Source: Flavobacteriaceae bacterium (GTDB taxonomy: Bacteria; Bacteroidota; Bacteroidia; Flavobacteriales; Weeksellaceae). Taken from it: a DNA stretch of 64,000 bases. Below, one piece after another: positions 1 to 64,000 of the stretch; within the stretch, counting starts at the first letter, position 1, and each line of letters begins with the position of its first letter. The stretch covers positions 62,001-126,000 of the forward strand of contig JAAYKY010000001.1 in NCBI GenBank assembly GCA_012522185.1, given 5' to 3'. Made by a program: the position numbers and the translations under genes. The notes under the pieces are model-generated. The model did no database searches and was not told the origin of the DNA. It saw only the letters and a program-made list of their open reading frames with translations.

Positions 1-2
1 AA

Positions 3-392
3 ATCGAATTGAAATACAATTATCCATTAATTCTCCTCGAAGGAAGCATCGTTGGTGTTTTGACTGGTTTGGTGGGAGCCGGTGGAGGTTTTCTGATCAT
101 TCCGGCTTTGGTGCTTTTGGCGCGCATGCCGATGAAACTTGCCGTAGGAACTTCTTTGTTTATCATCGCTGCCAAATCTTTATTGGGATTTATCGGTGAT
201 TTACAGGGAACTGAAACCATTGATTGGACTTTGCTTTCAGGCTTTACTGCCCTTTCGGTCATTGGAATTTTCTTTGGAATTTTTCTCTCGAAAAAAATTG
301 CCGGAACTAAATTAAAAACATTTTTTGGCTGGTTTGTACTGATTATGGGTGTCTATATTTTGGTGAAAGAATTGTTTTATAGAGCTGTGTAA
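3..392 (+). CDS. TauE/SafE-family sulfite/sulfur anion exporter, C-terminal part (cut by window edge)
   Basis: The reading frame is open to the left edge, so this is the C-terminal half (about 130 residues) of a TauE/SafE permease, a family usually near 250 residues. The visible part has four hydrophobic segments and the glycine-rich family motif GLVGAGGGFLIIPAL, followed by the conserved GTSLFIIAAKSLLGF stretch. TauE/SafE proteins are inner-membrane exporters of sulfite and other sulfur anions. The next genes handle persulfide sulfur, which supports export of the sulfite or thiosulfate they produce. The apparent TTG at position 9 is probably internal. Its stop codon lies inside an inverted repeat that seems to control the next gene. 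Confidence 0.85.
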   Translation: MELKYNYPLILLEGSIVGVLTGLVGAGGGFLIIPALVLLARMPMKLAVGTSLFIIAAKSLLGFIGDLQGTETIDWTLLSGFTALSVIGIFFGIFLSKKIAGTKLKTFFGWFVLIMGVYILVKELFYRAV

Positions 393-402
393 CCAAAGTT
401 AC
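389..402. promoter_or_regulatory. Inverted repeat operator GTAAC-N4-GTTAC upstream of the persulfide dioxygenase gene
   Basis: Arms GTAAC (389-393) and GTTAC (398-402) are perfect and separated by CAAA. The repeat overlaps the TauE stop codon. Its centre lies 29.5 bases before the -7 box TAAATTTG at 425, near -41 from the expected start site. The same repeat with the same offset precedes the DUF3365 gene at 3859. Arm spacing and position resemble a class II site of a Crp/Fnr-family activator; the identity of the protein is inferred. Confidence 0.65.
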
Positions 403-424
403 TGTGCAGGATGTTAGTCATTTA

Positions 425-432
425 TAAATTTG
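425..432 (+). promoter_or_regulatory. Promoter -7 box TAAATTTG for the persulfide dioxygenase operon
   Basis: Exact match to the Bacteroidota -7 consensus TAnnTTTG, 25 bases before the start codon. No -33 TTTG is present; that region is next to the inverted repeat at 389-402, as expected for an activator-dependent promoter. Confidence 0.6.
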
Positions 433-457
433 TAGTATAATTTTAAAACCGAATAAA

Positions 458-1876
458 ATGAAAATTGAACAAATTTATACGGGATGTTTAGCGCAAGGCG
501 CTTATTACATTGAGAGCAACGGCGAAGCAGCTGTTATCGACCCTTTGCGTGAGGTTCAACCTTATTTGGACAAAGCTGAAAATGACGGAGCCAAAATCAA
601 ATACGTATTGGAAACCCATTTCCACGCAGATTTTGTAAGCGGTCATTTGGATTTAGCGAAAAAATCGGGTGCAACCATTGTCTATGGGCCAACGGCTAAA
701 CCCGGATTTGAAGCTCATATTGCTGAAGACGGTGAAATCCTCGAATTGGGAAATCTGAAGATAAAAGTCATTCATACGCCCGGACATACGATGGAAAGTA
801 CTTGCTTCCTGGTTTCTGATAAAACTGGAAAAGAACTAGGACTTTTTACCGGTGATACTTTGTTCATTGGCGATGTAGGTCGTCCCGATTTGGCACAAAA
901 AGTTGTAGCTGAACTGACCCAGGAAAAACTTGCATCGCATTTGTATGATTCTTTGCACAATAAAATTATGCCTTTGTCGGATGATCTTATTGTTTATCCG
1001 GCTCACGGTGCAGGTTCGGCTTGTGGTAAGAATATGAGCAAAGAAACCACCGATACACTCGGAAATCAGAAAAAAACAAATTATGCACTTCAGTCGATGA
1101 GTCGTGAAGAATTCATCGAAAAAGTTTTGGATGGATTGATGCCGCCACCGGCTTATTTCCCTGAAAATGTGCTGATGAACATTCAAGGCTATGAAAGCAT
1201 CGACAATGTTCTGGAAAAAGGTTTGCAAGCTTTGTCTCCGGAAGAATTTGAAACGGCAGCAAATGAAACCGATGCCCTCGTGCTCGACACCCGTGATGCC
1301 CAAAGTTTTGCCAAAGGATTTATACCCAATAGCATTAACATTGGGATTGATGGTAGTTTCGCGCCTTGGGTGGGTGCAATGATCCCCGATATCAAACAAA
1401 AAATTTTGATTGTTGCTGACGAGGGAAGGGAAGAAGAAGTCGTGACACGATTGGCAAGAGTGGGATATGATTATGCCATCGGATTTCTGAAAGGCGGATT
1501 TGAGTCCTGGAAAAATTCAGGAAAAGAAGTGGATCGTATCGAGTCGATTTCGGTGGATGAATTTGCGAAGCGAATGGAAAACGATGCCGATTTAAAAGTG
1601 CTGGATGTACGCAAGAAAAGCGAGTATTTTTCTGAACATATCATTGGTTCTGAAAACACGCCTTTGGATTACATAAATGAGTATTTGGCTGAAATTCAAA
1701 AAGATGAAACCTATCACGTACATTGTGCCGGCGGTTATCGTTCGATGATTTTCATCTCCATTCTCAAAGCGCGCGGTTACGAAAATCTGATCGATGTTCA
1801 GGGTGGATTTACGGCTATCAAGGAGTCAGAGAAATTCAATATTAGTGATTATGTGTGCCCGACTACGATGTTGTAG
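458..1876 (+). CDS. CstB-like persulfide dioxygenase with two rhodanese domains
   Basis: A 472-residue fusion. Residues 1-245 are a metallo-beta-lactamase fold of the ETHE1 type with H54-x-H56-x-D58, HTPGHT, TGDTLFIGDVGRPD and YPAHG, the iron-site motifs of persulfide dioxygenases. Residues about 265-355 are a rhodanese fold lacking the catalytic cysteine, and residues about 370-465 a rhodanese with Cys423 in CAGGYRS. This three-part order matches CstB, which oxidises low-molecular-weight persulfides and yields thiosulfate. Neighbouring rhodanese, thioredoxins and TauE exporter agree with sulfide detoxification in the cytoplasm. It has its own promoter and operator; the family call is firm, the substrate inferred. 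Confidence 0.88.
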   Translation: MKIEQIYTGCLAQGAYYIESNGEAAVIDPLREVQPYLDKAENDGAKIKYVLETHFHADFVSGHLDLAKKSGATIVYGPTAKPGFEAHIAEDGEILELGNLKIKVIHTPGHTMESTCFLVSDKTGKELGLFTGDTLFIGDVGRPDLAQKVVAELTQEKLASHLYDSLHNKIMPLSDDLIVYPAHGAGSACGKNMSKETTDTLGNQKKTNYALQSMSREEFIEKVLDGLMPPPAYFPENVLMNIQGYESIDNVLEKGLQALSPEEFETAANETDALVLDTRDAQSFAKGFIPNSINIGIDGSFAPWVGAMIPDIKQKILIVADEGREEEVVTRLARVGYDYAIGFLKGGFESWKNSGKEVDRIESISVDEFAKRMENDADLKVLDVRKKSEYFSEHIIGSENTPLDYINEYLAEIQKDETYHVHCAGGYRSMIFISILKARGYENLIDVQGGFTAIKESEKFNISDYVCPTTML

Positions 1877-1895
1877 TTTCCATTTATTAATCTGA

Positions 1896-1921
1896 AAAGC
1901 CGGTGAAATTTTGCCGGCTTT
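1896..1921 (+). terminator. Hairpin between persulfide dioxygenase and rhodanese genes
   Basis: Stem AAAGCCGG (1896-1903) pairs with CCGGCTTT (1914-1921) around a 10-base loop. The T-tract is short, so it may be a partial terminator or a processing hairpin lowering expression of the downstream genes. Confidence 0.5.
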
Positions 1922-1938
1922 CATTAAACAAAACAAAA

Positions 1939-2268
1939 ATGCTATCAATATTTAAAAATTTATTCTCACCTTTTGCTGAAGCTTCGGAATTGAAACAAGC
2001 GATTAAAAATGAGGCCTATCTGGTGGATGTCCGTTCGAGTTATGAATTCTCACACGGAAGCCTGAGAGGTGCGGTGAACATTCCTTTACCTGAAATAAAA
2101 AATAAAATCAAAGAGCTGAAAGGAAAGAAAAATCTGGTGCTTTTCTGCCGAAGTGGAAACCGTAGTAATCAGGCGAAAATTTTATTGGAACAAAATGGAA
2201 TTCAAAATGTGTTCAATGGCGGTTCGCTGAGCAATGTGCAACGAATTTTAGATAAAATCAATGACTAA
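1939..2268 (+). CDS. Single-domain rhodanese (sulfurtransferase)
   Basis: A 109-residue rhodanese-like protein of the PspE/GlpE size class. The active-site loop is CRSGNRS with Cys70 as the sulfur acceptor, preceded by the LVDVRSSYEFSHGSLRGAVNIPL signature. It would carry sulfane sulfur from a persulfide to thiol acceptors such as the thioredoxins encoded downstream. The ATG at 1939 is chosen because an in-frame GTG at 1903 falls inside the preceding hairpin. It overlaps the methyltransferase gene by 8 bases, implying translational coupling. No signal peptide is evident, so it is likely cytoplasmic. Confidence 0.88.
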   Translation: MLSIFKNLFSPFAEASELKQAIKNEAYLVDVRSSYEFSHGSLRGAVNIPLPEIKNKIKELKGKKNLVLFCRSGNRSNQAKILLEQNGIQNVFNGGSLSNVQRILDKIND

Positions 2269-2878
2269 ATATTTTTGGGACGAGCGTTACAATCAGGAGG
2301 AATTCGTGTATGGAATTCAGCCCAATGAGTATTTGAAAGAAAAACTGAGCGGACAGAAAGCAGGAAAAATTTTGTTTGTAGCGGAGGGCGAAGGGCGAAA
2401 TGCAGTTTATGCCGCCAAACTTGGCTGGGAAGTTATTGCTTTTGATCAGAGTGAAATCGGGAAAAGAAAAGCGCTGCAATGGGCAGAGAAAAATGATGTT
2501 TCGATTGATTATCGGATTTCAGATGCCGAATTTTTTCCATTGGAAGAAACTTCTTTTGATGCGGTTGCTCTGATTTATTCGCATTTTCCAAATGAAAAAA
2601 GAAAAGATATTCACCAGAGAATTTCCAAAGCTTTAAAACCCGGTGGAATTTTGATTTTGGAAGGATTTAGCAAAGAACATAGCAGAAATCAAAAAGACAA
2701 TCCGACGGCCGGAGGCCCAAGAAATCCCGAAATGCTTTGGGATTTGGAAGAATTGAAATCCGATTTTGAGGGATTTGATTTTCTAGAAGCAAAAATTGAG
2801 AATGTTAATCTGAACGAAGGAAATTCGCACAAAGGAAAAGCTTCGGTTGTCCGAATTTTCGCAGTAAAATCAGATTGA
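2261..2878 (+). CDS. Class I SAM-dependent methyltransferase (TehB/TPMT-like)
   Basis: A 205-residue Rossmann-fold methyltransferase. Motif I is seen as ILFVAEGEGRNAVYAA (about residues 38-53), motif II ends in AFDQSE, and motif post-I/IV is SFDAVALIYSHFP. N-terminal FWDERYNQEEFVYGIQPNEYL is typical of small TehB-like or thiopurine-methyltransferase-like enzymes that methylate soft nucleophiles. Within a persulfide cassette, methylation of sulfide or a related thiol is a reasonable idea, but nothing in the sequence fixes the substrate. It overlaps the rhodanese gene. Confidence 0.8.
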   Translation: MTKYFWDERYNQEEFVYGIQPNEYLKEKLSGQKAGKILFVAEGEGRNAVYAAKLGWEVIAFDQSEIGKRKALQWAEKNDVSIDYRISDAEFFPLEETSFDAVALIYSHFPNEKRKDIHQRISKALKPGGILILEGFSKEHSRNQKDNPTAGGPRNPEMLWDLEELKSDFEGFDFLEAKIENVNLNEGNSHKGKASVVRIFAVKSD

Positions 2879-2932
2879 AAATCCGAAATTTAAGGTCTGC
2901 TTTTTGAACATTATAAAATTAAACAAACGAAT

Positions 2933-3145
2933 ATGAAATTATTTATTCAACATAAATTATTAATCGCCGGAATTTTATTGGGAGCGATTTCAGGGTTTTT
3001 GTATTGGAATTTTATTGGTTGTAATTCAGGGAGTTGTGCTATTACGTCCAATCCTTATAACAGCACGATTTACGGTTCGGTGATGGGCGGACTTGTTTTT
3101 TCGATGTTTAAAAAGGAGAAGGGAAATTCAACTTCCGAAAATTAA
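2933..3145 (+). CDS. Small two-helix membrane protein, DUF6132 family
   Basis: A 70-residue protein with two hydrophobic helices (about residues 8-27 and 44-60) around a short loop NFIGCNSGSCAITSNPYNS. The CNSGSC pair of cysteines, the ITSNPY motif and the YGSVMGGL second helix resemble the DUF6132 family of Bacteroidota, which has no assigned function. Lying between a rhodanese/methyltransferase pair and two thioredoxins, it may present a redox-active CxxxxC pair at the membrane surface; this is inference. The leader is A-rich and about 54 bases separate it from the methyltransferase. Confidence 0.7.
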   Translation: MKLFIQHKLLIAGILLGAISGFLYWNFIGCNSGSCAITSNPYNSTIYGSVMGGLVFSMFKKEKGNSTSEN

Positions 3146-3169
3146 TTTAATCTTTAAAATCAAATTCAA

Positions 3170-3463
3170 ATGAAATTTCAAGAAATTATAAATCAAGACA
3201 AACCGGTTTTGGTCGATTTTTTTGCTACTTGGTGCGGGCCTTGTAAAATGCAGGAACCCATTCTACAGGAATTAAAACAAAAGGTAGGCGAGGCAGCGGT
3301 CATTATCAAAATCGATGTGGACAAAAATCCGGCAGTTGCAGCGAGATATCAGGTTCAGAGTGTTCCTACTTTGATGATTTTTAAAAACGGTGAAACCCAA
3401 TGGCGTCAGTCAGGTGTTTTTCCGGCTGCTGAATTGGAAAAATTAATTAATACCCACAAATAG
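3170..3463 (+). CDS. Thioredoxin with WCGPC active site
   Basis: A 97-residue thioredoxin. Active site WCGPC has Cys22 and Cys25, and the cis-proline loop is seen in VQSVPTLMIF. It is a dithiol reductant in the cytoplasm. In this operon it could accept sulfane sulfur from rhodanese or reduce persulfides, in addition to general disulfide reduction. The next thioredoxin-like gene starts 7 bases after its stop, so the two are co-translated neighbours. Confidence 0.9.
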   Translation: MKFQEIINQDKPVLVDFFATWCGPCKMQEPILQELKQKVGEAAVIIKIDVDKNPAVAARYQVQSVPTLMIFKNGETQWRQSGVFPAAELEKLINTHK

Positions 3464-3470
3464 TTTTAAA

Positions 3471-3785
3471 ATGTGGAAAGAAATCAATGAAATCACTCAA
3501 AGTAAAACCCCGACTTTGATTGAGTTTTACACATCGAACTGTTCGCTTTGTACGATGCTGGGACGAATTTTGGAAGAAGTTCAGTCGGAATTGGGTGAAG
3601 AAATACAAGTGAAACGGATCAATATTGATGAGGAAAAAGTGACGACCATTCATTTTGACTCAACTTATCAGATTATGGGCGTGCCCACGATGATGCTTTT
3701 CAAAGAGGGAAAACTGCTCTGGCGACATTCCGGTGTCTTGTTTAAAGAGGATTTAGTAAAGGAAATAAATCCTTTTCTCTCGTAA
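3471..3785 (+). CDS. Thioredoxin-like protein with atypical CSLC active site
   Basis: A 104-residue thioredoxin-fold protein beginning MWKEINEITQSKTPTLIEF. The redox motif is C24-S-L-C27 instead of CGPC, and the cis-proline is kept in IMGVPTMMLF. Loss of Gly-Pro between the cysteines normally shifts redox potential toward a more oxidising or isomerase-like protein. It is paired 7 bases behind a canonical thioredoxin and ends in a strong terminator, so it is the last gene of the sulfur operon. A specific partner within the operon is likely but unproven. Confidence 0.85.
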   Translation: MWKEINEITQSKTPTLIEFYTSNCSLCTMLGRILEEVQSELGEEIQVKRINIDEEKVTTIHFDSTYQIMGVPTMMLFKEGKLLWRHSGVLFKEDLVKEINPFLS

Positions 3786-3808
3786 ATAATTGTTTTTTAT
3801 ATATTGAA

Positions 3809-3841
3809 AGGCAGGCTTTTGACTAGAAAGTCTGCTTTTTT
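3809..3841 (+). terminator. Rho-independent terminator of the sulfur operon
   Basis: Stem AGGCAGGCTTT (3809-3819) pairs with AAAGTCTGCTT (3827-3837), with two G-U pairs, followed by a T run. It separates the operon from the DUF3365 gene. Confidence 0.8.
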
Positions 3842-3858
3842 ATTGAATTTAAATGGAA

Positions 3859-3874
3859 TGTAACTTAGGTTACA
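3859..3874. promoter_or_regulatory. Inverted repeat operator TGTAAC-N4-GTTACA upstream of the DUF3365 gene
   Basis: Perfect six-base arms TGTAAC (3859-3864) and GTTACA (3869-3874) with spacer TTAG. Its centre is 29.5 bases before the candidate -7 box at 3896, exactly the geometry of the repeat at 389-402. This argues for one shared Crp/Fnr-type regulator. Confidence 0.7.
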
Positions 3875-3895
3875 ATCTGGACTCAACTTTTGAAA

Positions 3896-3903
3896 TAATT
3901 TTA
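3896..3903 (+). promoter_or_regulatory. Candidate -7 box TAATTTTA for the DUF3365 gene
   Basis: One mismatch to TAnnTTTG, 7 bases before the ATG. Transcription would start almost at the coding sequence. The weak match and absent -33 element fit activator dependence. Confidence 0.45.
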
Positions 3904-3909
3904 CTCATT

Positions 3910-4461
3910 ATGAAAAGATCTTGGATTTTTCTGGCTTTTTTGATTGTAATTTCCTGTTCCGAACCGGAAGAAACTCGGGAACTTGCTTCAGCAAAAGAAT
4001 TGGGCGAGTCAATTGCAGAAACTGCTCAGAGAATTTTAATGAAAAATGTCGCAGAATCAATGGCAAAAGGTGGAGCCGAATATGCCGTAGAATTTTGCAA
4101 TGAAAAAGCGATGGTTCTCACCGATTCTTTGTCCCAAAATTTTGAGGTGGAGATTTCCAGAATTTCGGATGGAAACCGAAATCCAAAGAACGCTTTGTCT
4201 GAAACGGAATTGGAATTATTCAAAGAGTTTTCAGAAAATAAATCAGTGATTGATACTTTGATTTCTACGGATGATCAATTGACTTATTACAAAAGAATTG
4301 AGCTGACTATGCCAACCTGCTTAAAATGCCACGGGAATCCCGAAACGGATATTTCGTCTAATACGCTGAAAATCATTCAGGAGAAATATCCTTATGACAA
4401 AGCAAAAGCTTATGCAATCGGAGATTTCCGTGGGTTATGGAAAATTTCGTTTTCTGATTAA
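3910..4461 (+). CDS. DUF3365-family c-type heme lipoprotein
   Basis: A 183-residue lipoprotein. Its signal peptide MKRSWIFLAFLIVIS ends at lipobox Cys16, so it should be anchored in the periplasmic-facing or outer-membrane leaflet. The C-terminal region contains CLKCH, a CxxCH heme c attachment motif, preceded by a DUF3365 (Tll0287-like) sensor domain with the pattern VEFCNEKA and ISRISDGNRNPKNAL. Such domains bind heme and are thought to sense redox state or small gases. The ATG at 3910 is preferred over 3853 because the operator and promoter lie between them. The shared operator links it to the persulfide operon. Confidence 0.82.
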   Translation: MKRSWIFLAFLIVISCSEPEETRELASAKELGESIAETAQRILMKNVAESMAKGGAEYAVEFCNEKAMVLTDSLSQNFEVEISRISDGNRNPKNALSETELELFKEFSENKSVIDTLISTDDQLTYYKRIELTMPTCLKCHGNPETDISSNTLKIIQEKYPYDKAKAYAIGDFRGLWKISFSD

Positions 4462-4506
4462 TTATGTGTGTTAGTTATTTATATGTCTTTCCTTTTTAGG
4501 AAGAAA

Positions 4507-4533
4507 AAATCCCGGTGAATTCCGGGATTTTTG
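4507..4533. terminator. Bidirectional terminator between convergent genes
   Basis: AAATCCCGG (4507-4515) pairs with CCGGGATTT (4522-4530); A-tract before and T-tract after let it serve both the DUF3365 gene and the opposing minus-strand operon. Confidence 0.8.
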
Positions 4534-4534
4534 T

Positions 4535-5101
4535 TTAGAAATATTTTCCTCTTTTACGCATATGCGGATTTTGCATGTTTTTTCCAACGTTTATGCGTTT
4601 CATTTGTTCCTGCATCATTTTGATTTGATCGGTAAACATACCCTGTGTGTCCAATTGTTTTGCTTCTTTAAGCAATATTTCGGCTTCTTGTTTTCTACCT
4701 TTTGCCATTACGGCACCGGCAAGACTCATTTTGGCCATTGCACGGTCATGTTTGAAGCTTAGTCCATATTCCAAAGCTTTTCGCATGTATTTTTCGGCAA
4801 GATTTACATTGCTTTGAGCTTCTGTAATTCCCATCATATAATTGTAGTACCCCATTTGTTTACGTACAAGTTGTGACTCGGGACGGGTGATTTTATTCAT
4901 CCATTTTTTGGCTCCTTCGATGTTTTGTTTGCGCATCTGCCAGAAGGCCAATAAGATATATTCATTTCGGAAAAATAAAAGAATCGGTATAATTGACAAG
5001 AAAATCAAAATGAATCCCCATCCGTATTCGCGGTCGGTAAACATATAGATACCTACTGCGATCATTAAAGCTGCTATGATTAATTTGATGAATTTGTTCA
5101 T
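4535..5101 (-). CDS. Membrane-anchored protein with TPR-like helical domain, function unknown
   Basis: A 188-residue protein. Two transmembrane helices (about residues 4-21 and 27-47) are followed by a soluble helical region. There the pattern NLAEKYMRKALEYG...AMAKMSLAGAVMAKGRKQEAEILLKEAKQLD resembles two to three tetratricopeptide repeats. Such proteins scaffold others at the inner membrane. It is last in a greA-HIT operon on the minus strand, starting 3 bases after the HIT stop. No enzymatic motif is seen and I do not recognise a named family. Confidence 0.7.
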   Translation of the reverse strand: MNKFIKLIIAALMIAVGIYMFTDREYGWGFILIFLSIIPILLFFRNEYILLAFWQMRKQNIEGAKKWMNKITRPESQLVRKQMGYYNYMMGITEAQSNVNLAEKYMRKALEYGLSFKHDRAMAKMSLAGAVMAKGRKQEAEILLKEAKQLDTQGMFTDQIKMMQEQMKRINVGKNMQNPHMRKRGKYF

Positions 5102-5104
5102 ATT

Positions 5105-5497
5105 TTATAAATAGGATTTAATTTTTTCTGCAATTTCGGTCATTTCTTCGTTGCTCAATTTCAATTTGGGTTGTGTGAAGTTGATGTCGTTCATGGTATT
5201 TAATGGAACCAAATGAACATGAACATGCGGAACTTCCAACCCGACTACCGCCATGCCTACTCGCAGGCAGGGAATGGCTTTCTCGATTGCGGGTGCAATT
5301 TTATAGGTGAACTCCATCAGTCCCAGATAGGTTTCTTTGTCCAAATCAAAGATTTTATCGACTTCTTTTTTTGGAATAACCAGAATATGGCCTTTCACCA
5401 ATGGGAATGCATCCAGAATTGCGATGTAGTTTTCATCTTCCGCAATTTTGAAAGATGGAATTTCATTTTGGATAATTTTTGTGAAAATACTGGCCAT
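5105..5497 (-). CDS. HIT-family nucleotide hydrolase/transferase
   Basis: A 130-residue histidine-triad protein with the catalytic HVHVHLVPL (HxHxHxx) motif near residues 101-109 and N-terminal IFTKIIQNEIPSFKIAEDE, typical of HinT-like phosphoramidases. It hydrolyses purine nucleoside phosphoramidates or similar adenylated compounds in the cytoplasm. It lies 3 bases downstream of greA and 3 bases upstream of the TPR-like membrane gene, so all three form one minus-strand operon, a neighbourhood often seen in flavobacteria. The physiological substrate is not evident. Confidence 0.92.
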   Translation of the reverse strand: MASIFTKIIQNEIPSFKIAEDENYIAILDAFPLVKGHILVIPKKEVDKIFDLDKETYLGLMEFTYKIAPAIEKAIPCLRVGMAVVGLEVPHVHVHLVPLNTMNDINFTQPKLKLSNEEMTEIAEKIKSYL

Positions 5498-5500
5498 GGT

Positions 5501-5980
5501 TTAATCTAATTTGATGTCCAAAACTTCAAACTGCATTTGTGTTCCGTTGGGAAGTGTAATATCGGCAATTTCTCCTACTTTTTTACCCAAAAGTCCTTTG
5601 GCGATGGGTGTGTTGACAGAAATTTTTGCTTTCGAAAGGTCAGCTTCGGTTTCGGGAACCAAGGTATAACTCATTTCCACTCCGTTGGCGATGTTTTTAA
5701 TTTTTACGGAAGAAAGAATGGAAACTTTGGAACTGTCCAATTGGGACGGGTCGATTACTCTTGCATTGGCTACCTGATCCTTTAGTTTAGAAATCCTCAT
5801 TTCCAAAAGTCCTTGTGCTTCTTTTGCTGCGTCGTATTCGGCATTTTCAGACAAATCGCCTTTGTCTCTGGCTTCTGCAATTTGCTGAGTGATTTTCGGT
5901 CTTTCAATCGATTCCAGTTGATCCAGTTCGGCACGCAATTTATCGAGCCCTTCTTTCGTTACATATTGTATATTTGCCAT
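5501..5980 (-). CDS. greA: Transcription elongation factor GreA
   Basis: A 159-residue GreA. The N-terminal coiled coil (about residues 1-75) contains the tip acidic residues in GDLSENAEYDAAKEAQ, which reach the RNA polymerase active site and stimulate cleavage of backtracked transcripts. The C-terminal FKBP-like domain has SVNTPIAKGLLGKKVGEIADI. It heads the greA-HIT-TPR operon. A TATCTTTG -7 box lies upstream, and a hairpin sits in the untranslated leader. Confidence 0.96.
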   Translation of the reverse strand: MANIQYVTKEGLDKLRAELDQLESIERPKITQQIAEARDKGDLSENAEYDAAKEAQGLLEMRISKLKDQVANARVIDPSQLDSSKVSILSSVKIKNIANGVEMSYTLVPETEADLSKAKISVNTPIAKGLLGKKVGEIADITLPNGTQMQFEVLDIKLD

Positions 5981-6006
5981 AATCTAATCAATTTATAAAA
6001 GAATAA

Positions 6007-6026
6007 TCCTACGGAATTCCGCAGGA
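6007..6026 (-). promoter_or_regulatory. Hairpin in the greA leader
   Basis: The sequence forms a near-perfect palindrome, CCTACGG / CCGCAGG around AATT, lying between the predicted greA start site (near 6032) and its ATG. On the minus strand it is followed by a T-rich stretch, so it could act as a leader attenuator. Confidence 0.4.
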
Positions 6027-6035
6027 CTATCAGGG

Positions 6036-6043
6036 CAAAGATA
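6036..6043 (-). promoter_or_regulatory. Promoter -7 box for greA
   Basis: Plus strand CAAAGATA reads TATCTTTG on the minus strand, an exact TAnnTTTG match, 56 bases before the greA start. Confidence 0.6.
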
Positions 6044-6067
6044 ATAAATTTATATGTAGTAGAAGTT

Positions 6068-6508
6068 ATGAATCAGAATAAATTAAGCAGGTTTGGGGGA
6101 TTGGTTTTGATGGTGTTTTCTGTGTTTTTTATATCCTGTGATACGGATGACGGACAGAAAAGTTGCAATATTGAATACCTGATTTCGGCATCTATCAATG
6201 TCAATTTGCCACTCTATAGTGAAGTCGAAACACGTGGTTGGACGTATGTGGACGGAGAAGGAACCGGCACTCGAGGATTGATTTTGGTGAAAACAAATAA
6301 TGGATACAAAGCCTATGATCGAAACGCTCCGCATATTTGCCCGACTTTAAATTCAACGATGGAAGTAGTCGATGATATTAAACTTTATTGTCCAGAGGAT
6401 GGTGCCGAGTGGATCCTTTTAACAGGTGAACCTATCCTCATTGCAGATCGTGCCCCAAGAGTTTATTCGGCAGTTCGAAACGGGGATATCATCAGTATTT
6501 TTAATTAA
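6068..6508 (+). CDS. Rieske-fold-like lipoprotein lacking cluster ligands
   Basis: A 146-residue lipoprotein with signal peptide and lipobox ending at FFISC. The body resembles small Rieske ferredoxins of flavobacteria (LILVKTNNGYKAYDR, then a ligand-loop region and IADRAPRVYSAVRNGDIISI). The first ligand loop reads NAPHICP where CPH is expected, and the second CPEDGAEW where CxxH is expected. One cysteine and one histidine are therefore missing and a [2Fe-2S] centre is unlikely. It may be a structural or repurposed member. It is followed 6 bases later by the YbaB gene and diverges from greA. Confidence 0.65.
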   Translation: MNQNKLSRFGGLVLMVFSVFFISCDTDDGQKSCNIEYLISASINVNLPLYSEVETRGWTYVDGEGTGTRGLILVKTNNGYKAYDRNAPHICPTLNSTMEVVDDIKLYCPEDGAEWILLTGEPILIADRAPRVYSAVRNGDIISIFN

Positions 6509-6514
6509 GAAATT

Positions 6515-6832
6515 ATGTTTGGAAATATCATGGAAATGATGGGCAAACTACAATCGGCCCAAGAAAATTTCACGAAACTCAAAGAACGTCTGGACAATCA
6601 GACCTTTATCGAAACTTCTTCTGATGGAACCGTTTCGATTACCTTAACGGAATTGGCTACCATCAAAGACATTCAAATTGCATCGGGCTTATTGGCCGAT
6701 AAAGAACAACTGGAAGATACTTTGGTGGTGACGCTCAACAAAGCTTTAGAAAAAGTAAAAGAAAACGCTATAGAAGAAGCTAAAAGGACTGCAAAGGAAA
6801 GTTTGCCGTCCATTCCTGGTTTAAGTATCTAG
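6515..6832 (+). CDS. YbaB/EbfC-family nucleoid-associated protein
   Basis: A 105-residue protein starting MFGNIMEMMGKLQSAQENFTK, the helical N-terminus typical of YbaB/EbfC. A central beta region has SSDGTVSITLTELATIKDIQI, and the rest is C-terminal helix. Family members are dimers that bind DNA and help organise the nucleoid, often near recombination genes. Here it follows the Rieske-like lipoprotein gene by 6 bases and shares its transcript. The final segment LPSIPGLSI resembles tails seen in flavobacterial homologs. Confidence 0.85.
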   Translation: MFGNIMEMMGKLQSAQENFTKLKERLDNQTFIETSSDGTVSITLTELATIKDIQIASGLLADKEQLEDTLVVTLNKALEKVKENAIEEAKRTAKESLPSIPGLSI

Positions 6833-6877
6833 TTTTAAATCAGGTAATTATTAAAGTTTTGATAAAATAATTTCATT

Positions 6878-6900
6878 TAGTCTACTGAATTGGTAGACTA
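6878..6900. promoter_or_regulatory. Inverted repeat operator TAGTCTAC-N7-GTAGACTA before the peroxiredoxin gene
   Basis: Perfect eight-base arms at 6878-6885 and 6893-6900. The repeat ends 4 bases before the -7 box TATATTTG (6905-6912), covering where a -33 element would be. A dimeric repressor or activator of the Rrf2 or TetR type would fit; none is encoded nearby in the window. Confidence 0.65.
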
Positions 6901-6904
6901 ATAT

Positions 6905-6912
6905 TATATTTG
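6905..6912 (+). promoter_or_regulatory. Promoter -7 box TATATTTG for the peroxiredoxin gene
   Basis: Exact TAnnTTTG match 21 bases before the ATG, directly downstream of the inverted repeat. Confidence 0.6.
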
Positions 6913-6933
6913 ACAAAATTTTAATTCAAAATT

Positions 6934-7575
6934 ATGTCAACAATCAGATTAGGGGACATAGCGCCCAATTTCAAAGCACAGACCACAGAAGGAGAAATTG
7001 ATTTTTATGAATACCTGGGAGACGGCTGGGGGATTTTATTTTCGCATCCGGCTGATTATACGCCGGTTTGTACAACTGAATTAGGAACTACCGCCAAATA
7101 CAAAAGTGAATTTGACAAAAGAAATGTAAAGGTTATGGCCTTGAGTGTCGATGGATTGGAATCTCATTTCGGGTGGATCAAAGACATCAACGAAACTCAA
7201 AATACAGAAGTGAATTTTCCGATTATTGCTGATGAGAATCGTGAAATTTCAGAATTGTACGATATGATTCACCCCAATGCATCGGCGACGGCAACTGTTC
7301 GTTCGGTTTATGTTATAGGGCCAGATAAAACCATTAAGCTAATCATAACTTATCCTGCTTCGACGGGGAGGAATTTTGATGAATTACTTCGTGTAATTGA
7401 TTCCTTGCAATTGACGGCCTATCACAAGGTAGCGACTCCCGCCAATTGGAACCGAGGAGAAGAAGTGGTGATTACGCCTGCGGTAACGAATGAGGATGCT
7501 GAAAAATTATTTCCAAAGGGATTTAAAGAATTGAAACCTTATTTACGAATGACCCCTCAACCGGAACTTGATTAA
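6934..7575 (+). CDS. 1-Cys peroxiredoxin (Prx6 type)
   Basis: A 213-residue peroxiredoxin. The peroxidatic Cys46 lies in HPADYTPVCTTELG, and no second cysteine exists in the chain, which defines the 1-Cys Prx6 class. The long C-terminal domain with HKVATPANWNRGEEVVITP is also typical. It reduces hydrogen peroxide and organic hydroperoxides in the cytoplasm using an external thiol donor, for which a thioredoxin is one possibility. It stands alone, with an inverted-repeat operator and -7 box upstream and a terminator downstream. Confidence 0.94.
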   Translation: MSTIRLGDIAPNFKAQTTEGEIDFYEYLGDGWGILFSHPADYTPVCTTELGTTAKYKSEFDKRNVKVMALSVDGLESHFGWIKDINETQNTEVNFPIIADENREISELYDMIHPNASATATVRSVYVIGPDKTIKLIITYPASTGRNFDELLRVIDSLQLTAYHKVATPANWNRGEEVVITPAVTNEDAEKLFPKGFKELKPYLRMTPQPELD

Positions 7576-7595
7576 TTATCAAATAGTGTAATACG

Positions 7596-7624
7596 AAAAG
7601 CGTCTCGAAGTGGGCGCTTTTTTT
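7596..7624 (+). terminator. Terminator after the peroxiredoxin gene
   Basis: AAAAGCG pairs with CGCTTTT, extended by G-U pairs, with a T7 tail running into the end of the convergent acetyltransferase gene. Confidence 0.75.
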
Positions 7625-8102
7625 AATTTACGGGAACTTCGACAATGTAAAGGAATTTATTTTTGACTTTGTGTTCGATTTTATCAAGAATTTTAGCTCC
7701 TTTATTTTCAAAAAATGACATTCCATTTGGATCTAAAACCAAAGTCACTTTCTCAACGTTTCTTTGTCTTAGGTAGTCACGTAAATAGTTGTACATCACA
7801 GTTCCATAGCCTTTTCGCATATAGGGCGTGTCAATCCAGTACTGAGCAATTCGCGTAACGGATTGGATGTCTTCCAAGGCGAAAAAACCAACGATTTCAT
7901 CCTCCAAGGTAGCTTTGATAACAGTATGAGAATTCAGGAAATCTTCGGTAATCGTCAGATTTTGATTCCAAAGCTCCATCGCTTCCTTAGAATAGCCCCA
8001 ATGACGTTTTGATCGAATCGCTACTGCGCTCAACTCATCTGCATCTTCAGCTGTTGCTGGTTCAAATATCATGTCCTCCGGTGGTAGTTTCGAATAATTC
8101 AT
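7623..8102 (-). CDS. GNAT-family N-acetyltransferase
   Basis: A 159-residue GNAT-fold protein. Conserved elements are the N-terminal ATAEDADELSAVAIRSKRHWGYSKE, the beta-4 strand IVGFFALEDI, and the acetyl-CoA pyrophosphate loop PYMRKGYGTVMYNYL, with catalytic-end VTLVLDPNGMSFFENKGAKIL. It transfers an acetyl group from acetyl-CoA to an amine that cannot be named from sequence. It is monocistronic on the minus strand between convergent and divergent neighbours. Confidence 0.88.
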   Translation of the reverse strand: MNYSKLPPEDMIFEPATAEDADELSAVAIRSKRHWGYSKEAMELWNQNLTITEDFLNSHTVIKATLEDEIVGFFALEDIQSVTRIAQYWIDTPYMRKGYGTVMYNYLRDYLRQRNVEKVTLVLDPNGMSFFENKGAKILDKIEHKVKNKFLYIVEVPVN

Positions 8103-8277
8103 TTTAAGCTTTCTTTTGGATTTTCACAAATTTATTCTAAATTCCTATTTAAGTCAAGTTCTTTCCACAAATTAAAGGGATTATTTTATTAGTCTTAATA
8201 AATCTGGGCTTTAATTTAATTAAATGAAATTTTGATTGCCTTATCTTAGCAAACTCATTTCAAAAAATAATTCCAAA

Positions 8278-9354
8278 ATGACCAAAGAAGAAATTATTGA
8301 AAATTTCGATCCCAATCAGCCAGGTCTTGCCGACGCAAGCCTCTTTGGCTTGCCTTTTCCTCCTGAAATTAGTGATGTAATCATTGTGCCTGCTCCTTGG
8401 GAAGTTACCGTAAGTTATGGATCGGGTGCTTCGGAAGGAGTAAATGCGGTTTTTGATGCCTCCTTTCAAGTGGATTTATTTCATCAAGAGTTCCCGGAAT
8501 TATGGAAACTTGGAATCTATATGGATGAAGAAATCCCCGATTGGAAAACAGAAAGTGACAAGTATAAAAAATTAGCTTCGCCAATCATCGAAGCGCTTGA
8601 AAAAGGTGAAAACCCAGATGAATACACGGAATTGAAATCCAATTTGGGAAAAATCAATTCAGCCGGAACTCAATTTAAAAATGAATTGAAAGAGAGGATT
8701 TCCCTTTGGTTGAATCAGGGAAAACTTGTAGGCTTATTGGGTGGGGATCATTCCACGCCGCTTGGTTATTTTGAAGCGCAGGCTGAAAGACATGAAGAAT
8801 TCGGGATTTTACATTTGGATGCACACATGGATTTGCGACAGGCTTATGAAGGATTTACATATTCCCACGCTTCTATTATGTACAATGCATTGGAAATTCC
8901 ACAACTAAAAAAAATTGTACAAGTCGGAATCAGGGATTTTTGTGAAGAAGAAGTTGAGCTAGTTAAAAGTTCAAACGGAAGAGTGAAGGTTTTTACCGAT
9001 TCAGATTTGAAATCTCAGCAGTTTACAGGCATAAATTGGTCGGAGCAATGCCAAGCAATCATCTCTGAATTGCCAGAAAAAGTTCACATCAGCTTTGACA
9101 TCGACGGATTGTATCCTTGGTATTGCCCCAATACGGGTACACCTGTCCCGGGAGGTTTTTCCTTTGAACAAGCAACGTTTTTATTGACCCAATTAGTCAA
9201 ATCGGGAAAAGAAATCATTGGATTTGACTTAGTGGAAGTGGCTCCGGGAGAAGATGACTGGGACGGAAATGTAGGCGCAAGGATGCTTTTTCACCTCTGT
9301 GGAGTTTTGGCCAAATCCCAAGGTAAACCAGTAGGAGAAAGAGTTTTCTTTTGA
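8278..9354 (+). CDS. Arginase/agmatinase-family ureohydrolase
   Basis: A 358-residue ureohydrolase-fold enzyme. All binuclear manganese ligands are visible: GGDHSTPLG, LHLDAHMDLR and SFDIDGL. They support hydrolysis of a guanidino compound or formimidoyl-glutamate. It is longer than typical agmatinases (about 300) because of an extended N-terminal region with PAPWEVTVSYGSGAS and a helical insertion near residues 95-140. The ATG at 8278 is chosen because an upstream in-frame TTG overlaps the probable promoter. Substrate (arginine, agmatine or other) is undecided. Confidence 0.85.
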   Translation: MTKEEIIENFDPNQPGLADASLFGLPFPPEISDVIIVPAPWEVTVSYGSGASEGVNAVFDASFQVDLFHQEFPELWKLGIYMDEEIPDWKTESDKYKKLASPIIEALEKGENPDEYTELKSNLGKINSAGTQFKNELKERISLWLNQGKLVGLLGGDHSTPLGYFEAQAERHEEFGILHLDAHMDLRQAYEGFTYSHASIMYNALEIPQLKKIVQVGIRDFCEEEVELVKSSNGRVKVFTDSDLKSQQFTGINWSEQCQAIISELPEKVHISFDIDGLYPWYCPNTGTPVPGGFSFEQATFLLTQLVKSGKEIIGFDLVEVAPGEDDWDGNVGARMLFHLCGVLAKSQGKPVGERVFF

Positions 9355-9377
9355 AAGTTTTAAATGAATGAATAGGG

Positions 9378-9406
9378 CCTCTCGCTACTTTGTGAGAGGT
9401 TTTTTT
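9378..9406 (+). terminator. Terminator after the ureohydrolase gene
   Basis: CCTCTCGC (9378-9385) pairs with GTGAGAGG (9392-9399) and is followed by T7. Confidence 0.8.
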
Positions 9407-9524
9407 ATGTTTTAAGTCTTGTTTTAAAGGGGGATAAGTCTCTTATTTATATTAATTTTGTAGAAATTAAAAGGGATGAATTTTGGGATTTGAATAATTA
9501 TAGAAGGTTAATATTCTCTTCATA

Positions 9525-9552
9525 TTGTTCTACCCTTAAAGCTTTAGATTTG
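9525..9552 (+). promoter_or_regulatory. Promoter TTG-N17-TAGATTTG for the large T9SS protein gene
   Basis: -33 TTG at 9525-9527 and exact -7 TAGATTTG at 9545-9552, with the start codon 33 bases downstream. Confidence 0.65.
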
Positions 9553-9585
9553 CCGACGATGAATCAAAACAAATACTAATAAATA

Positions 9586-12500
9586 ATGAAAAACAAATTT
9601 TTACTCTTTTTAAGTTTAATGTTACTGACTTTGACGAAAATGTCAGCGCAGGATACATTTTCTCAAATTACTTCGCTAGCGGAGCTCACGACGGGCGAAT
9701 ATCTCATTGTAGGTGATGGGAATAATGATGGAATGATGCTTAATCAAGCTAATAGTTCAAGCGGTCATAATACCTATATTTTGTTTAGTCCAATCTCGAA
9801 TCCAGGAACTTCCATTTCGACTGGCTATACACAAGATAATGTATTCACGATTAATGTTACAGCAAACCATCTTACTATCTTTAATGATGAGGTAGGATAC
9901 GTTACTTATAGAGGGAGTGCAAATCATGCGAGTTTTTACAATGATACCCCTACTGATTTGGAAAATTGGACCTATTCGGTTGAGGACGGATTATGGATTC
10001 TTACAAATGTTGAAAAATCTGACAGAATTTTACAATGGAATCAAAATAATAATCAAGGTCGTTTCGCCGCCTACACCTCAAACCAAGTAAAATTAAAATT
10101 ATATAAAAAAGACTCATCTTCACCATCAGACTATTCAATTACAGTTACCCAAGCGGAGGGAGGAAATATTTCACCTTCAGGAACGGTGGAAGTGGAAGAA
10201 GGAGGGACTGTTGAATTCACTGCTACTGCAGACGCTTGTTATACATTCAGCCATTGGATTGTGGACGGTGAAAATGCCGGAAACACCAATCCTTATGTTT
10301 TCACAAATGTGACTGCTGACCACACAATTTCAGCTGTTTTTGAAGCAGTTGCACTTGAGACACCGACTGCAGAAGCTCAGGAGTTCTGTGAAGGCGCTAC
10401 TGTTGCTGATTTGGTTGCTGAAGGAACCGAAATCAAATGGTATGATGCGGAAGATGCGACTATGCCATTGTCAGAAGATACGGTTTTGGTTGCTGGAACT
10501 TATTATGCTACACAAACAATCGACGGATGTGAAAGTGAAAAGCTTGCAGTTGAAGTGACTTTGACAACAGCTCCGATTATCATTACACAACCAACCGATC
10601 AGACACTAAGCATTGGTGAAACTGCAACATTCTCTGTGGAAGCAGAAGATGCAGCGGAATTCCAGTGGTCACTAAGTGCAGACGATGGGATTACTTGGAC
10701 AGAAATTGATGGAGAAACAGCATCTACTTATACAACAGAACCTGTAACAGAAGAAATGAACGGTAATCTGTACAGAGTAACTGTAATCAATGACTGTGGA
10801 GAACTGATTTCGGATTCTGCTACTTTAATAATTCAGGAAGAATCTTGTGAAGGTTTGGAGGATTTCGAAACAACTGATATTGCGGACGCCTATTTAGACG
10901 GAGAGTTTACCAACAATGAGATTACCTGGACTTATGGTCATTCCAGAAATGAAGGAGATTTTGCCATTAATGGCAAAGGTTTGATGCTAAGAAGAGCTTC
11001 CGATTCCTATTTAGAAGCGACTTTTGAAGCGGGAGTTGGAACCTTCTCTTTTGAATACAGAAAAGCATTTACCGGAGGCAATGAAAGACAGTTGGAAATC
11101 ATTGTAAATGGTGAACAAGTTGCTACAACTCCTGTTTTTGGAGCAGGTAACGGTGAGGATCCTACGGTTCATACGTTTACACATACTCTAAACATCGAAG
11201 GGCCAGTTACCCTCCGAATTAAAAATCTTGGAGAAACTGATGTCAACAGACAAGCTGTAATCGATAATATTTCTTGGACTTGTCCGGAAGAAACTTGTGA
11301 AACACCATTGCCAACTGCTGAAGCTCAGATTTTCTGTGAAGAAGCAACTGTTGCGGATTTAGTGGCGGAAGGTGAAAATATCCAATGGTACGAAACCCAA
11401 ACTTCAACTGAGCCACTTGCTCCGGAAGTTGCATTGGTGACCGGAACCTATTATGTTACTCAAACCATTGATTGTGAGAGCGATCGATTGGCAGTAGAGG
11501 TTCTAATTAGCGAAGGACCGGTATTTACACTTCAACCTACGGATCAGACGGTCAATGAAGGGGAAACAGCAACTTTTACAGTTGAAGTAGAAGGAGCTTT
11601 GGAATACCAATGGTCAGTGAGCAATGACCATGGCGCAACTTGGGCCATTATAGACGGAGCAATTGAAGCTACTTATACCACCGAACCGGCAACTCCGGAA
11701 ATGGATGGAAATCAATACAGAGTTGCTGCAACCAACGATTGTGGCGAAACGATTTCTGAAATGGCAGTTTTGACCTTAGTAGGTGAGCCATGTTTCGTAG
11801 AAGATTTTGAAACAACAGAACTTCCGGGCGCTTACGGTGATGGAAGTTTTACAAACAACGGAATCACCTGGACCTATGCGCACTCCAGAAATGAAGGAGA
11901 CTTCCCGATTGACGGAAAAGGTTTGATGTTGAGAAGAGCTTTGGATTCTTATCTGGAAGCAACGATTCCTGCCGGTGCAGGCGTATTCTCATTCGAATAC
12001 AGAAAAGCATTTACCGGAGGCAATGAAAGACAATTGGAACTGAGCGTGAATGGTGTTCAGGTTGCCACAACGCCTGTGTTTGGAGATGTGAGCGGTGAGG
12101 ATCCTACTATTTATACGTTCACTTATGTTTTGAATACAACAGAAGAGGTGGTAATCCGAATTAAAAATGTAGGTGAAACGGATGCCAACAGACAAACTGT
12201 AATTGACAACATTAACTGGACTTGTCTGGAAGAGCCATGTGATGTACCAGCACCGATTGCAATTGGAAACTTCGAATTCGTTGCGGGCGATACATTGGCA
12301 GATTTGGAAGATTCATTGGAATATACCGGAACATTGACTTGGTATGCAGATGAGGAATTGACCATTGTTTTACCTAACACGACTTTATTGGAAGACGGAG
12401 CAGTCTATTTTGTAACCCAAACAATTGGTGAATGTGAAAGTGAAGCGCTAATGGTTGAAACCCAGGAACTAGGAGTTGATTCTTTCGCTTTTGATTCGTT

Positions 12501-12720
12501 TAGTTATTATCCAAACCCTGTAAAAGATTATTTGTATTTGAGAAACAATTCAAAAATTGACAATCTTGAAATTTACAATTTGGCAGGAGCGAAACTTATG
12601 TCTCAAACCATAAATGCTGTAAAAGCTGATCTGAATCTGAAAGGATTAGATGCCGGAATTTATATTTTGAAAATTAACTCTGGTAAAGAAGTGAAAACAG
12701 TAAAAATCATTAAGAAATAA
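9586..12720 (+). CDS. Large T9SS-exported surface protein with duplicated Ig-like/carbohydrate-binding-like modules
   Basis: A 1044-residue secreted protein. After a signal peptide (residues 1-22), residues about 25-180 form a domain ending RFAAYTSNQVKLKLYKKD. Residues 185-255 look like a bacterial repeat (GGNISPSGTVEVEEGGTVEFTA in part). A block of three modules then occurs twice, with a period of 314 residues: TAEAQ...FCE module, Ig-like domain (TQPTDQTLSIGETATF), and a jelly-roll-like domain (FETT...ITWTY...GKGLMLRRA). A third TAEAQ-like module precedes the type A T9SS sorting domain YYPNPVKDYLYL...KIIKK. It should be exported and attached to the cell surface. Ligand or adhesin role is unknown. 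Confidence 0.88.
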   Translation: MKNKFLLFLSLMLLTLTKMSAQDTFSQITSLAELTTGEYLIVGDGNNDGMMLNQANSSSGHNTYILFSPISNPGTSISTGYTQDNVFTINVTANHLTIFNDEVGYVTYRGSANHASFYNDTPTDLENWTYSVEDGLWILTNVEKSDRILQWNQNNNQGRFAAYTSNQVKLKLYKKDSSSPSDYSITVTQAEGGNISPSGTVEVEEGGTVEFTATADACYTFSHWIVDGENAGNTNPYVFTNVTADHTISAVFEAVALETPTAEAQEFCEGATVADLVAEGTEIKWYDAEDATMPLSEDTVLVAGTYYATQTIDGCESEKLAVEVTLTTAPIIITQPTDQTLSIGETATFSVEAEDAAEFQWSLSADDGITWTEIDGETASTYTTEPVTEEMNGNLYRVTVINDCGELISDSATLIIQEESCEGLEDFETTDIADAYLDGEFTNNEITWTYGHSRNEGDFAINGKGLMLRRASDSYLEATFEAGVGTFSFEYRKAFTGGNERQLEIIVNGEQVATTPVFGAGNGEDPTVHTFTHTLNIEGPVTLRIKNLGETDVNRQAVIDNISWTCPEETCETPLPTAEAQIFCEEATVADLVAEGENIQWYETQTSTEPLAPEVALVTGTYYVTQTIDCESDRLAVEVLISEGPVFTLQPTDQTVNEGETATFTVEVEGALEYQWSVSNDHGATWAIIDGAIEATYTTEPATPEMDGNQYRVAATNDCGETISEMAVLTLVGEPCFVEDFETTELPGAYGDGSFTNNGITWTYAHSRNEGDFPIDGKGLMLRRALDSYLEATIPAGAGVFSFEYRKAFTGGNERQLELSVNGVQVATTPVFGDVSGEDPTIYTFTYVLNTTEEVVIRIKNVGETDANRQTVIDNINWTCLEEPCDVPAPIAIGNFEFVAGDTLADLEDSLEYTGTLTWYADEELTIVLPNTTLLEDGAVYFVTQTIGECESEALMVETQELGVDSFAFDSFSYYPNPVKDYLYLRNNSKIDNLEIYNLAGAKLMSQTINAVKADLNLKGLDAGIYILKINSGKEVKTVKIIKK
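10846..12232 (+). repeat. Internal tandem duplication in the T9SS protein, period 942 bases
   Basis: Two copies of the jelly-roll-like module (near 10846-11285 and 11788-12228) are offset by 942 bases. A run of 38 identical bases occurs at 11053-11090 and again at 11995-12032. The preceding Ig-like modules are duplicated in the same register. Confidence 0.85.
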
Positions 12721-12740
12721 TTCGAAATTTCGTGATAATG

Positions 12741-12770
12741 AAAAGGGTTGCCAGAGGGCAGCCCTTTTTT
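12741..12770 (+). terminator. Terminator after the large T9SS protein gene
   Basis: AAAAGGGTTGCC pairs with GGCAGCCCTTTT (one G-U) and ends in T6. Confidence 0.85.
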
Positions 12771-12824
12771 ATTTTAGGTAATGATTAAATAATCTTCTAA
12801 AGTTTTGATGAAATCTCTTGAGGA

Positions 12825-12866
12825 TGGGAATTAAACCTCCGACCTCAGGGTTATGAATCCTGCGCT
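12825..12866 (-). repeat. tRNA-Met remnant (partial duplicate of the adjacent tRNA gene)
   Basis: Bases 12839-12866 repeat bases 12933-12960 of the intact tRNA exactly (28 bases, variable loop, anticodon arm and end of the D arm). A degraded T arm follows (12825-12838). The acceptor and D arms are lost, so it cannot be a working tRNA. The two copies flank the tRNA terminator, 94 bases apart. Confidence 0.8.
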
Positions 12867-12879
12867 ATATTTCATAAAA

Positions 12880-12907
12880 AAAAGGACGATGCAAACACCG
12901 TCCTTTT
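12880..12907 (-). terminator. Terminator of the tRNA-Met gene
   Basis: On the minus strand, AAAAGGACGGTG pairs with CATCGTCCTTTT (one G-U), with T8 following. It begins 3 bases after the tRNA 3-prime end. Confidence 0.85.
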
Positions 12908-12909
12908 AG

Positions 12910-12983
12910 TAGCGAAGGGGGGAATTGAACCCCCGACCTCAGGGTTATGAATCCTGCGCTCTAACCACCTGAGCTACCTCGCC
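12910..12983 (-). tRNA. tRNA-Met (anticodon CAT)
   Basis: A 74-base cloverleaf on the minus strand. Acceptor GGCGAGG pairs with CTTCGCT, D stem GCTC/GAGC, anticodon stem CAGGA/CCCTG around TTCATAA, variable AGGTC, T arm GGGGG-TTCAATT-CCCCC, discriminator A. Position 31-39 is an A-C mismatch, and the stem lacks three consecutive G-C pairs, so an elongator tRNA-Met is more likely than the initiator. CCA is not encoded. It has its own promoter and terminator. It occupies most of the 429-base gap between the T9SS gene and the START-like gene. Confidence 0.93.
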
Positions 12984-13054
12984 ATGGTTATTTTTACTTC
13001 TGAAATTTTATTATTTATCTGCCTTGGCAGACTACTCGTCTCATTTTGGGACTG

Positions 13055-13085
13055 CAAATATAGAATCTTCTTTGAAATCATCAAA
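13055..13085 (-). promoter_or_regulatory. Promoter of tRNA-Met
   Basis: Minus-strand -7 box TATATTTG (13055-13062) with a TTTTG-type -33 element 19 bases upstream (13082-13085). Confidence 0.65.
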
Positions 13086-13100
13086 ACTTATCTAAAAAAG

Positions 13101-13130
13101 TTTGGTGGTATAAGGGTATTTTATATATTG
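13101..13130 (+). promoter_or_regulatory. Promoter of the START-like gene
   Basis: TTTG at 13101-13104, then 19 bases, then TATATTG (one T short of the -7 consensus); the ATG is at 13150. Confidence 0.45.
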
Positions 13131-13149
13131 CAACCCAATTTAATAGATT

Positions 13150-13530
13150 ATGACCAGAGAAAAATTTCAATCGGAATTTGTTATAAACGCTTCCCCTTCA
13201 TTGCTTTACAACTATATTTCGAATCCTTCCGGATTATCGGAATGGTTTGCAGATAATGTAAATTCAAGGGGTGAAAAATATACATTCATCTGGGATGGGG
13301 ATGAGCAATCCGCTTTTTTGATAAAAAGCAAACAAGATACTTATGTACGTTTCCAATGGGAAGACGATGAGGATACCAAATATTTCTTTGAATTGAACAT
13401 CGTGGAAGACGATTTGACGGGCGATGTATCGCTTATGATTACCGATTTTGCCGATTCAGACGAAATCGAAGAAGCAAAATTACTTTGGGAAAGCCAGATT
13501 GAAGATCTTAAAAAAATTCTAGGCTCTTAA
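13150..13530 (+). CDS. START-like domain protein (SRPBCC superfamily)
   Basis: A 126-residue single-domain protein with the helix-grip pattern: FVINASPSLLYNYISNPSGLSEWFADNV, then RGEKYTFIWDGDEQSAFLI, alternating strands, and a long C-terminal helix (EAKLLWESQIEDLKKIL). It matches the short START-like proteins common in Bacteroidota and resembles AHSA1/START folds that bind hydrophobic ligands or co-chaperone partners. No catalytic motif is visible and ligand is unknown. It lies 18 bases upstream of the class IV aminotransferase-like gene, suggesting one transcript. Confidence 0.8.
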   Translation: MTREKFQSEFVINASPSLLYNYISNPSGLSEWFADNVNSRGEKYTFIWDGDEQSAFLIKSKQDTYVRFQWEDDEDTKYFFELNIVEDDLTGDVSLMITDFADSDEIEEAKLLWESQIEDLKKILGS

Positions 13531-13548
13531 TTCATAAAATTCATAACC

Positions 13549-14385
13549 TTGAAATTCATTTTTAACGGCAATCTTTTCAATGATGCCGATGCACTTTTTG
13601 GTAAAATTAACCGAGCATTTCTCTACGGTGATTTTATTTCTGAATTTGTAAAAATATCAGACGGGAAATTGCTTCTCTGGGAAGAACATTATTTCAACCT
13701 GATGGCTTCCATGCGAATTTTCCGAATGAGAATTCCAATCGAATTTACGCAGGAATTTCTCGAAGAAGAAATTTTGAAAGTCTGTAAGGAAAATGGAACT
13801 TCAAACGCTAAAATTAAAATCAGCGTATTCCGAAATCCGGGAAATGAAATGCTTACGAAATCCACGGTTTCCTATTTGATTGATGTGGAAAAAACTTTTT
13901 CTCAAGCAGAATATTCCTGGACAAATGATTCGTCCGAAATTGAAATTTTTAAAGATTATACAATTAATCCAAGCTTTTTTTCACAAGTAAATTCGCATAA
14001 ACCGGAAGAAATCATCGCGCAAGCTTTCATGCAGGAAAACGAATACGATGATTTGGTTTTGCTAAATCCCGACAAACGAATTGCACGAACTATCTTGGGA
14101 GTTCCATTTCTGATTCAGGGAAATCATATCAAAACACCAAAAATCGAAGAAGGAGGAATTCGAAATGTAACCCGAAATCATTTGACGAAACTAATTTCCA
14201 AATCAGAAAATTTTAGTTTTGAAGAAGCCGAAATATTTCCTTTCGAATTACAAAAAACCGACGAACTCTTTATTTGTCTGGAAAGCGAAGGAATTCTTTC
14301 CGTTCACCAAAACCGGAAAAAAACGTATTCGACCGAAAAAACAAAGGAGATTTTTGAGTTGTTGAATGATTCAATGAGCGATTAA
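13549..14385 (+). CDS. Degenerate class IV aminotransferase-like protein
   Basis: A 278-residue protein of the IlvE/PabC fold, seen in NRAFLYGDFISEFVKISDGKLLLWEEHYFNLMASMRI (one stretch of the N-terminal domain), KISVFRNPG and LQKTDELFICLESEGI. The PLP-binding region is atypical: SQVNSHKPEEIIAQAF replaces the usual KTxN block, so the Schiff-base lysine seems absent. RIARTILGVPF replaces the EAxxxNIF loop and GIRNVTR the CLxGxMR motif. It may be a pseudoenzyme or carry altered activity. The start is TTG; no ATG exists nearby. Its stop overlaps that of convergent YqgE. Confidence 0.7.
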   Translation: MKFIFNGNLFNDADALFGKINRAFLYGDFISEFVKISDGKLLLWEEHYFNLMASMRIFRMRIPIEFTQEFLEEEILKVCKENGTSNAKIKISVFRNPGNEMLTKSTVSYLIDVEKTFSQAEYSWTNDSSEIEIFKDYTINPSFFSQVNSHKPEEIIAQAFMQENEYDDLVLLNPDKRIARTILGVPFLIQGNHIKTPKIEEGGIRNVTRNHLTKLISKSENFSFEEAEIFPFELQKTDELFICLESEGILSVHQNRKKTYSTEKTKEIFELLNDSMSD

Positions 14386-14933
14386 TTCATCGAAGGATCG
14401 GCAGGCGTATTGAGCCAGATGAGGTGTTCGCCACCTAACTTTTTCATTTGAAGTTTCCAGAGATTATTGTCCCAATCTTGGAAAATATCCAAATCATCTT
14501 CTACCACAATCCAGGCGTTGTCCTCAACTTCTGTTTGAAGCTGATTTTCACCCCAGCCACTGTAGCCTAGATAAAAACGAATTTCTTCTTCGCCGATTAA
14601 ATTATTGTTGATGGCATTTTTTACATCATCATATTCACCCGACCAATACAAACCATTGCTGATGGGTTCACTGTTGCGGATCAAGTCCGGGCGTTTATGG
14701 ATATAATAAAGATTTTGGGTTTCTACCGGACCGCCTTCATAAACTGTAAAATCGGACTCCAATTCAGAAACATAAAGATTTACAGAATGATTCAGCGGTT
14801 TATTTAGAATGAAGCCCACTGAACCCAATTCATTGTGATCGGTGATTAAAACCACAGACCGATTAAAAGTATAGTCGTACAATGCCGGTTGGGCAATGAG
14901 AATATTTCCTTTTGTAATCGTTTTTATTTGCAC
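14382..14933 (-). CDS. YqgE/AlgH family protein
   Basis: A 183-residue member of the YqgE/AlgH (DUF179) family. Typical features are the N-terminal GNILIAQPALYDYTFNRSVVLI, the GSVGFILNKPLN strand, VYEGGPVE, and LGYSGWGENQLQTEVEDN. The family folds as a compact alpha/beta protein of uncertain role; AlgH was first linked to alginate regulation. Gene order with PdxH on the opposite strand is common in flavobacteria. It overlaps the convergent aminotransferase-like gene by 4 bases and appears monocistronic. Confidence 0.93.
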   Translation of the reverse strand: MQIKTITKGNILIAQPALYDYTFNRSVVLITDHNELGSVGFILNKPLNHSVNLYVSELESDFTVYEGGPVETQNLYYIHKRPDLIRNSEPISNGLYWSGEYDDVKNAINNNLIGEEEIRFYLGYSGWGENQLQTEVEDNAWIVVEDDLDIFQDWDNNLWKLQMKKLGGEHLIWLNTPADPSMN

Positions 14934-14985
14934 TAAGTTTGAATTAAGAAAACAGTCTGTTTGATTAAGATAAAAAAAAAATTAA

Positions 14986-15630
14986 ATGAAACAAGACTTA
15001 AGCGATAAAAGAAAGGATTATTCACAAAATTTTATAGACTTTACAAAACTATCCGATAACCCGATGGATTTATTTCATGACTGGTACAATCGGGCGACAC
15101 AGAGTGATTTGATTGCCGAACCTTACGCCATGAGCTTATCAACACTCGGCTCAGATGGTTTTCCTCGAACGCGTATTGTTTTGCTTCGCGAAGTAAATCC
15201 CGAAGGATTTATTTTTTATACCAATTATGAAAGTGAGAAAGGAAAATCAATCAGTGATAATCAAAAAGTCTGTATTTCCTTTTTTTGGGACAAACTGGAA
15301 CAACAAATCATCATAAAAGGCACTGCCGAAAAAGTTTCTTCTGAAAAATCAGACGATTATTTCCATAAACGGCCTGTAGAAAGTCAGATTGGCGCCATTG
15401 TTTCGGCACAAAGTTCAGAAATCGGATTTGATTTTGATTTGGATGAAAAAGTTAGACAACTTCAGAAAGAATTTGAAGGAAAAGAAGTTCCACGACCGGA
15501 AAACTGGGGCGGATATTTGGTGAAACCTATGGAAATCGAATTCTGGCAGGGAAGACCAAGTCGATTACATGATCGCGTTCGATACAAACTGGAAAACGGA
15601 AAATGGGTTCAATCCCGTTTGTCGCCTTGA
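14986..15630 (+). CDS. pdxH: Pyridoxamine 5-prime-phosphate oxidase
   Basis: A 214-residue FMN enzyme that oxidises pyridoxamine or pyridoxine phosphate to pyridoxal phosphate. Recognisable segments are SDNPMDLFHDWYNRA, TRIVLLREV (FMN phosphate contact), GKSISDNQKVCISFFW, and the C-terminal FWQGRPSRLHDRVRYK, which carries the substrate-binding arginines and histidine. It would supply PLP for aminotransferases such as SufS and DegT enzymes elsewhere in the window. It is transcribed divergently from yqgE, with a terminator of the opposing HU gene after it. Confidence 0.96.
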   Translation: MKQDLSDKRKDYSQNFIDFTKLSDNPMDLFHDWYNRATQSDLIAEPYAMSLSTLGSDGFPRTRIVLLREVNPEGFIFYTNYESEKGKSISDNQKVCISFFWDKLEQQIIIKGTAEKVSSEKSDDYFHKRPVESQIGAIVSAQSSEIGFDFDLDEKVRQLQKEFEGKEVPRPENWGGYLVKPMEIEFWQGRPSRLHDRVRYKLENGKWVQSRLSP

Positions 15631-15643
15631 TGCCATAAAAAAA

Positions 15644-15664
15644 ATCCTCTCAATAAGAAAGGAT
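15644..15664 (-). terminator. Terminator of the HU gene
   Basis: On the minus strand ATCCTTTC pairs with GAGAGGAT (one T-G) around TTATT, followed by T8. Confidence 0.75.
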
Positions 15665-15689
15665 CTTTGAATTTTAAATCGTTTAGGAT

Positions 15690-15974
15690 TTATTTTTTCT
15701 TTCCATCAACAGCTGCTGAAAGTTCAGAACCAGCTTTAAATTTAGCTACGGTTTTTGCAGCGATTTTGATGGGTGCTTTCGTTTGAGGATTGATCCCTTT
15801 ACGAGCACTTCTTTTGGAAGTTGAGAAAGTACCAAATCCAACCAATGAAACTTTATCACCTTTTTTCAAGGCCTTGGTTACATTTCCTGTAAATGAATCC
15901 AAAGCTTTTTTTGCAGCTGCTTTGGAAATTCCAGCGTCAGCCGCGATTGCGTCAATTAATTCTGATTTGTTCAT
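15690..15974 (-). CDS. HU-family nucleoid DNA-binding protein
   Basis: A 94-residue HU/IHF protein: MNKSELIDAIAADAGISKAAAKKALDSF helices, then the GDKVSLVGFGTFSTSKRSARKGINPQTKAPI beta-arm signature with the DNA-intercalating proline. It bends and compacts DNA as a dimer. The C-terminus ends KKK. It has its own promoter (TTG-N19-TATATTTG) and terminator, consistent with high independent expression. Confidence 0.95.
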   Translation of the reverse strand: MNKSELIDAIAADAGISKAAAKKALDSFTGNVTKALKKGDKVSLVGFGTFSTSKRSARKGINPQTKAPIKIAAKTVAKFKAGSELSAAVDGKKK

Positions 15975-16004
15975 AATTCAAGATTTTTAATTTATTCGAT
16001 AGAA

Positions 16005-16034
16005 CAAATATAGAAGAATCCTTTATTCAAGCAA
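16005..16034 (-). promoter_or_regulatory. Promoter of the HU gene
   Basis: Minus-strand -7 box TATATTTG (16005-16012) and -33 TTG (16032-16034) separated by 19 bases. Confidence 0.7.
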
Positions 16035-16111
16035 GTTTAGGCATGAGAAAAATCACTTTTTTGTTGAAAAATCTAGCTAATTTGTTAATAACCACAGTTA
16101 TTAGCTCTTTT

Positions 16112-17053
16112 CTAACCTAAATTCCAACCTGTTTTCTCTTTCAAACCATTGATGAAATCCCGTGCCGACATACGCTTTTTCCCTTGTGGCTGAAGTTCTT
16201 CAATGATATAATTTCCTTCTGAATGAGGTATTTGAATTTGATTTTTTTCAAAAGAAATTGTGCCTGGTTTTAAATCTGAATTCACTTGATTGTCAAAATG
16301 GCCTTTGTAAATCTTCACCATTCGCGGTTCATCTTCATGGATGAAATTTGTCCAAGCAGCCGGATAAGGACTTAATCCACGGACTTTGTTGTGGATTTTC
16401 TCAATCGGTTCCGACCAGTCGATTTCACAATCTTCTTTAAAGATTTTCGGTGCCGATTTTAATTCCCCCAGACTTTCCTGTGGCTTGGCTTCGATTAAAT
16501 TCTCCTCCAAACCATTTAATGTTTCGATAATGAGTCTTTTTCCTGTTTCAGCCAATTTATCATGAAGTGTCCCGGCATTGTCTTCGGGCAATATCTCAAC
16601 TTTTTCTTTTAATAAAATATTGCCGGTATCGATTTTTTCATCAATTAAAAAAGTGGTTACACCGGTTTGGGATTCACCGTTGATGATTGCCCAGTTAATC
16701 GGCGCCGCACCACGATATTGCGGCAGGAGAGAAGCGTGAAGGTTAAAAGTTCCTTTCACGGGAATTTGCCAAACCTCCTTGGGCAACATCCGAAAAGCGA
16801 CCACGACAAAGGCGTCAGCATTTAAGGATTTTAATTCTTCCAAAAACTCCGGATTTTTGAGTTTTTCGGGTTGTAGTAATTTTAAATTATTTTCAATGGA
16901 CAGCTTTGCAACAGCCGATTGAGAAATCTTTTGCCCACGCCCAGCAGGTTTGTCGGGTACGGTAACCACACCTACTACTTCGTGTTTGCTCTTCAAAATT
17001 TCTTCCAAACAAATCGCCGCAAATTCTGGCGTCCCCATAAAAACAATCTTCAT
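16112..17053 (-). CDS. fmt: Methionyl-tRNA formyltransferase
   Basis: A 313-residue enzyme that formylates initiator Met-tRNA using 10-formyltetrahydrofolate. MKIVFMGTPEFAAICLEEI is the family N-terminus. The catalytic Asn-His-Asp set lies in FNLHASLLPQYRGAAPINWAI and LIDEKIDTGNIL. The C-terminal OB-fold contains VRGLSPYPAAWTNF. The start codon overlaps the recQ stop by one base (TAATG), so translation is coupled to recQ. Confidence 0.96.
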   Translation of the reverse strand: MKIVFMGTPEFAAICLEEILKSKHEVVGVVTVPDKPAGRGQKISQSAVAKLSIENNLKLLQPEKLKNPEFLEELKSLNADAFVVVAFRMLPKEVWQIPVKGTFNLHASLLPQYRGAAPINWAIINGESQTGVTTFLIDEKIDTGNILLKEKVEILPEDNAGTLHDKLAETGKRLIIETLNGLEENLIEAKPQESLGELKSAPKIFKEDCEIDWSEPIEKIHNKVRGLSPYPAAWTNFIHEDEPRMVKIYKGHFDNQVNSDLKPGTISFEKNQIQIPHSEGNYIIEELQPQGKKRMSARDFINGLKEKTGWNLG

Positions 17054-18927
17054 TATTTATCAACTTTAATTAAAGAATCAATGCCTGAATTTTTCACCAA
17101 ACCTTCATCAGCCAAATCTTGTAAGGCTTCCAAAACGGATTCTTTCGGCGAATTTACAAACTGAAGAAGGATTTCCTGAATAGTTTTTGGAGAATCTTTT
17201 AGAAAATCCAATAACTGCTCCTTGTCCAATTTGGCTTTTGCCTTTTTACAAACATCACAGTTTCCACATTTATTTTTGGGTTTCTCTCCAAAATATCGGA
17301 GAATCAGTTTTTCGCGGCAAACCTCTGTTTGGCTTGCATAGTAAATCATATCCTGAAGTCGTTTCCATTGTTTGATTTGAAGGTTTTCAAATTCTTTCCA
17401 CAAAGTATTCTTCACATAATCTGTTTCCCTCGGACGTAGGAAAATTACATTTTGAAGTTCCCGGCTTCGGTAATAAATGTATCCGGCTTCGCTTAATTTG
17501 GCCAGTGTCTTTCTGATTTTCTTTACCGGTTTTTCAAGTTCGCGTGCTATATAAAATTCGCTGATGGATTTTTCGTCTGATAAAATTCCGGGGTGGTGCC
17601 GTACCAGGTATTCGAGAATTTGTGTGGGCAGTGATTTGGGGAAATTCAGGTTTTTGGGATTTGCAAACATCTGAACCGTACTGTAGGTTGCGGTTTTCTG
17701 AAAAATGATGACTTCTTTACGTTCCAGAAAATCCAGAACTTTCAGTGTTTTATTTTTATCTAATTTGAATTTTTGAACAAATTCGGAGAAATTAAATTCA
17801 AGTTTTTGTTCAGGGCGTTCATTTTCGCCAATTTCAAAATAATTGTAAAACATCCGACAAATTTGCCGGTATTCATTTCGATTCGGCAGACCGGATTTAA
17901 ATATATCTTCAGCTTCTTCCGCCGCGTGTGGTGAGAGAAACAAAATTGCTTCGGAGTCTTTCCCATCGCGCCCGGCACGACCTGCTTCCTGCACATAAGC
18001 TTCTAAACTAGACGGCAAATCGAGGTGAATGACCGTTCGCACATTTGCTTTGTCGATTCCCATCCCGAAGGCGTTGGTTGAAACCATAGTTTGCTGGTTG
18101 CTTTTGGTCCAATTCTCTTGTTTTTTCTTTTTTTCTTCGTTGGGAAGTCGGGCATGAAAATAATCGGCATCCAATTCTTTTTCCAAAAGGAATTGGGCTA
18201 CTTCATAAGTTTGTTTTCGCGTTCTTGAAAACACAATTGAAGAACCCGGATTTTTTTTTAGTTCATATACCAAATCGTCCAGTTCATTTTGAGAGGATTG
18301 GACTTTGTAAACCAGATTTTCTCTTTTGAGCGAACGCGTAAAAATCCGGCAGTCTTTCAGTTCGAGTGCCGAAACGATTTCTTCACGTGTTTTGGGCGGC
18401 GCTGTTGCAGTCAGGGCAAGCATTGTCGCTTTTGGAAATATTTCTCTTATTTTATTGATTTTCAAATAAGAAGGTCGAAAGTCGTGACCCCATTGTGCAA
18501 TGCAATGCGCTTCATCCACCGCAATGATTTTTACTTCTAATTCAATCAGATTCTGAATGAAACTACGGCTCAAAAGACGTTCTGGCGCTACATAGAGCAA
18601 TTTTACTTTTCCCAATTGACAACGGGCAAAAACGACGGCTACTTCTTCAGCATTTAGTTGGGAAGTGATGGATTCCGCTCCAATTCCCAATTGATTCAGG
18701 CGGTTTACCTGATCCTGCATCAATGCAATTAGCGGAGAAATAACGAGCGTTATTCCTTCCGACATCACGGCCGGAATCTGATAACACAAAGATTTTCCGC
18801 CACCAGTCGGTAAGATTGCCAGCGTGTCTTTTCCTTCCAAAACAGCGTCAATGATTTCTTTTTGCGGATATTTAAAATCCGCATAACCCCAATATTTTTT
18901 AAGTATTTCCTGTGAACTCGCCACCAA
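17053..18927 (-). CDS. recQ: ATP-dependent DNA helicase RecQ
   Basis: A 624-residue superfamily 2 helicase. Walker A is LPTGGGKSLCYQIPA, motif II DEAHCIAQWGHDFRPSY, motif VI QEAGRAGRDGKDSEA, and the RQC zinc knuckle is CGNCDVC with the upstream CREKLILRYFGE cysteine. No HRDC domain is seen at the C-terminus, so it is a shorter RecQ than the E. coli protein in domain content. It unwinds recombination and stalled-fork intermediates. Start is TTG at 18927 or GTG at 18924, as no ATG fits. It precedes fmt with a one-base overlap. Confidence 0.94.
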   Translation of the reverse strand: MVASSQEILKKYWGYADFKYPQKEIIDAVLEGKDTLAILPTGGGKSLCYQIPAVMSEGITLVISPLIALMQDQVNRLNQLGIGAESITSQLNAEEVAVVFARCQLGKVKLLYVAPERLLSRSFIQNLIELEVKIIAVDEAHCIAQWGHDFRPSYLKINKIREIFPKATMLALTATAPPKTREEIVSALELKDCRIFTRSLKRENLVYKVQSSQNELDDLVYELKKNPGSSIVFSRTRKQTYEVAQFLLEKELDADYFHARLPNEEKKKKQENWTKSNQQTMVSTNAFGMGIDKANVRTVIHLDLPSSLEAYVQEAGRAGRDGKDSEAILFLSPHAAEEAEDIFKSGLPNRNEYRQICRMFYNYFEIGENERPEQKLEFNFSEFVQKFKLDKNKTLKVLDFLERKEVIIFQKTATYSTVQMFANPKNLNFPKSLPTQILEYLVRHHPGILSDEKSISEFYIARELEKPVKKIRKTLAKLSEAGYIYYRSRELQNVIFLRPRETDYVKNTLWKEFENLQIKQWKRLQDMIYYASQTEVCREKLILRYFGEKPKNKCGNCDVCKKAKAKLDKEQLLDFLKDSPKTIQEILLQFVNSPKESVLEALQDLADEGLVKNSGIDSLIKVDK

Positions 18928-19020
18928 TCGGGTTTTTTGTAAAAGTACAAAAGGAAATTGAATTTTCTGAATATTATGTTTTTGTATATTTAGGAATTCA
19001 ATTCAACTAAACTGGTTTAA

Positions 19021-19497
19021 ATGAATAAACCATTATTCCAAGAAACTCAAAGATTTACACAATGGTGGCTTTGGCTATTGTTGGTTGTCGTGAGCATTTC
19101 TATTTTCAGACCGATTTCAGAAGCGATTTCAAATGATCAATCTTTGGATGCCGGACAATGGGTCGGCGTGATTATTTTGGCGGTTGTTATTTTGTTTATG
19201 TTTATAATTCGACTCGAAACCCGGATTGACGAAAGGGGAATTTATGTGAAGTTTTTCCCAGTTGTTCCAAAATTCAAATTTTATCCTTGGGAAGAAATTT
19301 CCACTGCTGTCGTGCGTAAATATTCGCCGCTGAAGGAATATGGCGGTTGGGGAATTCGTTTCGGGTGGAATGGAAAAGCGTATAATATCAAAGGAAACAA
19401 AGGCCTGCAATTAAAATTCAAAAGTGGAAATGCTTTACTCATCGGAACGCAAAAAGCAGAGGAGTTGGAGAAAGTATTGAAAAATATAGAAATTTAA
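19021..19497 (+). CDS. Two-helix membrane protein with PH-like domain, unknown function
   Basis: A 158-residue protein with two transmembrane helices (about residues 16-33 and 46-65) followed by a soluble beta-rich domain. The domain has RIDERGIYVKFFPVVPKFKFYPWEEISTAVV and LQLKFKSGNALLIGTQKAEELEKVL, a layout like bacterial PH domains. Similar proteins are annotated only as hypothetical. It is transcribed divergently from recQ. No partner is evident. Confidence 0.7.
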   Translation: MNKPLFQETQRFTQWWLWLLLVVVSISIFRPISEAISNDQSLDAGQWVGVIILAVVILFMFIIRLETRIDERGIYVKFFPVVPKFKFYPWEEISTAVVRKYSPLKEYGGWGIRFGWNGKAYNIKGNKGLQLKFKSGNALLIGTQKAEELEKVLKNIEI

Positions 19498-19508
19498 AAA
19501 TGCAAAAA

Positions 19509-19535
19509 ACCTCACAGATTTGATTTCCGTGAGGT
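19509..19535 (-). terminator. Terminator of the ALDH7 gene
   Basis: Stem ACCTCAC/GTGAGGT with T6 on the minus strand; an A/T-rich flank may also stop the plus-strand PH-like gene. Confidence 0.65.
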
Positions 19536-19543
19536 ATTTATTA

Positions 19544-19583
19544 TTCGAATTTCGAGCTTCGAATTTCGAGCTTCGAATTTCGA
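19544..19583. repeat. 14-base tandem repeat, 2.9 copies, unit TTCGAATTTCGAGC
   Basis: Copies at 19544-19557, 19558-19571 and a partial 19572-19583. The unit contains the TTCGAA palindrome. A 12-base part (CTTCGAATTTCG) recurs near 34049 downstream of galE. Confidence 0.9.
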
Positions 19584-19590
19584 AACTCAA

Positions 19591-21120
19591 TTAAAGATCA
19601 AATTTAATTCCCTGAGCCAAAGGTAAATTCGTTGTATAATTGATGGTGTTGGTCTGTCTTCTCATATAAACTTTCCAAGCATCCGAACCCGACTCACGTC
19701 CGCCTCCGGTTTCTTTTTCACCACCAAAAGCACCTCCGATTTCTGCCCCGGAAGTACCGATGTTTACATTGGCGATTCCACAATCTGAACCTGCAGCACT
19801 CAGGAATTTTTCTGCTTCGCGCAAATTATTGGTCATAATTGCAGAAGAAAGTCCTTGAACCACACCGTTTTGCAGTTCGATGGCATTTTCTACATCACCC
19901 GAATATTTAATCAAATACAAAACCGGTGCGAAAGTTTCGTGCTGAACGATTTCCAAATCGTTTGTTACTTCGGCAATCGCAGGTTTTACGTAGCATCCGC
20001 TTTCGTAACCTGAACCTTTCAAAACGCCACCTTCGACTAAAATGGTTCCGCCTTGTGCTTTGACTTGTTCCAAAGCGCCAAGGTAAGCATTGACCGCATC
20101 TTTGTCGATCAGAGGTCCTACGTGGTTATTTTCATCCAAAGGATTTCCGATTTTCAACTGTCCGTAAGCCGCAACGATTGCGTCTTTTACTTTGTCATAC
20201 ATAGATTCGTGAATGATCAAACGACGTGTCGAAGTACATCTTTGTCCTGCTGTTCCTACTGCTCCGAAAACGGCACCGATTACGGTCATTTTTACATCGG
20301 CATCCGGCGTCACGATGATGGCGTTGTTTCCACCTAATTCCAATAAAGAACGACCTAATCTCGCCGCAACTTCCTGCGCCACGATTTTTCCCATTCGGGT
20401 GGAACCGGTTGCTGATAACAAAGGAACTCTTTTGTCTTTTGACATGAATTCTCCGACTTTATAATCGCCGTTGATTAAACAAGAAATACCTTCCGGTAAA
20501 TCGTTTTCTTTTAAAACTTCCTGAATGATTTTCTGACAAGCTACCCCGCACAAAGGCGTTTTTTCACTTGGCTTCCAGATTACTACGTCACCACAAATCC
20601 AAGCCAGAGCCGCATTCCACGACCAAACCGCTACGGGAAAGTTGAACGCTGAAATTACTCCGACGATCCCTAACGGATGGTATTGTTCGTACATTCTGTG
20701 TCCGGGACGTTCGGAATGCATGGTGTGTCCGTAAAGCATTTTGGCTTGTCCGGTGGCAAAATCACAGATGTCAATCATTTCCTGCACTTCACCCAAACCT
20801 TCCTGATAGGATTTTCCCATTTCGTAGGAAACCAATTTCCCTAAATCGGCTTTATAATGTCTTAATTTATCTCCGAACTGACGTACGATTTCGCCTCTTT
20901 TCGGAGCCGGAGTTGTTCTCCAAACCTTGAAAGCTTCTTGAGCCGAAGCGATTACTTTTTCGTAATCTTCTTGAGTCGTTGCTTTTACTTTTCCGATTAA
21001 TTTTCCGTCAACCGGCGAATGAGATTCAATGATTTCTCCATTTGAAAACCAATTCGAACCAGTTGAAGTTCCTTCGTTTATTTCGTTTAAACCTAATTTT
21101 TTGAGTTCGTTTTGTATCAT
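19591..21120 (-). CDS. Aldehyde dehydrogenase, ALDH7 (antiquitin) class; probable aminoadipate-semialdehyde dehydrogenase
   Basis: A 509-residue NAD-dependent aldehyde dehydrogenase. The catalytic cysteine lies in GTAGQRCTSTRRL and the general base glutamate in LLELGGNNAIIV, both characteristic of ALDH7/antiquitin. SAFNFPVAVWSWNAALAW and TGSTRMGKIVAQEVAARLGRS form the NAD site. In this class the usual reaction is oxidation of 2-aminoadipate semialdehyde in lysine catabolism. No lysine-catabolic partner is adjacent, so the pathway assignment rests on family alone. Confidence 0.88.
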   Translation of the reverse strand: MIQNELKKLGLNEINEGTSTGSNWFSNGEIIESHSPVDGKLIGKVKATTQEDYEKVIASAQEAFKVWRTTPAPKRGEIVRQFGDKLRHYKADLGKLVSYEMGKSYQEGLGEVQEMIDICDFATGQAKMLYGHTMHSERPGHRMYEQYHPLGIVGVISAFNFPVAVWSWNAALAWICGDVVIWKPSEKTPLCGVACQKIIQEVLKENDLPEGISCLINGDYKVGEFMSKDKRVPLLSATGSTRMGKIVAQEVAARLGRSLLELGGNNAIIVTPDADVKMTVIGAVFGAVGTAGQRCTSTRRLIIHESMYDKVKDAIVAAYGQLKIGNPLDENNHVGPLIDKDAVNAYLGALEQVKAQGGTILVEGGVLKGSGYESGCYVKPAIAEVTNDLEIVQHETFAPVLYLIKYSGDVENAIELQNGVVQGLSSAIMTNNLREAEKFLSAAGSDCGIANVNIGTSGAEIGGAFGGEKETGGGRESGSDAWKVYMRRQTNTINYTTNLPLAQGIKFDL

Positions 21121-21223
21121 TTTAATTCTTGATTTTTTGAATTTATCAAAGGTAAGAATTATGACTTAAGAAAAACGAATAATCCAGAAGCAATTCCCGC
21201 TCTATGAGAATTATTAGAAGGGA

Positions 21224-21739
21224 TTAAGCTCGATTCAAATGAAAGGTAAAAAGTTTGTCGCCCCAAACCATGCAAGCAGCTCCGGCTTCGTCCAAATCAA
21301 TGGTAAATTGTTCAACTGGTTCGGGAGCATTAAAAGTTGGAATTATTACTCGAAGTACGTCTTTGGACTCATCATATTGAGTGCCCCATTGGTTCCATTC
21401 TTTGTTAAAAATCACTATGGTTTCTTTTTCGTCGGGAATGGTGTACAAACTGTATTTCCCAGCCGGCAGTAATTTCCCTTCAATCAAAACATCTTGGTTG
21501 ACCTCAAAAACAGTGGCTTCATTGGCGCCGGTTCTCCAAACTTTACCATAAGGAACAATGTCCTTTCCAAATTCTCTTCCTTTCAGAAATGGACGGCTGT
21601 AGGTAATTTCCACGTTCAAATCTTCAATCTGTGTTTGGATGGTGTCCAACGGACTCACACGATTGTTGGATGCAGTTTGTGCATTTGCAAACGAAAAAAT
21701 GAAGAGAAAAAATACGGTAAATAAACTGGTTGTTTTCAT
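21224..21739 (-). CDS. Secreted DUF2911 protein
   Basis: A 171-residue protein with a cleavable signal peptide (MKTTSLFTVFFLFIFSFANA) followed by a DUF2911 domain with ITYSRPFLKGREFG, PYGKVWRTGANEATVFE and PAGKYSLYTIPDE. The family is abundant in Bacteroidota, predicted beta-rich and periplasmic or exported, without known function. It lies about 100 bases upstream of the ALDH7 gene on the same strand and may share the transcript. Confidence 0.88.
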   Translation of the reverse strand: MKTTSLFTVFFLFIFSFANAQTASNNRVSPLDTIQTQIEDLNVEITYSRPFLKGREFGKDIVPYGKVWRTGANEATVFEVNQDVLIEGKLLPAGKYSLYTIPDEKETIVIFNKEWNQWGTQYDESKDVLRVIIPTFNAPEPVEQFTIDLDEAGAACMVWGDKLFTFHLNRA

Positions 21740-21858
21740 TTTGATGAAATTAGGACTTTTACAAATTTACGATTTCCGCTCGTCAAATTGGCAAGTTCTG
21801 TGCCAGTAAAGGGGCGGAATTATTAAAATTTCCCAAATTCTCCTATTTTGACTTTTGA

Positions 21859-23082
21859 CTAAGCGAGCATTCGGATGGAAAGTTTCACGCCTTCAATCAA
21901 TTGATCGATTTCCTCTTTGGAATTGAAAACCGCAAAGGAAGCCCGAACCGTTCCGGGAATTCCAAAATGTCGCATGATCGGCTGCGCACAATGATGTCCG
22001 GTTCGCACCGCAATTCCTTTTTTGTCGAGGATCATTCCGACATCGGAAGGATGAACACCCGGTAAATTCAGGTTAAATGAAACCGCGCCCGACCTTGGCA
22101 CATCTTTTCCGTAAATCACAACTTCTTCCAGTTCGGACAATTTTTCGCTAGCATAGGAGAGAAGCTGATCTTCATACCTATGAATAGTTTCAATCCCAAT
22201 CGAATTGATGAAATCAATCGCCGTTCCCAAAACGATATTTCCCGCTATGTTCGGCGTTCCTGCTTCGTATTTAAAAGGCAATCCGGCGTAGGTCGAATGA
22301 TCCATCCAAACTTCTTTGATCATTTCTCCGCCACCGTGATAGGGCGGAAGTTCGTTCAGGATTTCTTCTTTTCCGTATAAAACTCCGGTTCCGGTCGGTG
22401 CATACATTTTGTGTCCTGAGAAAACCAAAAAATCACAATCAAGTTTTTGAACATCTACTTTTGTATGGGGAATGGATTGCGCCGCATCAATCAAAACCCA
22501 AGCGCCCACCTGATGTGCTTTTTCGATGATTTTTTCAATGGGATTGATAATTCCCAATGCATTGGATATCTGATTAACCGCTACGAGTTTCGTGTTAGGT
22601 GTTAGGAGTTCGTCTAGTTTTTCAATCTGCAAACTTCCGTTTTCGTTCAATGGAATGTATTTCAACTTAGCGCCGGTTCTTTCGCAAAGCATTTGCCAGG
22701 GGACGATGTTGGAATGGTGTTCAATTCCGGTGATGAGAATTTCATCGCCCGCCTTGATTATGTCTCTCAAAACGCTGGCAATCAGATTGATTCCTTCGGT
22801 GGTTCCTTTGGTGAAAAGTACTTCGTGCGCTTGTTTGGCGTTGATGAAATTTTTGATTTTTTCACGCGAATTTTCCATCATCACCGTTGCTTCCTGACTG
22901 ATGGTGTGAATGCCCCGATGGACATTTGAATTGAAATTTGAGTAATAATTATCAATGGCGTTGAGAACGATTATGGGTTTTTGGGAAGTCGCTGCATTGT
23001 CGAAATAAATCAGCGAATTTCCGTTTACTTCACGTTCTAAAATGGGGAATTGGGCGCGTATATCTTGTATATTGAAACTCAA
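21859..23082 (-). CDS. sufS: Cysteine desulfurase, SufS type
   Basis: About 407 residues. It removes sulfur from cysteine to supply Fe-S cluster assembly. PLP lysine is in VFSGHKMYAPTG, the histidine in GIEHHSNIVPWQ, and the active-site cysteine in RTGHHCAQPIM, as in group II desulfurases. FDNAATSQKP marks the N-terminus. TTG at 23082 gives a start like that of homologs; a longer TTG start at 23121 is possible. Other suf genes are not adjacent, so either the suf operon is elsewhere or this is an extra copy. Confidence 0.92.
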   Translation of the reverse strand: MSFNIQDIRAQFPILEREVNGNSLIYFDNAATSQKPIIVLNAIDNYYSNFNSNVHRGIHTISQEATVMMENSREKIKNFINAKQAHEVLFTKGTTEGINLIASVLRDIIKAGDEILITGIEHHSNIVPWQMLCERTGAKLKYIPLNENGSLQIEKLDELLTPNTKLVAVNQISNALGIINPIEKIIEKAHQVGAWVLIDAAQSIPHTKVDVQKLDCDFLVFSGHKMYAPTGTGVLYGKEEILNELPPYHGGGEMIKEVWMDHSTYAGLPFKYEAGTPNIAGNIVLGTAIDFINSIGIETIHRYEDQLLSYASEKLSELEEVVIYGKDVPRSGAVSFNLNLPGVHPSDVGMILDKKGIAVRTGHHCAQPIMRHFGIPGTVRASFAVFNSKEEIDQLIEGVKLSIRMLA

Positions 23083-23153
23083 TTTAAAGTCTTTTTTGAA
23101 TGAAAAAACAAAGTTATTCAATTCAAACGGCTTAGGAAATGATTTAGGTCAAA

Positions 23154-24218
23154 TTAATATTTAAAATCCTTTCTCAAATACGGTTTTAAATCTTCATAAG
23201 ACACAAATAAATTGAAATATCCATAGGCATAAGGTGTCAATTCATATAAACCATAATGAAAGGTAACTCCTTTTTTAGATAGCGTAAAGTTTTCGGAATA
23301 GTAAATTTCTTCGGCTAAAAAAGGTGTGGTTTCGGGTTCATTCAATTTTACTCCGGCCGGAATATTGTGTTCTTTCCGAACAGCTTTGTCCAAAATATTA
23401 TTGATTTCTTTGGTGTGCTTTAAATCAAGTACATCACTGATTTCGAGCCATTTGTTTTTTCTTTTGTCGTAAGTGTAATAAATTTCATGCGACATTCCGT
23501 GTGCACCGCCCGTGTATAAATATTGAAAATAACGCATCACCAAATAATCTTTTCCGTTCAGATAAGGCGAGAAACTTTCCATAATCTGATGATTGTACAT
23601 AGAGGCATAAAACTGGCTGGAATTTTCCAATATATCTTCGACTTCCGCTCTGTAGTCGCGTTCGAAATTTTCAATATTTTTTCGGGAGAAACTTTGAAAA
23701 TCCAAATAAGTTGAGTCAATGTTTTGCACCAGTTCTCTTTGAAGTTTCAAGTCTTTTGGCAGGTAGAAATCAATTTCATAAGTTCCTTTCACGGTATCGG
23801 AATATTCTTCTTTGGGAATGATAATTTCCTTACTGGCATTGTAATGTATGATTTCGGTATAATTTTCTTTCGGAACTTTTTTCAGATCAAAAGGAAGAGT
23901 TTTCTCTCCTTTTTTCCAAGTGCCTTTGAAGGTGTCATTAGCATAAGTTCCGCTAAAAGTTTCTATAAATTCGCCGTCATCATAAGTCGAAAAAGCCAGT
24001 TGGGGAGAAGATTGGTAAATTTCTATTGGAATTTCTTGTGAATGGTAATAATAACTCCCGAAATAAGCTCCTTGTTCGCTAGAGAATTCGCCTTGTTTCA
24101 AAAGTTCCATCGTTACCGGATATTTCCCGATTTTTCCCTCCAGAATTAAATAATCCTCGGTTTGAGCGGAAAGAAAAAGGCTGGAAAATAAGAATAAAAG
24201 TGCAGCAATTAATTTCAT
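23154..24218 (-). CDS. Secreted DUF3298 (RsiV-like) protein
   Basis: A 354-residue protein with signal peptide MKLIAALLFLFSSLFLSA. The C-terminal half has the DUF3298 pattern FQYLYTGGAHGMSHEIYYTYD, ISDVLDLKHTKEINNILD and FHYGLYELTPYAYGYF, seen in RsiV and lysozyme-binding proteins. Similar Bacteroidota proteins are periplasmic or lipoproteins of unknown role. The N-terminal half (residues 20-120) resembles a beta-rich domain with YFGSYYYHSQEIPIEI. It is about 70 bases upstream of sufS on the same strand. Confidence 0.75.
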   Translation of the reverse strand: MKLIAALLFLFSSLFLSAQTEDYLILEGKIGKYPVTMELLKQGEFSSEQGAYFGSYYYHSQEIPIEIYQSSPQLAFSTYDDGEFIETFSGTYANDTFKGTWKKGEKTLPFDLKKVPKENYTEIIHYNASKEIIIPKEEYSDTVKGTYEIDFYLPKDLKLQRELVQNIDSTYLDFQSFSRKNIENFERDYRAEVEDILENSSQFYASMYNHQIMESFSPYLNGKDYLVMRYFQYLYTGGAHGMSHEIYYTYDKRKNKWLEISDVLDLKHTKEINNILDKAVRKEHNIPAGVKLNEPETTPFLAEEIYYSENFTLSKKGVTFHYGLYELTPYAYGYFNLFVSYEDLKPYLRKDFKY

Positions 24219-24250
24219 ATCAGAATTTTGAAAGCTAAACTTAGCAAATA

Positions 24251-26047
24251 TTATTCCCGATTGGAGAAAAAATTCAAAATCTTCTCCGCTCTCGAATTTC
24301 CTACAACTTCCGCTAATTCCTCTTTGGTAGCGGATTTGATTCGTTTTACCGATTTAAATTTCCTCAATAGTTCCTGAATGGTTTTCTCGCCTACGCCGGG
24401 AATTCCTTCCAGTTCCGAATTGAAACTGCTTTTGCTTCTTCGGTTTCGGTGTTTGGAAATTCCAAACCGATGCGATTCATTTCTGACATGTTGCAAAACT
24501 TTCAGAGTTTCAGAGGTTTTGTCCAAATAAAGCGGAATGGAATCGCCGGGAAAGAAAATTTCTTCCAGCTTTTTGGCAATCCCGATGACCGTTACTTTTC
24601 CACGTAAACCCAATTTGTCGATGCTCTTCAAAGCCGCGCTGAGCTGGCCTTTTCCACCATCGATCAAAATCAGTTGTGGCAATTCGCCTTCTTCTTCCAA
24701 AACTCGTTTGTAACGCCGATAAATCACTTCTTCCATCGTGGCGAAATCATCGGGTCCTTCCACGGTTTTTACATTGAAAATCCGATAATCCTTTTTGCTC
24801 GGTTTGCCATCTTTGAACACCACGCAAGCCGAAACCGGATGGGTTCCCTGGATATTGGAATTGTCAAAACCTTCGATGTGTCGAGGTTCCACGGGCATTC
24901 GCAAATCCTTTTTCATTTGCGCCATGATTCGGTTGGTATGACGGTCCGGATCGACGATTTTGATTTGTTTCAATTGTTCGAGTCGATAATATTTTGCATT
25001 TCGTTCCGAAAGTTCAACCAAACGTTTTTTATCGCCGATTTGCGGCACCGAAATTTTTATATCGGGAATTTCCAATTCGAGTGGAATCGACAAAAAGATT
25101 TCTTTTGAATGACGGCCAAATCTTTCCAGAATTTCCACAATCGCTTCTTCCAATAATTCTTCGTTGGACTCATCCAATTTCTTTTTCAATTCCAAAGTAT
25201 GCGATTGAATGATCGCGCCGTTATTGACACGAAGGAAATTCACATAAGCAGAAGTTTCGTCGGAAATGATACTGAAAACATCCACATTTCCAATCGTAGG
25301 ACTGACCACAGTGGATTTGGCCTGATGATTTTTAACCAAATCAATTTTTTCCTTGATGGATTGCGCCGTTTCAAAATCGAGTTTGGCTGCCATATCTTGC
25401 ATCAAATCCGTCATATAGCGAATGGCATCGTTGTAATTTCCTTTGATGATTTCACGAACTGCTTGTATGTTTTTATCGTAATTTTCTTCGGATTGAAAAC
25501 CTTCACAAGGTCCTAAACAGTTTCCTATATGGTATTCCAGGCAGACTTTGAATTTTCCGGCTTCGATGTTTTTTGGCCTTAAATCATAATTGCAGGTTCG
25601 AAGCGGATAAATCTCTTTGATTAAATCGAGCAATGCATTTAAAATCAAAACAGAAGCATAAGGTCCGAAATATTCCGAACCGTCTTTGATGAGTTTTCGG
25701 GTTTTGAAAACGCGTGGAAATGCTTCGTTTTTGATGCAAATCCAGGGATAGGTTTTATCGTCCCGAAGCATCACATTGTACTTCGGTAAATATTTTTTAA
25801 TCAGATTGTTTTCGAGCAAAAGCGCATCAAATTCCGTATCGACCACAATGGTCTGAATGTCGGCAATCTTGCTGACGAGCAATCTTGTTTTTCCGGAATC
25901 ATGGGTTTTGGTGAAATAGGAGGAGACTCGTTTTTTCAGATTTTTGGCTTTGCCGATGTACAAAATCTTTCCGGTTTTATCGTAGTATTGATAAACACCG
26001 GGAGAATTGGGCAAAGTCTGAACGATAAGTTTTAAATTTTCCTGCAT
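24251..26047 (-). CDS. uvrC: Excinuclease ABC subunit C
   Basis: About 598 residues. It makes the dual incisions of nucleotide excision repair with UvrAB. The N-terminal GIY-YIG nuclease reads GVYQYYDKTGKILYIGKAKN, the UVR motif FETAQSIKEKIDLVKNHQ, the second nuclease domain RHIEGFDNSNIQGTHPVSA, and the C-terminal helix-hairpin-helix IPGVGEKTIQELLRKF. The ATG at 26047 is preferred to an upstream TTG because the peptide then begins MQENLKLIVQTLPNSPG as in homologs. It sits directly downstream of a decayed toxin gene. Confidence 0.95.
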   Translation of the reverse strand: MQENLKLIVQTLPNSPGVYQYYDKTGKILYIGKAKNLKKRVSSYFTKTHDSGKTRLLVSKIADIQTIVVDTEFDALLLENNLIKKYLPKYNVMLRDDKTYPWICIKNEAFPRVFKTRKLIKDGSEYFGPYASVLILNALLDLIKEIYPLRTCNYDLRPKNIEAGKFKVCLEYHIGNCLGPCEGFQSEENYDKNIQAVREIIKGNYNDAIRYMTDLMQDMAAKLDFETAQSIKEKIDLVKNHQAKSTVVSPTIGNVDVFSIISDETSAYVNFLRVNNGAIIQSHTLELKKKLDESNEELLEEAIVEILERFGRHSKEIFLSIPLELEIPDIKISVPQIGDKKRLVELSERNAKYYRLEQLKQIKIVDPDRHTNRIMAQMKKDLRMPVEPRHIEGFDNSNIQGTHPVSACVVFKDGKPSKKDYRIFNVKTVEGPDDFATMEEVIYRRYKRVLEEEGELPQLILIDGGKGQLSAALKSIDKLGLRGKVTVIGIAKKLEEIFFPGDSIPLYLDKTSETLKVLQHVRNESHRFGISKHRNRRSKSSFNSELEGIPGVGEKTIQELLRKFKSVKRIKSATKEELAEVVGNSRAEKILNFFSNRE

Positions 26048-26089
26048 CTGAGCTAACAAAGTTCGCAAGATTTTTTGGGAATTGGGAAT

Positions 26090-26392
26090 TTACTTTCTTT
26101 CCTGCCAGATTTGAGGATTTCGAGAAGTATGGAAAACAGCGTAAATTTTTATGCAACTTTCAGCTTCGAAAAATTCATAATGAATACCGTAAGGAAAAGT
26201 ATCCAAGAAAATTATTCTAGAATTTTAATACTTAATCTCAAAATATTGAGGGTTTTCTTTGATTAGGTTTATTTTATTACGAAAATCGGATGAGAATTTT
26301 TTGGAGAGAATAGTGTTTATTTTAGAATACCACTGCGTGATATCTTTTAAATCATCCTTTACATATTTTGAGTAGAAAATTTTAATTGCCAT
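26090..26392 (-). pseudogene. RelE/ParE-family toxin interrupted by an in-frame stop
   Basis: Reading from ATG at 26392 gives 55 codons ending IKENPQYFEIKY, then TAA at 26225-26227. The same frame then continues for 44 codons with NSRIIFLDTFPYGIHYEF and VFHTSRNPQIWQERK, the C-terminal signature of RelE/ParE toxins. The total of 100 codons is the normal family length. Homologs usually have a lysine codon at the stop, so a single base change would explain it. The start overlaps the antitoxin gene by 11 bases, the classical arrangement. Probably inactive unless the codon is read through. Confidence 0.85.
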
Positions 26393-26633
26393 TTTCAATA
26401 TCTTTCAGAAAAGCTTCCATCTCTTCTTCCGATAAACTATTTTCAGGATTTTCTTCCATTTCCTTTTTTCTTCTGATTACTTCGTCTATCTGCCATTGCG
26501 GTATTTCCATGTTTTGATCCAGATAACGATCTTTCAGAAAAGACACATAATCATTGACTTGTCTGAGTAAGTCGGGCGGAAGTTCGTGAAGATTTTTTTC
26601 AATGTCTTGTATGGTAGGTTCCAAAATGCTCAT
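26382..26633 (-). CDS. Addiction-module antitoxin (partner of the decayed RelE/ParE toxin)
   Basis: An 83-residue acidic protein. Residues 1-33 form a helical dimerisation part (IEKNLHELPPDLLRQVNDYVSFLKDRY), then PQWQIDEVIRRKKEMEENPENSLSEEEMEAFLKDIE, the common tail of antitoxins paired with RelE/ParE in Bacteroidota. ATG at 26633 is chosen; a longer frame from 26666 would overlap the helicase stop. It lies 29 bases behind the helicase-nuclease gene. It remains intact while its toxin is broken. Confidence 0.8.
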   Translation of the reverse strand: MSILEPTIQDIEKNLHELPPDLLRQVNDYVSFLKDRYLDQNMEIPQWQIDEVIRRKKEMEENPENSLSEEEMEAFLKDIENGN

Positions 26634-26662
26634 ATCCACAAATTTAAATAAATTTCCTCTAA

Positions 26663-29600
26663 TCATCCCACTTTCCTCACTACAATTTCTTCCCCAATGT
26701 ACACCAGTAATTTAGTGTGAACCCAATAGCCCATTTTCTCCAGACTTCTTGCATAATGATTGATTTGTTGAACGTGTTTTTCCTGTTTACCGCCCGTTTT
26801 ATAATCGATAATCGTACATTGATTTTCTTTCAAAGCAATCCTATCCGGACGAATGATTTCACCCAAATCATCTATGAAATCTCGTTCGTTCAGAATTTTA
26901 AATTCATCCGAAAAATAAGTCGCTAAATCCGGATGATGAATGATTTCCAACATCAGTTTTTTCATTCCGGGAATTTCTTCCTGTCGGATTTCACCTGCAT
27001 TCAAAGCCTTTTTTAGTACAGGTTCCACGTCTTTTTCGGTATAAATAAATTCCATCAATCCGTGTACTAAATCGCCATAAACGATTTCTTTTTTCTTTTT
27101 CCAACGTTTGGACGATTCTTTACTGATTTGAATTCGGTTTTCCCAATTTTCAACCACAAACGGCAAAGTTTCTGTCAGATTTTCCGAAGTTTTGGGTTGG
27201 GAAATTCTTCCTTTTTGGCCTTTTAGAATGATTTCATCTTCGCCGGAAAATTCTTCATTAAAATAAACCGCCACGCCGTTTTTGGCATCTTTTGGCGTGA
27301 TGATGTAAAGTTGTTCTACCGCACGCGTCGTCGCTACGTATAACAAATTCAGGTTGTCGATCAGAAATTCGTTTCTTTCTTTGTCGATGATTTCCTTAAT
27401 TTCATTCGAAACTTCTTCCAGATTTCCGAAGGAATCCATAATAAATTCCTCAAAAGGCAACTCTTCTTTCTGAATCGGAATCCAGAATTTATCGACTTTC
27501 ACGCGATCGCCCCAACTCGCAAATGGAATCATCACCACTGGAAATTCCAGTCCTTTGGATTTGTGAATGGTCATCAGCTGAACGGCATCCACGCCTTCGG
27601 GAGAAGAAATGCTCAGTTTTTCCTTTTGCAAATCCCAATGCTCCAGAAATCTTTGCAAATTGTACTCGTTTTGCATCGAATATTCCAAAACATAATCCAG
27701 AAAATATTGCAAATAAGCCGTTTCATTTTGACTCAAATCAAAAGCTTTGATGGTTTTTTCGGTAAAATCATAAAGTGAAACCGAAGGCGAAAAAGCAAAT
27801 GAAATATCGATTTCGATTTCTTTGAGAAAGTTTTTCAAGGATTGTTTCCTTTCCAAAACCGGCTTTATTTTTTCGGTAATGTCCACAAAAGGATGGTTTT
27901 TCAATTCGTTTAATTGAATTAAAAATTCTGCCAAAGAAACTTTGTCTTCTTCGTTGGAAATGGTTTTGAAAAACAATTCAATGAGTTGAATTTCAGGCGA
28001 GTTCGATAAAAGCAAAGACTCGGAAGAAATAATCGGAATTTGTTTTTCGGACAGGAATTCGGCAATTTTTTTTCCTTCGGCTTTGGTCCGATGCAAAATC
28101 GCAATTTCACCCAATTGAAAACCTTGTTCCTGAGCTGAATTTAGATTTTTCAGCAATTGCCCGAGAACTTCTTCGTCATAATTATAATCCTCGGTTTCGC
28201 CTTTTTTGGCAATGAAATTCAATTGAACAAATCCGCCTTCTTTGTGATTGCTCAATTGTTGGTTTCCTTCGGCATATAAGTTCCGATAATCTTCGTTGAG
28301 ACTTTCTGCGATTTTGGTGTAAAATTCATTGTTGAATTCAATGATATTTCGGTGGCTACGCCAGTTTCGGGGAAGATTTTCCACCAAAATGTCGAGTTCG
28401 TCTTTTCGATTGATCAAATCCACCATTTGCTCCGGATTTCCGCCGCGCCAGCGATAAATCGATTGTTTGGCGTCGCCCACGAGCATCACCGTATCGGAAC
28501 TTGCTCGGGCATTTTCCACAAGCGGCAATAAATTCTGCCATTGAAGCGTGGAAGTATCCTGAAATTCATCGATGAAATAATGATGAAAACGATTGCCAAT
28601 TCGCTCATATATAAAGCCTGAAGGCTGTTTTTGGAGGTTGGCACTGATGAGTTTATTGAACTCAGAAATCAATAAAACATTGTTGTCTTCCTTGATGGTT
28701 TCGATTGATTTTTCGACTTCATTGATGATGCTCAACGAAGTAATCGTGCGCTGAATTCCTTGCCAAACCGCCAATTCACGTAAGATTTCAACTGCTTCGT
28801 CTGAAAGTGAAATTAGTTCGGGTGCAATTTGTTCGATTGTGTTTTTGGCGATGGATGAAGCTTTACCGGAACACCATTTTTTAGGATCGGTATTGGATTT
28901 GAAAGCCAAATGACGACTTCCGGGGAATTCAAAATTTTCGTTTTGAAGTTTATTGAAAAATCCGATGAAACCCGAATTTCCATACGAAAAATCATCAGCA
29001 GAAATTTGGTTGGTTTCCAAAATTTGAAACGCCTTTTTTCCGATTTCAATCAGTTTGTTTTTTTGAGTTGAAACATTTCGGTAAACGGTTTTTCGAAACT
29101 CATTAAATTCTTCCAGATTAAACTTTTGAAGATTGGCCAGTTTGACCAAATGGGTGTCCGAATAAAGCGTTTTGGCGTTCTGAATGAGTTCGCGCGTAAT
29201 GTCCCAGGAACGGTTTTCGTTCAGATTGTCAATGGCGATTTCGATCAAAACCGAAGTCAGGGTTTCATCTTCTCCTATTTTTGAAAACAATTGATTGACA
29301 GAGTCTTCCAGCAAAGTGTCCAATTCCATTTCCACATTAAAATTGGAGGAAAGCCCCAAATCCTGCGCAAAAGATTTCATCAGTCTAAGGTTGAATTTAT
29401 CAATCGTACTGACCGAAAACCGCGAATAATTATGCAGGATTTTGGTCAGCATTTCTTTGGATCGCTGATGAATGATTTCCGGTGCTAGATCCAGTTCATT
29501 GCTCAGCATTTGTAAATCCTGATTTTCTGTGAAATTGTTTTGTGAAAACTTTTGAAGTTGCTCGAGAATTCTCTCTTTCATTTCGTTCGCAGCCTTATTG

Positions 29601-29743
29601 GTAAAGGTAATTGCGAGGATCGACTCAAAAGCAAAAGGATTTTTACTCGACAAAAGAATGGACAGATATTCTTTGACCAGTGTGTAGGTTTTTCCCGCGC
29701 CGGCCGAGGCATTGTAGATTTTGAAATCGTTAGGTTGCAGCAT
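26663..29743 (-). CDS. UvrD-like helicase with RecB/AddA-type nuclease domain
   Basis: A 1026-residue protein. Walker A ASAGAGKTYTLVKEYL at the N-terminus, DEFQDTSTLQWQNLLPLV (motif II), and VQLMTIHKSKGLEFPVVMIPF (motif V) define a superfamily 1A helicase. The C-terminal PD-(D/E)XK nuclease shows RPDRIALKENQCTIIDYKTG with QINHYARSL. This is the AddA or RecB layout used in double-strand-break resection. An AddB-like partner is not adjacent. The start ATG at 29743 places Walker A near residue 11, as in homologs. Confidence 0.88.
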   Translation of the reverse strand: MLQPNDFKIYNASAGAGKTYTLVKEYLSILLSSKNPFAFESILAITFTNKAANEMKERILEQLQKFSQNNFTENQDLQMLSNELDLAPEIIHQRSKEMLTKILHNYSRFSVSTIDKFNLRLMKSFAQDLGLSSNFNVEMELDTLLEDSVNQLFSKIGEDETLTSVLIEIAIDNLNENRSWDITRELIQNAKTLYSDTHLVKLANLQKFNLEEFNEFRKTVYRNVSTQKNKLIEIGKKAFQILETNQISADDFSYGNSGFIGFFNKLQNENFEFPGSRHLAFKSNTDPKKWCSGKASSIAKNTIEQIAPELISLSDEAVEILRELAVWQGIQRTITSLSIINEVEKSIETIKEDNNVLLISEFNKLISANLQKQPSGFIYERIGNRFHHYFIDEFQDTSTLQWQNLLPLVENARASSDTVMLVGDAKQSIYRWRGGNPEQMVDLINRKDELDILVENLPRNWRSHRNIIEFNNEFYTKIAESLNEDYRNLYAEGNQQLSNHKEGGFVQLNFIAKKGETEDYNYDEEVLGQLLKNLNSAQEQGFQLGEIAILHRTKAEGKKIAEFLSEKQIPIISSESLLLSNSPEIQLIELFFKTISNEEDKVSLAEFLIQLNELKNHPFVDITEKIKPVLERKQSLKNFLKEIEIDISFAFSPSVSLYDFTEKTIKAFDLSQNETAYLQYFLDYVLEYSMQNEYNLQRFLEHWDLQKEKLSISSPEGVDAVQLMTIHKSKGLEFPVVMIPFASWGDRVKVDKFWIPIQKEELPFEEFIMDSFGNLEEVSNEIKEIIDKERNEFLIDNLNLLYVATTRAVEQLYIITPKDAKNGVAVYFNEEFSGEDEIILKGQKGRISQPKTSENLTETLPFVVENWENRIQISKESSKRWKKKKEIVYGDLVHGLMEFIYTEKDVEPVLKKALNAGEIRQEEIPGMKKLMLEIIHHPDLATYFSDEFKILNERDFIDDLGEIIRPDRIALKENQCTIIDYKTGGKQEKHVQQINHYARSLEKMGYWVHTKLLVYIGEEIVVRKVG

Positions 29744-29779
29744 TATTGAATTAAAAATTAAAAATGATAAATTTTAAAT

Positions 29780-29807
29780 GCCCTTCGACTCCGCTCAGGG
29801 TAACAGG
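29780..29807. repeat. Short dispersed-type repeat with CCCT/AGGG arms
   Basis: Contains CCCTTCGACTCCGCTCAGGG (29781-29800), between waaA and the helicase gene. From memory, very similar short elements recur in intergenic regions of other flavobacterial genomes. Only one copy is visible here. Confidence 0.5.
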
Positions 29808-29821
29808 TTAAATGTAAAGAT

Positions 29822-31069
29822 TTATTTTTTGATTAAACTCTTCAAATAGTCGATTATTAATTCAGTGGAATTGGGTTTCCCTTGTATGTAGTTTTCGGCA
29901 GCATTTCCGCGAAGTTTTCTTTCGTCTTCATTTGCAATTAAATTCGTCATTTTTTGGTCAAAATCATATTGGTCAATAAAACGAACGGCACCCTGATTTT
30001 CCAACAAATCAATGGCTTCGAAATAGTTTTCATAATTCGGTCCGAAAATAATCGGAACACCAAAAACAGTCGGCTCCAAAGTGTTATGAACACCGGTTTT
30101 GGTAAATCCACCACCGACATAAGAAAGATCGGAATAAGCATAAATTTTGGTCAGCATCCCGATGGTATCTAGAATCAAAATTTGAGAATTCTCGATTTGA
30201 TTTTGATCGGATTTTGTATAAACTGCTGTTTTCTTATTGATTTTTTCAGATAAAGAAAGAATTTCCTTTTCCTTGATGTTGTGCGGCGCAAAAATCAGTT
30301 TCCAGTCATCGGGCATTTTTTCATTGATGAATTTTACCAGAATTTCTTCGTCATCGGGCCAAGTACTTCCGGCAACAATGAGTTTTGAATTTCCTTTGAA
30401 TTTTTCGATGAATTCCACTCGGGCATTGGCTTCACGGATTTCTTTCACACGGTCAAAACGCGTATCGCCCGAAACGGTGACTTTCTCAATCCCGATGGAT
30501 TCCAATAAATTTTTTGAGTCGTTGTCCTGCACAAAGAAATGCTCGATCCCGGCAATTATTTTTCGGAACCAACTTCCAAATGGACGGAAAAATAAAATAT
30601 CCTCTTTGATGACCGCTGAAATCACGATGACCGGAATATCCTTTTTCTGTAAACGCTTTAAAAGATTGTACCAATATTCATATTTCACCAAAATCAAAAC
30701 TTCGGGATGAAGGATTTTAATCAATTGTTTGGCATTTTTCGGCGTGTCGAGCGGTAAATAAAAAATATAATCGGCACCTTGATAATCCTTTCTGACTTCG
30801 TATCCGGAAGGCGAAAAGAAACTGACGGCGAGTTTATGATGAGGAAATTCTTTTTTGATTTTTTCCATCACGGGACGACCTTGTTCGAATTCGCCCAAAG
30901 AAGAACAATGCACCCAGATGACTTTGTCGTCAGGCGAAATTGCTTGTTTCATTTTGTTTTTCCAGTTTTTTCTGCCGGAAATCCAAAGATTGGCTTTGGG
31001 ATTGAAATGAGCGGCTATGGAAACGGCAAAGCCATACATTTGGATGAAAAAAGTGTACAGTGCCTGCAT
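29822..31069 (-). CDS. waaA: 3-deoxy-D-manno-octulosonic acid (Kdo) transferase
   Basis: A 415-residue GT30 enzyme that adds Kdo to lipid IVA in lipopolysaccharide inner core synthesis at the inner membrane. A membrane-anchoring N-terminus (residues 1-20) is followed by KAISPDDKVIWVHCSSLGEFEQGRP, in which SLGEFEQGRP holds the catalytic glutamate. Then come SAVIKEDILFFRPFGSWF, VAGSTWPDDEEIL and YVGGGFTKTGVHNTLEP. The ATG lies one base after the stop of the PIN-domain toxin gene, so the two are likely co-transcribed. Confidence 0.94.
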   Translation of the reverse strand: MQALYTFFIQMYGFAVSIAAHFNPKANLWISGRKNWKNKMKQAISPDDKVIWVHCSSLGEFEQGRPVMEKIKKEFPHHKLAVSFFSPSGYEVRKDYQGADYIFYLPLDTPKNAKQLIKILHPEVLILVKYEYWYNLLKRLQKKDIPVIVISAVIKEDILFFRPFGSWFRKIIAGIEHFFVQDNDSKNLLESIGIEKVTVSGDTRFDRVKEIREANARVEFIEKFKGNSKLIVAGSTWPDDEEILVKFINEKMPDDWKLIFAPHNIKEKEILSLSEKINKKTAVYTKSDQNQIENSQILILDTIGMLTKIYAYSDLSYVGGGFTKTGVHNTLEPTVFGVPIIFGPNYENYFEAIDLLENQGAVRFIDQYDFDQKMTNLIANEDERKLRGNAAENYIQGKPNSTELIIDYLKSLIKK

Positions 31070-31070
31070 T

Positions 31071-31511
31071 TTAATTTTTTTTGTACAAGAATTTTTTGAG
31101 TTCTTCGGTGGTTACGCAAATGTCATAACCTTTTTTCAATAAACCTTTGATGAGTTGGATATCGCCTGTCCAGATTTTGTGTCTGATTTGCAAATGAAGA
31201 GCGATAAAGAAAAAATCATCTGGATCAATATCTTTTACAATTTCAAAAGCTTCTTTCAGATATTTTTTTTCTATTTCGGAAGATTTATAAAAAGTAATTT
31301 TTGAAGTAAGTTGTTTCAAATCTTGGTTAATTTGAAGCCTGGTTTTTCCCGTATATTTAAGGAGATCCGAAAAGTGATTATTGACCTCAGTAAGGATAAA
31401 TTCGGGTGCTGAAATCTGAATATTGCTTTTGGAAGTCAGAATTTCAGCAATCGCCCCATTGGGATTATAAAGTGCACTAATGAGTAGATTGCTGTCCGAA
31501 ATAACTATCAT
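31071..31511 (-). CDS. PIN-domain toxin (putative endoribonuclease)
   Basis: A 146-residue PIN protein. The acidic metal-binding residues appear in VISDSNLLISAL (N-terminal Asp), ILTEVNNHF (Glu), DIDPDDFFFIAL (Asp) and IWTGDIQLIKGLL (Asp). This matches the PIN toxins of the putative toxin-antitoxin family with long N-terminal SDSNLLISALYNP. It overlaps the upstream antitoxin gene by 35 bases and is followed one base later by waaA. All four expected residues are present, so it appears active. Confidence 0.85.
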   Translation of the reverse strand: MIVISDSNLLISALYNPNGAIAEILTSKSNIQISAPEFILTEVNNHFSDLLKYTGKTRLQINQDLKQLTSKITFYKSSEIEKKYLKEAFEIVKDIDPDDFFFIALHLQIRHKIWTGDIQLIKGLLKKGYDICVTTEELKKFLYKKN

Positions 31512-31749
31512 AATCCAGTCCCATTTCTTTAAACCATCTTTTCGTTCCGGCCTTATTTACCTTTTTTGAAAGCTCCATTATATGTTTTTCCTTTTCTTCT
31601 TCGGTCATAAGGTCAAAGGGAGCAGGTTCGGAAGTTTTGTTTTTTGCATTTTTGGGAACGTATTCAATGTCAATACCCATCCGCTTGGCAATGCGGATCA
31701 GCAGTTCCAAATCTTCTTTCGAGGCTTTATTTACAATCAGCGTGTCCAT
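31477..31749 (-). CDS. Antitoxin of the PIN-domain toxin pair
   Basis: A 90-residue protein: a helical N-terminus (KASKEDLELLIRIAKRMGIDIEYVPK) and an acidic linker with EPAPFDLMTEEEKEKHIMELSKKV. It ends WFKEMGLDYDSYFGQQ, the pattern of antitoxins next to PIN toxins in Bacteroidota. It overlaps the toxin start by 35 bases. A CAAAGATA (minus-strand TATCTTTG) promoter box lies 18 bases upstream, and such antitoxins usually repress their own promoter. Confidence 0.78.
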   Translation of the reverse strand: MDTLIVNKASKEDLELLIRIAKRMGIDIEYVPKNAKNKTSEPAPFDLMTEEEKEKHIMELSKKVNKAGTKRWFKEMGLDYDSYFGQQSTH

Positions 31750-31767
31750 CGGAAATGATTTATCTCA

Positions 31768-31775
31768 CAAAGATA
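31768..31775 (-). promoter_or_regulatory. Promoter -7 box of the antitoxin-PIN-waaA unit
   Basis: Minus-strand TATCTTTG, an exact consensus match; no clear -33 element. Confidence 0.5.
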
Positions 31776-31816
31776 GGCAAAACTCCACAAAATTTTCGCC
31801 ATTTTCCCTTAATCAC

Positions 31817-31824
31817 TACATTTG
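31817..31824 (+). promoter_or_regulatory. Promoter -7 box TACATTTG for the DegT gene
   Basis: Exact TAnnTTTG match 15 bases before the ATG at 31840. It argues against an upstream TTG start at 31822. Confidence 0.55.
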
Positions 31825-31839
31825 CTTAAATTTCAGAAT

Positions 31840-32955
31840 ATGCGCAAATTACAAATGGTTGATTTGGGTGCACAGTACCAGAAAATCAAAAAAGATATAG
31901 ACGAAGCCATTCAGGGGGTCATTGATTCTTCAGCATTTATTAACGGCCCTGAAGTGAAAAATTTCCAGACAGAACTGGAATCTTATTTAAACGTTAAACA
32001 CGTCATTCCTTGCGGAAACGGAACCGATGCTTTGCAAATCGCTTTGATGGCGCTGGATTTGAAGCCGGGCGATGAAGTCATCACAGCCGATTTTACATTT
32101 GCGGCGACCGTGGAAGTCATTCATCTTTTGGGATTGAAATCGGTTTTGGTCGATGTGGATTATGATACGTTTTTAATTGATCCGGAGAAAATTCGCGCAG
32201 CCATTACACCAAAAACCAAAGCGATCATTCCCGTGCATTTGTTTGGTCAATGTGCCAATATGGATGAAATAAATAAGATTGCAAAAGAGCATAATTTATT
32301 TGTAATCGAAGATACCGCACAGGGCATTGGAGCTGATTTCAAAGGTGAAAAAGCGGGAACCATCGGAACGATCGGAACGACTTCATTTTTCCCTTCCAAA
32401 AATTTGGGATGCTACGGCGATGGCGGAGCAATTTTTACCAATGATGATGCTTTGGCGCATAAAATGCGTGGAATATGTAACCACGGAATGTACCAAAGAT
32501 ATTACCACGATGAAATTGGCGTGAATTCAAGGTTGGACAGCATTCAAGCAGCGATTTTGAGAGTGAAATTGCATCATTTGGACGAATACAACAAAGCGCG
32601 CAGAAAAGCGGCCGATTTTTACAATGAAGCTTTTCAGGATATCCCTGAATTATTGACACCTGCCAAAGCAGATAATTCCACCCACGTTTATCATCAATAC
32701 ACGCTTCGTGTGACCAATGGAAAACGCAATGAATTAAAAGAATTTTTAGAGTCCAAAGGCATTCCGGCGATGATTTATTATCCGGTTCCTTTGCGAAAAC
32801 AAAAAGCGTATGATACAGGAAATTATAAGGACACCGATTTCCCGAATACCAATAAATTAATCGAAGAAGTAATTTCGTTGCCGATGCATACGGAATTGGA
32901 TAAAGAACAATTGGAGTTTATCAAAGAGTCGGTATTGGAATTTTTCACGAGCTAA
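31840..32955 (+). CDS. DegT/DnrJ/EryC1/StrS-family sugar aminotransferase
   Basis: About 371 residues. A PLP-dependent transaminase that aminates nucleotide-linked keto-sugars for surface polysaccharides. The PLP lysine is in TTSFFPSKNLGCYGDGGAIF, with IPCGNGTDALQIALMALDLKPGDEVI and VIEDTAQGIGADFKG. C-terminal STHVYHQYTLRVTNGKR and IPAMIYYPVPLRKQKAY complete the family pattern, close to WbpE-like enzymes. It is followed 40 bases later by galE, so both serve cell-surface sugar synthesis. Confidence 0.9.
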   Translation: MRKLQMVDLGAQYQKIKKDIDEAIQGVIDSSAFINGPEVKNFQTELESYLNVKHVIPCGNGTDALQIALMALDLKPGDEVITADFTFAATVEVIHLLGLKSVLVDVDYDTFLIDPEKIRAAITPKTKAIIPVHLFGQCANMDEINKIAKEHNLFVIEDTAQGIGADFKGEKAGTIGTIGTTSFFPSKNLGCYGDGGAIFTNDDALAHKMRGICNHGMYQRYYHDEIGVNSRLDSIQAAILRVKLHHLDEYNKARRKAADFYNEAFQDIPELLTPAKADNSTHVYHQYTLRVTNGKRNELKEFLESKGIPAMIYYPVPLRKQKAYDTGNYKDTDFPNTNKLIEEVISLPMHTELDKEQLEFIKESVLEFFTS

Positions 32956-33000
32956 ATTTGGGTTACGAATTCGCATAATCACAAACTTGAAACATTGAAC

Positions 33001-34014
33001 TTGAAACAAAAAATTTTAGTCACCGGCGGATTAGGATACATTGGCTCTCACACTGCGGTAGCATTACAGGAAGCCGGATATGAAGTCGTTATCATCGATG
33101 ATTTATCCAATTCCGAATTATTTGTATTGGATCGAATCACTCAAATCACGGGAATCGAACCTGAATTTCATCAGATAGATTTAAAGGATGCTGATTTGGT
33201 CAATGAGTTTTTTCAAAACAACAAAGTCGATGGTGTCATTCATTTCGCAGCGCACAAAGCCGTAGGCGAAAGCGTTCAGAAGCCTTTAATGTATCATAAA
33301 AACAATCTTTTGGGATTGCTAAATGTATTGGAAGCAATGAAAGAAAACGAAGTGGATCATTTCATTTTCAGTTCTTCTTGTACGGTTTACGGTCAGGCCG
33401 ATAAAATGCCGATTGACGAGTCGGCTCCGATCAAAAAAGCAGAATCGCCTTATGCCAAAACCAAACAAATAGGCGAGGAGATTTTAGAAGATTTCGTAGC
33501 GGCTTTTGAAAAAAACGTGATTTCCTTGAGGTATTTCAATCCGGTGGGTGCACATCCGAGTGCTTTGATTGGAGAATTACCCAAAGGCGTTCCCAATAAT
33601 TTAGTGCCCTTTGTTACACAGACAGCAGCCGGAATGCGTGAATTTTTATCGGTGTTTGGAAGTGATTATCCGACCCGTGACGGAACGGCCATCCGGGATT
33701 ATATCTATGTTTGCGATTTGGCGGATGCACACGTAAAAGCTTTGACAAGATTAATTCAAAAGCAAAATAAATCCAACTTGGAAGTTTTCAATTTGGGAAC
33801 GGGCATTGGTTCAACGGTTTTGGAAGTGGTGAAAGCTTTTGAAACGGTCAATAATCTGAAATTGAATTATAAATTGGTCGAGAGAAGAGCAGGGGACATC
33901 ATTGAAGCTTTTGCGGACAATAGTTTAGCGGAAAATGAATTGGGATGGAAACCTGAAACTTCGCTGGAAGAATCGATGCGTACGGCTTGGGAATGGCAGA
34001 GGAGCCTCCCCTAA
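33001..34014 (+). CDS. galE: UDP-glucose 4-epimerase
   Basis: A 337-residue short-chain dehydrogenase-fold epimerase interconverting UDP-glucose and UDP-galactose (or N-acetyl forms). N-terminal ILVTGGLGYIGSHT binds NAD; the catalytic Ser and Tyr-Lys are in FSSSCTVYG and SPYAKTKQIGEE; RDYIYVCDLADAH and ERRAGDIIEAFAD are family motifs. No ATG is available; TTG at 33001 or at 32995 is the start. It follows the DegT gene and ends in a GC-rich hairpin. Confidence 0.93.
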   Translation: MKQKILVTGGLGYIGSHTAVALQEAGYEVVIIDDLSNSELFVLDRITQITGIEPEFHQIDLKDADLVNEFFQNNKVDGVIHFAAHKAVGESVQKPLMYHKNNLLGLLNVLEAMKENEVDHFIFSSSCTVYGQADKMPIDESAPIKKAESPYAKTKQIGEEILEDFVAAFEKNVISLRYFNPVGAHPSALIGELPKGVPNNLVPFVTQTAAGMREFLSVFGSDYPTRDGTAIRDYIYVCDLADAHVKALTRLIQKQNKSNLEVFNLGTGIGSTVLEVVKAFETVNNLKLNYKLVERRAGDIIEAFADNSLAENELGWKPETSLEESMRTAWEWQRSLP

Positions 34015-34031
34015 CCCCTCCGAAGGAGGGG
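34015..34031 (+). terminator. GC-rich hairpin at the galE stop
   Basis: CCCCTCC-GAA-GGAGGGG, perfect 7-base arms starting at the base after the galE stop codon. There is no T-tract, so it may be a stabiliser or a dispersed repeat instead of a true terminator. Confidence 0.5.
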
Positions 34032-34086
34032 AATTCGTTCTTTACGAACTTCGAATTTCGGACTTCATCAAACGAAAAATAATTCG

Positions 34087-34094
34087 TAATTTTG
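34087..34094 (+). promoter_or_regulatory. Promoter -7 box TAATTTTG for lipA
   Basis: Exact consensus match, ending 8 bases before the ATG at 34103, so the transcript would be almost leaderless. Confidence 0.5.
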
Positions 34095-34102
34095 ACCATT
34101 CT

Positions 34103-34972
34103 ATGGAAGTAATCATCAAAGAAGACGGAAGGGTACAAAAACCGGAATGGTTGCGTGTGAAACTGCCTACGGGTAAAAAGCACCGTGAGTTGCGTGGTTT
34201 GGTTGATAAATACAAACTCAACACGATTTGCCAAAGTGGAAGTTGTCCGAATATGGGCGAATGCTGGGGCGCAGGAACCGCGACTTTTATGATTTTAGGA
34301 AACATTTGTACACGTTCATGTGGATTTTGCGGTGTGAAAACCGGTCGTCCCGAACAAGTCGATTGGGAAGAGCCTGAAAAAGTGGCGCGTTCCATCAAAC
34401 TGATGCAAATCAAACACGCGGTTCTGACTTCTGTGGATCGCGATGATTTGAAAGATATGGGTTCTATCATTTGGGCGGAAACCATTGGCGCGGTTCGGAG
34501 AATCAGTCCGGGAACGACGATGGAAACTTTAATTCCCGATTTTCAGGGAAACACAAAAATGCTGGATCGAATTCTGGAAGCCGCTCCTGAAGTGATTTCG
34601 CACAATATGGAAACGGTGAAAAGACTGACGCGCGAAGTGAGAATTCAAGCGAAATATGAACGCAGTTTGGAAGTTTTGCGTTACTTAAAAGAGCAAGGTC
34701 AGCCGAGAACCAAAACGGGTGTTATGCTTGGTTTGGGCGAAACGGAAGACGAGGTTTTTGAAACCATTCAGGATGTCAGAAATGCCAATGTGGACATCAT
34801 CACGATTGGGCAGTATCTGCAGCCGACCAAAAAACATTTGCCAGTTCGTTCCTTTATCACACCGGAACAGTTCAAAGCATACGAAATTTTTGCGAAAGAT
34901 TTGAGCTTCCGTCACGTAGAAAGTGGTCCGTTGGTGCGTTCTTCTTATCACGCTGAGAAGCATATTCTTTAG
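34103..34972 (+). CDS. lipA: Lipoyl synthase
   Basis: A 289-residue radical SAM enzyme that inserts sulfur at C6 and C8 of octanoyl groups. The auxiliary cluster cysteines are in CQSGSCPNMGEC (CxxxxCxxxxxC) and the radical SAM cluster in CTRSCGFC (CxxxCxxC). The C-terminal RSSY motif is seen in LVRSSYHAEK. The ATG at 34103 matches homolog length; a longer reading frame from 33935 overlaps galE and is rejected. Its own -7 box indicates independent transcription. Confidence 0.96.
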   Translation: MEVIIKEDGRVQKPEWLRVKLPTGKKHRELRGLVDKYKLNTICQSGSCPNMGECWGAGTATFMILGNICTRSCGFCGVKTGRPEQVDWEEPEKVARSIKLMQIKHAVLTSVDRDDLKDMGSIIWAETIGAVRRISPGTTMETLIPDFQGNTKMLDRILEAAPEVISHNMETVKRLTREVRIQAKYERSLEVLRYLKEQGQPRTKTGVMLGLGETEDEVFETIQDVRNANVDIITIGQYLQPTKKHLPVRSFITPEQFKAYEIFAKDLSFRHVESGPLVRSSYHAEKHIL

Positions 34973-35086
34973 AGGTAAGGTTGGTAGAGAAAATAGAGAA
35001 TAGAAGATAGAAAATAGATACATTATACAATAATTCACTATTCAACAATTCACTTTTACACCTACCTATTCAAACTTTCTTTATTC

Positions 35087-35094
35087 TATTTTTG
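35087..35094 (+). promoter_or_regulatory. Promoter -7 box TATTTTTG for cinA
   Basis: Exact TAnnTTTG match 13 bases before the cinA ATG. The 135-base gap upstream is A/T-rich low-complexity sequence with no other feature. Confidence 0.45.
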
Positions 35095-35107
35095 AAGAAA
35101 TAATTTT

Positions 35108-36355
35108 ATGAAAGTAAAGCTGTTGACCATTGGGGATGAAATATTAATCGGTCAAACGGTCGATACGAATTCCGCCTACATTGCACAAAAACTAAACGGA
35201 ATTGGATTGGAAGTAGAAGAAATTATTTCCATTGCCGATCGTTCCGAAACCATCATACAAGCACTTCAAAATTCAATTTCCGAAACCGATGTTTTGATTA
35301 CAACCGGCGGATTGGGGCCGACCAATGATGATGTGACTAAGCTGGCTTTGTGCGAATTTCTAGATACCGAGTTGATTTTGGATGAATTCGTATTGAAAGA
35401 ACTCGAAGAGCGTTTTGCCAAACAAGGTCGGGAATTGAACAAACTCAATCGCAATCAAACTTTATTACCCAAAAAATCGATTGCGTTGCGAAATATTTTG
35501 GGAACGGCTCCGGGCATCTGGACGGAATTTCAAAATACCATTATCATCAATCTTCCCGGTGTTCCGTTTGAAATGAAAAATCTGATGAAAACGGAAGTTT
35601 TGCCTCGGCTTCAACAAAAATTCAATTTGCCTTTTGTGGTTCATCGGTTTTTATCGGTTTCGGATTATCCGGAAAGTGAGTTGGCCATTGCGTTGGAAGG
35701 TTGGGAGAATAATTTGCCTCAACATCTGCATTTTGCTTATTTGCCCGAGAGAAATAAAATCAAATTAAGGATTACCGGAATTGGAAAAGTCAAATCCGTA
35801 ATGGAAAAGGAAATCGATGCGGAAGTCGAAAAGCTGGTTCCATTGATTGGTGATCGTTTGGACTCTACAACTCGCGATACGATTGAAATAATTCTGGGCG
35901 AAAAACTCAAAGATTTAAATTTAAGCATTGCCACGGCAGAAAGCTGTACCGGTGGAAATATTTCCTTTCTGCTCACTTCAGCGCCGGGTAGTTCGGAATA
36001 TTTCAAAGGCGGAATTGTTTCGTATGCAACCGAAGTGAAAGAAAGGGTTTTAGGCGTTTCCAACGAATTAATCCAAAAACACACGGTGGTAAGCAGTGAA
36101 GTAGCCGAAGCAATGGCAAAAGGCGTTCGCGAACATTTACAAACGGATGTCGGTGTTTCTACCACAGGCGTTGCCGGTCCGGCGAAAGGGGAAGATGGCA
36201 AAGAAGTCGGCACGATTTGGATTGGGATAGCCGATAAAAATTCGGTGACAAGCGTGAAATATTTCTTTCCTTATCTGGAGCGCGAAGATTTTATCGCACA
36301 AGTTTCCCGATTGGCTTTGCAGAATGTTTTCAAATTTCTGAACGGAAAAATTTAG
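35108..36355 (+). CDS. cinA: CinA-family nicotinamide-nucleotide amidohydrolase
   Basis: A 415-residue two-domain protein. The N-terminal MoeA/MoaB-like (COG1058) domain has LTIGDEILIGQTVDTNSAYIAQKLN and TTGGLGPTNDDVTK. The C-terminal PncC domain has ATAESCTGGNISFLLTSAPGSSEYFKGG and GVAGPAKGEDGKEVGTIWIG. It recycles NMN in NAD metabolism and has been tied to competence and DNA repair in some species. It overlaps the convergent DUF5723 gene by 4 bases. Confidence 0.94.
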   Translation: MKVKLLTIGDEILIGQTVDTNSAYIAQKLNGIGLEVEEIISIADRSETIIQALQNSISETDVLITTGGLGPTNDDVTKLALCEFLDTELILDEFVLKELEERFAKQGRELNKLNRNQTLLPKKSIALRNILGTAPGIWTEFQNTIIINLPGVPFEMKNLMKTEVLPRLQQKFNLPFVVHRFLSVSDYPESELAIALEGWENNLPQHLHFAYLPERNKIKLRITGIGKVKSVMEKEIDAEVEKLVPLIGDRLDSTTRDTIEIILGEKLKDLNLSIATAESCTGGNISFLLTSAPGSSEYFKGGIVSYATEVKERVLGVSNELIQKHTVVSSEVAEAMAKGVREHLQTDVGVSTTGVAGPAKGEDGKEVGTIWIGIADKNSVTSVKYFFPYLEREDFIAQVSRLALQNVFKFLNGKI

Positions 36356-37815
36356 CATTTACAAGGTTTTCGACTTCGTCTTTCGATGTCGCGGTTGCTG
36401 AGTGGGTAAATTTTTAATCCAATGTAGAAATCTTCACCGTGAAGTTTTTGGTGGGGAATAAATATAGGAAGTAAATTTTCACTGCCGATGATAAGTGGAC
36501 CATATCGGAGAAAGGCACCCATTTGAAAATTTTTGTATTCATAAGCCGAAACAGAAGCGCCATAGGCGAATTTATGTTGGCTCACAATGTAGGAAGCATT
36601 GATGATATTGCTTCTTTTCAAGCTGTTTTCAAAGATGGGAAGACGTTGCACAACATCTATGTTTAGGTATTGATTTACGCCAATATTTTTACTTGCATTA
36701 AAATGAAGACTTGTCGGCAGTCCGATTTTAAAATCGTTTGAAACCAAGGATTGAGCTGGGTTTCCGTAAATTTCATTGCTGATGATTTGGGCGTATTGTT
36801 CGGGCGATTCGAATTCAATGTCTTCCAAATTTGAATTATTAGTGTACTGAAAGTTTTCGCCCAAAAAATGATGAAGAAATCCATCAAAATTTACCCATCC
36901 GACGTCTAGTAAATTGGCCGAAATTTTCAAATCATAATCATCGTCATTTCCCGCATAATTCACAAAAGCGAACCCAAAGTCAAATCCGAAACCGTTTCCT
37001 TGCGATTGATAATTATAGGTTTCATTTTCAAAGTCATAGCCCGTTGCATAGCCGATTTCGATATCAAAATCTGATACGAAAAGATTTTTTTGATTGGCGA
37101 GCGAACCGTCTTCTAATACGATGTCTTCGTTTTCACGCCGCATCACAGCATTTTCGTTGTTTTTCAGGTAAAAAGCATCATGAGCCATTAGGTATTTAAT
37201 ATTGACGCCCGCAATCCATTGATAGTCAGAGTTGAATGGGATTTCTGTTGCGAGGTTGAGTCCAATTTCTGTCCAATTCATAAAATTGGCTTCAAAAGGG
37301 CTTAAGTTATAAAGTACGGGTTCGAGAATTTCCTGATTGGTAAATTGAAGATAATTGTCCACATCAATAATTGAGCTCTGTGTACGGAGTTTTGAAAAGA
37401 TGCCAACAGAAAAATCCTTCTCCGCAATTGTAAAATTGTATGAGGCAGAAGGTCCCATGATTTCATTGCTGAAATGATATCCGGTTATGTCTTTGTTGTA
37501 ATAATCCCATACTTTTTTGGTGTTTTCTCCGGTTATGTTTTCTCCGATGTTTGCTTCTCTGATTTCACCGCTTGTCAATCCTAGAATGCTTGTTTTTGAA
37601 ATATAGCCATAGCTGTTTTGAATAAAGATGTTTTCTGAAAATAAGTGAACATCCCATTGATTAGGATTAAGAAAGCTTTGGGTAGGAGAAATACCGACTG
37701 TGCTGATTCCGCTGAACCGGTCATTGCTGAAAATGAAAGGGTCCTGCGATAGCAGCGGAGCGGATAATAGACATAATCCAACCACTGAAAGTATATGAAA
37801 AGCACGAAAAGTCAA
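36352..37815 (-). CDS. DUF5723-family outer-membrane beta-barrel protein
   Basis: A 487-residue exported protein with a signal peptide (residues 1-23, ending LLSQ) and many alternating amphipathic strands. DUF5723 features include NDRFSGISTVGISPTQSFLNPNQWDVHLF, GPSASYNFTIAEKDFSVGIFSKLRT and NIKYLMAHDAFYL. It probably forms an outer-membrane barrel; function is unknown. It ends RRSRKPCKC, cysteine-containing and polar, unlike barrels that finish on an aromatic residue. Its stop overlaps that of cinA. Confidence 0.75.
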   Translation of the reverse strand: MTFRAFHILSVVGLCLLSAPLLSQDPFIFSNDRFSGISTVGISPTQSFLNPNQWDVHLFSENIFIQNSYGYISKTSILGLTSGEIREANIGENITGENTKKVWDYYNKDITGYHFSNEIMGPSASYNFTIAEKDFSVGIFSKLRTQSSIIDVDNYLQFTNQEILEPVLYNLSPFEANFMNWTEIGLNLATEIPFNSDYQWIAGVNIKYLMAHDAFYLKNNENAVMRRENEDIVLEDGSLANQKNLFVSDFDIEIGYATGYDFENETYNYQSQGNGFGFDFGFAFVNYAGNDDDYDLKISANLLDVGWVNFDGFLHHFLGENFQYTNNSNLEDIEFESPEQYAQIISNEIYGNPAQSLVSNDFKIGLPTSLHFNASKNIGVNQYLNIDVVQRLPIFENSLKRSNIINASYIVSQHKFAYGASVSAYEYKNFQMGAFLRYGPLIIGSENLLPIFIPHQKLHGEDFYIGLKIYPLSNRDIERRSRKPCKC

Positions 37816-37901
37816 GAAATCCCTATTTAATTAAAAAACGTAGAAAAAGCAGGTTTATTTCATGTAAGGTTTGTGGAAGAGAAATATTTAGGCATAAAAA
37901 A

Positions 37902-37920
37902 TGCCCGGCAAAACCGGGCA
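37902..37920 (-). terminator. Terminator of the porin-like gene
   Basis: TGCCCGG pairs with CCGGGCA around a 5-base loop; T6 follows on the minus strand. Confidence 0.8.
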
Positions 37921-37955
37921 ATTATTTGGATTGTGTATTTTATTTTTTGTGTGGA

Positions 37956-38558
37956 TTAGAATGTGTATCCTACTCCTAATGCAATTGTTGAATTGTAGAT
38001 TTTGAATTTGTCACCGTTTGTATCTTCTAATGTATACACACTATTTAATCCACGGCCGTAACGAATTCCGAAATTTAATCCCATTGGCAATTCATACCCT
38101 GCACCAATGTTAAGTCCAAAGTTCACGCCAGAAACATCATCTATGTCTCCTTCAAATGAGCTGTCACCACCTTCAACTTTACCTTTTGCGCCTACGTTGA
38201 ATCCTACTTGAGGTCCAAATTCGAAGTTTAAACCTTCGTAAGCATACCATTTCATCATCAATGGAACATTAATGTAGCTAAAATTACTCGTGTACTTAAC
38301 GTCCTGTCCAAAGATAGTTTCCTCATACTTGTCTCCTTGTAAAGAGAAAAGTAATTCAGGTTGAAAAGCCAATTGCTCGGAGAAACGGATATTTGCGTAA
38401 CCTCCAACATTGAAGCCAACTTTCATGTCTGACTCCTCAACATCACTTCCGACGAAGTTAGTCAATTGTGGTCCGGCTTTCACACCGAAACTTACTTGTG
38501 CATCTGCACTTGTCATTCCAAAAACCGCTAAAGCGGCAATAAAAAACATTTTTTTCAT
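37956..38558 (-). CDS. Outer-membrane beta-barrel protein, porin/PorT-like family
   Basis: A 200-residue protein with signal peptide MKKMFFIAALAVFGMTSADAQ. Alternating amphipathic strands follow (FGVKAGPQLTNF, VGFNVGGYANIRFSEQLAFQPELLFSLQG, NFEFGPQVGFNVGAKGKV), ending in ALGVGYTF with a terminal aromatic as in barrel proteins. It fits an eight-stranded outer-membrane barrel. Specific substrate is unknown. It is flanked by its own terminator and appears monocistronic. Confidence 0.85.
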   Translation of the reverse strand: MKKMFFIAALAVFGMTSADAQVSFGVKAGPQLTNFVGSDVEESDMKVGFNVGGYANIRFSEQLAFQPELLFSLQGDKYEETIFGQDVKYTSNFSYINVPLMMKWYAYEGLNFEFGPQVGFNVGAKGKVEGGDSSFEGDIDDVSGVNFGLNIGAGYELPMGLNFGIRYGRGLNSVYTLEDTNGDKFKIYNSTIALGVGYTF

Positions 38559-38672
38559 CTGTTTAATTTTTTAGTTTAAAATAGTTTTAGAATTATGTCT
38601 ATTTTAAGGTTCGCATAGCCATTTAACAAATGCTGTGCCAAAGGAAAATGAAATGTTAAAATTCAATACCAA

Positions 38673-38707
38673 AAAAAGCCGTCTAGGCTGAGCCGAGACG
38701 ACTTTTT
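38673..38707 (-). terminator. Terminator of the Omp28 lipoprotein gene
   Basis: Minus-strand AAAAAGTCGTCT pairs with AGACGGCTTTTT through one T-G pair, with an inner GGC/GCC stem and T tail. Confidence 0.8.
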
Positions 38708-38730
38708 ACTATGGAAAGTAATTTTAATAT

Positions 38731-39867
38731 TTAGTCAAAATCCTGATTTGCACCGACTTTGGCGCGCTGTACGTTCAGAACTGGACGATTGTTTACTTGA
38801 TCTCCATTTCCAAGAACAAATGCCACAATTGAAAGATTTTCAGAATTGGTGACATTATCAGGAAGGCTCACGCTGAAATTGCGAGACCATATATTCCCAT
38901 TGGAAATATGGTTTTGCGGAATCAGGTCTCCGAAAATATCGGTATAAGATTTAAGCAATACGTGCTCTTGTGGGAAGTTTGGAATTGGATTCGGAAGATT
39001 TACATAATCAAAATTCGGATCGCATGTAGCTGACTGCCCTGTGAAATAATTGACCTGATTATAGGAAAGACCATCTTCAAGTAAATATACTACCAGTCGT
39101 GCATTGGGTACCGAGTCTGTAGCGAATCCTACTTTCACATTGATGCTAAGGCTACTGCCACTTAATGAGGAATCAATCGCAAGCCCAAGAGGAGCGGGCT
39201 GATTCAGGAAAGAGTCAACCTGTGCCTGATATGCCGAAGCATCATTTGGGCAAGGCTGGGTCCCTTGGAACATATCTACAGTATGAATTCTGTTATATCG
39301 ACCTTCGGGGCGTCCCAAAACATTGTAATTGTTCGGGTGGCTTAACTGATTGGCAAACTCATATGCCCAAGGGTCGGTAGGTGCTCCCGGACAGTGAATT
39401 GCTACTGGGATTACTCTGTCACTGTAGTTGGTGACATATTCCACTATGGTTACCATTCGCGGACAATACCCGCACCAAGTTCCGGTGTAGTCTTCAAGTA
39501 ATAATTTCTGGGTATATCCCTCGGGTTGAGTGTCTTCTTCTGTGGAAGCAAAATAAGCAATATTGCTTTCCAGCCCGTTGAAGGTTGCACGAACTTCATT
39601 CTCAGGATTTACTGAAGTAGGTGTAAAGGTATTCCCAGAAATCTGGTTTCCATTTACAAAAAATATAGCCTGGTTTGAAACGTCTCCCCCAATGTTGGAA
39701 GTGGCAGTAAACGTAATCGTACTACCGACAGTTACGCTGGAAGACGATAAAGTTAAGGTGATAGATTCGTCTGGAATTTCCTCTTCGGTTCCGCAACTTG
39801 TGAAGAACAATAGAGAAATCAGACCCATAAAGACAAAAATGTGTGTTAGTTTATTTAATTTTTTCAT
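38731..39867 (-). CDS. Omp28-family lipoprotein with thioredoxin-like WCGYC motif
   Basis: A 378-residue lipoprotein; the signal peptide ends at lipobox Cys25 (FFTSC). Residues 30-105 look like an Ig-like domain (SSSSVTVGSTITFTATSNIGG). Residues 118-378 are Omp28-like with LLLEDYTGTWCGYCPRM, where Cys132-Cys135 form a CxxC in a thioredoxin-like fold. Presumed exposed on the cell surface or in the periplasm, possibly reacting with disulfides. It is divergent from tlpA and opposes an Omp28-T9SS gene in the same cluster. Confidence 0.83.
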   Translation of the reverse strand: MKKLNKLTHIFVFMGLISLLFFTSCGTEEEIPDESITLTLSSSSVTVGSTITFTATSNIGGDVSNQAIFFVNGNQISGNTFTPTSVNPENEVRATFNGLESNIAYFASTEEDTQPEGYTQKLLLEDYTGTWCGYCPRMVTIVEYVTNYSDRVIPVAIHCPGAPTDPWAYEFANQLSHPNNYNVLGRPEGRYNRIHTVDMFQGTQPCPNDASAYQAQVDSFLNQPAPLGLAIDSSLSGSSLSINVKVGFATDSVPNARLVVYLLEDGLSYNQVNYFTGQSATCDPNFDYVNLPNPIPNFPQEHVLLKSYTDIFGDLIPQNHISNGNIWSRNFSVSLPDNVTNSENLSIVAFVLGNGDQVNNRPVLNVQRAKVGANQDFD

Positions 39868-39926
39868 AATTATGAATTTATTTTTAGCTAAATTAGCATT
39901 TAATTAACACACAAATAATATTAATT

Positions 39927-40415
39927 ATGAAGAAATTTATTACGACTTTTTTCTTACTTACCTTTTTGTTTCCTGTTTTTTCTCAGGAATCTGAATTCCC
40001 GGACATCTCAATTCCGGATTTAAATGGCAACAGAGTAAATATAAAGTCATTGTCTACTGAGGGCAAACCTGTAGTTCTTGCATTTTGGGCGACTTGGTGC
40101 GGTCCGTGTATGTTGGAACTAAATGCGATCAACGATAAAATGGATGATTGGAAATCCGAAACAGACTTCAAGTTCTATGCTATATCACTTGATGATTCAA
40201 AAACTGTGGGACGTGTTCAACCCATGGTAAACGGAAAAGGATGGGAATTCGATATTTTATTGGATACAAATAACGATTTAAAGAGACTTCTTAACTTCTC
40301 AACTCCGCCTTTCACTGTAATTGTGAAAGATGGTAAAATTCTTTATAGACACGTGGGATATCAACCCGGAGCAGAAGATAATTTGTACGAACAGATCAAA
40401 GGAGTAGTCAACTAA
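39927..40415 (+). CDS. TlpA-family periplasmic thiol-disulfide oxidoreductase
   Basis: A 162-residue protein with a signal sequence (MKKFITTFFLLTFLFPVFSQ) and a TlpA/ResA thioredoxin domain. The active site WCGPC (Cys58, Cys61) is within VVLAFWATWCGPCMLELNAI, and the cis-proline is in STPPFTVIVKDG. It would reduce or shuttle disulfides outside the cytoplasm. It is followed 22 bases later by the DUF6029 gene and then the Omp28-T9SS gene, suggesting an electron donor for their CxxC sites. Confidence 0.88.
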   Translation: MKKFITTFFLLTFLFPVFSQESEFPDISIPDLNGNRVNIKSLSTEGKPVVLAFWATWCGPCMLELNAINDKMDDWKSETDFKFYAISLDDSKTVGRVQPMVNGKGWEFDILLDTNNDLKRLLNFSTPPFTVIVKDGKILYRHVGYQPGAEDNLYEQIKGVVN

Positions 40416-40437
40416 TTTATCCAAGAAAAATATTGAA

Positions 40438-42108
40438 ATGAAAAGAATTAATGCTTTTGCGGTGCTAAGTTTGTTTGCGCCTGCTTTATTTGGCCAGATA
40501 GAAATCGGAGGCGGAACTTTTTCCGGAGGTATAGAGTCCACTTCCCAATGGTACCTGGATGACGAAGATTTAGATTTTGAACAGCCAAATGACCCTTTCA
40601 GGTCAAATAATTATATACGGTTAGATTATCAGCATGGGAAATTTTCTGCAGGCTTGCAGTATGAAGCTTATCTTCCGTCTGCTTTATTAGGGTATTCAGA
40701 AAGACTGAATGATAATAAGATTGCGACCTATTATGTAAATTACAAAGGAGAGCAATTGGACATTACAGCGGGTAATTTTTATGAGCAGTTCGGAAACGGA
40801 TTGATTTTGAGAAGCTGGGAAGACCGTCAGATTGGGATTAACAACTCCATCCGAGGATTAAGGGTTGCTTATACGCCCAATGATTTTACTACTATCAAAG
40901 GTTTAATCGGAAAACAACGTCTGGGATTTGAAACTACTCAAGGAACTCTCGGCGGTATTGATGTGGAAACCAATATTGTGCGGATGTTTAACAAAGATAA
41001 TTTCAAACATTCGGTAATTGCTGGAGTAAGCTATGTGGGACAGCATGAAGACTATACGGGGCCGGTTGAGGATTTTCCACAAAACATCAGTAATTATTCG
41101 GCGCGTTTAGGGTACTCGGGCAGTTCAGGATTTTATACAAATTTTGAATATGTTTATAAAGGAGAACAGGCCGCTTACTTCAGCGGAATTCCTACCGAGA
41201 AATACTATGATGGAAATGCTTTGTTAGTTAATTTGGGATATTCTACCCGAGGATTTGGGATTAACACCACTTTCAGAAGAATGGAAAATATGGGAATGTA
41301 CTCACAGAGAGATTTAAGTGAGATTTCAGCCAATGTTTACAACGAAGGTATCGTAAATTATCTGCCAGCTCTTACGCGTCAACATGATTATTTGTTGACC
41401 AATATTTACGTGTATCAGGCTCAGCCTGGTATTAACCGTGAAAAAGGTGAAGCTGGAGAGATTGGAGGGCAGGTTGATATATTTTACAATTTTGCGAAAG
41501 GCACGTTTCTGGGAGGTAAATACGGAACGAAACTCGCTGTTAACGGTTCTTATTGGAATGGTTTAAATGCTCAATTCAATGAATCAGGAGATGAGTACAC
41601 AACTGATTTTCTTGACTTTGGAAGAAAATTTTTCCACGATGTGAATTTTGAAATCAATAAAAAATGGACCGATAAATTCTCCACTATTTTCACTTATATG
41701 CATCAGTACTACAACAAAGGAATTGTGGAAGGAGGAAACTATAGCCACATTATTGCCAACGTAGTGGTGGGAGATTTCTTGTATAAATTTAATTCGAACA
41801 ATTCAGTCCGCTTTGAATTACAACACCTTCAAACCAAAAGAGACAATAAAAACTGGGCAGCAGCTTTGTTTGAATATAATATGAATCAGCGATGGAACTT
41901 CTATATGGGTGATAGTTATAATTATGGAAATGACGATAAATCAAAACGTCACCACTACTATATGGTAGGAGGTAGTTATACAAAAGAATCCACACGTGTA
42001 GCGCTAAATTTTGGTAGACAAAGAGGTGGGCTCATCTGTGTGGGAGGTGTTTGTCGTTATGTGCCTGAAAATAGTGGACTTACACTGTCGCTGGTGAAAA
42101 CTTTTTAA
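40438..42108 (+). CDS. DUF6029-family outer-membrane barrel-like protein
   Basis: A 556-residue exported protein with signal peptide MKRINAFAVLSLFAPALFG and extended amphipathic strands: NYIRLDYQHGKFSAGLQYEAYLPS, YVNYKGEQLDITAGNFYEQFGNG, and a final LSLVKTF with terminal Phe, as expected for an outer-membrane barrel. It resembles the DUF6029 family, whose role is unassigned. It sits between TlpA and Omp28-T9SS genes; a channel or assembly partner for that surface thiol system is a reasonable inference. Confidence 0.75.
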   Translation: MKRINAFAVLSLFAPALFGQIEIGGGTFSGGIESTSQWYLDDEDLDFEQPNDPFRSNNYIRLDYQHGKFSAGLQYEAYLPSALLGYSERLNDNKIATYYVNYKGEQLDITAGNFYEQFGNGLILRSWEDRQIGINNSIRGLRVAYTPNDFTTIKGLIGKQRLGFETTQGTLGGIDVETNIVRMFNKDNFKHSVIAGVSYVGQHEDYTGPVEDFPQNISNYSARLGYSGSSGFYTNFEYVYKGEQAAYFSGIPTEKYYDGNALLVNLGYSTRGFGINTTFRRMENMGMYSQRDLSEISANVYNEGIVNYLPALTRQHDYLLTNIYVYQAQPGINREKGEAGEIGGQVDIFYNFAKGTFLGGKYGTKLAVNGSYWNGLNAQFNESGDEYTTDFLDFGRKFFHDVNFEINKKWTDKFSTIFTYMHQYYNKGIVEGGNYSHIIANVVVGDFLYKFNSNNSVRFELQHLQTKRDNKNWAAALFEYNMNQRWNFYMGDSYNYGNDDKSKRHHYYMVGGSYTKESTRVALNFGRQRGGLICVGGVCRYVPENSGLTLSLVKTF

Positions 42109-42116
42109 TATATTTG
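42109..42116 (+). promoter_or_regulatory. Candidate -7 box TATATTTG for the Omp28-T9SS gene
   Basis: Exact consensus match immediately after the DUF6029 stop, 30 bases before the ATG; no -33 element seen. Confidence 0.4.
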
Positions 42117-42146
42117 TAATAATATTAACACACTAAATAATTAACA

Positions 42147-43841
42147 ATGAAGCAAAATTTTACTAAATTAATAGTGGCTTTAACGCTTCCACTATTTGGG
42201 TATGCACAAACGATTGTGAATACCAACCCGGAAAACAAGAAAGTTATATTAGAAGAATTCACCGGTATCAACTGTGTGTATTGTCCGCAAGGTCATGCGA
42301 TTGCAAATCAAATTCAAGAAAACAATCCTGGAAATGTCTTTCTTATCAATGTACACCAAGGAGGCTATGCAAACCCATCAGGGAGTCAGCCTGATTTTAG
42401 AACCCCTTTTGGTAATGCCATTGTAAATCAATCTTATAGCGGTGGCGGATTTGGATACCCATCAGGAACTGTGAACCGTCATAATTTCCCAGGTATGGAA
42501 ATGTCAGGCGCAGGTACTACTGCTATGGGGCGTGACAAATGGATTGCAGCTTCAAATATAATACTACAAGAAGCATCCTATGTAAACGTTGCTCTGGAAT
42601 CAGAAGTTGATTTTCAGACACGTCAGATGACGATTAATGTAGAGGTTTATTATACCGGAAATAGTCCCGAAAATACAAATAAACTAAATGTAGTTCTTTT
42701 GCAGAACAACACATTAGGACCTCAAACAGGAGGGGGAATGGGAAATAATTATGTCCATATGCATCGTTTAATCGATATGATTACCGGCCAGTGGGGAGAA
42801 GATATCACCACAACTACAGCGGGAACATTTGTGTCAAAAACCTATACTTATACAATCCCTGAAGATCTAAATAACATTCCAATTGTTTTGGGAGAATTGG
42901 AACTAGTAGCATTTATTGCAGAAGGAAATCAGGAGATTATCAGTGGAAATGGAACCTTTCCTGCTTATATAAATCTGGAATTTGATAACGATGTAAGTAT
43001 TGAATCAGTAGAAGACATCCCTGCCGTGTGCTCCGGAGTTATAACCCCTGAGTTTACGATTAAAAACTATGGAAATGATGTAATCACTTCCCTTGATATT
43101 GAATACACTCTAAATTCAGGAACTACAGAAACCTTTACTTGGACAGGTAATTTGGCTGGCTTGCAACAAACAAAAATCACACTTCCAGAAATTAATTTCA
43201 CAGAAGCAGAAAACACATTGGAAATAAGTTTGCCATCGGATGATAATAATCAGAACAATACAGCATCTGTTGACTTTGTCGAAGCTACAACTACTACTAG
43301 TACGCTTACACTGGAAATTAGAACCGATAATTGGGGATATGAAACTACATGGAATATTAAAAACTCAGCCGGGTCAATCGTTGCAAATGGTAGCGGATAT
43401 GGAAATAATCAGACGTACAATATTGAATTAGAACTTCCTGCTGACTGCTATACTTTTACAATTAATGATGCTTATGGCGATGGAGGAGGACGAGCTACTC
43501 TAAAAGACATGAATGGTCAAAACGTTTGGGTAATCTTAGGAAACGGATATTCCGACTCAACATTTATCAACTTTGCAACAGATGGAACGATGAATGTAAA
43601 TGACCTAACTACACAAGCCTTGAATATTTATCCAAATCCATCAAATGGAATATTCAATGTTTCACTTGAGAAAAAATCTACTGTGGAAGTATTTGACGTA
43701 ACCGGTAAAATGATTCACAAATCTTCTGCCAACGCAGGTACAAACACAATTAACCTGACTGGAAAAACAGGTGTATTCGTTGTAAAAGTAACCGAAGAAG
43801 GAAGTAAAAACGTTACAACGAAAAAAGTAATCTTAAAATAA
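42147..43841 (+). CDS. Omp28-family protein with CVYC motif and T9SS sorting domain
   Basis: A 564-residue exported protein. After a signal peptide (to about residue 21) the Omp28 domain has VILEEFTGINCVYCPQGHAIANQI with Cys43-Cys46, then FLINVHQGGYANPSG and GYPSGTVNRHNFPG. Residues about 285-475 are beta-rich modules, including DCYTFTINDAYGDGGG. The C-terminus is a type A T9SS sorting domain (IYPNPSNGIFNVSLEKKSTVEVFDVTGKM...KKVILK). It should be secreted through T9SS and tethered outside. It follows TlpA and DUF6029 genes. Confidence 0.87.
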   Translation: MKQNFTKLIVALTLPLFGYAQTIVNTNPENKKVILEEFTGINCVYCPQGHAIANQIQENNPGNVFLINVHQGGYANPSGSQPDFRTPFGNAIVNQSYSGGGFGYPSGTVNRHNFPGMEMSGAGTTAMGRDKWIAASNIILQEASYVNVALESEVDFQTRQMTINVEVYYTGNSPENTNKLNVVLLQNNTLGPQTGGGMGNNYVHMHRLIDMITGQWGEDITTTTAGTFVSKTYTYTIPEDLNNIPIVLGELELVAFIAEGNQEIISGNGTFPAYINLEFDNDVSIESVEDIPAVCSGVITPEFTIKNYGNDVITSLDIEYTLNSGTTETFTWTGNLAGLQQTKITLPEINFTEAENTLEISLPSDDNNQNNTASVDFVEATTTTSTLTLEIRTDNWGYETTWNIKNSAGSIVANGSGYGNNQTYNIELELPADCYTFTINDAYGDGGGRATLKDMNGQNVWVILGNGYSDSTFINFATDGTMNVNDLTTQALNIYPNPSNGIFNVSLEKKSTVEVFDVTGKMIHKSSANAGTNTINLTGKTGVFVVKVTEEGSKNVTTKKVILK

Positions 43842-43851
43842 TTAATCTTTT

Positions 43852-43874
43852 AGCACCGGCCAGAGGCCGGTGCT
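43852..43874 (+). terminator. Perfect 10-base hairpin between T9SS genes
   Basis: AGCACCGGCC-AGA-GGCCGGTGCT. No long T run follows, so it is either a weak terminator or an mRNA-stability hairpin. Confidence 0.6.
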
Positions 43875-43893
43875 ATTTCAAAAACAATTAAAA

Positions 43894-44646
43894 ATGAAAA
43901 AAATAATTTTTTCCGCACTGTTTTTTGCAGCAGTTTCGGGGTATGCCCAGGATCAGGATTATACCGTAACAAATCTGGACATGGTGGAGTATGAAAACAA
44001 TTCAGTGCATGTTTTTAATGTACACGGAACTTTCGATGACCCCATTGACGAAGCCAAGCTTCATTTGGTGATAAATAACACAACTTCAAATCCGATATAT
44101 GTGTCCGGAGAAGTTGTTGAAATCACAAATACAGATGGCGAAATGGCTCAGTTTTGTATCGGAGGACCAGCAGGAAACTGCTTTTTCCCACTTTTTGAAG
44201 GCGCCTACTATCCAAATGCAAATGGAGGTGAAGTACCGCCCAACACTAATTGGGGATTCAATGATTACCTTATTAACTTAGATCCAGCAGATCTATCTGA
44301 ATATACCATTCGTTTTCTTCAAACTGATGGACAAGGTAATGAAATCCCAAATACTTCATTTTATCTGACGTATCGTTACGACAGAAATGCAATGTCCGTT
44401 TCAGACCTAAGCTCCATCGCCATTGCAGAAGTTTATCCAACGGTTGCAAAAGGATCAACCACAGTTGAACTGAAAGAAAATGCATCAGTCCAAATCCTAA
44501 ATATGGAAGGAAAAAGCGTGAAATCACTTAAATTGAATGCTGGGAAATCTAATCTGGATCTTACAGGGCTTTCAGCTGGAGTTTATTTGATTCAATTCAA
44601 AGGAAATTCCGGATTGACAACTACTAAGAAAATTCTTGTTAAATAA
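43894..44646 (+). CDS. Small T9SS-exported protein
   Basis: A 250-residue protein with signal peptide MKKIIFSALFFAAVSGYAQ, a beta-rich body (residues 22-170) and a T9SS type A sorting domain (EVYPTVAKGSTTVELKENASVQILNMEGKSVKSL...KILVK). The body resembles none of the enzyme families I know; it has the pair CIGGPAGNC near residues 91-99. The ATG at 43894 is chosen because an in-frame GTG at 43870 lies inside a hairpin. It closes the Omp28/TlpA cluster. Confidence 0.8.
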   Translation: MKKIIFSALFFAAVSGYAQDQDYTVTNLDMVEYENNSVHVFNVHGTFDDPIDEAKLHLVINNTTSNPIYVSGEVVEITNTDGEMAQFCIGGPAGNCFFPLFEGAYYPNANGGEVPPNTNWGFNDYLINLDPADLSEYTIRFLQTDGQGNEIPNTSFYLTYRYDRNAMSVSDLSSIAIAEVYPTVAKGSTTVELKENASVQILNMEGKSVKSLKLNAGKSNLDLTGLSAGVYLIQFKGNSGLTTTKKILVK

Positions 44647-44663
44647 TATTTAAACAAATGATT

Positions 44664-44703
44664 AAAAATGCCGTTTTGTTTCCAACGAGACGGCATTTTT
44701 TAT
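44664..44703. terminator. Bidirectional terminator between the T9SS and uvrD genes
   Basis: ATGCCGT...ACGGCAT stem with an inner GTT/AAC pairing, A-tract before and T6 after. Confidence 0.8.
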
Positions 44704-44718
44704 GCTTTATATCTAAAA

Positions 44719-47040
44719 TTATCCGATTACTTTTAATTTTGCGAAATTCAGTAGCAACTTCTTTTCGCCAGCATTGTCAAACAAAACCGTCGCCTTTACA
44801 TTGTCTGGATCTCCTTCCAAAGAAATCACTTTTCCTCGCCCGAAACGATCATGCATTACGATTTTTCCTGCCGATAAATCCACATTTTCACCATTGGACT
44901 GATTCACGATTTTGGCCTGAGCAATCGGTTTGAAACTCGCTTTCGGCTTCAAAGGATTGCCCGGTTTTTTCGGGTCGCTTTTCTTTCTTTCGAATTTTGG
45001 AACTTGCGAATAATTATCATCAAACAAATTAACATTCAATCCGCTTTTGTTCACAGGAAGTCCGGCGTTGAGGTTTTTCCATTCCAAATATTTATCATCA
45101 ATTTCTTCCAAAAAACGACTCGGTTCGCTGTCCACAATTTTTCCCCAACGAAATCTTGAAACCGAATACGTCAGATGCGCAAACTTTTCCGCACGCGTTA
45201 GTGCTACATAAAACAAACGACGTTCTTCTTCCAATTCCTGACGTGTGTTCAAATTCATCATAGACGGAAATAAATTTTCTTCCAATCCCACAATGAAAAC
45301 CGCCGGGAACTCCAATCCTTTGGCCAAATGCACGGTCATAAGCGAAACTTTATTGTCGTCCTCATCATCATTGTCCGCATCGGTAGCGAGTGCCACATTT
45401 TCCAAAAATCCGCTCAGCGAAGGATCGCCTTCATCCAATTGTTTTTGTTCGTCCACATAACCCTGAATACTGTTCAGCAATTCCTGAATGTTTTCCAACC
45501 TTGAAATTCCTTCAGGCGTATCATCTTCTTTTAGTGTTTTGATGAGTCCGGTGGTTTTGGCGACATGCGAAGCAACTTCATACACATCATGATTTTGGAG
45601 CATCACTTTGAAACTTTTAATCATGGTAATGAAATCGTTCAGTTTTTGAGCCGTCGGATTGTTCAAACCGATTTTTCCTGCATATTGACCAATGTTTTCC
45701 AGGATTTCATAAATCGTTTTTTCATATTCGCCCGAAGCCACCGTCAATTTATTCAAAGTTGTCTGACCAATTCCACGCGCCGGATAATTGATAATCCGAA
45801 GCAAAGCTTCTTCGTCATTCTGATTAATTAGTAGTCGCAGATAGGAAACCAAATCTTTGATTTCCTTTCGTTGGAAAAACGAAGTTCCGCCATAGACCCG
45901 ATAGGGAAGATTTCTCTTTCGCAAAGCTTCTTCTATCGCACGAGATTGCGCATTGGTTCGATAAAGAACCGCAATATCTTTGTGTTTGAGGTGTTCGTTC
46001 AATTGAAGTTCCCAGATTTGCGAAGCCACATATCTTGCTTCATCGGCATCGGTCAAAGCCCGATAAACCGGAATGGTTTGTCCATCATCATTGGCTGTCC
46101 AGACATTTTTTTCCAATTGGTCACGGTTTTGCGCAATGATTTGATTGGCAGCACCCACAATCGTTTTGGTGGAACGGTAATTTTGTTCAAGCGGAATAAC
46201 TTTTGCGTCCGGATAATCTTGTTGGAACGACAAAATATTGCGAATGTTCGCCCCACGGAACGCATAAATACTCTGCGCATCATCGCCCACTACACAAAGA
46301 TTTTCATAACGAGAAGCCAAAGCTTTTACGATTAAATATTGCGAATGGTTGGTATCCTGGTACTCATCCACCAATATGTATTTAAACCTTTCCTGGTATT
46401 TCGCCAGAACTTCAGGAAATCTTGTCAGGACTTCATTGGTTCGCAACAGCAAATCATCGAAATCCATCGCTCCCGATTTAAAGCAGCGATCTACATATGC
46501 TCTGTAAACTTCGCCCATTTTGGGACGCATGGCAGCAGCATCGGCTTCAATCAATTCCGGTGTATTATGATACGCCCGAACGGTAATCAGGTTGTTTTTA
46601 AATTGTGAAATCCGGTGAAGCACCTGTTTCACTCTGTAAATATCTTTATCGAGTTGAAGTTCGTCCAGGACTTTTTTCATCACGCTTTGGGTATCTTGCG
46701 TATCATAAATCGTGAAATCGGAAGGATACCCCAAACGAGTAGCTTCGACACGGAGAATTCTCGCAAAAACCGAGTGAAAAGTTCCCATCCAAAGGCTTTT
46801 GGCTTCGCTTTCGCCGACCACTTTTGAAATCCGGTCTTTCATTTCTCGCGCAGCTTTATTGGTAAAAGTCAAGGCGAGAATATTGAAAGGATCAACGCCT
46901 TTTTCAATCAAATGAGCAATCCGATAGGTAAGGACACGGGTTTTTCCCGATCCCGCACCCGCAATGACCATCAGCGGTCCTTCGGTAATTTCAACAGCTT
47001 GTCTCTGGGGTTCGTTCAGTTCGTCTAAATAATTCTTCAT
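44719..47040 (-). CDS. UvrD/PcrA-type DNA helicase
   Basis: A 773-residue superfamily 1A helicase for mismatch and excision repair. It has QRQAVEITEGPLMVIAGAGSGKTRVL (Walker A), VDEYQDTNHSQYLIVKAL (motif II), and VSLMTVHLAKGLEFPAVFIVG (motif V). Residues 715-773 contain the Tudor-like domain DRFGRGKVISLEGDPDNVKATVLFDNAGEKKLLL, which contacts RNA polymerase in PcrA. A -7 box is 7 bases upstream of the ATG. No partner is adjacent. Confidence 0.95.
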   Translation of the reverse strand: MKNYLDELNEPQRQAVEITEGPLMVIAGAGSGKTRVLTYRIAHLIEKGVDPFNILALTFTNKAAREMKDRISKVVGESEAKSLWMGTFHSVFARILRVEATRLGYPSDFTIYDTQDTQSVMKKVLDELQLDKDIYRVKQVLHRISQFKNNLITVRAYHNTPELIEADAAAMRPKMGEVYRAYVDRCFKSGAMDFDDLLLRTNEVLTRFPEVLAKYQERFKYILVDEYQDTNHSQYLIVKALASRYENLCVVGDDAQSIYAFRGANIRNILSFQQDYPDAKVIPLEQNYRSTKTIVGAANQIIAQNRDQLEKNVWTANDDGQTIPVYRALTDADEARYVASQIWELQLNEHLKHKDIAVLYRTNAQSRAIEEALRKRNLPYRVYGGTSFFQRKEIKDLVSYLRLLINQNDEEALLRIINYPARGIGQTTLNKLTVASGEYEKTIYEILENIGQYAGKIGLNNPTAQKLNDFITMIKSFKVMLQNHDVYEVASHVAKTTGLIKTLKEDDTPEGISRLENIQELLNSIQGYVDEQKQLDEGDPSLSGFLENVALATDADNDDEDDNKVSLMTVHLAKGLEFPAVFIVGLEENLFPSMMNLNTRQELEEERRLFYVALTRAEKFAHLTYSVSRFRWGKIVDSEPSRFLEEIDDKYLEWKNLNAGLPVNKSGLNVNLFDDNYSQVPKFERKKSDPKKPGNPLKPKASFKPIAQAKIVNQSNGENVDLSAGKIVMHDRFGRGKVISLEGDPDNVKATVLFDNAGEKKLLLNFAKLKVIG

Positions 47041-47047
47041 GGGAGGA

Positions 47048-47055
47048 CAAATTTA
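47048..47055 (-). promoter_or_regulatory. Promoter -7 box of the uvrD/pcrA gene
   Basis: Minus-strand TAAATTTG, exact consensus, 7 bases before the ATG; the transcript would be nearly leaderless. Confidence 0.4.
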
Positions 47056-47213
47056 CAAATAATACACCGTAGGCTAAAGAGAGTTCAGATGAAATAATCA
47101 AGTTCAATAATTAAGTCAGTTTCGTACTCATTTTTAACTCAAATTTGAATTAAATTCAATAAGCAATTTTACAATATAAATTTAAACAGGTTCTTAGTTT
47201 CCGCATCAAACTT

Positions 47214-47221
47214 TATCTTTG
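47214..47221 (+). promoter_or_regulatory. Promoter -7 box TATCTTTG for aroC
   Basis: Exact TAnnTTTG match 20 bases before the ATG. Confidence 0.5.
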
Positions 47222-47241
47222 TAGAATTCTATACTGAATTT

Positions 47242-48300
47242 ATGAACACATTCGGAAAGATTTTTCGACTTACGACTTTTGGAGAAAGCCACGGAACGGC
47301 AATTGGCGGAATTATTGACGGTTGTCCAGCTGGAATTGAGCTTGATGTGGAAGAAATCCAATCCGAATTAGATCGGCGTAAACCCGGACAATCCAAAATT
47401 GTAACCCAAAGAAAAGAGTCCGATACGGTTCAGTTTCTGTCCGGAATTTTTGAAGGAATAACGACCGGAGTGCCCATCGGATTTATCATTCCCAATGAAA
47501 ATCAGAAATCCAAAGATTATTCGCACATCGAAGAGGTATTTAGGCCTTCGCACGCCGATTTCACTTACCATCAGAAATACGGCAACAGAGATCACCGGGG
47601 CGGAGGAAGAAGTTCTGCGCGTGAAACTGCCAATTGGGTGGTGGCCGGAGCCGTGGCCAAACAAATTATCAAGGAAATAGAAATCAATGCCTATGTTTCA
47701 TCGGTCGGGGATTTATTTTTAGAGAAACCTTATCAGCAACTGGATTTTTCCAAAACCGAATCCAATATCCTTCGATGCCCCGATGAAGAAACCGCTGCCA
47801 AAATGATTGAAAAAATCGAAAAAGTCAGAAAAGCCGGCGACACCATCGGCGGAACGATAACTTGTGTGATAAAAAATGTGCCTGTTGGGTTGGGAGAACC
47901 GATTTTTGATAAACTTCACGCCAGATTAGGTCAGGCAATGCTTTCCATCAATGCGGTAAAAGGATTTGAATACGGAAGCGGATTTTGCGGTGCACGAATG
48001 CAAGGTTCGGAACACAATGATTTATTCAACGAAGACGGAACAACCAAAACCAATCTTTCAGGTGGAATTCAAGGCGGAATTTCCAACGGAATGGATATTT
48101 ATTTCCGTGTGGCATTTAAACCCGTGGCAACTTTGATGCAAAAGCAGGAAGCGCTTAATTCCCAAGGCGAATTAGTGGAAATGCAAGGCAAAGGACGTCA
48201 CGATCCTTGTGTTTTGCCAAGAGCCGTTCCGATTGTAGAAGCCCTTTCTGCAATGGTTTTGCTCGATTTTGTCTTATTAAACAACTCAGGGAAATACTGA
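47242..48300 (+). CDS. aroC: Chorismate synthase
   Basis: A 352-residue enzyme that converts EPSP to chorismate, the last shared step of aromatic amino acid and folate synthesis, using reduced [27 protein letters not shown] is the N-terminal signature, [17 protein letters not shown] the central one, and [18 protein letters not shown] the C-terminal one. Its stop is 1 base from that of convergent oxyR, with no terminator between them. Confidence 0.97.
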
Positions 48301-48301
48301 A

Positions 48302-49249
48302 TTATTTAGGTAAACTGATGAGTGGCGATGTCACATTATCATATTGATCGAAATAAATTTTTCCACGAAGAACGCTTTGAATTGTTTTGGAGAAATTCTC
48401 TTCAAACGATCTTCTGAGATTGGATTGGTGATATACCAAACTTACCTGTCGAGAAGGTGCGGGATCTTCAAAATGACGAATGTTTTTCTGGGATTCTTTC
48501 GGTAAATCTTCCGCATGAAGGCTCGGCAAAAGCGTCATTCCATAGCCTTCATTGGCTAGTTTAACCAAAGTATCAAGACTTCCGCTGTCAAGTTTAACAG
48601 GTTGTTTCTTCAATTTGGCAGCTTCGCAAAGATTCAGAACATTGTTTCGGAAACAATGACCTTCTTTCAGCAACAAAAGATCTTCCACATCCAGGTCGGA
48701 AGTCTGAATCATTTTTTTGGAATGGTAAATATGCGAATCCGGAACATAGGCCACCAAAGGTTCATAATACAGCGTTTTTTCCACAATTTGATCTTCATGA
48801 AGTGGCGTTACCACTATCCCGAAATCCAAAATGCCTTCGCGTAGGCCCGCAATAATTTCTTCGGTCTGTAGTTCTCTGATGATGAGGTTTGATTTGGGAT
48901 GTGCTCTCTGAAATGTTTTGTAAAACATAGGCACAAGCGTTGGCAAAACCGTTGGGATAACCCCAATACGGAAATCGCCTTCTATCTGGCCCTTTTCTTC
49001 AAAAACCAATTGTGCCATTTTGTTGGATTCTTTCAGAATAATTTTGGCTTGTTCTACCACTTTTTCACCAATGGTTGTAAGTTTAATCGGATGAGAACTC
49101 CTGTCAAAAATTTCAATCCCCAGTTCCTTTTCCAATTTTTGAATCTGCATACTCAAAGTAGGTTGCGTGACAAAAGACTTATCAGCCGCGAGCGTGAAGT
49201 TCTTGTATTCTGCAACCGCTAAAACATATTCCAACTGTACCAGTGTCAT
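48302..49249 (-). CDS. oxyR: OxyR-type peroxide-sensing LysR regulator
   Basis: A 315-residue LysR protein. The N-terminal HTH has LEYVLAVAEYKNFTLAADKSFVTQPTLSMQIQKLE. In the sensor domain KEGHCFRNNVLNLC gives cysteines at residues 199 and 208, the same numbering as the redox pair of E. coli OxyR, so disulfide-based peroxide sensing is likely. It is divergent from dps, a classic OxyR target. Whether it acts on the 157-base shared intergenic region is inferred. Confidence 0.94.
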   Translation of the reverse strand: MTLVQLEYVLAVAEYKNFTLAADKSFVTQPTLSMQIQKLEKELGIEIFDRSSHPIKLTTIGEKVVEQAKIILKESNKMAQLVFEEKGQIEGDFRIGVIPTVLPTLVPMFYKTFQRAHPKSNLIIRELQTEEIIAGLREGILDFGIVVTPLHEDQIVEKTLYYEPLVAYVPDSHIYHSKKMIQTSDLDVEDLLLLKEGHCFRNNVLNLCEAAKLKKQPVKLDSGSLDTLVKLANEGYGMTLLPSLHAEDLPKESQKNIRHFEDPAPSRQVSLVYHQSNLRRSFEENFSKTIQSVLRGKIYFDQYDNVTSPLISLPK

Positions 49250-49406
49250 ATATAAATATTTTCAATAAAGGTATTAATTTAATCGAATTTGTCTATGAAT
49301 GATGGTATGATTTTAGTTAGTTATAACTGAGGTTTGACATTGTTCAGGTCATCTAAATTCCTTATATTTAGAATATTAATTTAGTAACTTAAAAAAAACA
49401 TATAAT

Positions 49407-49883
49407 ATGAAATTATCTACCATTGGATTGGAGAAATCCACAACAAAAGAACTATCGGAAGATCTGAATATACTTCTTGCCGATTTACAGATTTATTATC
49501 AGAATTTACGTGGTGTTCATTGGAACATCAAAGGCGAGCAATTTTTCCAATTGCACCCGAAATTTGAAGAATTATACTTGGACGCCCAAGAAAAAGTGGA
49601 TTTGGTTGCCGAGCGAATCTTGACTTTGGGTGCAACGCCCTTGCATACCTTTGAAGATTATGTAGAGCAGTCCACTGTAAAAGTTGGGAAAAATATTTCC
49701 GATGCCGAAAAATCGGTTCAACTGATTTTGGACTCCATTCAGGAACTCCTAAAAATCGAACGCCGAATTTTAGACCGTTCTGCTGAACTGGATGACGAAG
49801 GAACAAACTCCATGATGAGTGATTTCATTTCGTTTCAGGAAAAAACAGCTTGGATGCTAAAAGCTTTCTTAGGAGGGAAATAA
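49407..49883 (+). CDS. dps: Dps ferroxidase / DNA-protection protein
   Basis: A 158-residue ferritin-like protein forming 12-subunit shells that oxidise and store iron with peroxide and protect DNA. The inter-subunit ferroxidase ligands are in RGVHWNIKGEQFFQLHPKFEELYLDAQEKVDLVAERI (the HW, H, D/E pattern), followed by LGATPLHTFEDY. It is expressed on its own, divergent from oxyR and followed by a terminator, as expected for a stress-induced gene. A partial -7 match, TATATTTA, is 36 bases upstream of the ATG. Confidence 0.95.
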   Translation: MKLSTIGLEKSTTKELSEDLNILLADLQIYYQNLRGVHWNIKGEQFFQLHPKFEELYLDAQEKVDLVAERILTLGATPLHTFEDYVEQSTVKVGKNISDAEKSVQLILDSIQELLKIERRILDRSAELDDEGTNSMMSDFISFQEKTAWMLKAFLGGK

Positions 49884-49904
49884 AAGAAATTAGACTTTAT
49901 ATTT

Positions 49905-49936
49905 ACGTCCGAATCAATAGGTTCGGACGTTTTTTA
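49905..49936 (+). terminator. Terminator after dps
   Basis: ACGTCCGAA (49905-49913) pairs with TTCGGACGT (49922-49930), followed by T6. It runs into the 3-prime end of the convergent peptidase gene. Confidence 0.85.
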
Positions 49937-50668
49937 TGGCAACAAATCGGGGTTGATGTCCAAAATATTTTCCCGTTTGTATCGCTCAATGAATTCATCC
50001 GTGAAATGCTCACTTCCCATTAATTTGTTGGTTTGAAGAAGTTTTTTTATGTCCAATTCCTTGTACTCCTTTAGCATTCTGATGGAAATTGGTTTATAGG
50101 AAAAATGCCAAGGCTCGTAAGCAAATCCTTTTCGACCGGGTGTGTTGGTGTAAACCAGATGAAACCCAAATTTTTCTGAATTCTCATCCAACCAGATTTT
50201 AAATTTCCGCATACGACCGCCTTCATTGAAATGAACTTCACTCAAAGGGTTGGATGGAATGCCTCGGGTCGAATCGATGATGTCGAGATCCGTTCCCCAA
50301 TGATGTCGCGAAGTGCCCGGAATGGTGCTGTATTGGATAATCTTCTCAATTGTTTTTTGATGCGAGAAACCTTGACTGCGGAAGCTTTTGTACTTACGCT
50401 CCCAAATCCCGTTTTGGTGCGTATAACTTCGATAACTTGAAATGACGTGCATATTGAAACCTTTTTCCTTGGCGGCTTTTCGTATCAAATTAAATTGGAG
50501 TCGTGCTTCTTCACGCAATTTAAAACCTTCTCCATAAAGCGCAGGTTTTCCTTTTCCGATTAATTCTTCTTCGGGAAATTCATTCATTAATTCAAAATGA
50601 AACTTTGGATTGAGGATAAGCAATCCGCCCATCAAAGTTGTTTTTTTGATAAAATCACGTCTGTGCAT
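49934..50668 (-). CDS. M15-family D,D-carboxypeptidase (VanY/DacB-like), Tat-type signal
   Basis: A 244-residue metallopeptidase of peptidoglycan remodelling. Zinc ligands appear in STIPGTSRHHWGTDLDII (HxxxxxxD) and YEPWHFSY (His), with SSYRSYTHQNGIWERKY. The N-terminus MHRRDFIKKTTLMGGLLIL resembles a twin-arginine signal peptide, so export through Tat with zinc already bound is possible. It is convergent with dps and is not in an obvious operon. Confidence 0.85.
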   Translation of the reverse strand: MHRRDFIKKTTLMGGLLILNPKFHFELMNEFPEEELIGKGKPALYGEGFKLREEARLQFNLIRKAAKEKGFNMHVISSYRSYTHQNGIWERKYKSFRSQGFSHQKTIEKIIQYSTIPGTSRHHWGTDLDIIDSTRGIPSNPLSEVHFNEGGRMRKFKIWLDENSEKFGFHLVYTNTPGRKGFAYEPWHFSYKPISIRMLKEYKELDIKKLLQTNKLMGSEHFTDEFIERYKRENILDINPDLLP

Positions 50669-50722
50669 TTGTCAAGTTAAATTAGAAAAATCAAATCAGT
50701 ATAAGCTATAAAGATAAGATAA

Positions 50723-50770
50723 AACCTTGTCAAGATTGCTATTCAGCGTAAAAATCACCTTGACAAGGTT
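50723..50770. repeat. 12-base inverted repeat AACCTTGTCAAG / CTTGACAAGGTT
   Basis: Perfect arms at 50723-50734 and 50759-50770 around a 24-base loop, between the M15 peptidase and pepT genes. On the minus strand it is followed by a T-rich stretch, so it may terminate pepT; the long loop is atypical. Confidence 0.6.
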
Positions 50771-50827
50771 GATTGATTAAATTAAAACAGATGATTTCGG
50801 GAGCCTCAATCAGCTGCTAAATAATTT

Positions 50828-52069
50828 TTATTTCTCTGCAACGAGTTCACCGATTCTCACAATGACTTCCACCGCTTTTTCCATCGACTCCAAAGGAACG
50901 TATTCATAAGGTCCGTGGAAATTATGTCCGCCCGCAAAAATATTCGGACAAGGAAGTCCCATAAAACTCAGTCTTGAACCATCAGTTCCACCACGAATGG
51001 GTTTGATGTTCGGTTCGATTCCTACATCTTTCAACGCTTGTTCTGCGATTTCCACCGATTGGAATTTTTCCTTCACCTTTTCGACCATATTATAATATTG
51101 GTCATTCATATCCAGGATGATGTTGTCTTCGCCATATTCCGCACGCATTTCCGCTACAATTTGTTCCACGAGTTTTTTTCGGGCTTCAAATTGGGTCATA
51201 TCGTGGTCACGGATGATGTATTTGATGGTCGCTTCCGAAACATTTCCTTCGAAATCATTCAAATGGAAAAATCCTTCACGACCGTCGGTCAATTCCGGTA
51301 CTTCGTCGGAAGGTAACTGATCAGCAAATTCTCTGGCAAGCGTGATGGCATTTACCATTTGGTTTTTGGCATAACCGGGATGCACGCTTTTTCCTTTGAA
51401 AGTCAGATGCGCATAAGCTGCATTGAAATTTTCATATTCCAATTCCCCGATTTCGCTTCCGTCCATTGTATAAGCCCATTCCGCACCGAATTTTTCCACA
51501 TCAAAGAAATCCGCTCCGCGTCCGACTTCTTCGTCTGGCGTGAAACCAACGGCAATTCTTCCGTGTTTGATTTCGGGATTTGCGATCAGGTATTCCATGG
51601 CGGTAACGATTTCAGCAACGCCGGCTTTGTCGTCCGCACCTAATAAAGTTGTTCCGTCGGTTGTGATGATGGTTTGACCTTTGTATTGTTTCAGTTCTGG
51701 GAATTCCTCCGGATTCAGGTTCATTTTTAATTCTGCATTCAAAACGATATTTCCGCCGTCATAATTTTCAATGATTTGCGGTTTTACATTTTCACCCGAA
51801 TAATCCGGTGAAGTATCAAAATGCGAAACAAATCCTATCGTGGGAACTTCTTTGTCAATATTGGAAGGCAGATAGCCCATTACGTATGCATTGTCGTCGA
51901 TGGAAACATCTTCCAATCCGATGGATTTTAATTCTTCGAATAAATATTTTGCGATGTCCCATTGCCTTTCCGAACTTGGAAACTCATCCACAAAAGGAAT
52001 ACTTTCCGAATAAAAACTTACATATTTCAAAAAGCGGTTTTTGAGTTTTTCACTCCATATTTTGTCCAT
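50828..52069 (-). CDS. pepT: Peptidase T (tripeptide aminopeptidase)
   Basis: About 413 residues, M20 zinc peptidase that removes N-terminal residues from tripeptides in the cytoplasm. Metal ligands are in IGFVSHFDTSPDYSG, LLGADDKAGVAEIVTAMEYL and FTPDEEVGRGADFFD, with GGTDGSRLSFMGLPCPNIFAGGHNFHG near the C-terminus. ATG at 52069 is preferred to a TTG three codons upstream. It diverges from mvaB by about 65 bases. Confidence 0.95.
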   Translation of the reverse strand: MDKIWSEKLKNRFLKYVSFYSESIPFVDEFPSSERQWDIAKYLFEELKSIGLEDVSIDDNAYVMGYLPSNIDKEVPTIGFVSHFDTSPDYSGENVKPQIIENYDGGNIVLNAELKMNLNPEEFPELKQYKGQTIITTDGTTLLGADDKAGVAEIVTAMEYLIANPEIKHGRIAVGFTPDEEVGRGADFFDVEKFGAEWAYTMDGSEIGELEYENFNAAYAHLTFKGKSVHPGYAKNQMVNAITLAREFADQLPSDEVPELTDGREGFFHLNDFEGNVSEATIKYIIRDHDMTQFEARKKLVEQIVAEMRAEYGEDNIILDMNDQYYNMVEKVKEKFQSVEIAEQALKDVGIEPNIKPIRGGTDGSRLSFMGLPCPNIFAGGHNFHGPYEYVPLESMEKAVEVIVRIGELVAEK

Positions 52070-52134
52070 ATACTTCAAATTTTTTGGTAAAAGTAGGAAA
52101 TTCTATATCTTTCAGCCCGCAAATAACAAACAAA

Positions 52135-52992
52135 ATGAGCGAAAGGATAAAGATTGTGGATTGTCCGCGTGATGCCATGCAGGGAATTCACAATTTCATC
52201 AAAACAGAAGATAAAATTGATCATCTGACTCTGCTTTTGAAAGTAGGTTTTGATACAATCGACTGCGGAAGTTTTGTTTCGCCCAAAATCATTCCCCAAA
52301 TGGCCGATACGGCCGAAGTTCTGAAAGCAGTTAAGGACATAAAACACCATTCAAAACTTTCGGTTATCATCGCAAGCGAAGGCGGAGCCGAACGTGCAAT
52401 GGAGCATGAAAATGTGGATTATCTCGGTTTTCCTTTCTCGATTTCGGAACAATTTCAAAAAGACAATACCCATAAATCAAGGGAAGAAGCTTTTCAAAGT
52501 ATCCTAAATATTTCGAAGCGAATTGAAGGAAGCAATAAAGAAATTCTGCTTTATTTTTCCATGGCTTTTGGAAATCCGTATAAGGAAGAATGGAATGTGG
52601 AAATGGTGAATGAGTGGGCAGAAAGATTTGCCGAAATCGGAATTCGAAGAATTAATTTGTCGGATACAACTTCTGTGGCAGCTACAAAAGATGTCCAAGA
52701 ATTATTTAGTAAACTGATAAAAAAATACCCTGAAATTGAATTTGGTGCGCATTTCCATTCGGAATATTCAGATTGGCACGCCAAAGTGGATGCTGCTTAT
52801 CAAAACGGTTGCAGAAGATTTGACGGAGCTATCAAAGGATTTGGGGGTTGCCCGATGGCCAAAAGTGATTTGGTCGGAAATACACCTACCGAAAAATTGA
52901 TTACCTATGCCGAAAGTGTAGGAGCGGAGCACGGTTTGAATTTATTTGCATTTGAGTCGGCTTATAATTCAGCGATACGCGTAATGGGTTAA
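52135..52992 (+). CDS. Hydroxymethylglutaryl-CoA lyase
   Basis: A 285-residue TIM-barrel lyase of the HMGL family that splits HMG-CoA into acetyl-CoA and acetoacetate in leucine breakdown. The metal and substrate residues are in IVDCPRDAMQG (Asp/Arg), FGAHFHSEYSDWHAKVDAAYQNG (HxH), and the catalytic cysteine in GFGGCPMAK. ATG at 52135 matches family starts; a longer GTG start at 52084 would add 17 unsupported residues. It is 7 bases upstream of the first SurA-like gene. Confidence 0.9.
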   Translation: MSERIKIVDCPRDAMQGIHNFIKTEDKIDHLTLLLKVGFDTIDCGSFVSPKIIPQMADTAEVLKAVKDIKHHSKLSVIIASEGGAERAMEHENVDYLGFPFSISEQFQKDNTHKSREEAFQSILNISKRIEGSNKEILLYFSMAFGNPYKEEWNVEMVNEWAERFAEIGIRRINLSDTTSVAATKDVQELFSKLIKKYPEIEFGAHFHSEYSDWHAKVDAAYQNGCRRFDGAIKGFGGCPMAKSDLVGNTPTEKLITYAESVGAEHGLNLFAFESAYNSAIRVMG

Positions 52993-52999
52993 AGAGATA

Positions 53000-53905
53000 A
53001 TGAAAAGAGAAATTTTGCGTTCTAAACGAATGAAAGGAGTCAATAATTTAGTATTCGGAATCATCATTTTGTCAGGTTTTGCAGCTTGTAAAGGGAAAAT
53101 TGATTTTTCCAAAAAGAAGGCCGATGACGAAAAGGTTATTGTCCAATACGGCGAACATTTCCTTACCGATAGAGACATTCTTTTGGTTTTGCCCAGTGAA
53201 TACACAGCGGAAGACAGCGCGAAATTGGTGAAAGCTTATGTGGAAGAATGGGTGAAAAAGAAAGCTATTGTGGACAAAGCCGAAGCCAATATTGACGAAC
53301 TTACCTTAAAGGAAATCGACAATAAAATGGTGGAATATCGGCAGGATTTGCTCATCAATGCTTATAATAATTACCTGATTGAAAAAAATATCAAAGATTC
53401 TGTTTCTGAAAAGGAAATTCAGGATTATTTTGAAAAACACAAAGAAAGTTTTCCCTTGAGCAAAGATATTGTACGTTATCGGGCTGTAATTGTGGAGAAA
53501 AAAGATGAAGCGAGAGCCGAGAAATTGTTCAATTCGGGGCGTGATGAAGATTTTGATGAATTGATGAAATTGGTATTGGTTGCGGGAACTCCCTACCAAG
53601 ACAATGACACCATTTGGCATTCAACAGAGGTTTTGGCAGCTCAATACCCTCAATTGAACCAAGGAAATAATTTGAATCAATTGTTGAATCGTCGTCGAAT
53701 AAAGATGTCGGATGATTTGCACGTGACGCTGATTCGTGTTCTAAGTTTCAAGCCCAAAGGTTCCGAAGCACCTTATGAATTTGTTAAACCTACCATAAAA
53801 AATCTTTTGCTAAACAAAAGAAAGTTAAATTTGCTCGGTGATTTACAAAATCAATTGTACAAAGAAGCCATAAATAAAAATCAAATTAAAATAAATGAAA
53901 ATTAA
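53000..53905 (+). CDS. SurA/PpiC-like periplasmic chaperone lipoprotein
   Basis: A 301-residue lipoprotein; the lipobox is in IILSGFAACKGK. The N-terminal helical region (YGEHFLTDRDILLVLPSEY...EEWVKKKAIVDKAE) resembles the SurA chaperone core, followed by a helical linker and SVSEKEIQDYFEKHKESFPL. A clear parvulin active site is not seen, so it may be a chaperone without isomerase activity. The start is ATG at 53000 or 53030. It overlaps the next SurA-like gene by 11 bases, so they are coupled. Confidence 0.75.
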   Translation: MKREILRSKRMKGVNNLVFGIIILSGFAACKGKIDFSKKKADDEKVIVQYGEHFLTDRDILLVLPSEYTAEDSAKLVKAYVEEWVKKKAIVDKAEANIDELTLKEIDNKMVEYRQDLLINAYNNYLIEKNIKDSVSEKEIQDYFEKHKESFPLSKDIVRYRAVIVEKKDEARAEKLFNSGRDEDFDELMKLVLVAGTPYQDNDTIWHSTEVLAAQYPQLNQGNNLNQLLNRRRIKMSDDLHVTLIRVLSFKPKGSEAPYEFVKPTIKNLLLNKRKLNLLGDLQNQLYKEAINKNQIKINEN

Positions 53906-55256
53906 TATCTATTTACTCTTGCTGATTTTCAGCGTTTCATCAATAGGTGTAAACGCTCAGCCTAAGCAGGATAATCCATTGAATCAATTGAAACTGGATG
54001 GAGTAGCAGCAGTAGTCGGAGATGAAATCATTCTGGATTCCGATATTGAACGAGATTATGTTCAGGCCAAAATGCAAGGGTATCAAGTAGAGAACGAATG
54101 TGATTTCTTGGAAAACATCCTCATCGATAAATTATTATTGACCAAAGCAAAAGAAGATACTTTGGTGATTGTAACCAATGATTTAGTGGAAAGACAGGTC
54201 GATAATACGATTCAAAGATTCTTGACGCAAGGAAGTGAAAGGGAAATTCTGGATTATTTTGGGTACAATACCATGCCAGAATTCCGTCAGGAGCTTCGCG
54301 GAATTATGCGTGATCAGGCTTATGCACAAAGAAAACAGGAGCTCATAACCCAAGGTCTGGATGCGACTCCAGAAGAAGTACGCTTGTTTTATGAGAAATT
54401 CAAAGATGAGCTTCCAGATATCCCGGAAGAAGTAGAACTCAGCCATATTGTTTTGGCACCTGAAATTTTTCCCGAAAACGAACAAAAAGTGATCGATGAA
54501 TTGATGATGCACAAAAGCGATGTGGAACAAGGTTCAAGTTTTGCGACCAAAGCAATTCTCTATTCTCAGGATCCCGGATCTTCTGGCAACGGCGGATTAA
54601 TCCAAAATGTAAAAAGAGGGCAGATGGTACCGGAATTTGATGCCGTGGTTTTTAACCTTCAAGAAGGCGAAATTTCCGAGCCATTTAAAACGGATTTTGG
54701 TTACCACATAGCATTATTGGAAAAAAGAAGAGGACAAGAATTGGACGTTCGACATATTTTAATTCAATTAAAGCCCACGGCCGAGGAACTCGCCCTGACC
54801 CGTCAAAAAGCAGACTCTATCATCTTGCAAATTGAAACCGGAGAATTAACTTTTAAAGAAGCTGCTTTTCGTTATTCAATCGATAAATACACCAAATTTA
54901 ACGCTGGAAAATTAATGGATCAGAATACGGGTGAAGACAAAATGGATCGATCCAAATTACCTACCAAAACTTTGATGTCGATTGCAGGATTGAGTGATGG
55001 AGATATTTCAGAACCTTTTGAGGATGAATTCGATCGAAAGGCTGTTATGCGGATCATCAAATTGGAAAGGACTATTCCCGAACATAAAATCAATTTAGAG
55101 ACCGATTATGCACGGCTGAAAAATTTAACTATCAGTACAAAACGACAAGAAACGGTGATGAATTGGGTGGCTGAACAAATTGATGATACATTTTTTAGTA
55201 TCGATAGCGATTATGAACATTGCGACTTTCGTTTGAACTGGAGAAAAGCTGATTAA
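53895..55256 (+). CDS. SurA-like peptidyl-prolyl isomerase with two parvulin domains
   Basis: A 453-residue periplasmic protein. Signal peptide (1-21) is followed by the SurA N-terminal domain (LDGVAAVVGDEIILDSDIERDYVQAK). Two parvulin domains follow, with HIVLAPEIFPENEQKV...SSFATKAILYSQDPGSSGNGG and DVRHILIQLKPTAEELALTRQKADSI. It folds outer-membrane barrel proteins, which this genome encodes in number. It ends with a strong terminator. The upstream overlapping gene is a related chaperone lipoprotein. Confidence 0.92.
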   Translation: MKINIYLLLLIFSVSSIGVNAQPKQDNPLNQLKLDGVAAVVGDEIILDSDIERDYVQAKMQGYQVENECDFLENILIDKLLLTKAKEDTLVIVTNDLVERQVDNTIQRFLTQGSEREILDYFGYNTMPEFRQELRGIMRDQAYAQRKQELITQGLDATPEEVRLFYEKFKDELPDIPEEVELSHIVLAPEIFPENEQKVIDELMMHKSDVEQGSSFATKAILYSQDPGSSGNGGLIQNVKRGQMVPEFDAVVFNLQEGEISEPFKTDFGYHIALLEKRRGQELDVRHILIQLKPTAEELALTRQKADSIILQIETGELTFKEAAFRYSIDKYTKFNAGKLMDQNTGEDKMDRSKLPTKTLMSIAGLSDGDISEPFEDEFDRKAVMRIIKLERTIPEHKINLETDYARLKNLTISTKRQETVMNWVAEQIDDTFFSIDSDYEHCDFRLNWRKAD

Positions 55257-55276
55257 AAAGACAATACCTTATTTTG

Positions 55277-55309
55277 AAATGCATTTGCCTTGGCAAATGC
55301 ATTTTTTTT
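55277..55309 (+). terminator. Terminator of the SurA operon
   Basis: AAATGCATTTGCC-TT-GGCAAATGCATTT (13-base arms) with T8. Confidence 0.9.
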
Positions 55310-55396
55310 GCATAAGGAATTTAGATGAGAAATAAAACAGGAAAAACCCCTTTTTTTTATAGGATTTTTCCTTGCATTTCTTTCAATTTAAAATTA

Positions 55397-55404
55397 TAAT
55401 TTTG
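55397..55404 (+). promoter_or_regulatory. Promoter -7 box TAATTTTG of the candidate small RNA
   Basis: Exact TAnnTTTG match, with CTTG (55371-55374) 22 bases upstream as a possible -33 element. It lies downstream of the surA terminator and is not adjacent to a coding start. Confidence 0.5.
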
Positions 55405-55408
55405 GAAA

Positions 55409-55546
55409 GCAATAATAGCCTATTGCAAATGTGCTAATTTATTACAGTGTGTGTAAGATTTAAACTCAATTACCTCTATCTAGCCTAACTAAAAAGACAA
55501 CCTTAGTGCCTTCCGAATTTCTCTCTACTTTCGGAAGGTTTTTTTT
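55409..55546 (+). ncRNA. Candidate small RNA between surA and ftsY (about 138 bases)
   Basis: A transcription unit is predicted between a -7 box (55397-55404) and a strong terminator (CCTTCCGAA 55509-55517, TTCGGAAGG 55530-55538, then T8). It begins with a perfect hairpin, GCAATA-ATAGCC-TATTGC (55409-55426). The only ATG inside opens a two-codon frame, so it does not encode a protein. The preceding surA operon already has its own terminator, so this second one needs another source of transcription. It accounts for most of the 344-base gap; the remaining sequence is A/T-rich with nothing else seen. Family unknown. Confidence 0.5.
55509..55546 (+). terminator. Terminator of the candidate small RNA
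   Basis: Nine-base arms around a 12-base loop followed by T8. Confidence 0.85.
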
Positions 55547-55600
55547 ATCTTAAAACGAAAACTGATTTGAAAATTAGTTTTGAAACAATTTCTTAGGGAA

Positions 55601-56557
55601 TTATTTTTTAAAGAAACTATCCACGAATTCAAACTTATCAAAAGCTTGTAAGTCATTCATGCCCTCCCCGACACCAATGTATTTGACCGGTATTTGAAAT
55701 TGATCAGAAATACCTATGACAACACCTCCTTTTGCCGTCCCGTCTAGTTTGGTAACTGCCAATGAAGTAACTTCTGTGGCTTGTGTAAATTGTTTGGCTT
55801 GTTCAAATGCATTTTGCCCCGTTGAGCCATCGAGAACGAGTAGAACTTCATGAGGAGCATTGGGGTAAACTTTCTGCATCACTCTTTTAATTTTGGAGAG
55901 CTCATTCATCAAATTGATTTTATTGTGCAATCTACCCGCGGTGTCAATCAGCACCACATCGGCTCCCTGGGATTTGGCCGATTGGAGCGTGTCAAAAGCA
56001 ACAGAGGCAGGGTCGGAGCCCATTTCTTGTTTGACGATTGGTACGCCGGCTCTTTCGGACCAAATGACAAGCTGATCGACTGCTGCAGCGCGGAAGGTGT
56101 CAGCTGCGCCTAAAACTACTTTTTTCCCTTGGAGTTTGAACTGATTGGCGAGCTTTCCAATCGTGGTGGTTTTACCCACGCCGTTTACTCCAACTACCAT
56201 GATTACGTAGGGTTCGTTTTGTTCGGGAATATCGTAACCTCTGGATTGGTCTGAGTTATTTTCAGAAAGCAATCCGGCTATTTCTTCGCGCAATATTTGA
56301 TTGAGTTCGTTGGTGCCGACATATTTGTCGCGTGCTACTCTTTCTTCAATTCTTTTGATGATTTTGAGTGTGGTTTCCACGCCTACATCGGAAGTGATCA
56401 GAACTTCTTCCAGATCGTCGAGAACTTCTTCATCGACTTTTGATTTTCCGGCAACGGATCGGCTTAATTTATCAAAAAATGACTGTTTGGACTTTTCCAA
56501 TCCTTCGTCAAGTTTTTCCTTGCTTTCTTTTCCCAGAATTTTTTTGAACCAGCTCAC
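55601..56557 (-). CDS. ftsY: Signal recognition particle receptor FtsY
   Basis: A 318-residue SRP GTPase that receives ribosome-SRP complexes at the inner membrane. The NG domain shows GVNGVGKTTTIGKLA (G1), DTFRAAAVDQL, DTAGRLHNK, TKLDGTAKGG and GVGEGMNDLQAF. The acidic A domain found in proteobacteria is short here (residues 1-30). It works with the SRP RNA encoded at 59097. It has its own promoter behind a terminator after the DUF4295 gene. Confidence 0.96.
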   Translation of the reverse strand: MSWFKKILGKESKEKLDEGLEKSKQSFFDKLSRSVAGKSKVDEEVLDDLEEVLITSDVGVETTLKIIKRIEERVARDKYVGTNELNQILREEIAGLLSENNSDQSRGYDIPEQNEPYVIMVVGVNGVGKTTTIGKLANQFKLQGKKVVLGAADTFRAAAVDQLVIWSERAGVPIVKQEMGSDPASVAFDTLQSAKSQGADVVLIDTAGRLHNKINLMNELSKIKRVMQKVYPNAPHEVLLVLDGSTGQNAFEQAKQFTQATEVTSLAVTKLDGTAKGGVVIGISDQFQIPVKYIGVGEGMNDLQAFDKFEFVDSFFKK

Positions 56558-56577
56558 TTTTCAAATAATTTAGACCG

Positions 56578-56585
56578 CAAAGATA
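56578..56585 (-). promoter_or_regulatory. Promoter -7 box of ftsY
   Basis: Minus-strand TATCTTTG, exact consensus, 21 bases before the ATG and just downstream of the L28-L33-DUF4295 terminator. Confidence 0.5.
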
Positions 56586-56606
56586 CGGAATGTTAAAATA
56601 AAAAAA

Positions 56607-56624
56607 GCCCACTATAGAGTGGAC
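56607..56624 (-). terminator. Terminator of the rpmB-rpmG-DUF4295 operon
   Basis: Minus-strand GTCCACT pairs with AGTGGGC (one T-G) around CTAT and is followed by T6-T7. Confidence 0.75.
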
Positions 56625-56664
56625 TTAAAACCTTTAAAATTTATTTTGCAAATACAGGGTAAAC

Positions 56665-56814
56665 TTATTTGAAAAACTCGTTTACGTTATCTGAATTTAC
56701 TACTCTTTCGTCAAAATAGTAGGCACCAGTTTTTGGCGATTTTACCATTTTGATAACTTTCGTCATTTTTTTGGATGCACCTGTCTGTAAGGTTGCTACG
56801 GTCTTCTTTGCCAT
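56665..56814 (-). CDS. DUF4295 family small basic protein
   Basis: A 49-residue basic protein read from ATG at 56814: MAKKTVATLQTGASKKMTKV, then IKMVKSPKTGAYYFDE, ending NVNEFFK. This is the Bacteroidota-specific DUF4295 family, nearly always encoded right after L28 and L33. That placement and the basic charge suggest a lineage-specific ribosome component, possibly the protein described as bL38, which I cannot confirm here. It starts 10 bases after the rpmG stop and ends before a terminator. Confidence 0.9.
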   Translation of the reverse strand: MAKKTVATLQTGASKKMTKVIKMVKSPKTGAYYFDERVVNSDNVNEFFK

Positions 56815-56824
56815 GGTTTACTAT

Positions 56825-57007
56825 TTATTTTATTTCTTTATGAACGGTATATTTTTTCAATACAGGATTGAATTTTTTCAATTCAATTCTGTCTGGTGTG
56901 TTCTTTTTATTTTTGGTTGTGATGTAACGAGACATTCCCGGCATTCCGCTTTCTTTGTGCTCTGTACATTCCAAAATTACTTGTACTCTGTTTCCTTTCT
57001 TTGCCAT
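56825..57007 (-). CDS. rpmG: 50S ribosomal protein L33
   Basis: A 60-residue L33: [17 protein letters not shown] and [23 protein letters not shown], ending VHKEIK. Only one cysteine (in LECTEH) remains, so this is the C- form lacking the four-cysteine zinc ribbon. It sits 11 bases behind rpmB and 10 bases before the DUF4295 gene. Confidence 0.96.
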
Positions 57008-57018
57008 GATGAATGCAA

Positions 57019-57255
57019 TTAATCGATTAACCCGTTTTTACGACCACGTTTTACAGCTTCCTCCACACCAATTTTATTGATGGTTTTCAAACCGTGTGCA
57101 GATACTCTAAGCGTAATCCACTCGCCAGAATCGGGCATAAAAAATTTCTTTTTAAACAAATTCACTTGAAAAGTGCGCTTTGTTTTATTGTTAGCGTGAG
57201 ATACATGGTTTCCAACCATTCTTCTCTTTCCAGTAATTTGACAAATTTTCGACAT
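57019..57255 (-). CDS. rpmB: 50S ribosomal protein L28
   Basis: A 78-residue L28: [29 protein letters not shown], then [26 protein letters not shown]. It heads the L28-L33-DUF4295 operon. A minus-strand TATCTTTG promoter lies about 26 bases upstream. Confidence 0.97.
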
Positions 57256-57280
57256 TTGTTCCTGTTTTTTTTTCGGACTG

Positions 57281-57288
57281 CAAAGATA
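57281..57288 (-). promoter_or_regulatory. Promoter -7 box of rpmB operon
   Basis: Minus-strand TATCTTTG exact match, with TTTTG-type -33 sequence 15 to 21 bases further upstream. Confidence 0.6.
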
Positions 57289-57323
57289 GGAATATATAAT
57301 TCACAAAAACAAAAATTTAGAGG

Positions 57324-58985
57324 TTAAATTTTCTTTTTCTTTTTCTTTCGGTTTAATATTTCCCAAGCAATCGTATATCCTAAGAGAATTCCAGCAATCA
57401 AAAGTGCGATTTTGGCTATGTAATCTCCATGTTTTGTATAGAAGGTTAATTCATTGTTTAATTTGGCTTTGCCAATGAGTGCGCCCTTGGTCTCATAGGG
57501 AAGAGAGGAAGTGATTTCTCCTTTTTGATTGATGAAAGCCGAAATGCCGGAATTAGCCGATCTCACAATGTCTCTTCTTGTTTCGATAGCTCTTAGATTG
57601 CCGAAAAGCAATAATTCTTTGTGCCCGTCTGAATCCCCCCACCAGGAGTCATTGGTCATGATGAATAATACATTGGCGCCGTTTTTAACATAACCAGTTG
57701 TAAATTCACCGTAAATTGATTCATAACAAATAATCGGTGCTACCACTGCATCGTTAAATGAGTTTCGGAAAACCGAGCGTTCTTCTTGAGTCAAATGCGT
57801 TCGGACAGTTCCTCCGAAGTTCAACATGATATCCCCTAAAATAGGCTTCAATGTTTTCATATAAGGGAAATGTTCAACGCCCACAACTAATTTAGATTTA
57901 TGGTAATATTGAATCGAGTCTTTGGCGTTTAGCTGGATGCCCGAATTGGTAACATCAATCCAAGTATCGCTATTCCCATATTTCGTTGCGGTTTCAGAAG
58001 CGAGTTTTTGGTAAGGATAAAACCGCATCAATTCCACTCCCGAAACAAAGCTCATTTCAGGGTATTGATGGAAGTTAGTTTGAAGCATTTGGATTAAATA
58101 ATCCGATTCCAATTTATCGATGTTCAATCCAGGGCCAGGTCCTGGAAATGCAGTTTCGGGTGCGACTACAAACTGAACTTCTGGTTGCATATGATTATGC
58201 GTTAATTCAATTAAATCATTGACAATCTGAAAAGACTCCTTATTGTACTTTTCCGTGTAGGGATTTAATTTAGGCTGCAAAGCCATTGCAGTTATTTCCT
58301 CTCCTTTTTCTTCGTAATTTGCATAAATAATATAGGAGGCTCCAATGGGGAACCCTATCCAGAGTAGAGTATAGACGATGAGTTTGTTGCGTAATTTCTT
58401 CTCTTTTAAATTGAGATAACCGTATAAAAAGTAAAAAACAATAAGATTACCGACCAGAACCCAAAGTGTTCCGCCAAAAGTTCCGGTGTATTCATACCAT
58501 TGGATCCATTTCGGATAATTCGCAAAGCCATTTCCAAGATTGAACCAAGGCCAAGTCATCTCCCAGTTGAGGTGGAATTTCTCAAAACAAATCCAAATGG
58601 CTGCGAAAAATGGAATGCTATAAAAATTTCCAGCTTTGGATTTCACCCAATGGTAGAGCTGAAAAACAAGACTCATCAAAAGTGCATTTGCGAAAACAGG
58701 GAAAAGATAAGCCGTCCAAGAGTTTTGCCATTGACCTTCTGAATTTAATTCTTGTGCATAATGAAGCCACCAAATACCGATTGCATTCCAAATGAAAAAC
58801 GCCAGGTAGGCAAGACCAAAGATTTTCCAGCCTTTTCGTTTAAGGTCGGTCATTTGGGCAATTTTATTCTCTGCAAACAGAAGAGGAACAAAACCAAAGA
58901 AAAGCAAAAGTGGGAAACCTTTTGAAGGCCAGCCCATAGCAAGTAGTAATCCGGAGAGGATTGCGTATAAAATATATTTCAGCAT
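57324..58985 (-). CDS. lnt: Apolipoprotein N-acyltransferase
   Basis: A 553-residue inner-membrane enzyme that adds the third acyl chain to lipoproteins. Six to seven N-terminal transmembrane helices precede a nitrilase domain at residues about 230-500. The nucleophile-triad residues are visible: Glu in FVVAPETAFPGPG, Lys in YHKSKLVVGVEHFPYMK, Cys in APIICYESIYG. Its substrates include the many lipoproteins in this window. It has a -7 box upstream. Confidence 0.93.
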   Translation of the reverse strand: MLKYILYAILSGLLLAMGWPSKGFPLLLFFGFVPLLFAENKIAQMTDLKRKGWKIFGLAYLAFFIWNAIGIWWLHYAQELNSEGQWQNSWTAYLFPVFANALLMSLVFQLYHWVKSKAGNFYSIPFFAAIWICFEKFHLNWEMTWPWFNLGNGFANYPKWIQWYEYTGTFGGTLWVLVGNLIVFYFLYGYLNLKEKKLRNKLIVYTLLWIGFPIGASYIIYANYEEKGEEITAMALQPKLNPYTEKYNKESFQIVNDLIELTHNHMQPEVQFVVAPETAFPGPGPGLNIDKLESDYLIQMLQTNFHQYPEMSFVSGVELMRFYPYQKLASETATKYGNSDTWIDVTNSGIQLNAKDSIQYYHKSKLVVGVEHFPYMKTLKPILGDIMLNFGGTVRTHLTQEERSVFRNSFNDAVVAPIICYESIYGEFTTGYVKNGANVLFIMTNDSWWGDSDGHKELLLFGNLRAIETRRDIVRSANSGISAFINQKGEITSSLPYETKGALIGKAKLNNELTFYTKHGDYIAKIALLIAGILLGYTIAWEILNRKKKKKKI

Positions 58986-58990
58986 AAGCG

Positions 58991-58998
58991 CAAAGTTA
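58991..58998 (-). promoter_or_regulatory. Promoter -7 box of lnt
   Basis: Minus-strand TAACTTTG, an exact consensus match 6 bases before the ATG. Confidence 0.4.
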
Positions 58999-59061
58999 AT
59001 CGAAAATCAAATTCCACTTAGTTTACCCTGATTTATTTCATATGAAGGAATGGTTATATTT

Positions 59062-59091
59062 TTTGAAGGAATTAAAATTGTTGTAACTTTG
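59062..59091 (+). promoter_or_regulatory. Promoter TTTG-N18-TAACTTTG of the SRP RNA gene
   Basis: -33 TTTG (59062-59065) and -7 TAACTTTG (59084-59091), the best full promoter match in the window; the RNA begins about 6 bases downstream. Confidence 0.8.
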
Positions 59092-59096
59092 CAGCG

Positions 59097-59190
59097 GGCA
59101 AGTCCTACACAACCAGCTCCTGGTGAATCCCCCAGGGCGGGAACGCAGCAAGGGTATCCGGTCGTAGCGGTGTGATGTAGTAAGCTTGCC
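59097..59190 (+). ncRNA. ffs: Signal recognition particle RNA (small, 4.5S type)
   Basis: About 94 bases folding as one long hairpin. Ends GGCAAG and CTTGCC pair, continuing with CCTACA/TGTAG. The apical domain has the conserved SRP pattern CAGGGCGGGAACGCAGCAAG with the GGGAAC tetraloop region and the AGCA internal loop bound by Ffh. A T7 tract follows and the promoter is excellent. With FtsY in the same window, this completes two parts of the targeting pathway. It fills the 345-base gap between lnt and pyrG. Confidence 0.93.
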
Positions 59191-59279
59191 TTTTTTTCTG
59201 CGCTGAATTTACCTATTACTCCACATCCATTGCTGAATTTAATCATGAGATTTAATTTGATTCTATTTCATTTCGGTAG

Positions 59280-62829
<3,550 letters not shown>

Positions 62830-62843
62830 TTTCTGAAATACTT

Positions 62844-62875
62844 AAAACCGGGAGTCAAAGCTTCCGGTTTTTTTT
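62844..62875 (+). terminator. Terminator after yidC
   Basis: AAAACCGGGAG pairs with CTTCCGGTTTT (one mismatch), with T8. Confidence 0.85.
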
Positions 62876-62934
62876 GATCCATTCAAGAATTCGTTTAAAT
62901 CTCTTAAATTTGAAAAACCTTAATAATCAAAAAA

Positions 62935-63321
62935 ATGGAACATTTAGCGGAAATCTTTATTCTCATCATGCTTGCCATCGTTTTTCTTCAATCGGGAATA
63001 GATAAAATTCTGGATAGAAAAGGAAATTTAAGCTGGTTGCAAGGTCATTTTGCTAATTCGCCATTGAAAAACATGGTTCCTTTTTCGCTTTTTACGGTTA
63101 CGGTTTTTGAAATCCTTTCAGGACTTTCAGCAGTAGTGGGAGCGGTTTCTCTCATAGCTTGCGAAGGAACTTTATTTGCACTCATCAGTGGGATTCTTTC
63201 AGCAATCACATTTTTGATGTTGTTTCTGGGGCAAAGGCTGGCAAAGGATTATCCCGGCGCACAAACCATTGTGATATATTTAATACCGACGGTGTTTCTG
63301 CTGTATCTTTTGCAGGGGTGA
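62935..63321 (+). CDS. DoxX-like four-helix membrane protein
   Basis: A 128-residue protein with four hydrophobic helices and the DoxX-type start LAEIFILIMLAIVFLQSGIDKILDRKGN. The remainder is LSWLQGHFANSPLKNMVPFSLF and loops typical of DoxX/DoxD-like proteins. Family members have been linked to redox reactions or thiosulfate:quinone oxidoreductase, but here the function is undefined. It ends immediately next to the convergent regulator gene, with no gap. Confidence 0.75.
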   Translation: MEHLAEIFILIMLAIVFLQSGIDKILDRKGNLSWLQGHFANSPLKNMVPFSLFTVTVFEILSGLSAVVGAVSLIACEGTLFALISGILSAITFLMLFLGQRLAKDYPGAQTIVIYLIPTVFLLYLLQG

Positions 63322-63999
63322 TTATAATTCAGCCAAGAATTCTTCGACTGACTCATAACGATCTACTTGTAGTTTCTTCTTAAGTCGCATTTTGGTTACT
63401 CTTACACTTTGTGGTGAAATTCCAAGATTCGATGCCATTTCTTTGCCAGAAAGTTTTAAGCGTAATAGCACCAATAATCTTATTTCTGCTTCAGTAAGTG
63501 AAGTTTTTAATATTTTTAATTTCGGAATAAATTCAGGATAGATACTATTGAATTTTTCCTTGAACTTTTCCCAATCCTCATCAGTGAGGATCTTCTGGTT
63601 CAAAAGTTGAGCAACTTGGAGTTCATTTTTATCGGATTTAGCTGAAATTCGATTCTGTAACTCGTTTATCAGTTTATTTTTTTGTGATAAATCCAAAATA
63701 TAGCTACGAAGTTCATCTTGTTTGACTTGTAGAATTCTTTGGGAGCTCTCAAGCCTCATCGCTAATTCCCTTTCCTTCATTTTGATAAGTGCAATCCGGC
63801 GATAAACAATGAGCGAAAGAATCAATAAAACGATGAAAATAGAAATAAGAATAAACCATAAACGGTTTTGGACAATCAGTTTTTCTTTCTCTAAATTTTG
63901 AATACGTAGGATTTTGACTTCATTTCCCAATTTGGCCTGTTGTTCAATTAGTTTTTCGGATTGGTTGGCAACTAAAATCTCTTTTTCAAATTCAGCAGA
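63322..63999 (-). CDS. Membrane-anchored LuxR-type regulator, C-terminal part (cut by window edge)
   Basis: The frame is open to the right edge, so about 225 C-terminal residues are seen. A transmembrane helix (LWFILISIFIVLLILSLIVY) is followed by a coiled coil (MKERELAMRLESSQRILQVKQDELRSYILDLSQKNKLINELQNR). The C-terminal HTH is LTEAEIRLLVLLRLKLSGKEMASNLGISPQSVRVTKMRLKKKL. This architecture matches Bacteroidota TPR-containing sensor-regulators with a cytoplasmic LuxR-like HTH; the sensory part lies outside the window. A TTG at 63930 is internal. Confidence 0.8.
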   Translation of the reverse strand, partial: SAEFEKEILVANQSEKLIEQQAKLGNEVKILRIQNLEKEKLIVQNRLWFILISIFIVLLILSLIVYRRIALIKMKERELAMRLESSQRILQVKQDELRSYILDLSQKNKLINELQNRISAKSDKNELQVAQLLNQKILTDEDWEKFKEKFNSIYPEFIPKLKILKTSLTEAEIRLLVLLRLKLSGKEMASNLGISPQSVRVTKMRLKKKLQVDRYESVEEFLAEL

Positions 64000-64000
64000 T

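Follow-up and report, generated by a model that had tools for sequence, protein, structure and literature searches.

Gene organization at the AT4 locus

The window is the stretch of 64,000 nucleotides analysed here. An open, unbroken reading frame was located on the plus strand at 13549..14385. It starts with TTG and encodes 278 amino acids. The product scored 90 bits against the PF01063 profile (cut-off 28.5), placing it in the class IV aminotransferase fold family, and it is referred to here as AT4, a member of this family without the Schiff-base lysine. Among named relatives Moheibacter lacus was closest (76%), followed by M. sediminis (68%). Completeness of the window genome was 99.6%. Under a nearest-start rule the start codon was TTG or GTG across the window's subclade (13549 in the window, and L005, L006, L007 and L008). 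Such a start may mean that AT4 is expressed at a low level.

A START_2 gene (PF19569, 143 bits) lies directly upstream on the same strand at 13150..13530, with a gap of 18 bases. Its product was far more conserved than AT4, and the C-terminal LGS was invariant in 30 rows. One NMR structure of a START_2 relative is available (2lio) and is named uncharacterized. Downstream, a YqgE/AlgH-like (DUF179) gene on the minus strand (14382..14933), identified by profile match and synteny, is convergent with AT4. A PdxH-like pyridoxine 5'-phosphate oxidase gene follows on the plus strand at 14986..15630, identified by profile match and a frequent neighbour of AT4 in Weeksellaceae, and HU-, Fmt- and RecQ-like genes come after it. 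At 9586-12720 the window contains a frame of 1044 amino acids which, judged by eye, starts like a signal sequence, contains repeated modules and ends in a sorting-like C-terminus.

Predicted fold and profile matches

AlphaFold2 produced a model of AT4 with a mean pLDDT of 93.4 and a pTM of 0.89. Compared to BCAT, DAAT and PabC structures the model gave Z scores of 28-30, with values of about 30 for 5mqz, 5e25 and 7p3t. In NCBIfam the window protein matched TIGR03461 (aminodeoxychorismate lyase) best, as did the orthologs L018 and L010. Its cut-off is 176.85 bits, and both the window protein (78.5 bits) and the lysine-bearing ortholog L018 (153.6 bits) scored below it. The best model was another ADC lyase model for L014 and a BCAT subfamily model for L066.

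Catalytic residues of AT4

The catalytic columns were read from an alignment of 157 distinct orthologs, comprising 67 from Weeksellaceae and 90 from elsewhere in Flavobacteriales. According to passages of PMC8401098, the cofactor of the Haliscomenobacter D-amino acid transaminase (fold type IV) is held by K143, E176, R52, I202, T203 and T239. The K, E, R and last T of this set were equated by motif with Asn148, Arg180, Asn50 and Cys243 of the window protein. In the ortholog alignments Asn148 (codon 13990..13992, plus strand) occupies the column of the Schiff-base lysine (xLKTxN), Arg180 (14086..14088, plus strand) that of the glutamate contacting the pyridine nitrogen (E of EAxxxNIF) and Cys243 (14275..14277, plus strand) that of the phosphate-binding threonine (FxTN). 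Asn50 (13696..13698, plus strand) was matched to the arginine that binds the PLP phosphate (HYFRL / HxxRL) by its motif and not by coordinates.

These changes are shared by the family. The phosphate arginine, the glutamate and the threonine were each kept in 0/67 of the distinct Weeksellaceae sequences, and 64/67 had no lysine in the Schiff-base column. Outside Weeksellaceae the lysine was kept in 88/90 orthologs, the glutamate in 87/90 and the arginine in 90/90. Chance was ruled out as the cause of the motif changes by this family-wide pattern (lysine in 88/90 rows outside compared to 3/67 inside). The three Weeksellaceae rows with a lysine in the column, L020 and L143 (genus g10) and L199 (genus g5), have it even though their glutamate and arginine are lost, and it is probably the product of an Arg-to-Lys exchange. 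The replacements themselves were conserved in Weeksellaceae. Arginine stood in place of the glutamate in 66/67 rows, serine at position 206 in 64/67 and phenylalanine in place of the phosphate arginine in 43/67; the window's subclade has asparagine, not phenylalanine, in the last of these columns. R88, G99, Y100 and P102, which would form part of the substrate loop, were conserved in lysine-bearing orthologs and gone from most of the rows without lysine.

An earlier reading of this DNA, made from its letters alone (the sequence-only reading), had reported an intact gene for a class IV aminotransferase fold apparently without its Schiff-base lysine. Both points hold, the frame being open from its TTG start and the lysine missing from the window protein and from most of its family. 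The lysine motif, described there as KTxN changed to VNSHK, is indeed altered. The residue implied for the lysine column, Val, was off by one because Weeksellaceae rows have in common the deletion of a single residue behind the lysine loop, and the aligned residue is Asn148. The change of EAxxxNIF to RTILGVPF agreed with the alignment, where Arg180 replaces the glutamate. In the GCLxGIMR loop, given as CLxGxMR to GIRNVTR, the second glycine is lost (Asn206) but the final arginine is still there as Arg209. The general claim that several catalytic motifs changed together while the fold was kept was upheld by the four altered columns and the confident model; the fold of AT4 stands while its active site does not. 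Another lysine in NSHKPEE had been named as one that could take over the Schiff-base position. In the window Lys151 aligns with the asparagine of KTxN, at a position that is not conserved in the family (the commonest residue is Cys, 0.37), and so it is an unlikely substitute. Neither Lys151 nor any other loop lysine was kept as a candidate substitute, as no conserved loop lysine was seen in the alignment.

Retention and selection in Weeksellaceae

The AT4 gene was found in 315/320 Weeksellaceae genomes, among them 305/306 of those at least 90% complete, and it is kept in 31/33 genera. In an AT4 tree built with the trait columns removed, Weeksellaceae formed one side of a branch with an SH-aLRT of 98 (36 compared to 40 rows). 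On this tree the loss of catalytic residues in Weeksellaceae is old and has a single origin. The tree of START_2 and YqgE did not unite Weeksellaceae (two changes), and a single clade was not rejected (p-AU 0.09).

Omega ranged from 0.025 to 0.110 in Weeksellaceae AT4 pairs (YN00; 11 of 18 pairs gave a value) and from 0.12 to 0.16 in the window's genus (NG86). AT4 is under purifying selection. The open frame and the omega values in the genus distinguish AT4 from a pseudogene. As an intact and conserved gene that has lost its catalytic residues, AT4 fits the description of a pseudoenzyme.

The compact pabB-pabC module

Besides AT4, the window genome contains two further class IV genes. One is a frame of 368 amino acids on contig C54, which we take to be IlvE-like. 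The other, on contig C31, encodes a protein of 203 amino acids which passes PF01063, has a lysine in YPFKFTDR and scored 25 bits against TIGR03461, far below the cut-off. A frame of 318 amino acids overlapping this gene was identified as PabB by NCBIfam NF005486 (475 bits compared to a cut-off of 275). The two overlapping genes are located at L034:4075-5614. From its position beside pabB we infer that the 203-amino-acid protein is a compact PabC. A search for another pabC in the genome, which the sequence-only reading had proposed as a check, thus led to a PF01063 protein on a different contig, its identity as PabC suggested by that position.

The window genome's copy was used as the query in searches for compact PabC. 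It was matched in 34/36 Weeksellaceae genomes (the exceptions being G021 and G035) and in 0/23 genomes of other families. Among the matches listed for this set of relatives, most Weeksellaceae genomes had three or four genes of class IV, including one of about 200 amino acids, and most others had two or three. At the compact PabC loci the lysine was present in 30/30 stretches and pabB was nearby in 28/30. The module is near-universal in Weeksellaceae and patchy in Flavobacteriaceae. In a tree of the module, whose deep branches were weak, Flavobacteriaceae were divided by a starred branch, and more than one acquisition in Flavobacteriaceae is likely given this placement.

Weak local matches were not counted as compact PabC. 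These were G418, G617 and G654 in an even sample of 395 Flavobacteriales genomes, and G654, G671 and G780 in a set of 397 Flavobacteriaceae genomes. G794 was counted, with a match spanning residues 60-192 only.

Loss of the lysine and presence of compact PabC

Two Croceivirga genomes (L066 and L088) have lost the AT4 lysine independently. It had been predicted beforehand that they would then own another pabC. Both own a class IV gene of about 210 amino acids, and such a gene was found in 0/19 lysine-bearing Flavobacteriaceae of the same comparison. In the even sample of 395 genomes full-length matches to compact PabC outside Weeksellaceae were limited to G570 and G606. The AT4 of G570 is without lysine (K to N, E to A and T to L). 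No AT4 ortholog was found in G606, where there was only a weak match, in a frame of 418 amino acids.

Compact PabC was present in 28/397 Flavobacteriaceae genomes. AT4 was present in 23 of the 28, in every case without the lysine (23/23), and there was no AT4 match in the other five. In these 23 the lysine column contained S, N, E, D, L, G, P, H, Y, F or a gap. The arginine was kept in 12, the glutamate in eight and the threonine in four; in G728 and G840 none of the three is lost. Some of the losses in Flavobacteriaceae look young, as the other PLP residues are partly kept in the sequences. Controls were 28 genomes taken by handle number from the 369 Flavobacteriaceae genomes without a counted compact PabC. 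AT4 was found in 27/28 of them, with the lysine kept in 24/27 and lost in three (G850, G910 and G920). No class IV gene of about 200 amino acids was found in these three genomes, which are candidate p-aminobenzoate auxotrophs. Together with G021 they are the four rows that lack both the lysine and compact PabC.

The association was also assessed on trees of START_2 and YqgE. These had 93 rows, as L257 and L283 were dropped from the original 95 for lack of data. There were 43 rows with compact PabC and no lysine, none with compact PabC and lysine, four with neither and 46 with lysine and no compact PabC. One row was coded by hand: L038/G014 has a lysine in the column and neither glutamate nor arginine, and it was entered as lysine-less; otherwise one row would combine compact PabC with lysine. 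On the careful tree compact PabC required 12 changes and loss of the lysine 11. Starred branches of this tree gave nine independent pairs, of which seven were concordant, none discordant and two tied (p 0.016 in a sign test, ranging up to 0.031), with a bootstrap that had not fully settled. A quicker tree gave six starred pairs (4-0-2, p 0.125), and, with all branches and a pairing of our own, 10-0-3 or 9-0-4. Loss of the lysine tracks compact PabC and is recurrent in Flavobacteriaceae. That the loss is family-wide, that it recurs and that it goes with a second PF01063 protein all lie beyond what the window alone could show to the sequence-only reading.

The retained patch and linkage to START_2

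Sites conserved in 112 lysine-bearing rows were checked in 28 lysine-less Flavobacteriaceae rows and in the 67 Weeksellaceae rows. A patch at residues 45-63 (E45, Y48, R56, R59, I62 and P63; 13681..13737, plus strand) was retained in nearly all orthologs without lysine. In Flavobacteriaceae E45 was kept in 26/28 rows, Y48 in 27/28, R56, R59 and I62 in 28/28 and P63 in 27/28. In Weeksellaceae R56, I62 and P63 were kept in 67/67 and R59 in 66/67, so that R56 is invariant in all 95 lysine-less rows. In one set of loci, collected by means of the pattern [AWL]E[EDA]xYF[NFR]LM[AS], residues 44-53 are biased by that pattern; R56, R59, I62 and P63 are outside it. Further sites kept were N164, N173, K176, G202 of the phosphate loop, F232, E239, G248 and R256.

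START_2 adjoined AT4 in 30/31 AT4-bearing Weeksellaceae genomes of the relatives set (the exception being G008). It was present at 23/23 lysine-less AT4 loci of Flavobacteriaceae with compact PabC and at 25/27 loci of the controls. In most other families sampled START_2 was not linked to AT4, and the R-x-x-R patch was absent from the most distant rows sampled, where START_2 was unlinked or not found. The patch was present in two f7 genomes whose START_2 is unlinked, and also in G046, for which a START_2 gene was not found. The connection between patch and START_2 is suggestive only, because of these occurrences. A model of START_2 and AT4 joined by a short linker as a read-through product had a pTM of 0.65 and no confident interface. 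Direct docking of the two proteins was not supported by this model.

Interpretation

AT4 is probably a displaced PabC that has turned pseudoenzyme, and has done so repeatedly, as far as sequences can tell. Its ancestor would be the PLP-dependent class IV enzyme of Flavobacteriales, most likely PabC in folate synthesis, and the lysine-bearing orthologs would be PabC still. The compact pabB-pabC module may then have taken over the lyase step, after which AT4 would have ceased to act as an enzyme. The body of the protein may have been retained for a second, non-catalytic function which the enzyme already had and which needed the fold together with the patch of E45, Y48, R56, R59, I62 and P63. This function would perhaps be exercised together with the neighbouring START_2 protein. 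The AT4 of the window would be a pseudoenzyme without PLP or transamination, serving other proteins as a scaffold or as a partner in binding. Taken as a whole, a displaced PabC whose body is kept as a pseudoenzyme for a non-catalytic role is considered likely. A pseudoenzyme had already been raised as a possibility by the sequence-only reading, and the four PLP columns lost together, the confident fold and the purifying selection argue well for it. The second role is suggested by retention of the gene and conservation of the sites.

A broader version is put forward tentatively. The PabC of the order could be a protein with two jobs, as a folate enzyme and in a function of its body unrelated to PLP. 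Arrival of the compact module would discard the chemistry and usually keep the body, perhaps ten times independently. The result would be a natural separation-of-function series exposing what the R-x-x-R patch does in Flavobacteriales, possibly shared with START_2.

The first alternative is slow decay, in which AT4 has been functionless since its displacement by compact PabC and is drifting towards loss, with the intact frames no more than a time lag. Signs of this were seen in places. In G005, a congener (L306; G005:C58:62200-68600), AT4 is cleanly deleted, leaving 69 bases between the START_2 and YqgE matches, and the remaining gene order is kept. With the 5/28 Flavobacteriaceae that have compact PabC and no AT4, this deletion indicates that AT4 is dispensable in some lineages. 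The rate of AT4 relative to START_2 and YqgE had a median ratio of 3.98 in lysine-less Flavobacteriaceae compared to 1.77 in lysine-bearing ones, a two-fold difference taken from non-independent pairs. The median in Weeksellaceae was 1.82, although faster evolution of the neighbours may contribute to this value, and for the window protein compared to M. lacus and M. sediminis the ratio was about 4. Omega was 0.73 in the Flavobacteriaceae pair G820/G981 and 0.26 in G750/G930; NG86 left dS undefined for 7/10 Flavobacteriaceae pairs. Decay of AT4 in some lineages is likely. As an account of the whole, however, it is unlikely. The gene is present in nearly every good Weeksellaceae genome and nearly every genus, all Weeksellaceae pairs giving a value had an omega of 0.025-0.16, Arg180 is common to all but one of the Weeksellaceae rows and R56 to every lysine-less row. 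No internal stops were found in the 23 lysine-less AT4 frames of Flavobacteriaceae.

In the second alternative the emptied PLP pocket binds another ligand, which would make AT4 a sensor or an enzyme of a new kind. The conserved replacements in Weeksellaceae (arginine for the glutamate, Ser206 and phenylalanine for the phosphate arginine) speak for such a pocket. They are missing from the Flavobacteriaceae cases, however, and the window's own subclade departs from the phenylalanine. The substrate-loop residues are also gone from most lysine-less rows, and this alternative is thought quite improbable.

That AT4 is still a PLP enzyme, with another lysine as substitute or with PMP or PLP used without a Schiff base, is very improbable, for while a lysine stands in the column of three Weeksellaceae rows, the loss is confined to the lysine in G728 and G840, G822 has two lysines just past the column and a Variovorax protein of fold type IV was deposited with an asparagine-to-lysine mutant (see below), the phosphate arginine, pyridine glutamate and threonine are lost in all 67 Weeksellaceae rows and no loop lysine, Lys151 included, is conserved.

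If AT4 is a displaced PabC, Weeksellaceae proteins labelled as class IV aminotransferases on the strength of this gene would lack that activity, and the compact pabB-pabC genes would be the p-aminobenzoate genes of this family. A rival enzyme is a likely cause of the loss, and genome sequences are enough to reveal it. With a loss that recurs and a protein that is mostly kept, it becomes possible to test a metabolic enzyme for a second function. The openly licensed literature searched gave no account of a PLP set lost across a whole family, of the recurrence of such a loss or of its tie to compact PabC, and neither did the passages of PMC8401098, PMC9309667, PMC1971073 and PMC6593275 that were consulted.

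Comparison with known fold type IV proteins

A fold type IV member without the lysine is not new, as Variovorax paradoxus seems to have one. It is a fold type IV aminotransferase-like protein (PDB 7z79) likened to AT4 from the titles of its entries, and the deposited mutant N174K (9j32) would imply that it has a natural asparagine at the lysine position. It is not known to represent a family or to be linked with displacement by another enzyme. AT4 shares its fold with the branched-chain and D-amino acid aminotransferases of fold type IV (5mqz, 5e25, 7p3t and 7p7x of Haliscomenobacter), with Z scores of about 28-30. In the passages of PMC8401098, K, E, R, I and T residues are given as the PLP ligands of the Haliscomenobacter enzyme, whereas AT4 is changed at the K, E and R columns and at one T column. 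PabC (E. coli 1i2k/1et0 and Legionella 3lul; fold type IV) also has the same fold, with a Z score of 28.2 and an rmsd of 2.4 over 260 residues to 1i2k, but its lysine, arginine, glutamate and threonine columns are all changed in AT4. The compact PabC-like protein (about 200 amino acids) belongs to PF01063 as AT4 does and is encoded in the same genome. Unlike AT4 it is short, overlaps pabB and keeps its lysine.

Follow-up and report, generated by a model that had tools for sequence, protein, structure and literature searches.

A conserved Bacteroidota gene set encoding TlpA, a DUF6029 barrel and Omp28 proteins, with a PorA-like neighbor: a candidate trans-envelope thiol-disulfide module

Results

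Gene arrangement at the locus

The window, by which we mean the whole 64,000-nucleotide stretch of DNA that was analyzed, belongs to a Flavobacteriaceae genome of 2.55 Mb in 63 contigs. Five genes were confirmed within positions 38731-44646 by open reading frame and Pfam analysis (Table 1). An earlier note, made from the sequence alone, had placed all five there, and its family assignments were borne out by Pfam (Omp28 twice, DUF6029, AhpC-TSA/Redoxin, and Por_Secre_tail twice). The motifs WCGYC, CVYC and CIGGPAGNC were also as it had read them, and TlpA additionally contains WCGPC. The note had missed a third site, Cys534/Cys539 (CVGGVC) of the barrel.

Table 1 Features of the cluster, in window coordinates.
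Feature	Position	Strand	Description
Omp28 lipoprotein gene	38731..39867	-	378 aa; PF11551 114.7 bits
CxxC of WCGYC (Cys132, Cys135) in Omp28 lipoprotein	39463..39474	-	invariant in 37-member alignment A6
TlpA/ResA-like periplasmic thioredoxin gene	39927..40415	+	162 aa; Pfam AhpC-TSA/Redoxin
DUF6029 outer-membrane barrel gene	40438..42108	+	556 aa; PF19494 671.9 bits
Barrel surface-loop CVGGVC (Cys534, Cys539)	42037..42054	+	hairpin between last two strands, predicted extracellular
Omp28-type T9SS cargo gene	42147..43841	+	564 aa; PF11551 70.6 bits, Por_Secre_tail 43.8 bits
Hairpin in Omp28-T9SS/PorA-like gap	43851..43875	+	perfect 11-bp, GC-rich, no T run; -21.7 kcal/mol, z -6.8
PorA-like small T9SS protein gene	43894..44646	+	250 aa; Ig-like domain + T9SS C-terminal domain
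Intrinsic-terminator-like stem with T run, 3' of PorA-like gene	44664..44700	+	

Of the five genes, that of the Omp28 lipoprotein diverges from the rest, and the last is preceded by a strong hairpin, so the cluster is not one simple operon. Processing of the mRNA or attenuation may take place at this hairpin. For the small T9SS gene, ATG 43894 is a more probable start codon than GTG 43870. A profile search of the host genome found these two Omp28 proteins only, the remaining matches being T9SS tails. The genome also encodes SprA and, outside the cluster, a full-length DsbD-like protein.

Two other genes lie on the minus strand beside the cluster. One (36352-37815) encodes a 487-aa predicted outer-membrane protein that matched nothing in Pfam or NCBIfam at E 1; it lies next to the cluster elsewhere in the genus too, at L034, L036 and L053. 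Between it and the cluster, a small OMP_b-brl barrel is encoded at 37956-38558; it is TDE1717-like, below the cut-off, and recurs within the genus at L036 and L053.

The Omp28 proteins

Both Omp28 proteins score above the PF11551 gathering cut-off of 34.9 bits. They did not reach the curated cut-off (150 bits) of the NCBIfam family lipoprot_Omp28 (NF033782), scoring 53.0 and 92.4 bits, and are therefore relatives and not members of that subfamily. Both also match, below the cut-off, the active-site region of the Omp28-related selenoprotein family NF045500, which has selenocysteine where the window proteins have cysteine; this match hints that the Omp28 site may be redox-active.

The Omp28 lipoprotein has a lipobox cysteine (Cys25) followed by acidic residues (CGTEEE), and the WCGYC site lies in its thioredoxin-like half. 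Acidic residues after the lipidated cysteine have been described as a signal for surface-lipoprotein export in Flavobacteriia, and this protein resembles that pattern, as do 56 of 88 Omp28 lipoprotein candidates with at least two acidic residues among the five that follow the cysteine. Its profile aligned to that of TlpA with the CxxC sites in register (hhalign probability 94.9) and, in the PDB, matched 2r2c (Omp28), 5y1a (HBP35) and thioredoxins.

The Omp28-T9SS protein carries CVYC (Cys43, Cys46) and a type A T9SS C-terminal domain; T9SS tails direct proteins to the surface. Its profile matched that of the Omp28 lipoprotein with an hhalign probability of 99.9. At one locus (L176) a single protein combines an Omp28 domain, an Ig-like domain with a C-x3-C site and a T9SS tail. 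Two to four tandem Omp28 T9SS genes were seen beside DUF6029, TlpA and Omp28 in L080, L064 and L083, with the CxxC varying among CVFC, CTFC and CGPC. A 944-aa Omp28-type protein divergent from TlpA (L037:10305-13139) is probably the lipoprotein fused with further domains.

TlpA and the DUF6029 barrel

The TlpA protein belongs to the thioredoxin fold family, with a signal peptide, WCGPC and the invariant Pro128, which is likely the cis-proline. In the PDB its profile matched 2m72 best (E 7.6e-57), with ResA second.

The barrel gene product is a DUF6029 member by a wide margin, its score comparing with a gathering cut-off of 27 bits. Its AlphaFold model (pLDDT 92.2) has about 24 strands, counted from the strand list. 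The nearest solved folds were AlgE, the usher pores FimD and PapC, and OprD-type porins, all at Z of about 18; usher pore 3ohn aligned over 381 residues at 4.4 A and AlgE over 328 at 6.1 A. MtrB, the OprC copper channel and TonB receptors also appeared in the Foldseek list, among many other barrels. In the model, these matches reflect general barrel similarity and an usher-like size, and imply no function.

The family averages 2.5 cysteines beyond the first 40 residues, and the only conserved pair is the CxxGxC at 534/539. With both ends of an even-stranded barrel in the periplasm, the last loop, which holds this pair, should be extracellular. These two cysteines may form a disulfide whose role is structural only.

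In two species of one genus, TlpA and the barrel are joined in a translational fusion in which the barrel has lost its own signal peptide (L166:6439-8442, 667 aa; L184:1492-3507, 671 aa; 67% identical). The fusion links TlpA with the end of the barrel that lies in the periplasm. Six apparent fusions in read-through output were cut to these two (L166/L183 and L184): direct translation of L186 showed a stop between two open reading frames, and ORF calling separated TlpA from the barrel in L187 and L188.

The last gene encodes a PorA-like protein

The product of the last gene has an Ig-like domain with Cys88 and Cys96 (CIGGPAGNC) and a T9SS tail (Por_Secre_tail, 42 bits). The earlier note had correctly described it as a small T9SS protein with this motif, but its likeness to PorA had gone unrecognized. 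Among solved structures, the AlphaFold model (pLDDT 89) was closest to P. gingivalis PorA (6kjk; Z 12.2, 127/134 residues aligned, 3.1 A); this ranking came from a second-look aligner, in which other solved matches to the N-domain reached Z of about 8, and 6kjk was not among the best 50 in Foldseek. The family profile matched 6kjk (PorA-N) weakly (hmmsearch E 0.005; hhalign probability 71 for A5 and 82 for A7), and the cysteine pair aligned with PorA CFGQC (ALCFGQCML). The profile matches A7-A5 and A8-A5 extend over the T9SS tail that both sides have in common and thus overstate the N-domain similarity. Length and domain order (signal peptide, one Ig domain, T9SS C-terminal domain) also agree, the protein having 250 aa and PorA 246 aa (PMC7712824). 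Together, the model and these comparisons suggest that the last gene encodes a PorA-like protein, a relative with the FimH-like Ig fold of PorA-N.

In Porphyromonas gingivalis, PorA (PGN_0123, PG2172) is reported to act upstream of PorXY-SigP control of the T9SS and to be needed for normal T9SS expression, and deletion of porA alters secretion gene expression (PMC7712824). PorA is also reported to reach the surface independently of the T9SS, in mutants defective for that system (PMC7712824), and a PorA-PorV-Sov complex has since been described, with PorA treated as secreted through Sov (PMC8754138). The PorA paper mentions no disulfide (PMC7712824).

Linkage and cysteine conservation across the phylum

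Of 59 near relatives, 22 carry DUF6029 (PF19494), as do 98 of 395 genomes of the phylum. Linkage was assessed at 103 DUF6029 loci that had 3 kb or more of flanking sequence on each side, ranging from Flavobacteriales to other classes; they were taken from around the PF19494 genome matches and from 80 named, mostly Flavobacteriaceae loci, and a few may be one species present in two collections. A TlpA gene lies within 1.5 kb of DUF6029 in 99, an Omp28 gene within 3.5 kb in 97, and both in 95; some loci thus lack Omp28 or TlpA. This linkage is far above chance. The earlier note had staked its reading in advance on such linkage elsewhere and on cysteine conservation in orthologs, and both were found. 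The barrel CxxGxC was present in 49/49 HMM-found loci (variants CVGGVC, CSGGVC, CTSGIC and similar), from which its invariance is claimed because loci L054-L133 were found partly by a CxGGVC peptide pattern. The CxxC of TlpA was kept in 92/92, the PorA-like pair in 44/45 family members, and the Omp28 CxxC in 96/97 copies nearest DUF6029.

A PorA-like gene lay within 9 kb of DUF6029 in 51 of the 103 loci, as judged by the HMM used, so the trio of TlpA, DUF6029 and Omp28 is not always in need of one. In Flavobacteriaceae the Omp28 lipoprotein gene is divergent from TlpA-DUF6029, and in other families the order is TlpA-DUF6029-short Omp28. The linkage extends to other classes as well. A Bacteroidales relative (L229) has Omp28, PorA-like, Omp28, DUF6029 and TlpA in one row. 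We conclude that the gene set is a conserved module of the Bacteroidota.

DUF6029 occurred in 97 of 304 SprA-positive and 1 of 91 SprA-negative genomes, a difference confounded by phylogeny. In one genome (G285) the trio is present and SprA is absent. Locus L173 lies in a genome without SprA, indicating that the set can exist without a T9SS. At this locus, a 689-aa lipoprotein (L173:3390-5459, minus strand) that adjoins DUF6029 and TlpA has two Omp28 units around a CAGGQC domain. The appearance of this middle domain was suggestive of PorA, but hhalign gave no support and the assignment was dropped. At L181:6106-7506, two adjacent proteins with ANCPHCRD sites are encoded beside a DUF6029 and TlpA pair that has no Omp28.

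Discussion

A possible route from periplasm to surface

The gene set suggests that thiol (redox) signals or electrons pass through the outer membrane in these bacteria. Our preferred reading, held tentatively and at close to even chances, is a trans-envelope thiol-disulfide module that runs from DsbD through TlpA and the barrel/Omp28 proteins to the PorA-like protein. Proteins of the TlpA/ResA family reduce disulfides in the periplasm and usually depend on DsbD/CcdA for electrons. In the periplasm, TlpA would receive electrons from a membrane protein of the DsbD type and would act on the periplasmic side of the DUF6029 barrel. The barrel itself would serve as a meeting place for thiols or proteins, or would pass electrons through the CxxGxC of its surface loop. 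Both Omp28 proteins, the lipoprotein and the T9SS cargo, would act as surface thioredoxins, and the PorA-like protein as a surface substrate or sensor whose cysteine pair they reduce or reshuffle. Where PorXY-SigP is present, the surface redox state could feed T9SS control.

That electrons or disulfides move between TlpA and the surface, which way they move, and that PorA is the client are what we infer from these genes. The TlpA-barrel fusion and the full-length DsbD fit a route from periplasm to surface. Since TlpA/ResA and HBP35 act by reduction, we favor a reductive direction; the module could conceivably oxidize or isomerize disulfides. We found no published redox measurements on this set, whether on TlpA, Omp28, the barrel or PorA.

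As an alternative, TlpA and the Omp28 proteins may be assembly factors that form or isomerize the disulfides of the barrel loop, the PorA-like protein and further surface proteins while these are being made. There would then be no steady flow of electrons to the surface. The barrel and the PorA-like protein have exactly one conserved cysteine pair each, oxidoreductase and client genes are closely paired, and the TlpA-barrel fusion points the same way; we nevertheless regard this as somewhat unlikely, since it leaves unexplained why the oxidoreductases, often in several copies, are placed at the surface as a lipoprotein and as T9SS cargo. Handling of heme or metals is less probable. Here surface cysteines would bind hemin, copper or iron, and TlpA and Omp28 would maintain them in the reduced state so that uptake could proceed through the barrel. 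HBP35, matched by the Omp28 profile, binds hemin and sustains growth in its absence (PMC2907840), and OprC is among the Foldseek matches of the barrel. The set, however, has no TonB receptor or heme or metal enzyme as constant neighbor, TonB receptors entered the fold list just among many other barrels, and the effect of porA deletion is on secretion gene expression (PMC7712824).

Two further proposals concern what passes through the barrel. A published HHpred remark ties Wzi-type barrels near OPX genes to DUF6029 (PMC9603273), and AlgE was among the best fold matches, as would suit a polysaccharide or polymer porin (Wzi/AlgE-like) that the thiol proteins merely maintain; yet no polysaccharide gene family recurs around the barrel gene, and usher pores aligned over more residues and at lower rmsd than AlgE, which makes such a porin very improbable. 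We give hardly any credence to the barrel as a T9SS-independent surface route for PorA-like proteins, with TlpA and Omp28 controlling folding in passage. The usher-like size, the gene linkage and the presence of PorA at the surface of T9SS-defective mutants (PMC7712824) would accord with it, but the trio often lacks a PorA-like gene and the later interactome paper has PorA secreted by Sov (PMC8754138).

Returning to the trans-envelope module, a more specific version is rather doubtful but is worth stating: with TlpA docked beneath, the invariant surface-loop dithiol of the wide DUF6029 barrel might hand electrons to the Omp28 surface thioredoxins; these might set the redox state of PorA, which would then signal via PorXY-SigP whether to build the T9SS. 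Of these findings, the link to PorA is the one likely to surprise specialists. The gene set bears on two questions, how reducing power or redox signals get across the outer membrane other than by heme conduits, and how surface PorA signals to PorXY; for both, the PorA relative, TlpA, Cys-loop barrel and surface thioredoxins provide a short list of genes and residues.

Comparison with known systems

The P. gingivalis genes PG2172-PG2173 are like the window set in that a PorA-type T9SS protein lies beside an Omp28 lipoprotein (PMC9722745). Locus L229 shares this PorA/Omp28 lipoprotein order and continues into DUF6029 and TlpA. Of the neighboring genes, PG2174 is presumably DUF6029 and PG2175 (PG_2175) presumably the TlpA of 2m72, the best PDB match of the TlpA profile; the species lay outside the genomes searched. 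In the papers found, no thiol partners or neighbors are tied to PorA and no role is described for its cysteines; nor was a link among PG2172-PG2175 as one system found in the open-access literature.

The earlier note had held that a thiol function at the surface was not described for these families. HBP35 (PG0616) contradicts this: it is a T9SS surface protein with measured, cysteine-dependent thioredoxin activity that also binds hemin (PMC2907840). A surface thioredoxin of the Omp28/HBP35 kind is thus already known. HBP35 (5y1a) was matched by the Omp28 lipoprotein profile over the thioredoxin and following domain (E 4e-13) and by the Omp28-T9SS profile A4 (E 1.6e-7), and T9SS cargo with a CxxC is common to both; HBP35 binds hemin and is not known to have a DUF6029 barrel beside it.

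The window TlpA shares its fold family, signal peptide, WCxPC and invariant proline with the TlpA/ResA/DsbE thioredoxins, but is genetically tied, and once fused, to an outer-membrane barrel and not to cytochrome maturation. An MtrCAB-like porin-cytochrome conduit was rejected, since none of the five proteins contains CxxCH; the module would use thiols instead. The likeness to MtrCAB-type conduits is one of concept only, a wide barrel with periplasmic and surface redox partners.
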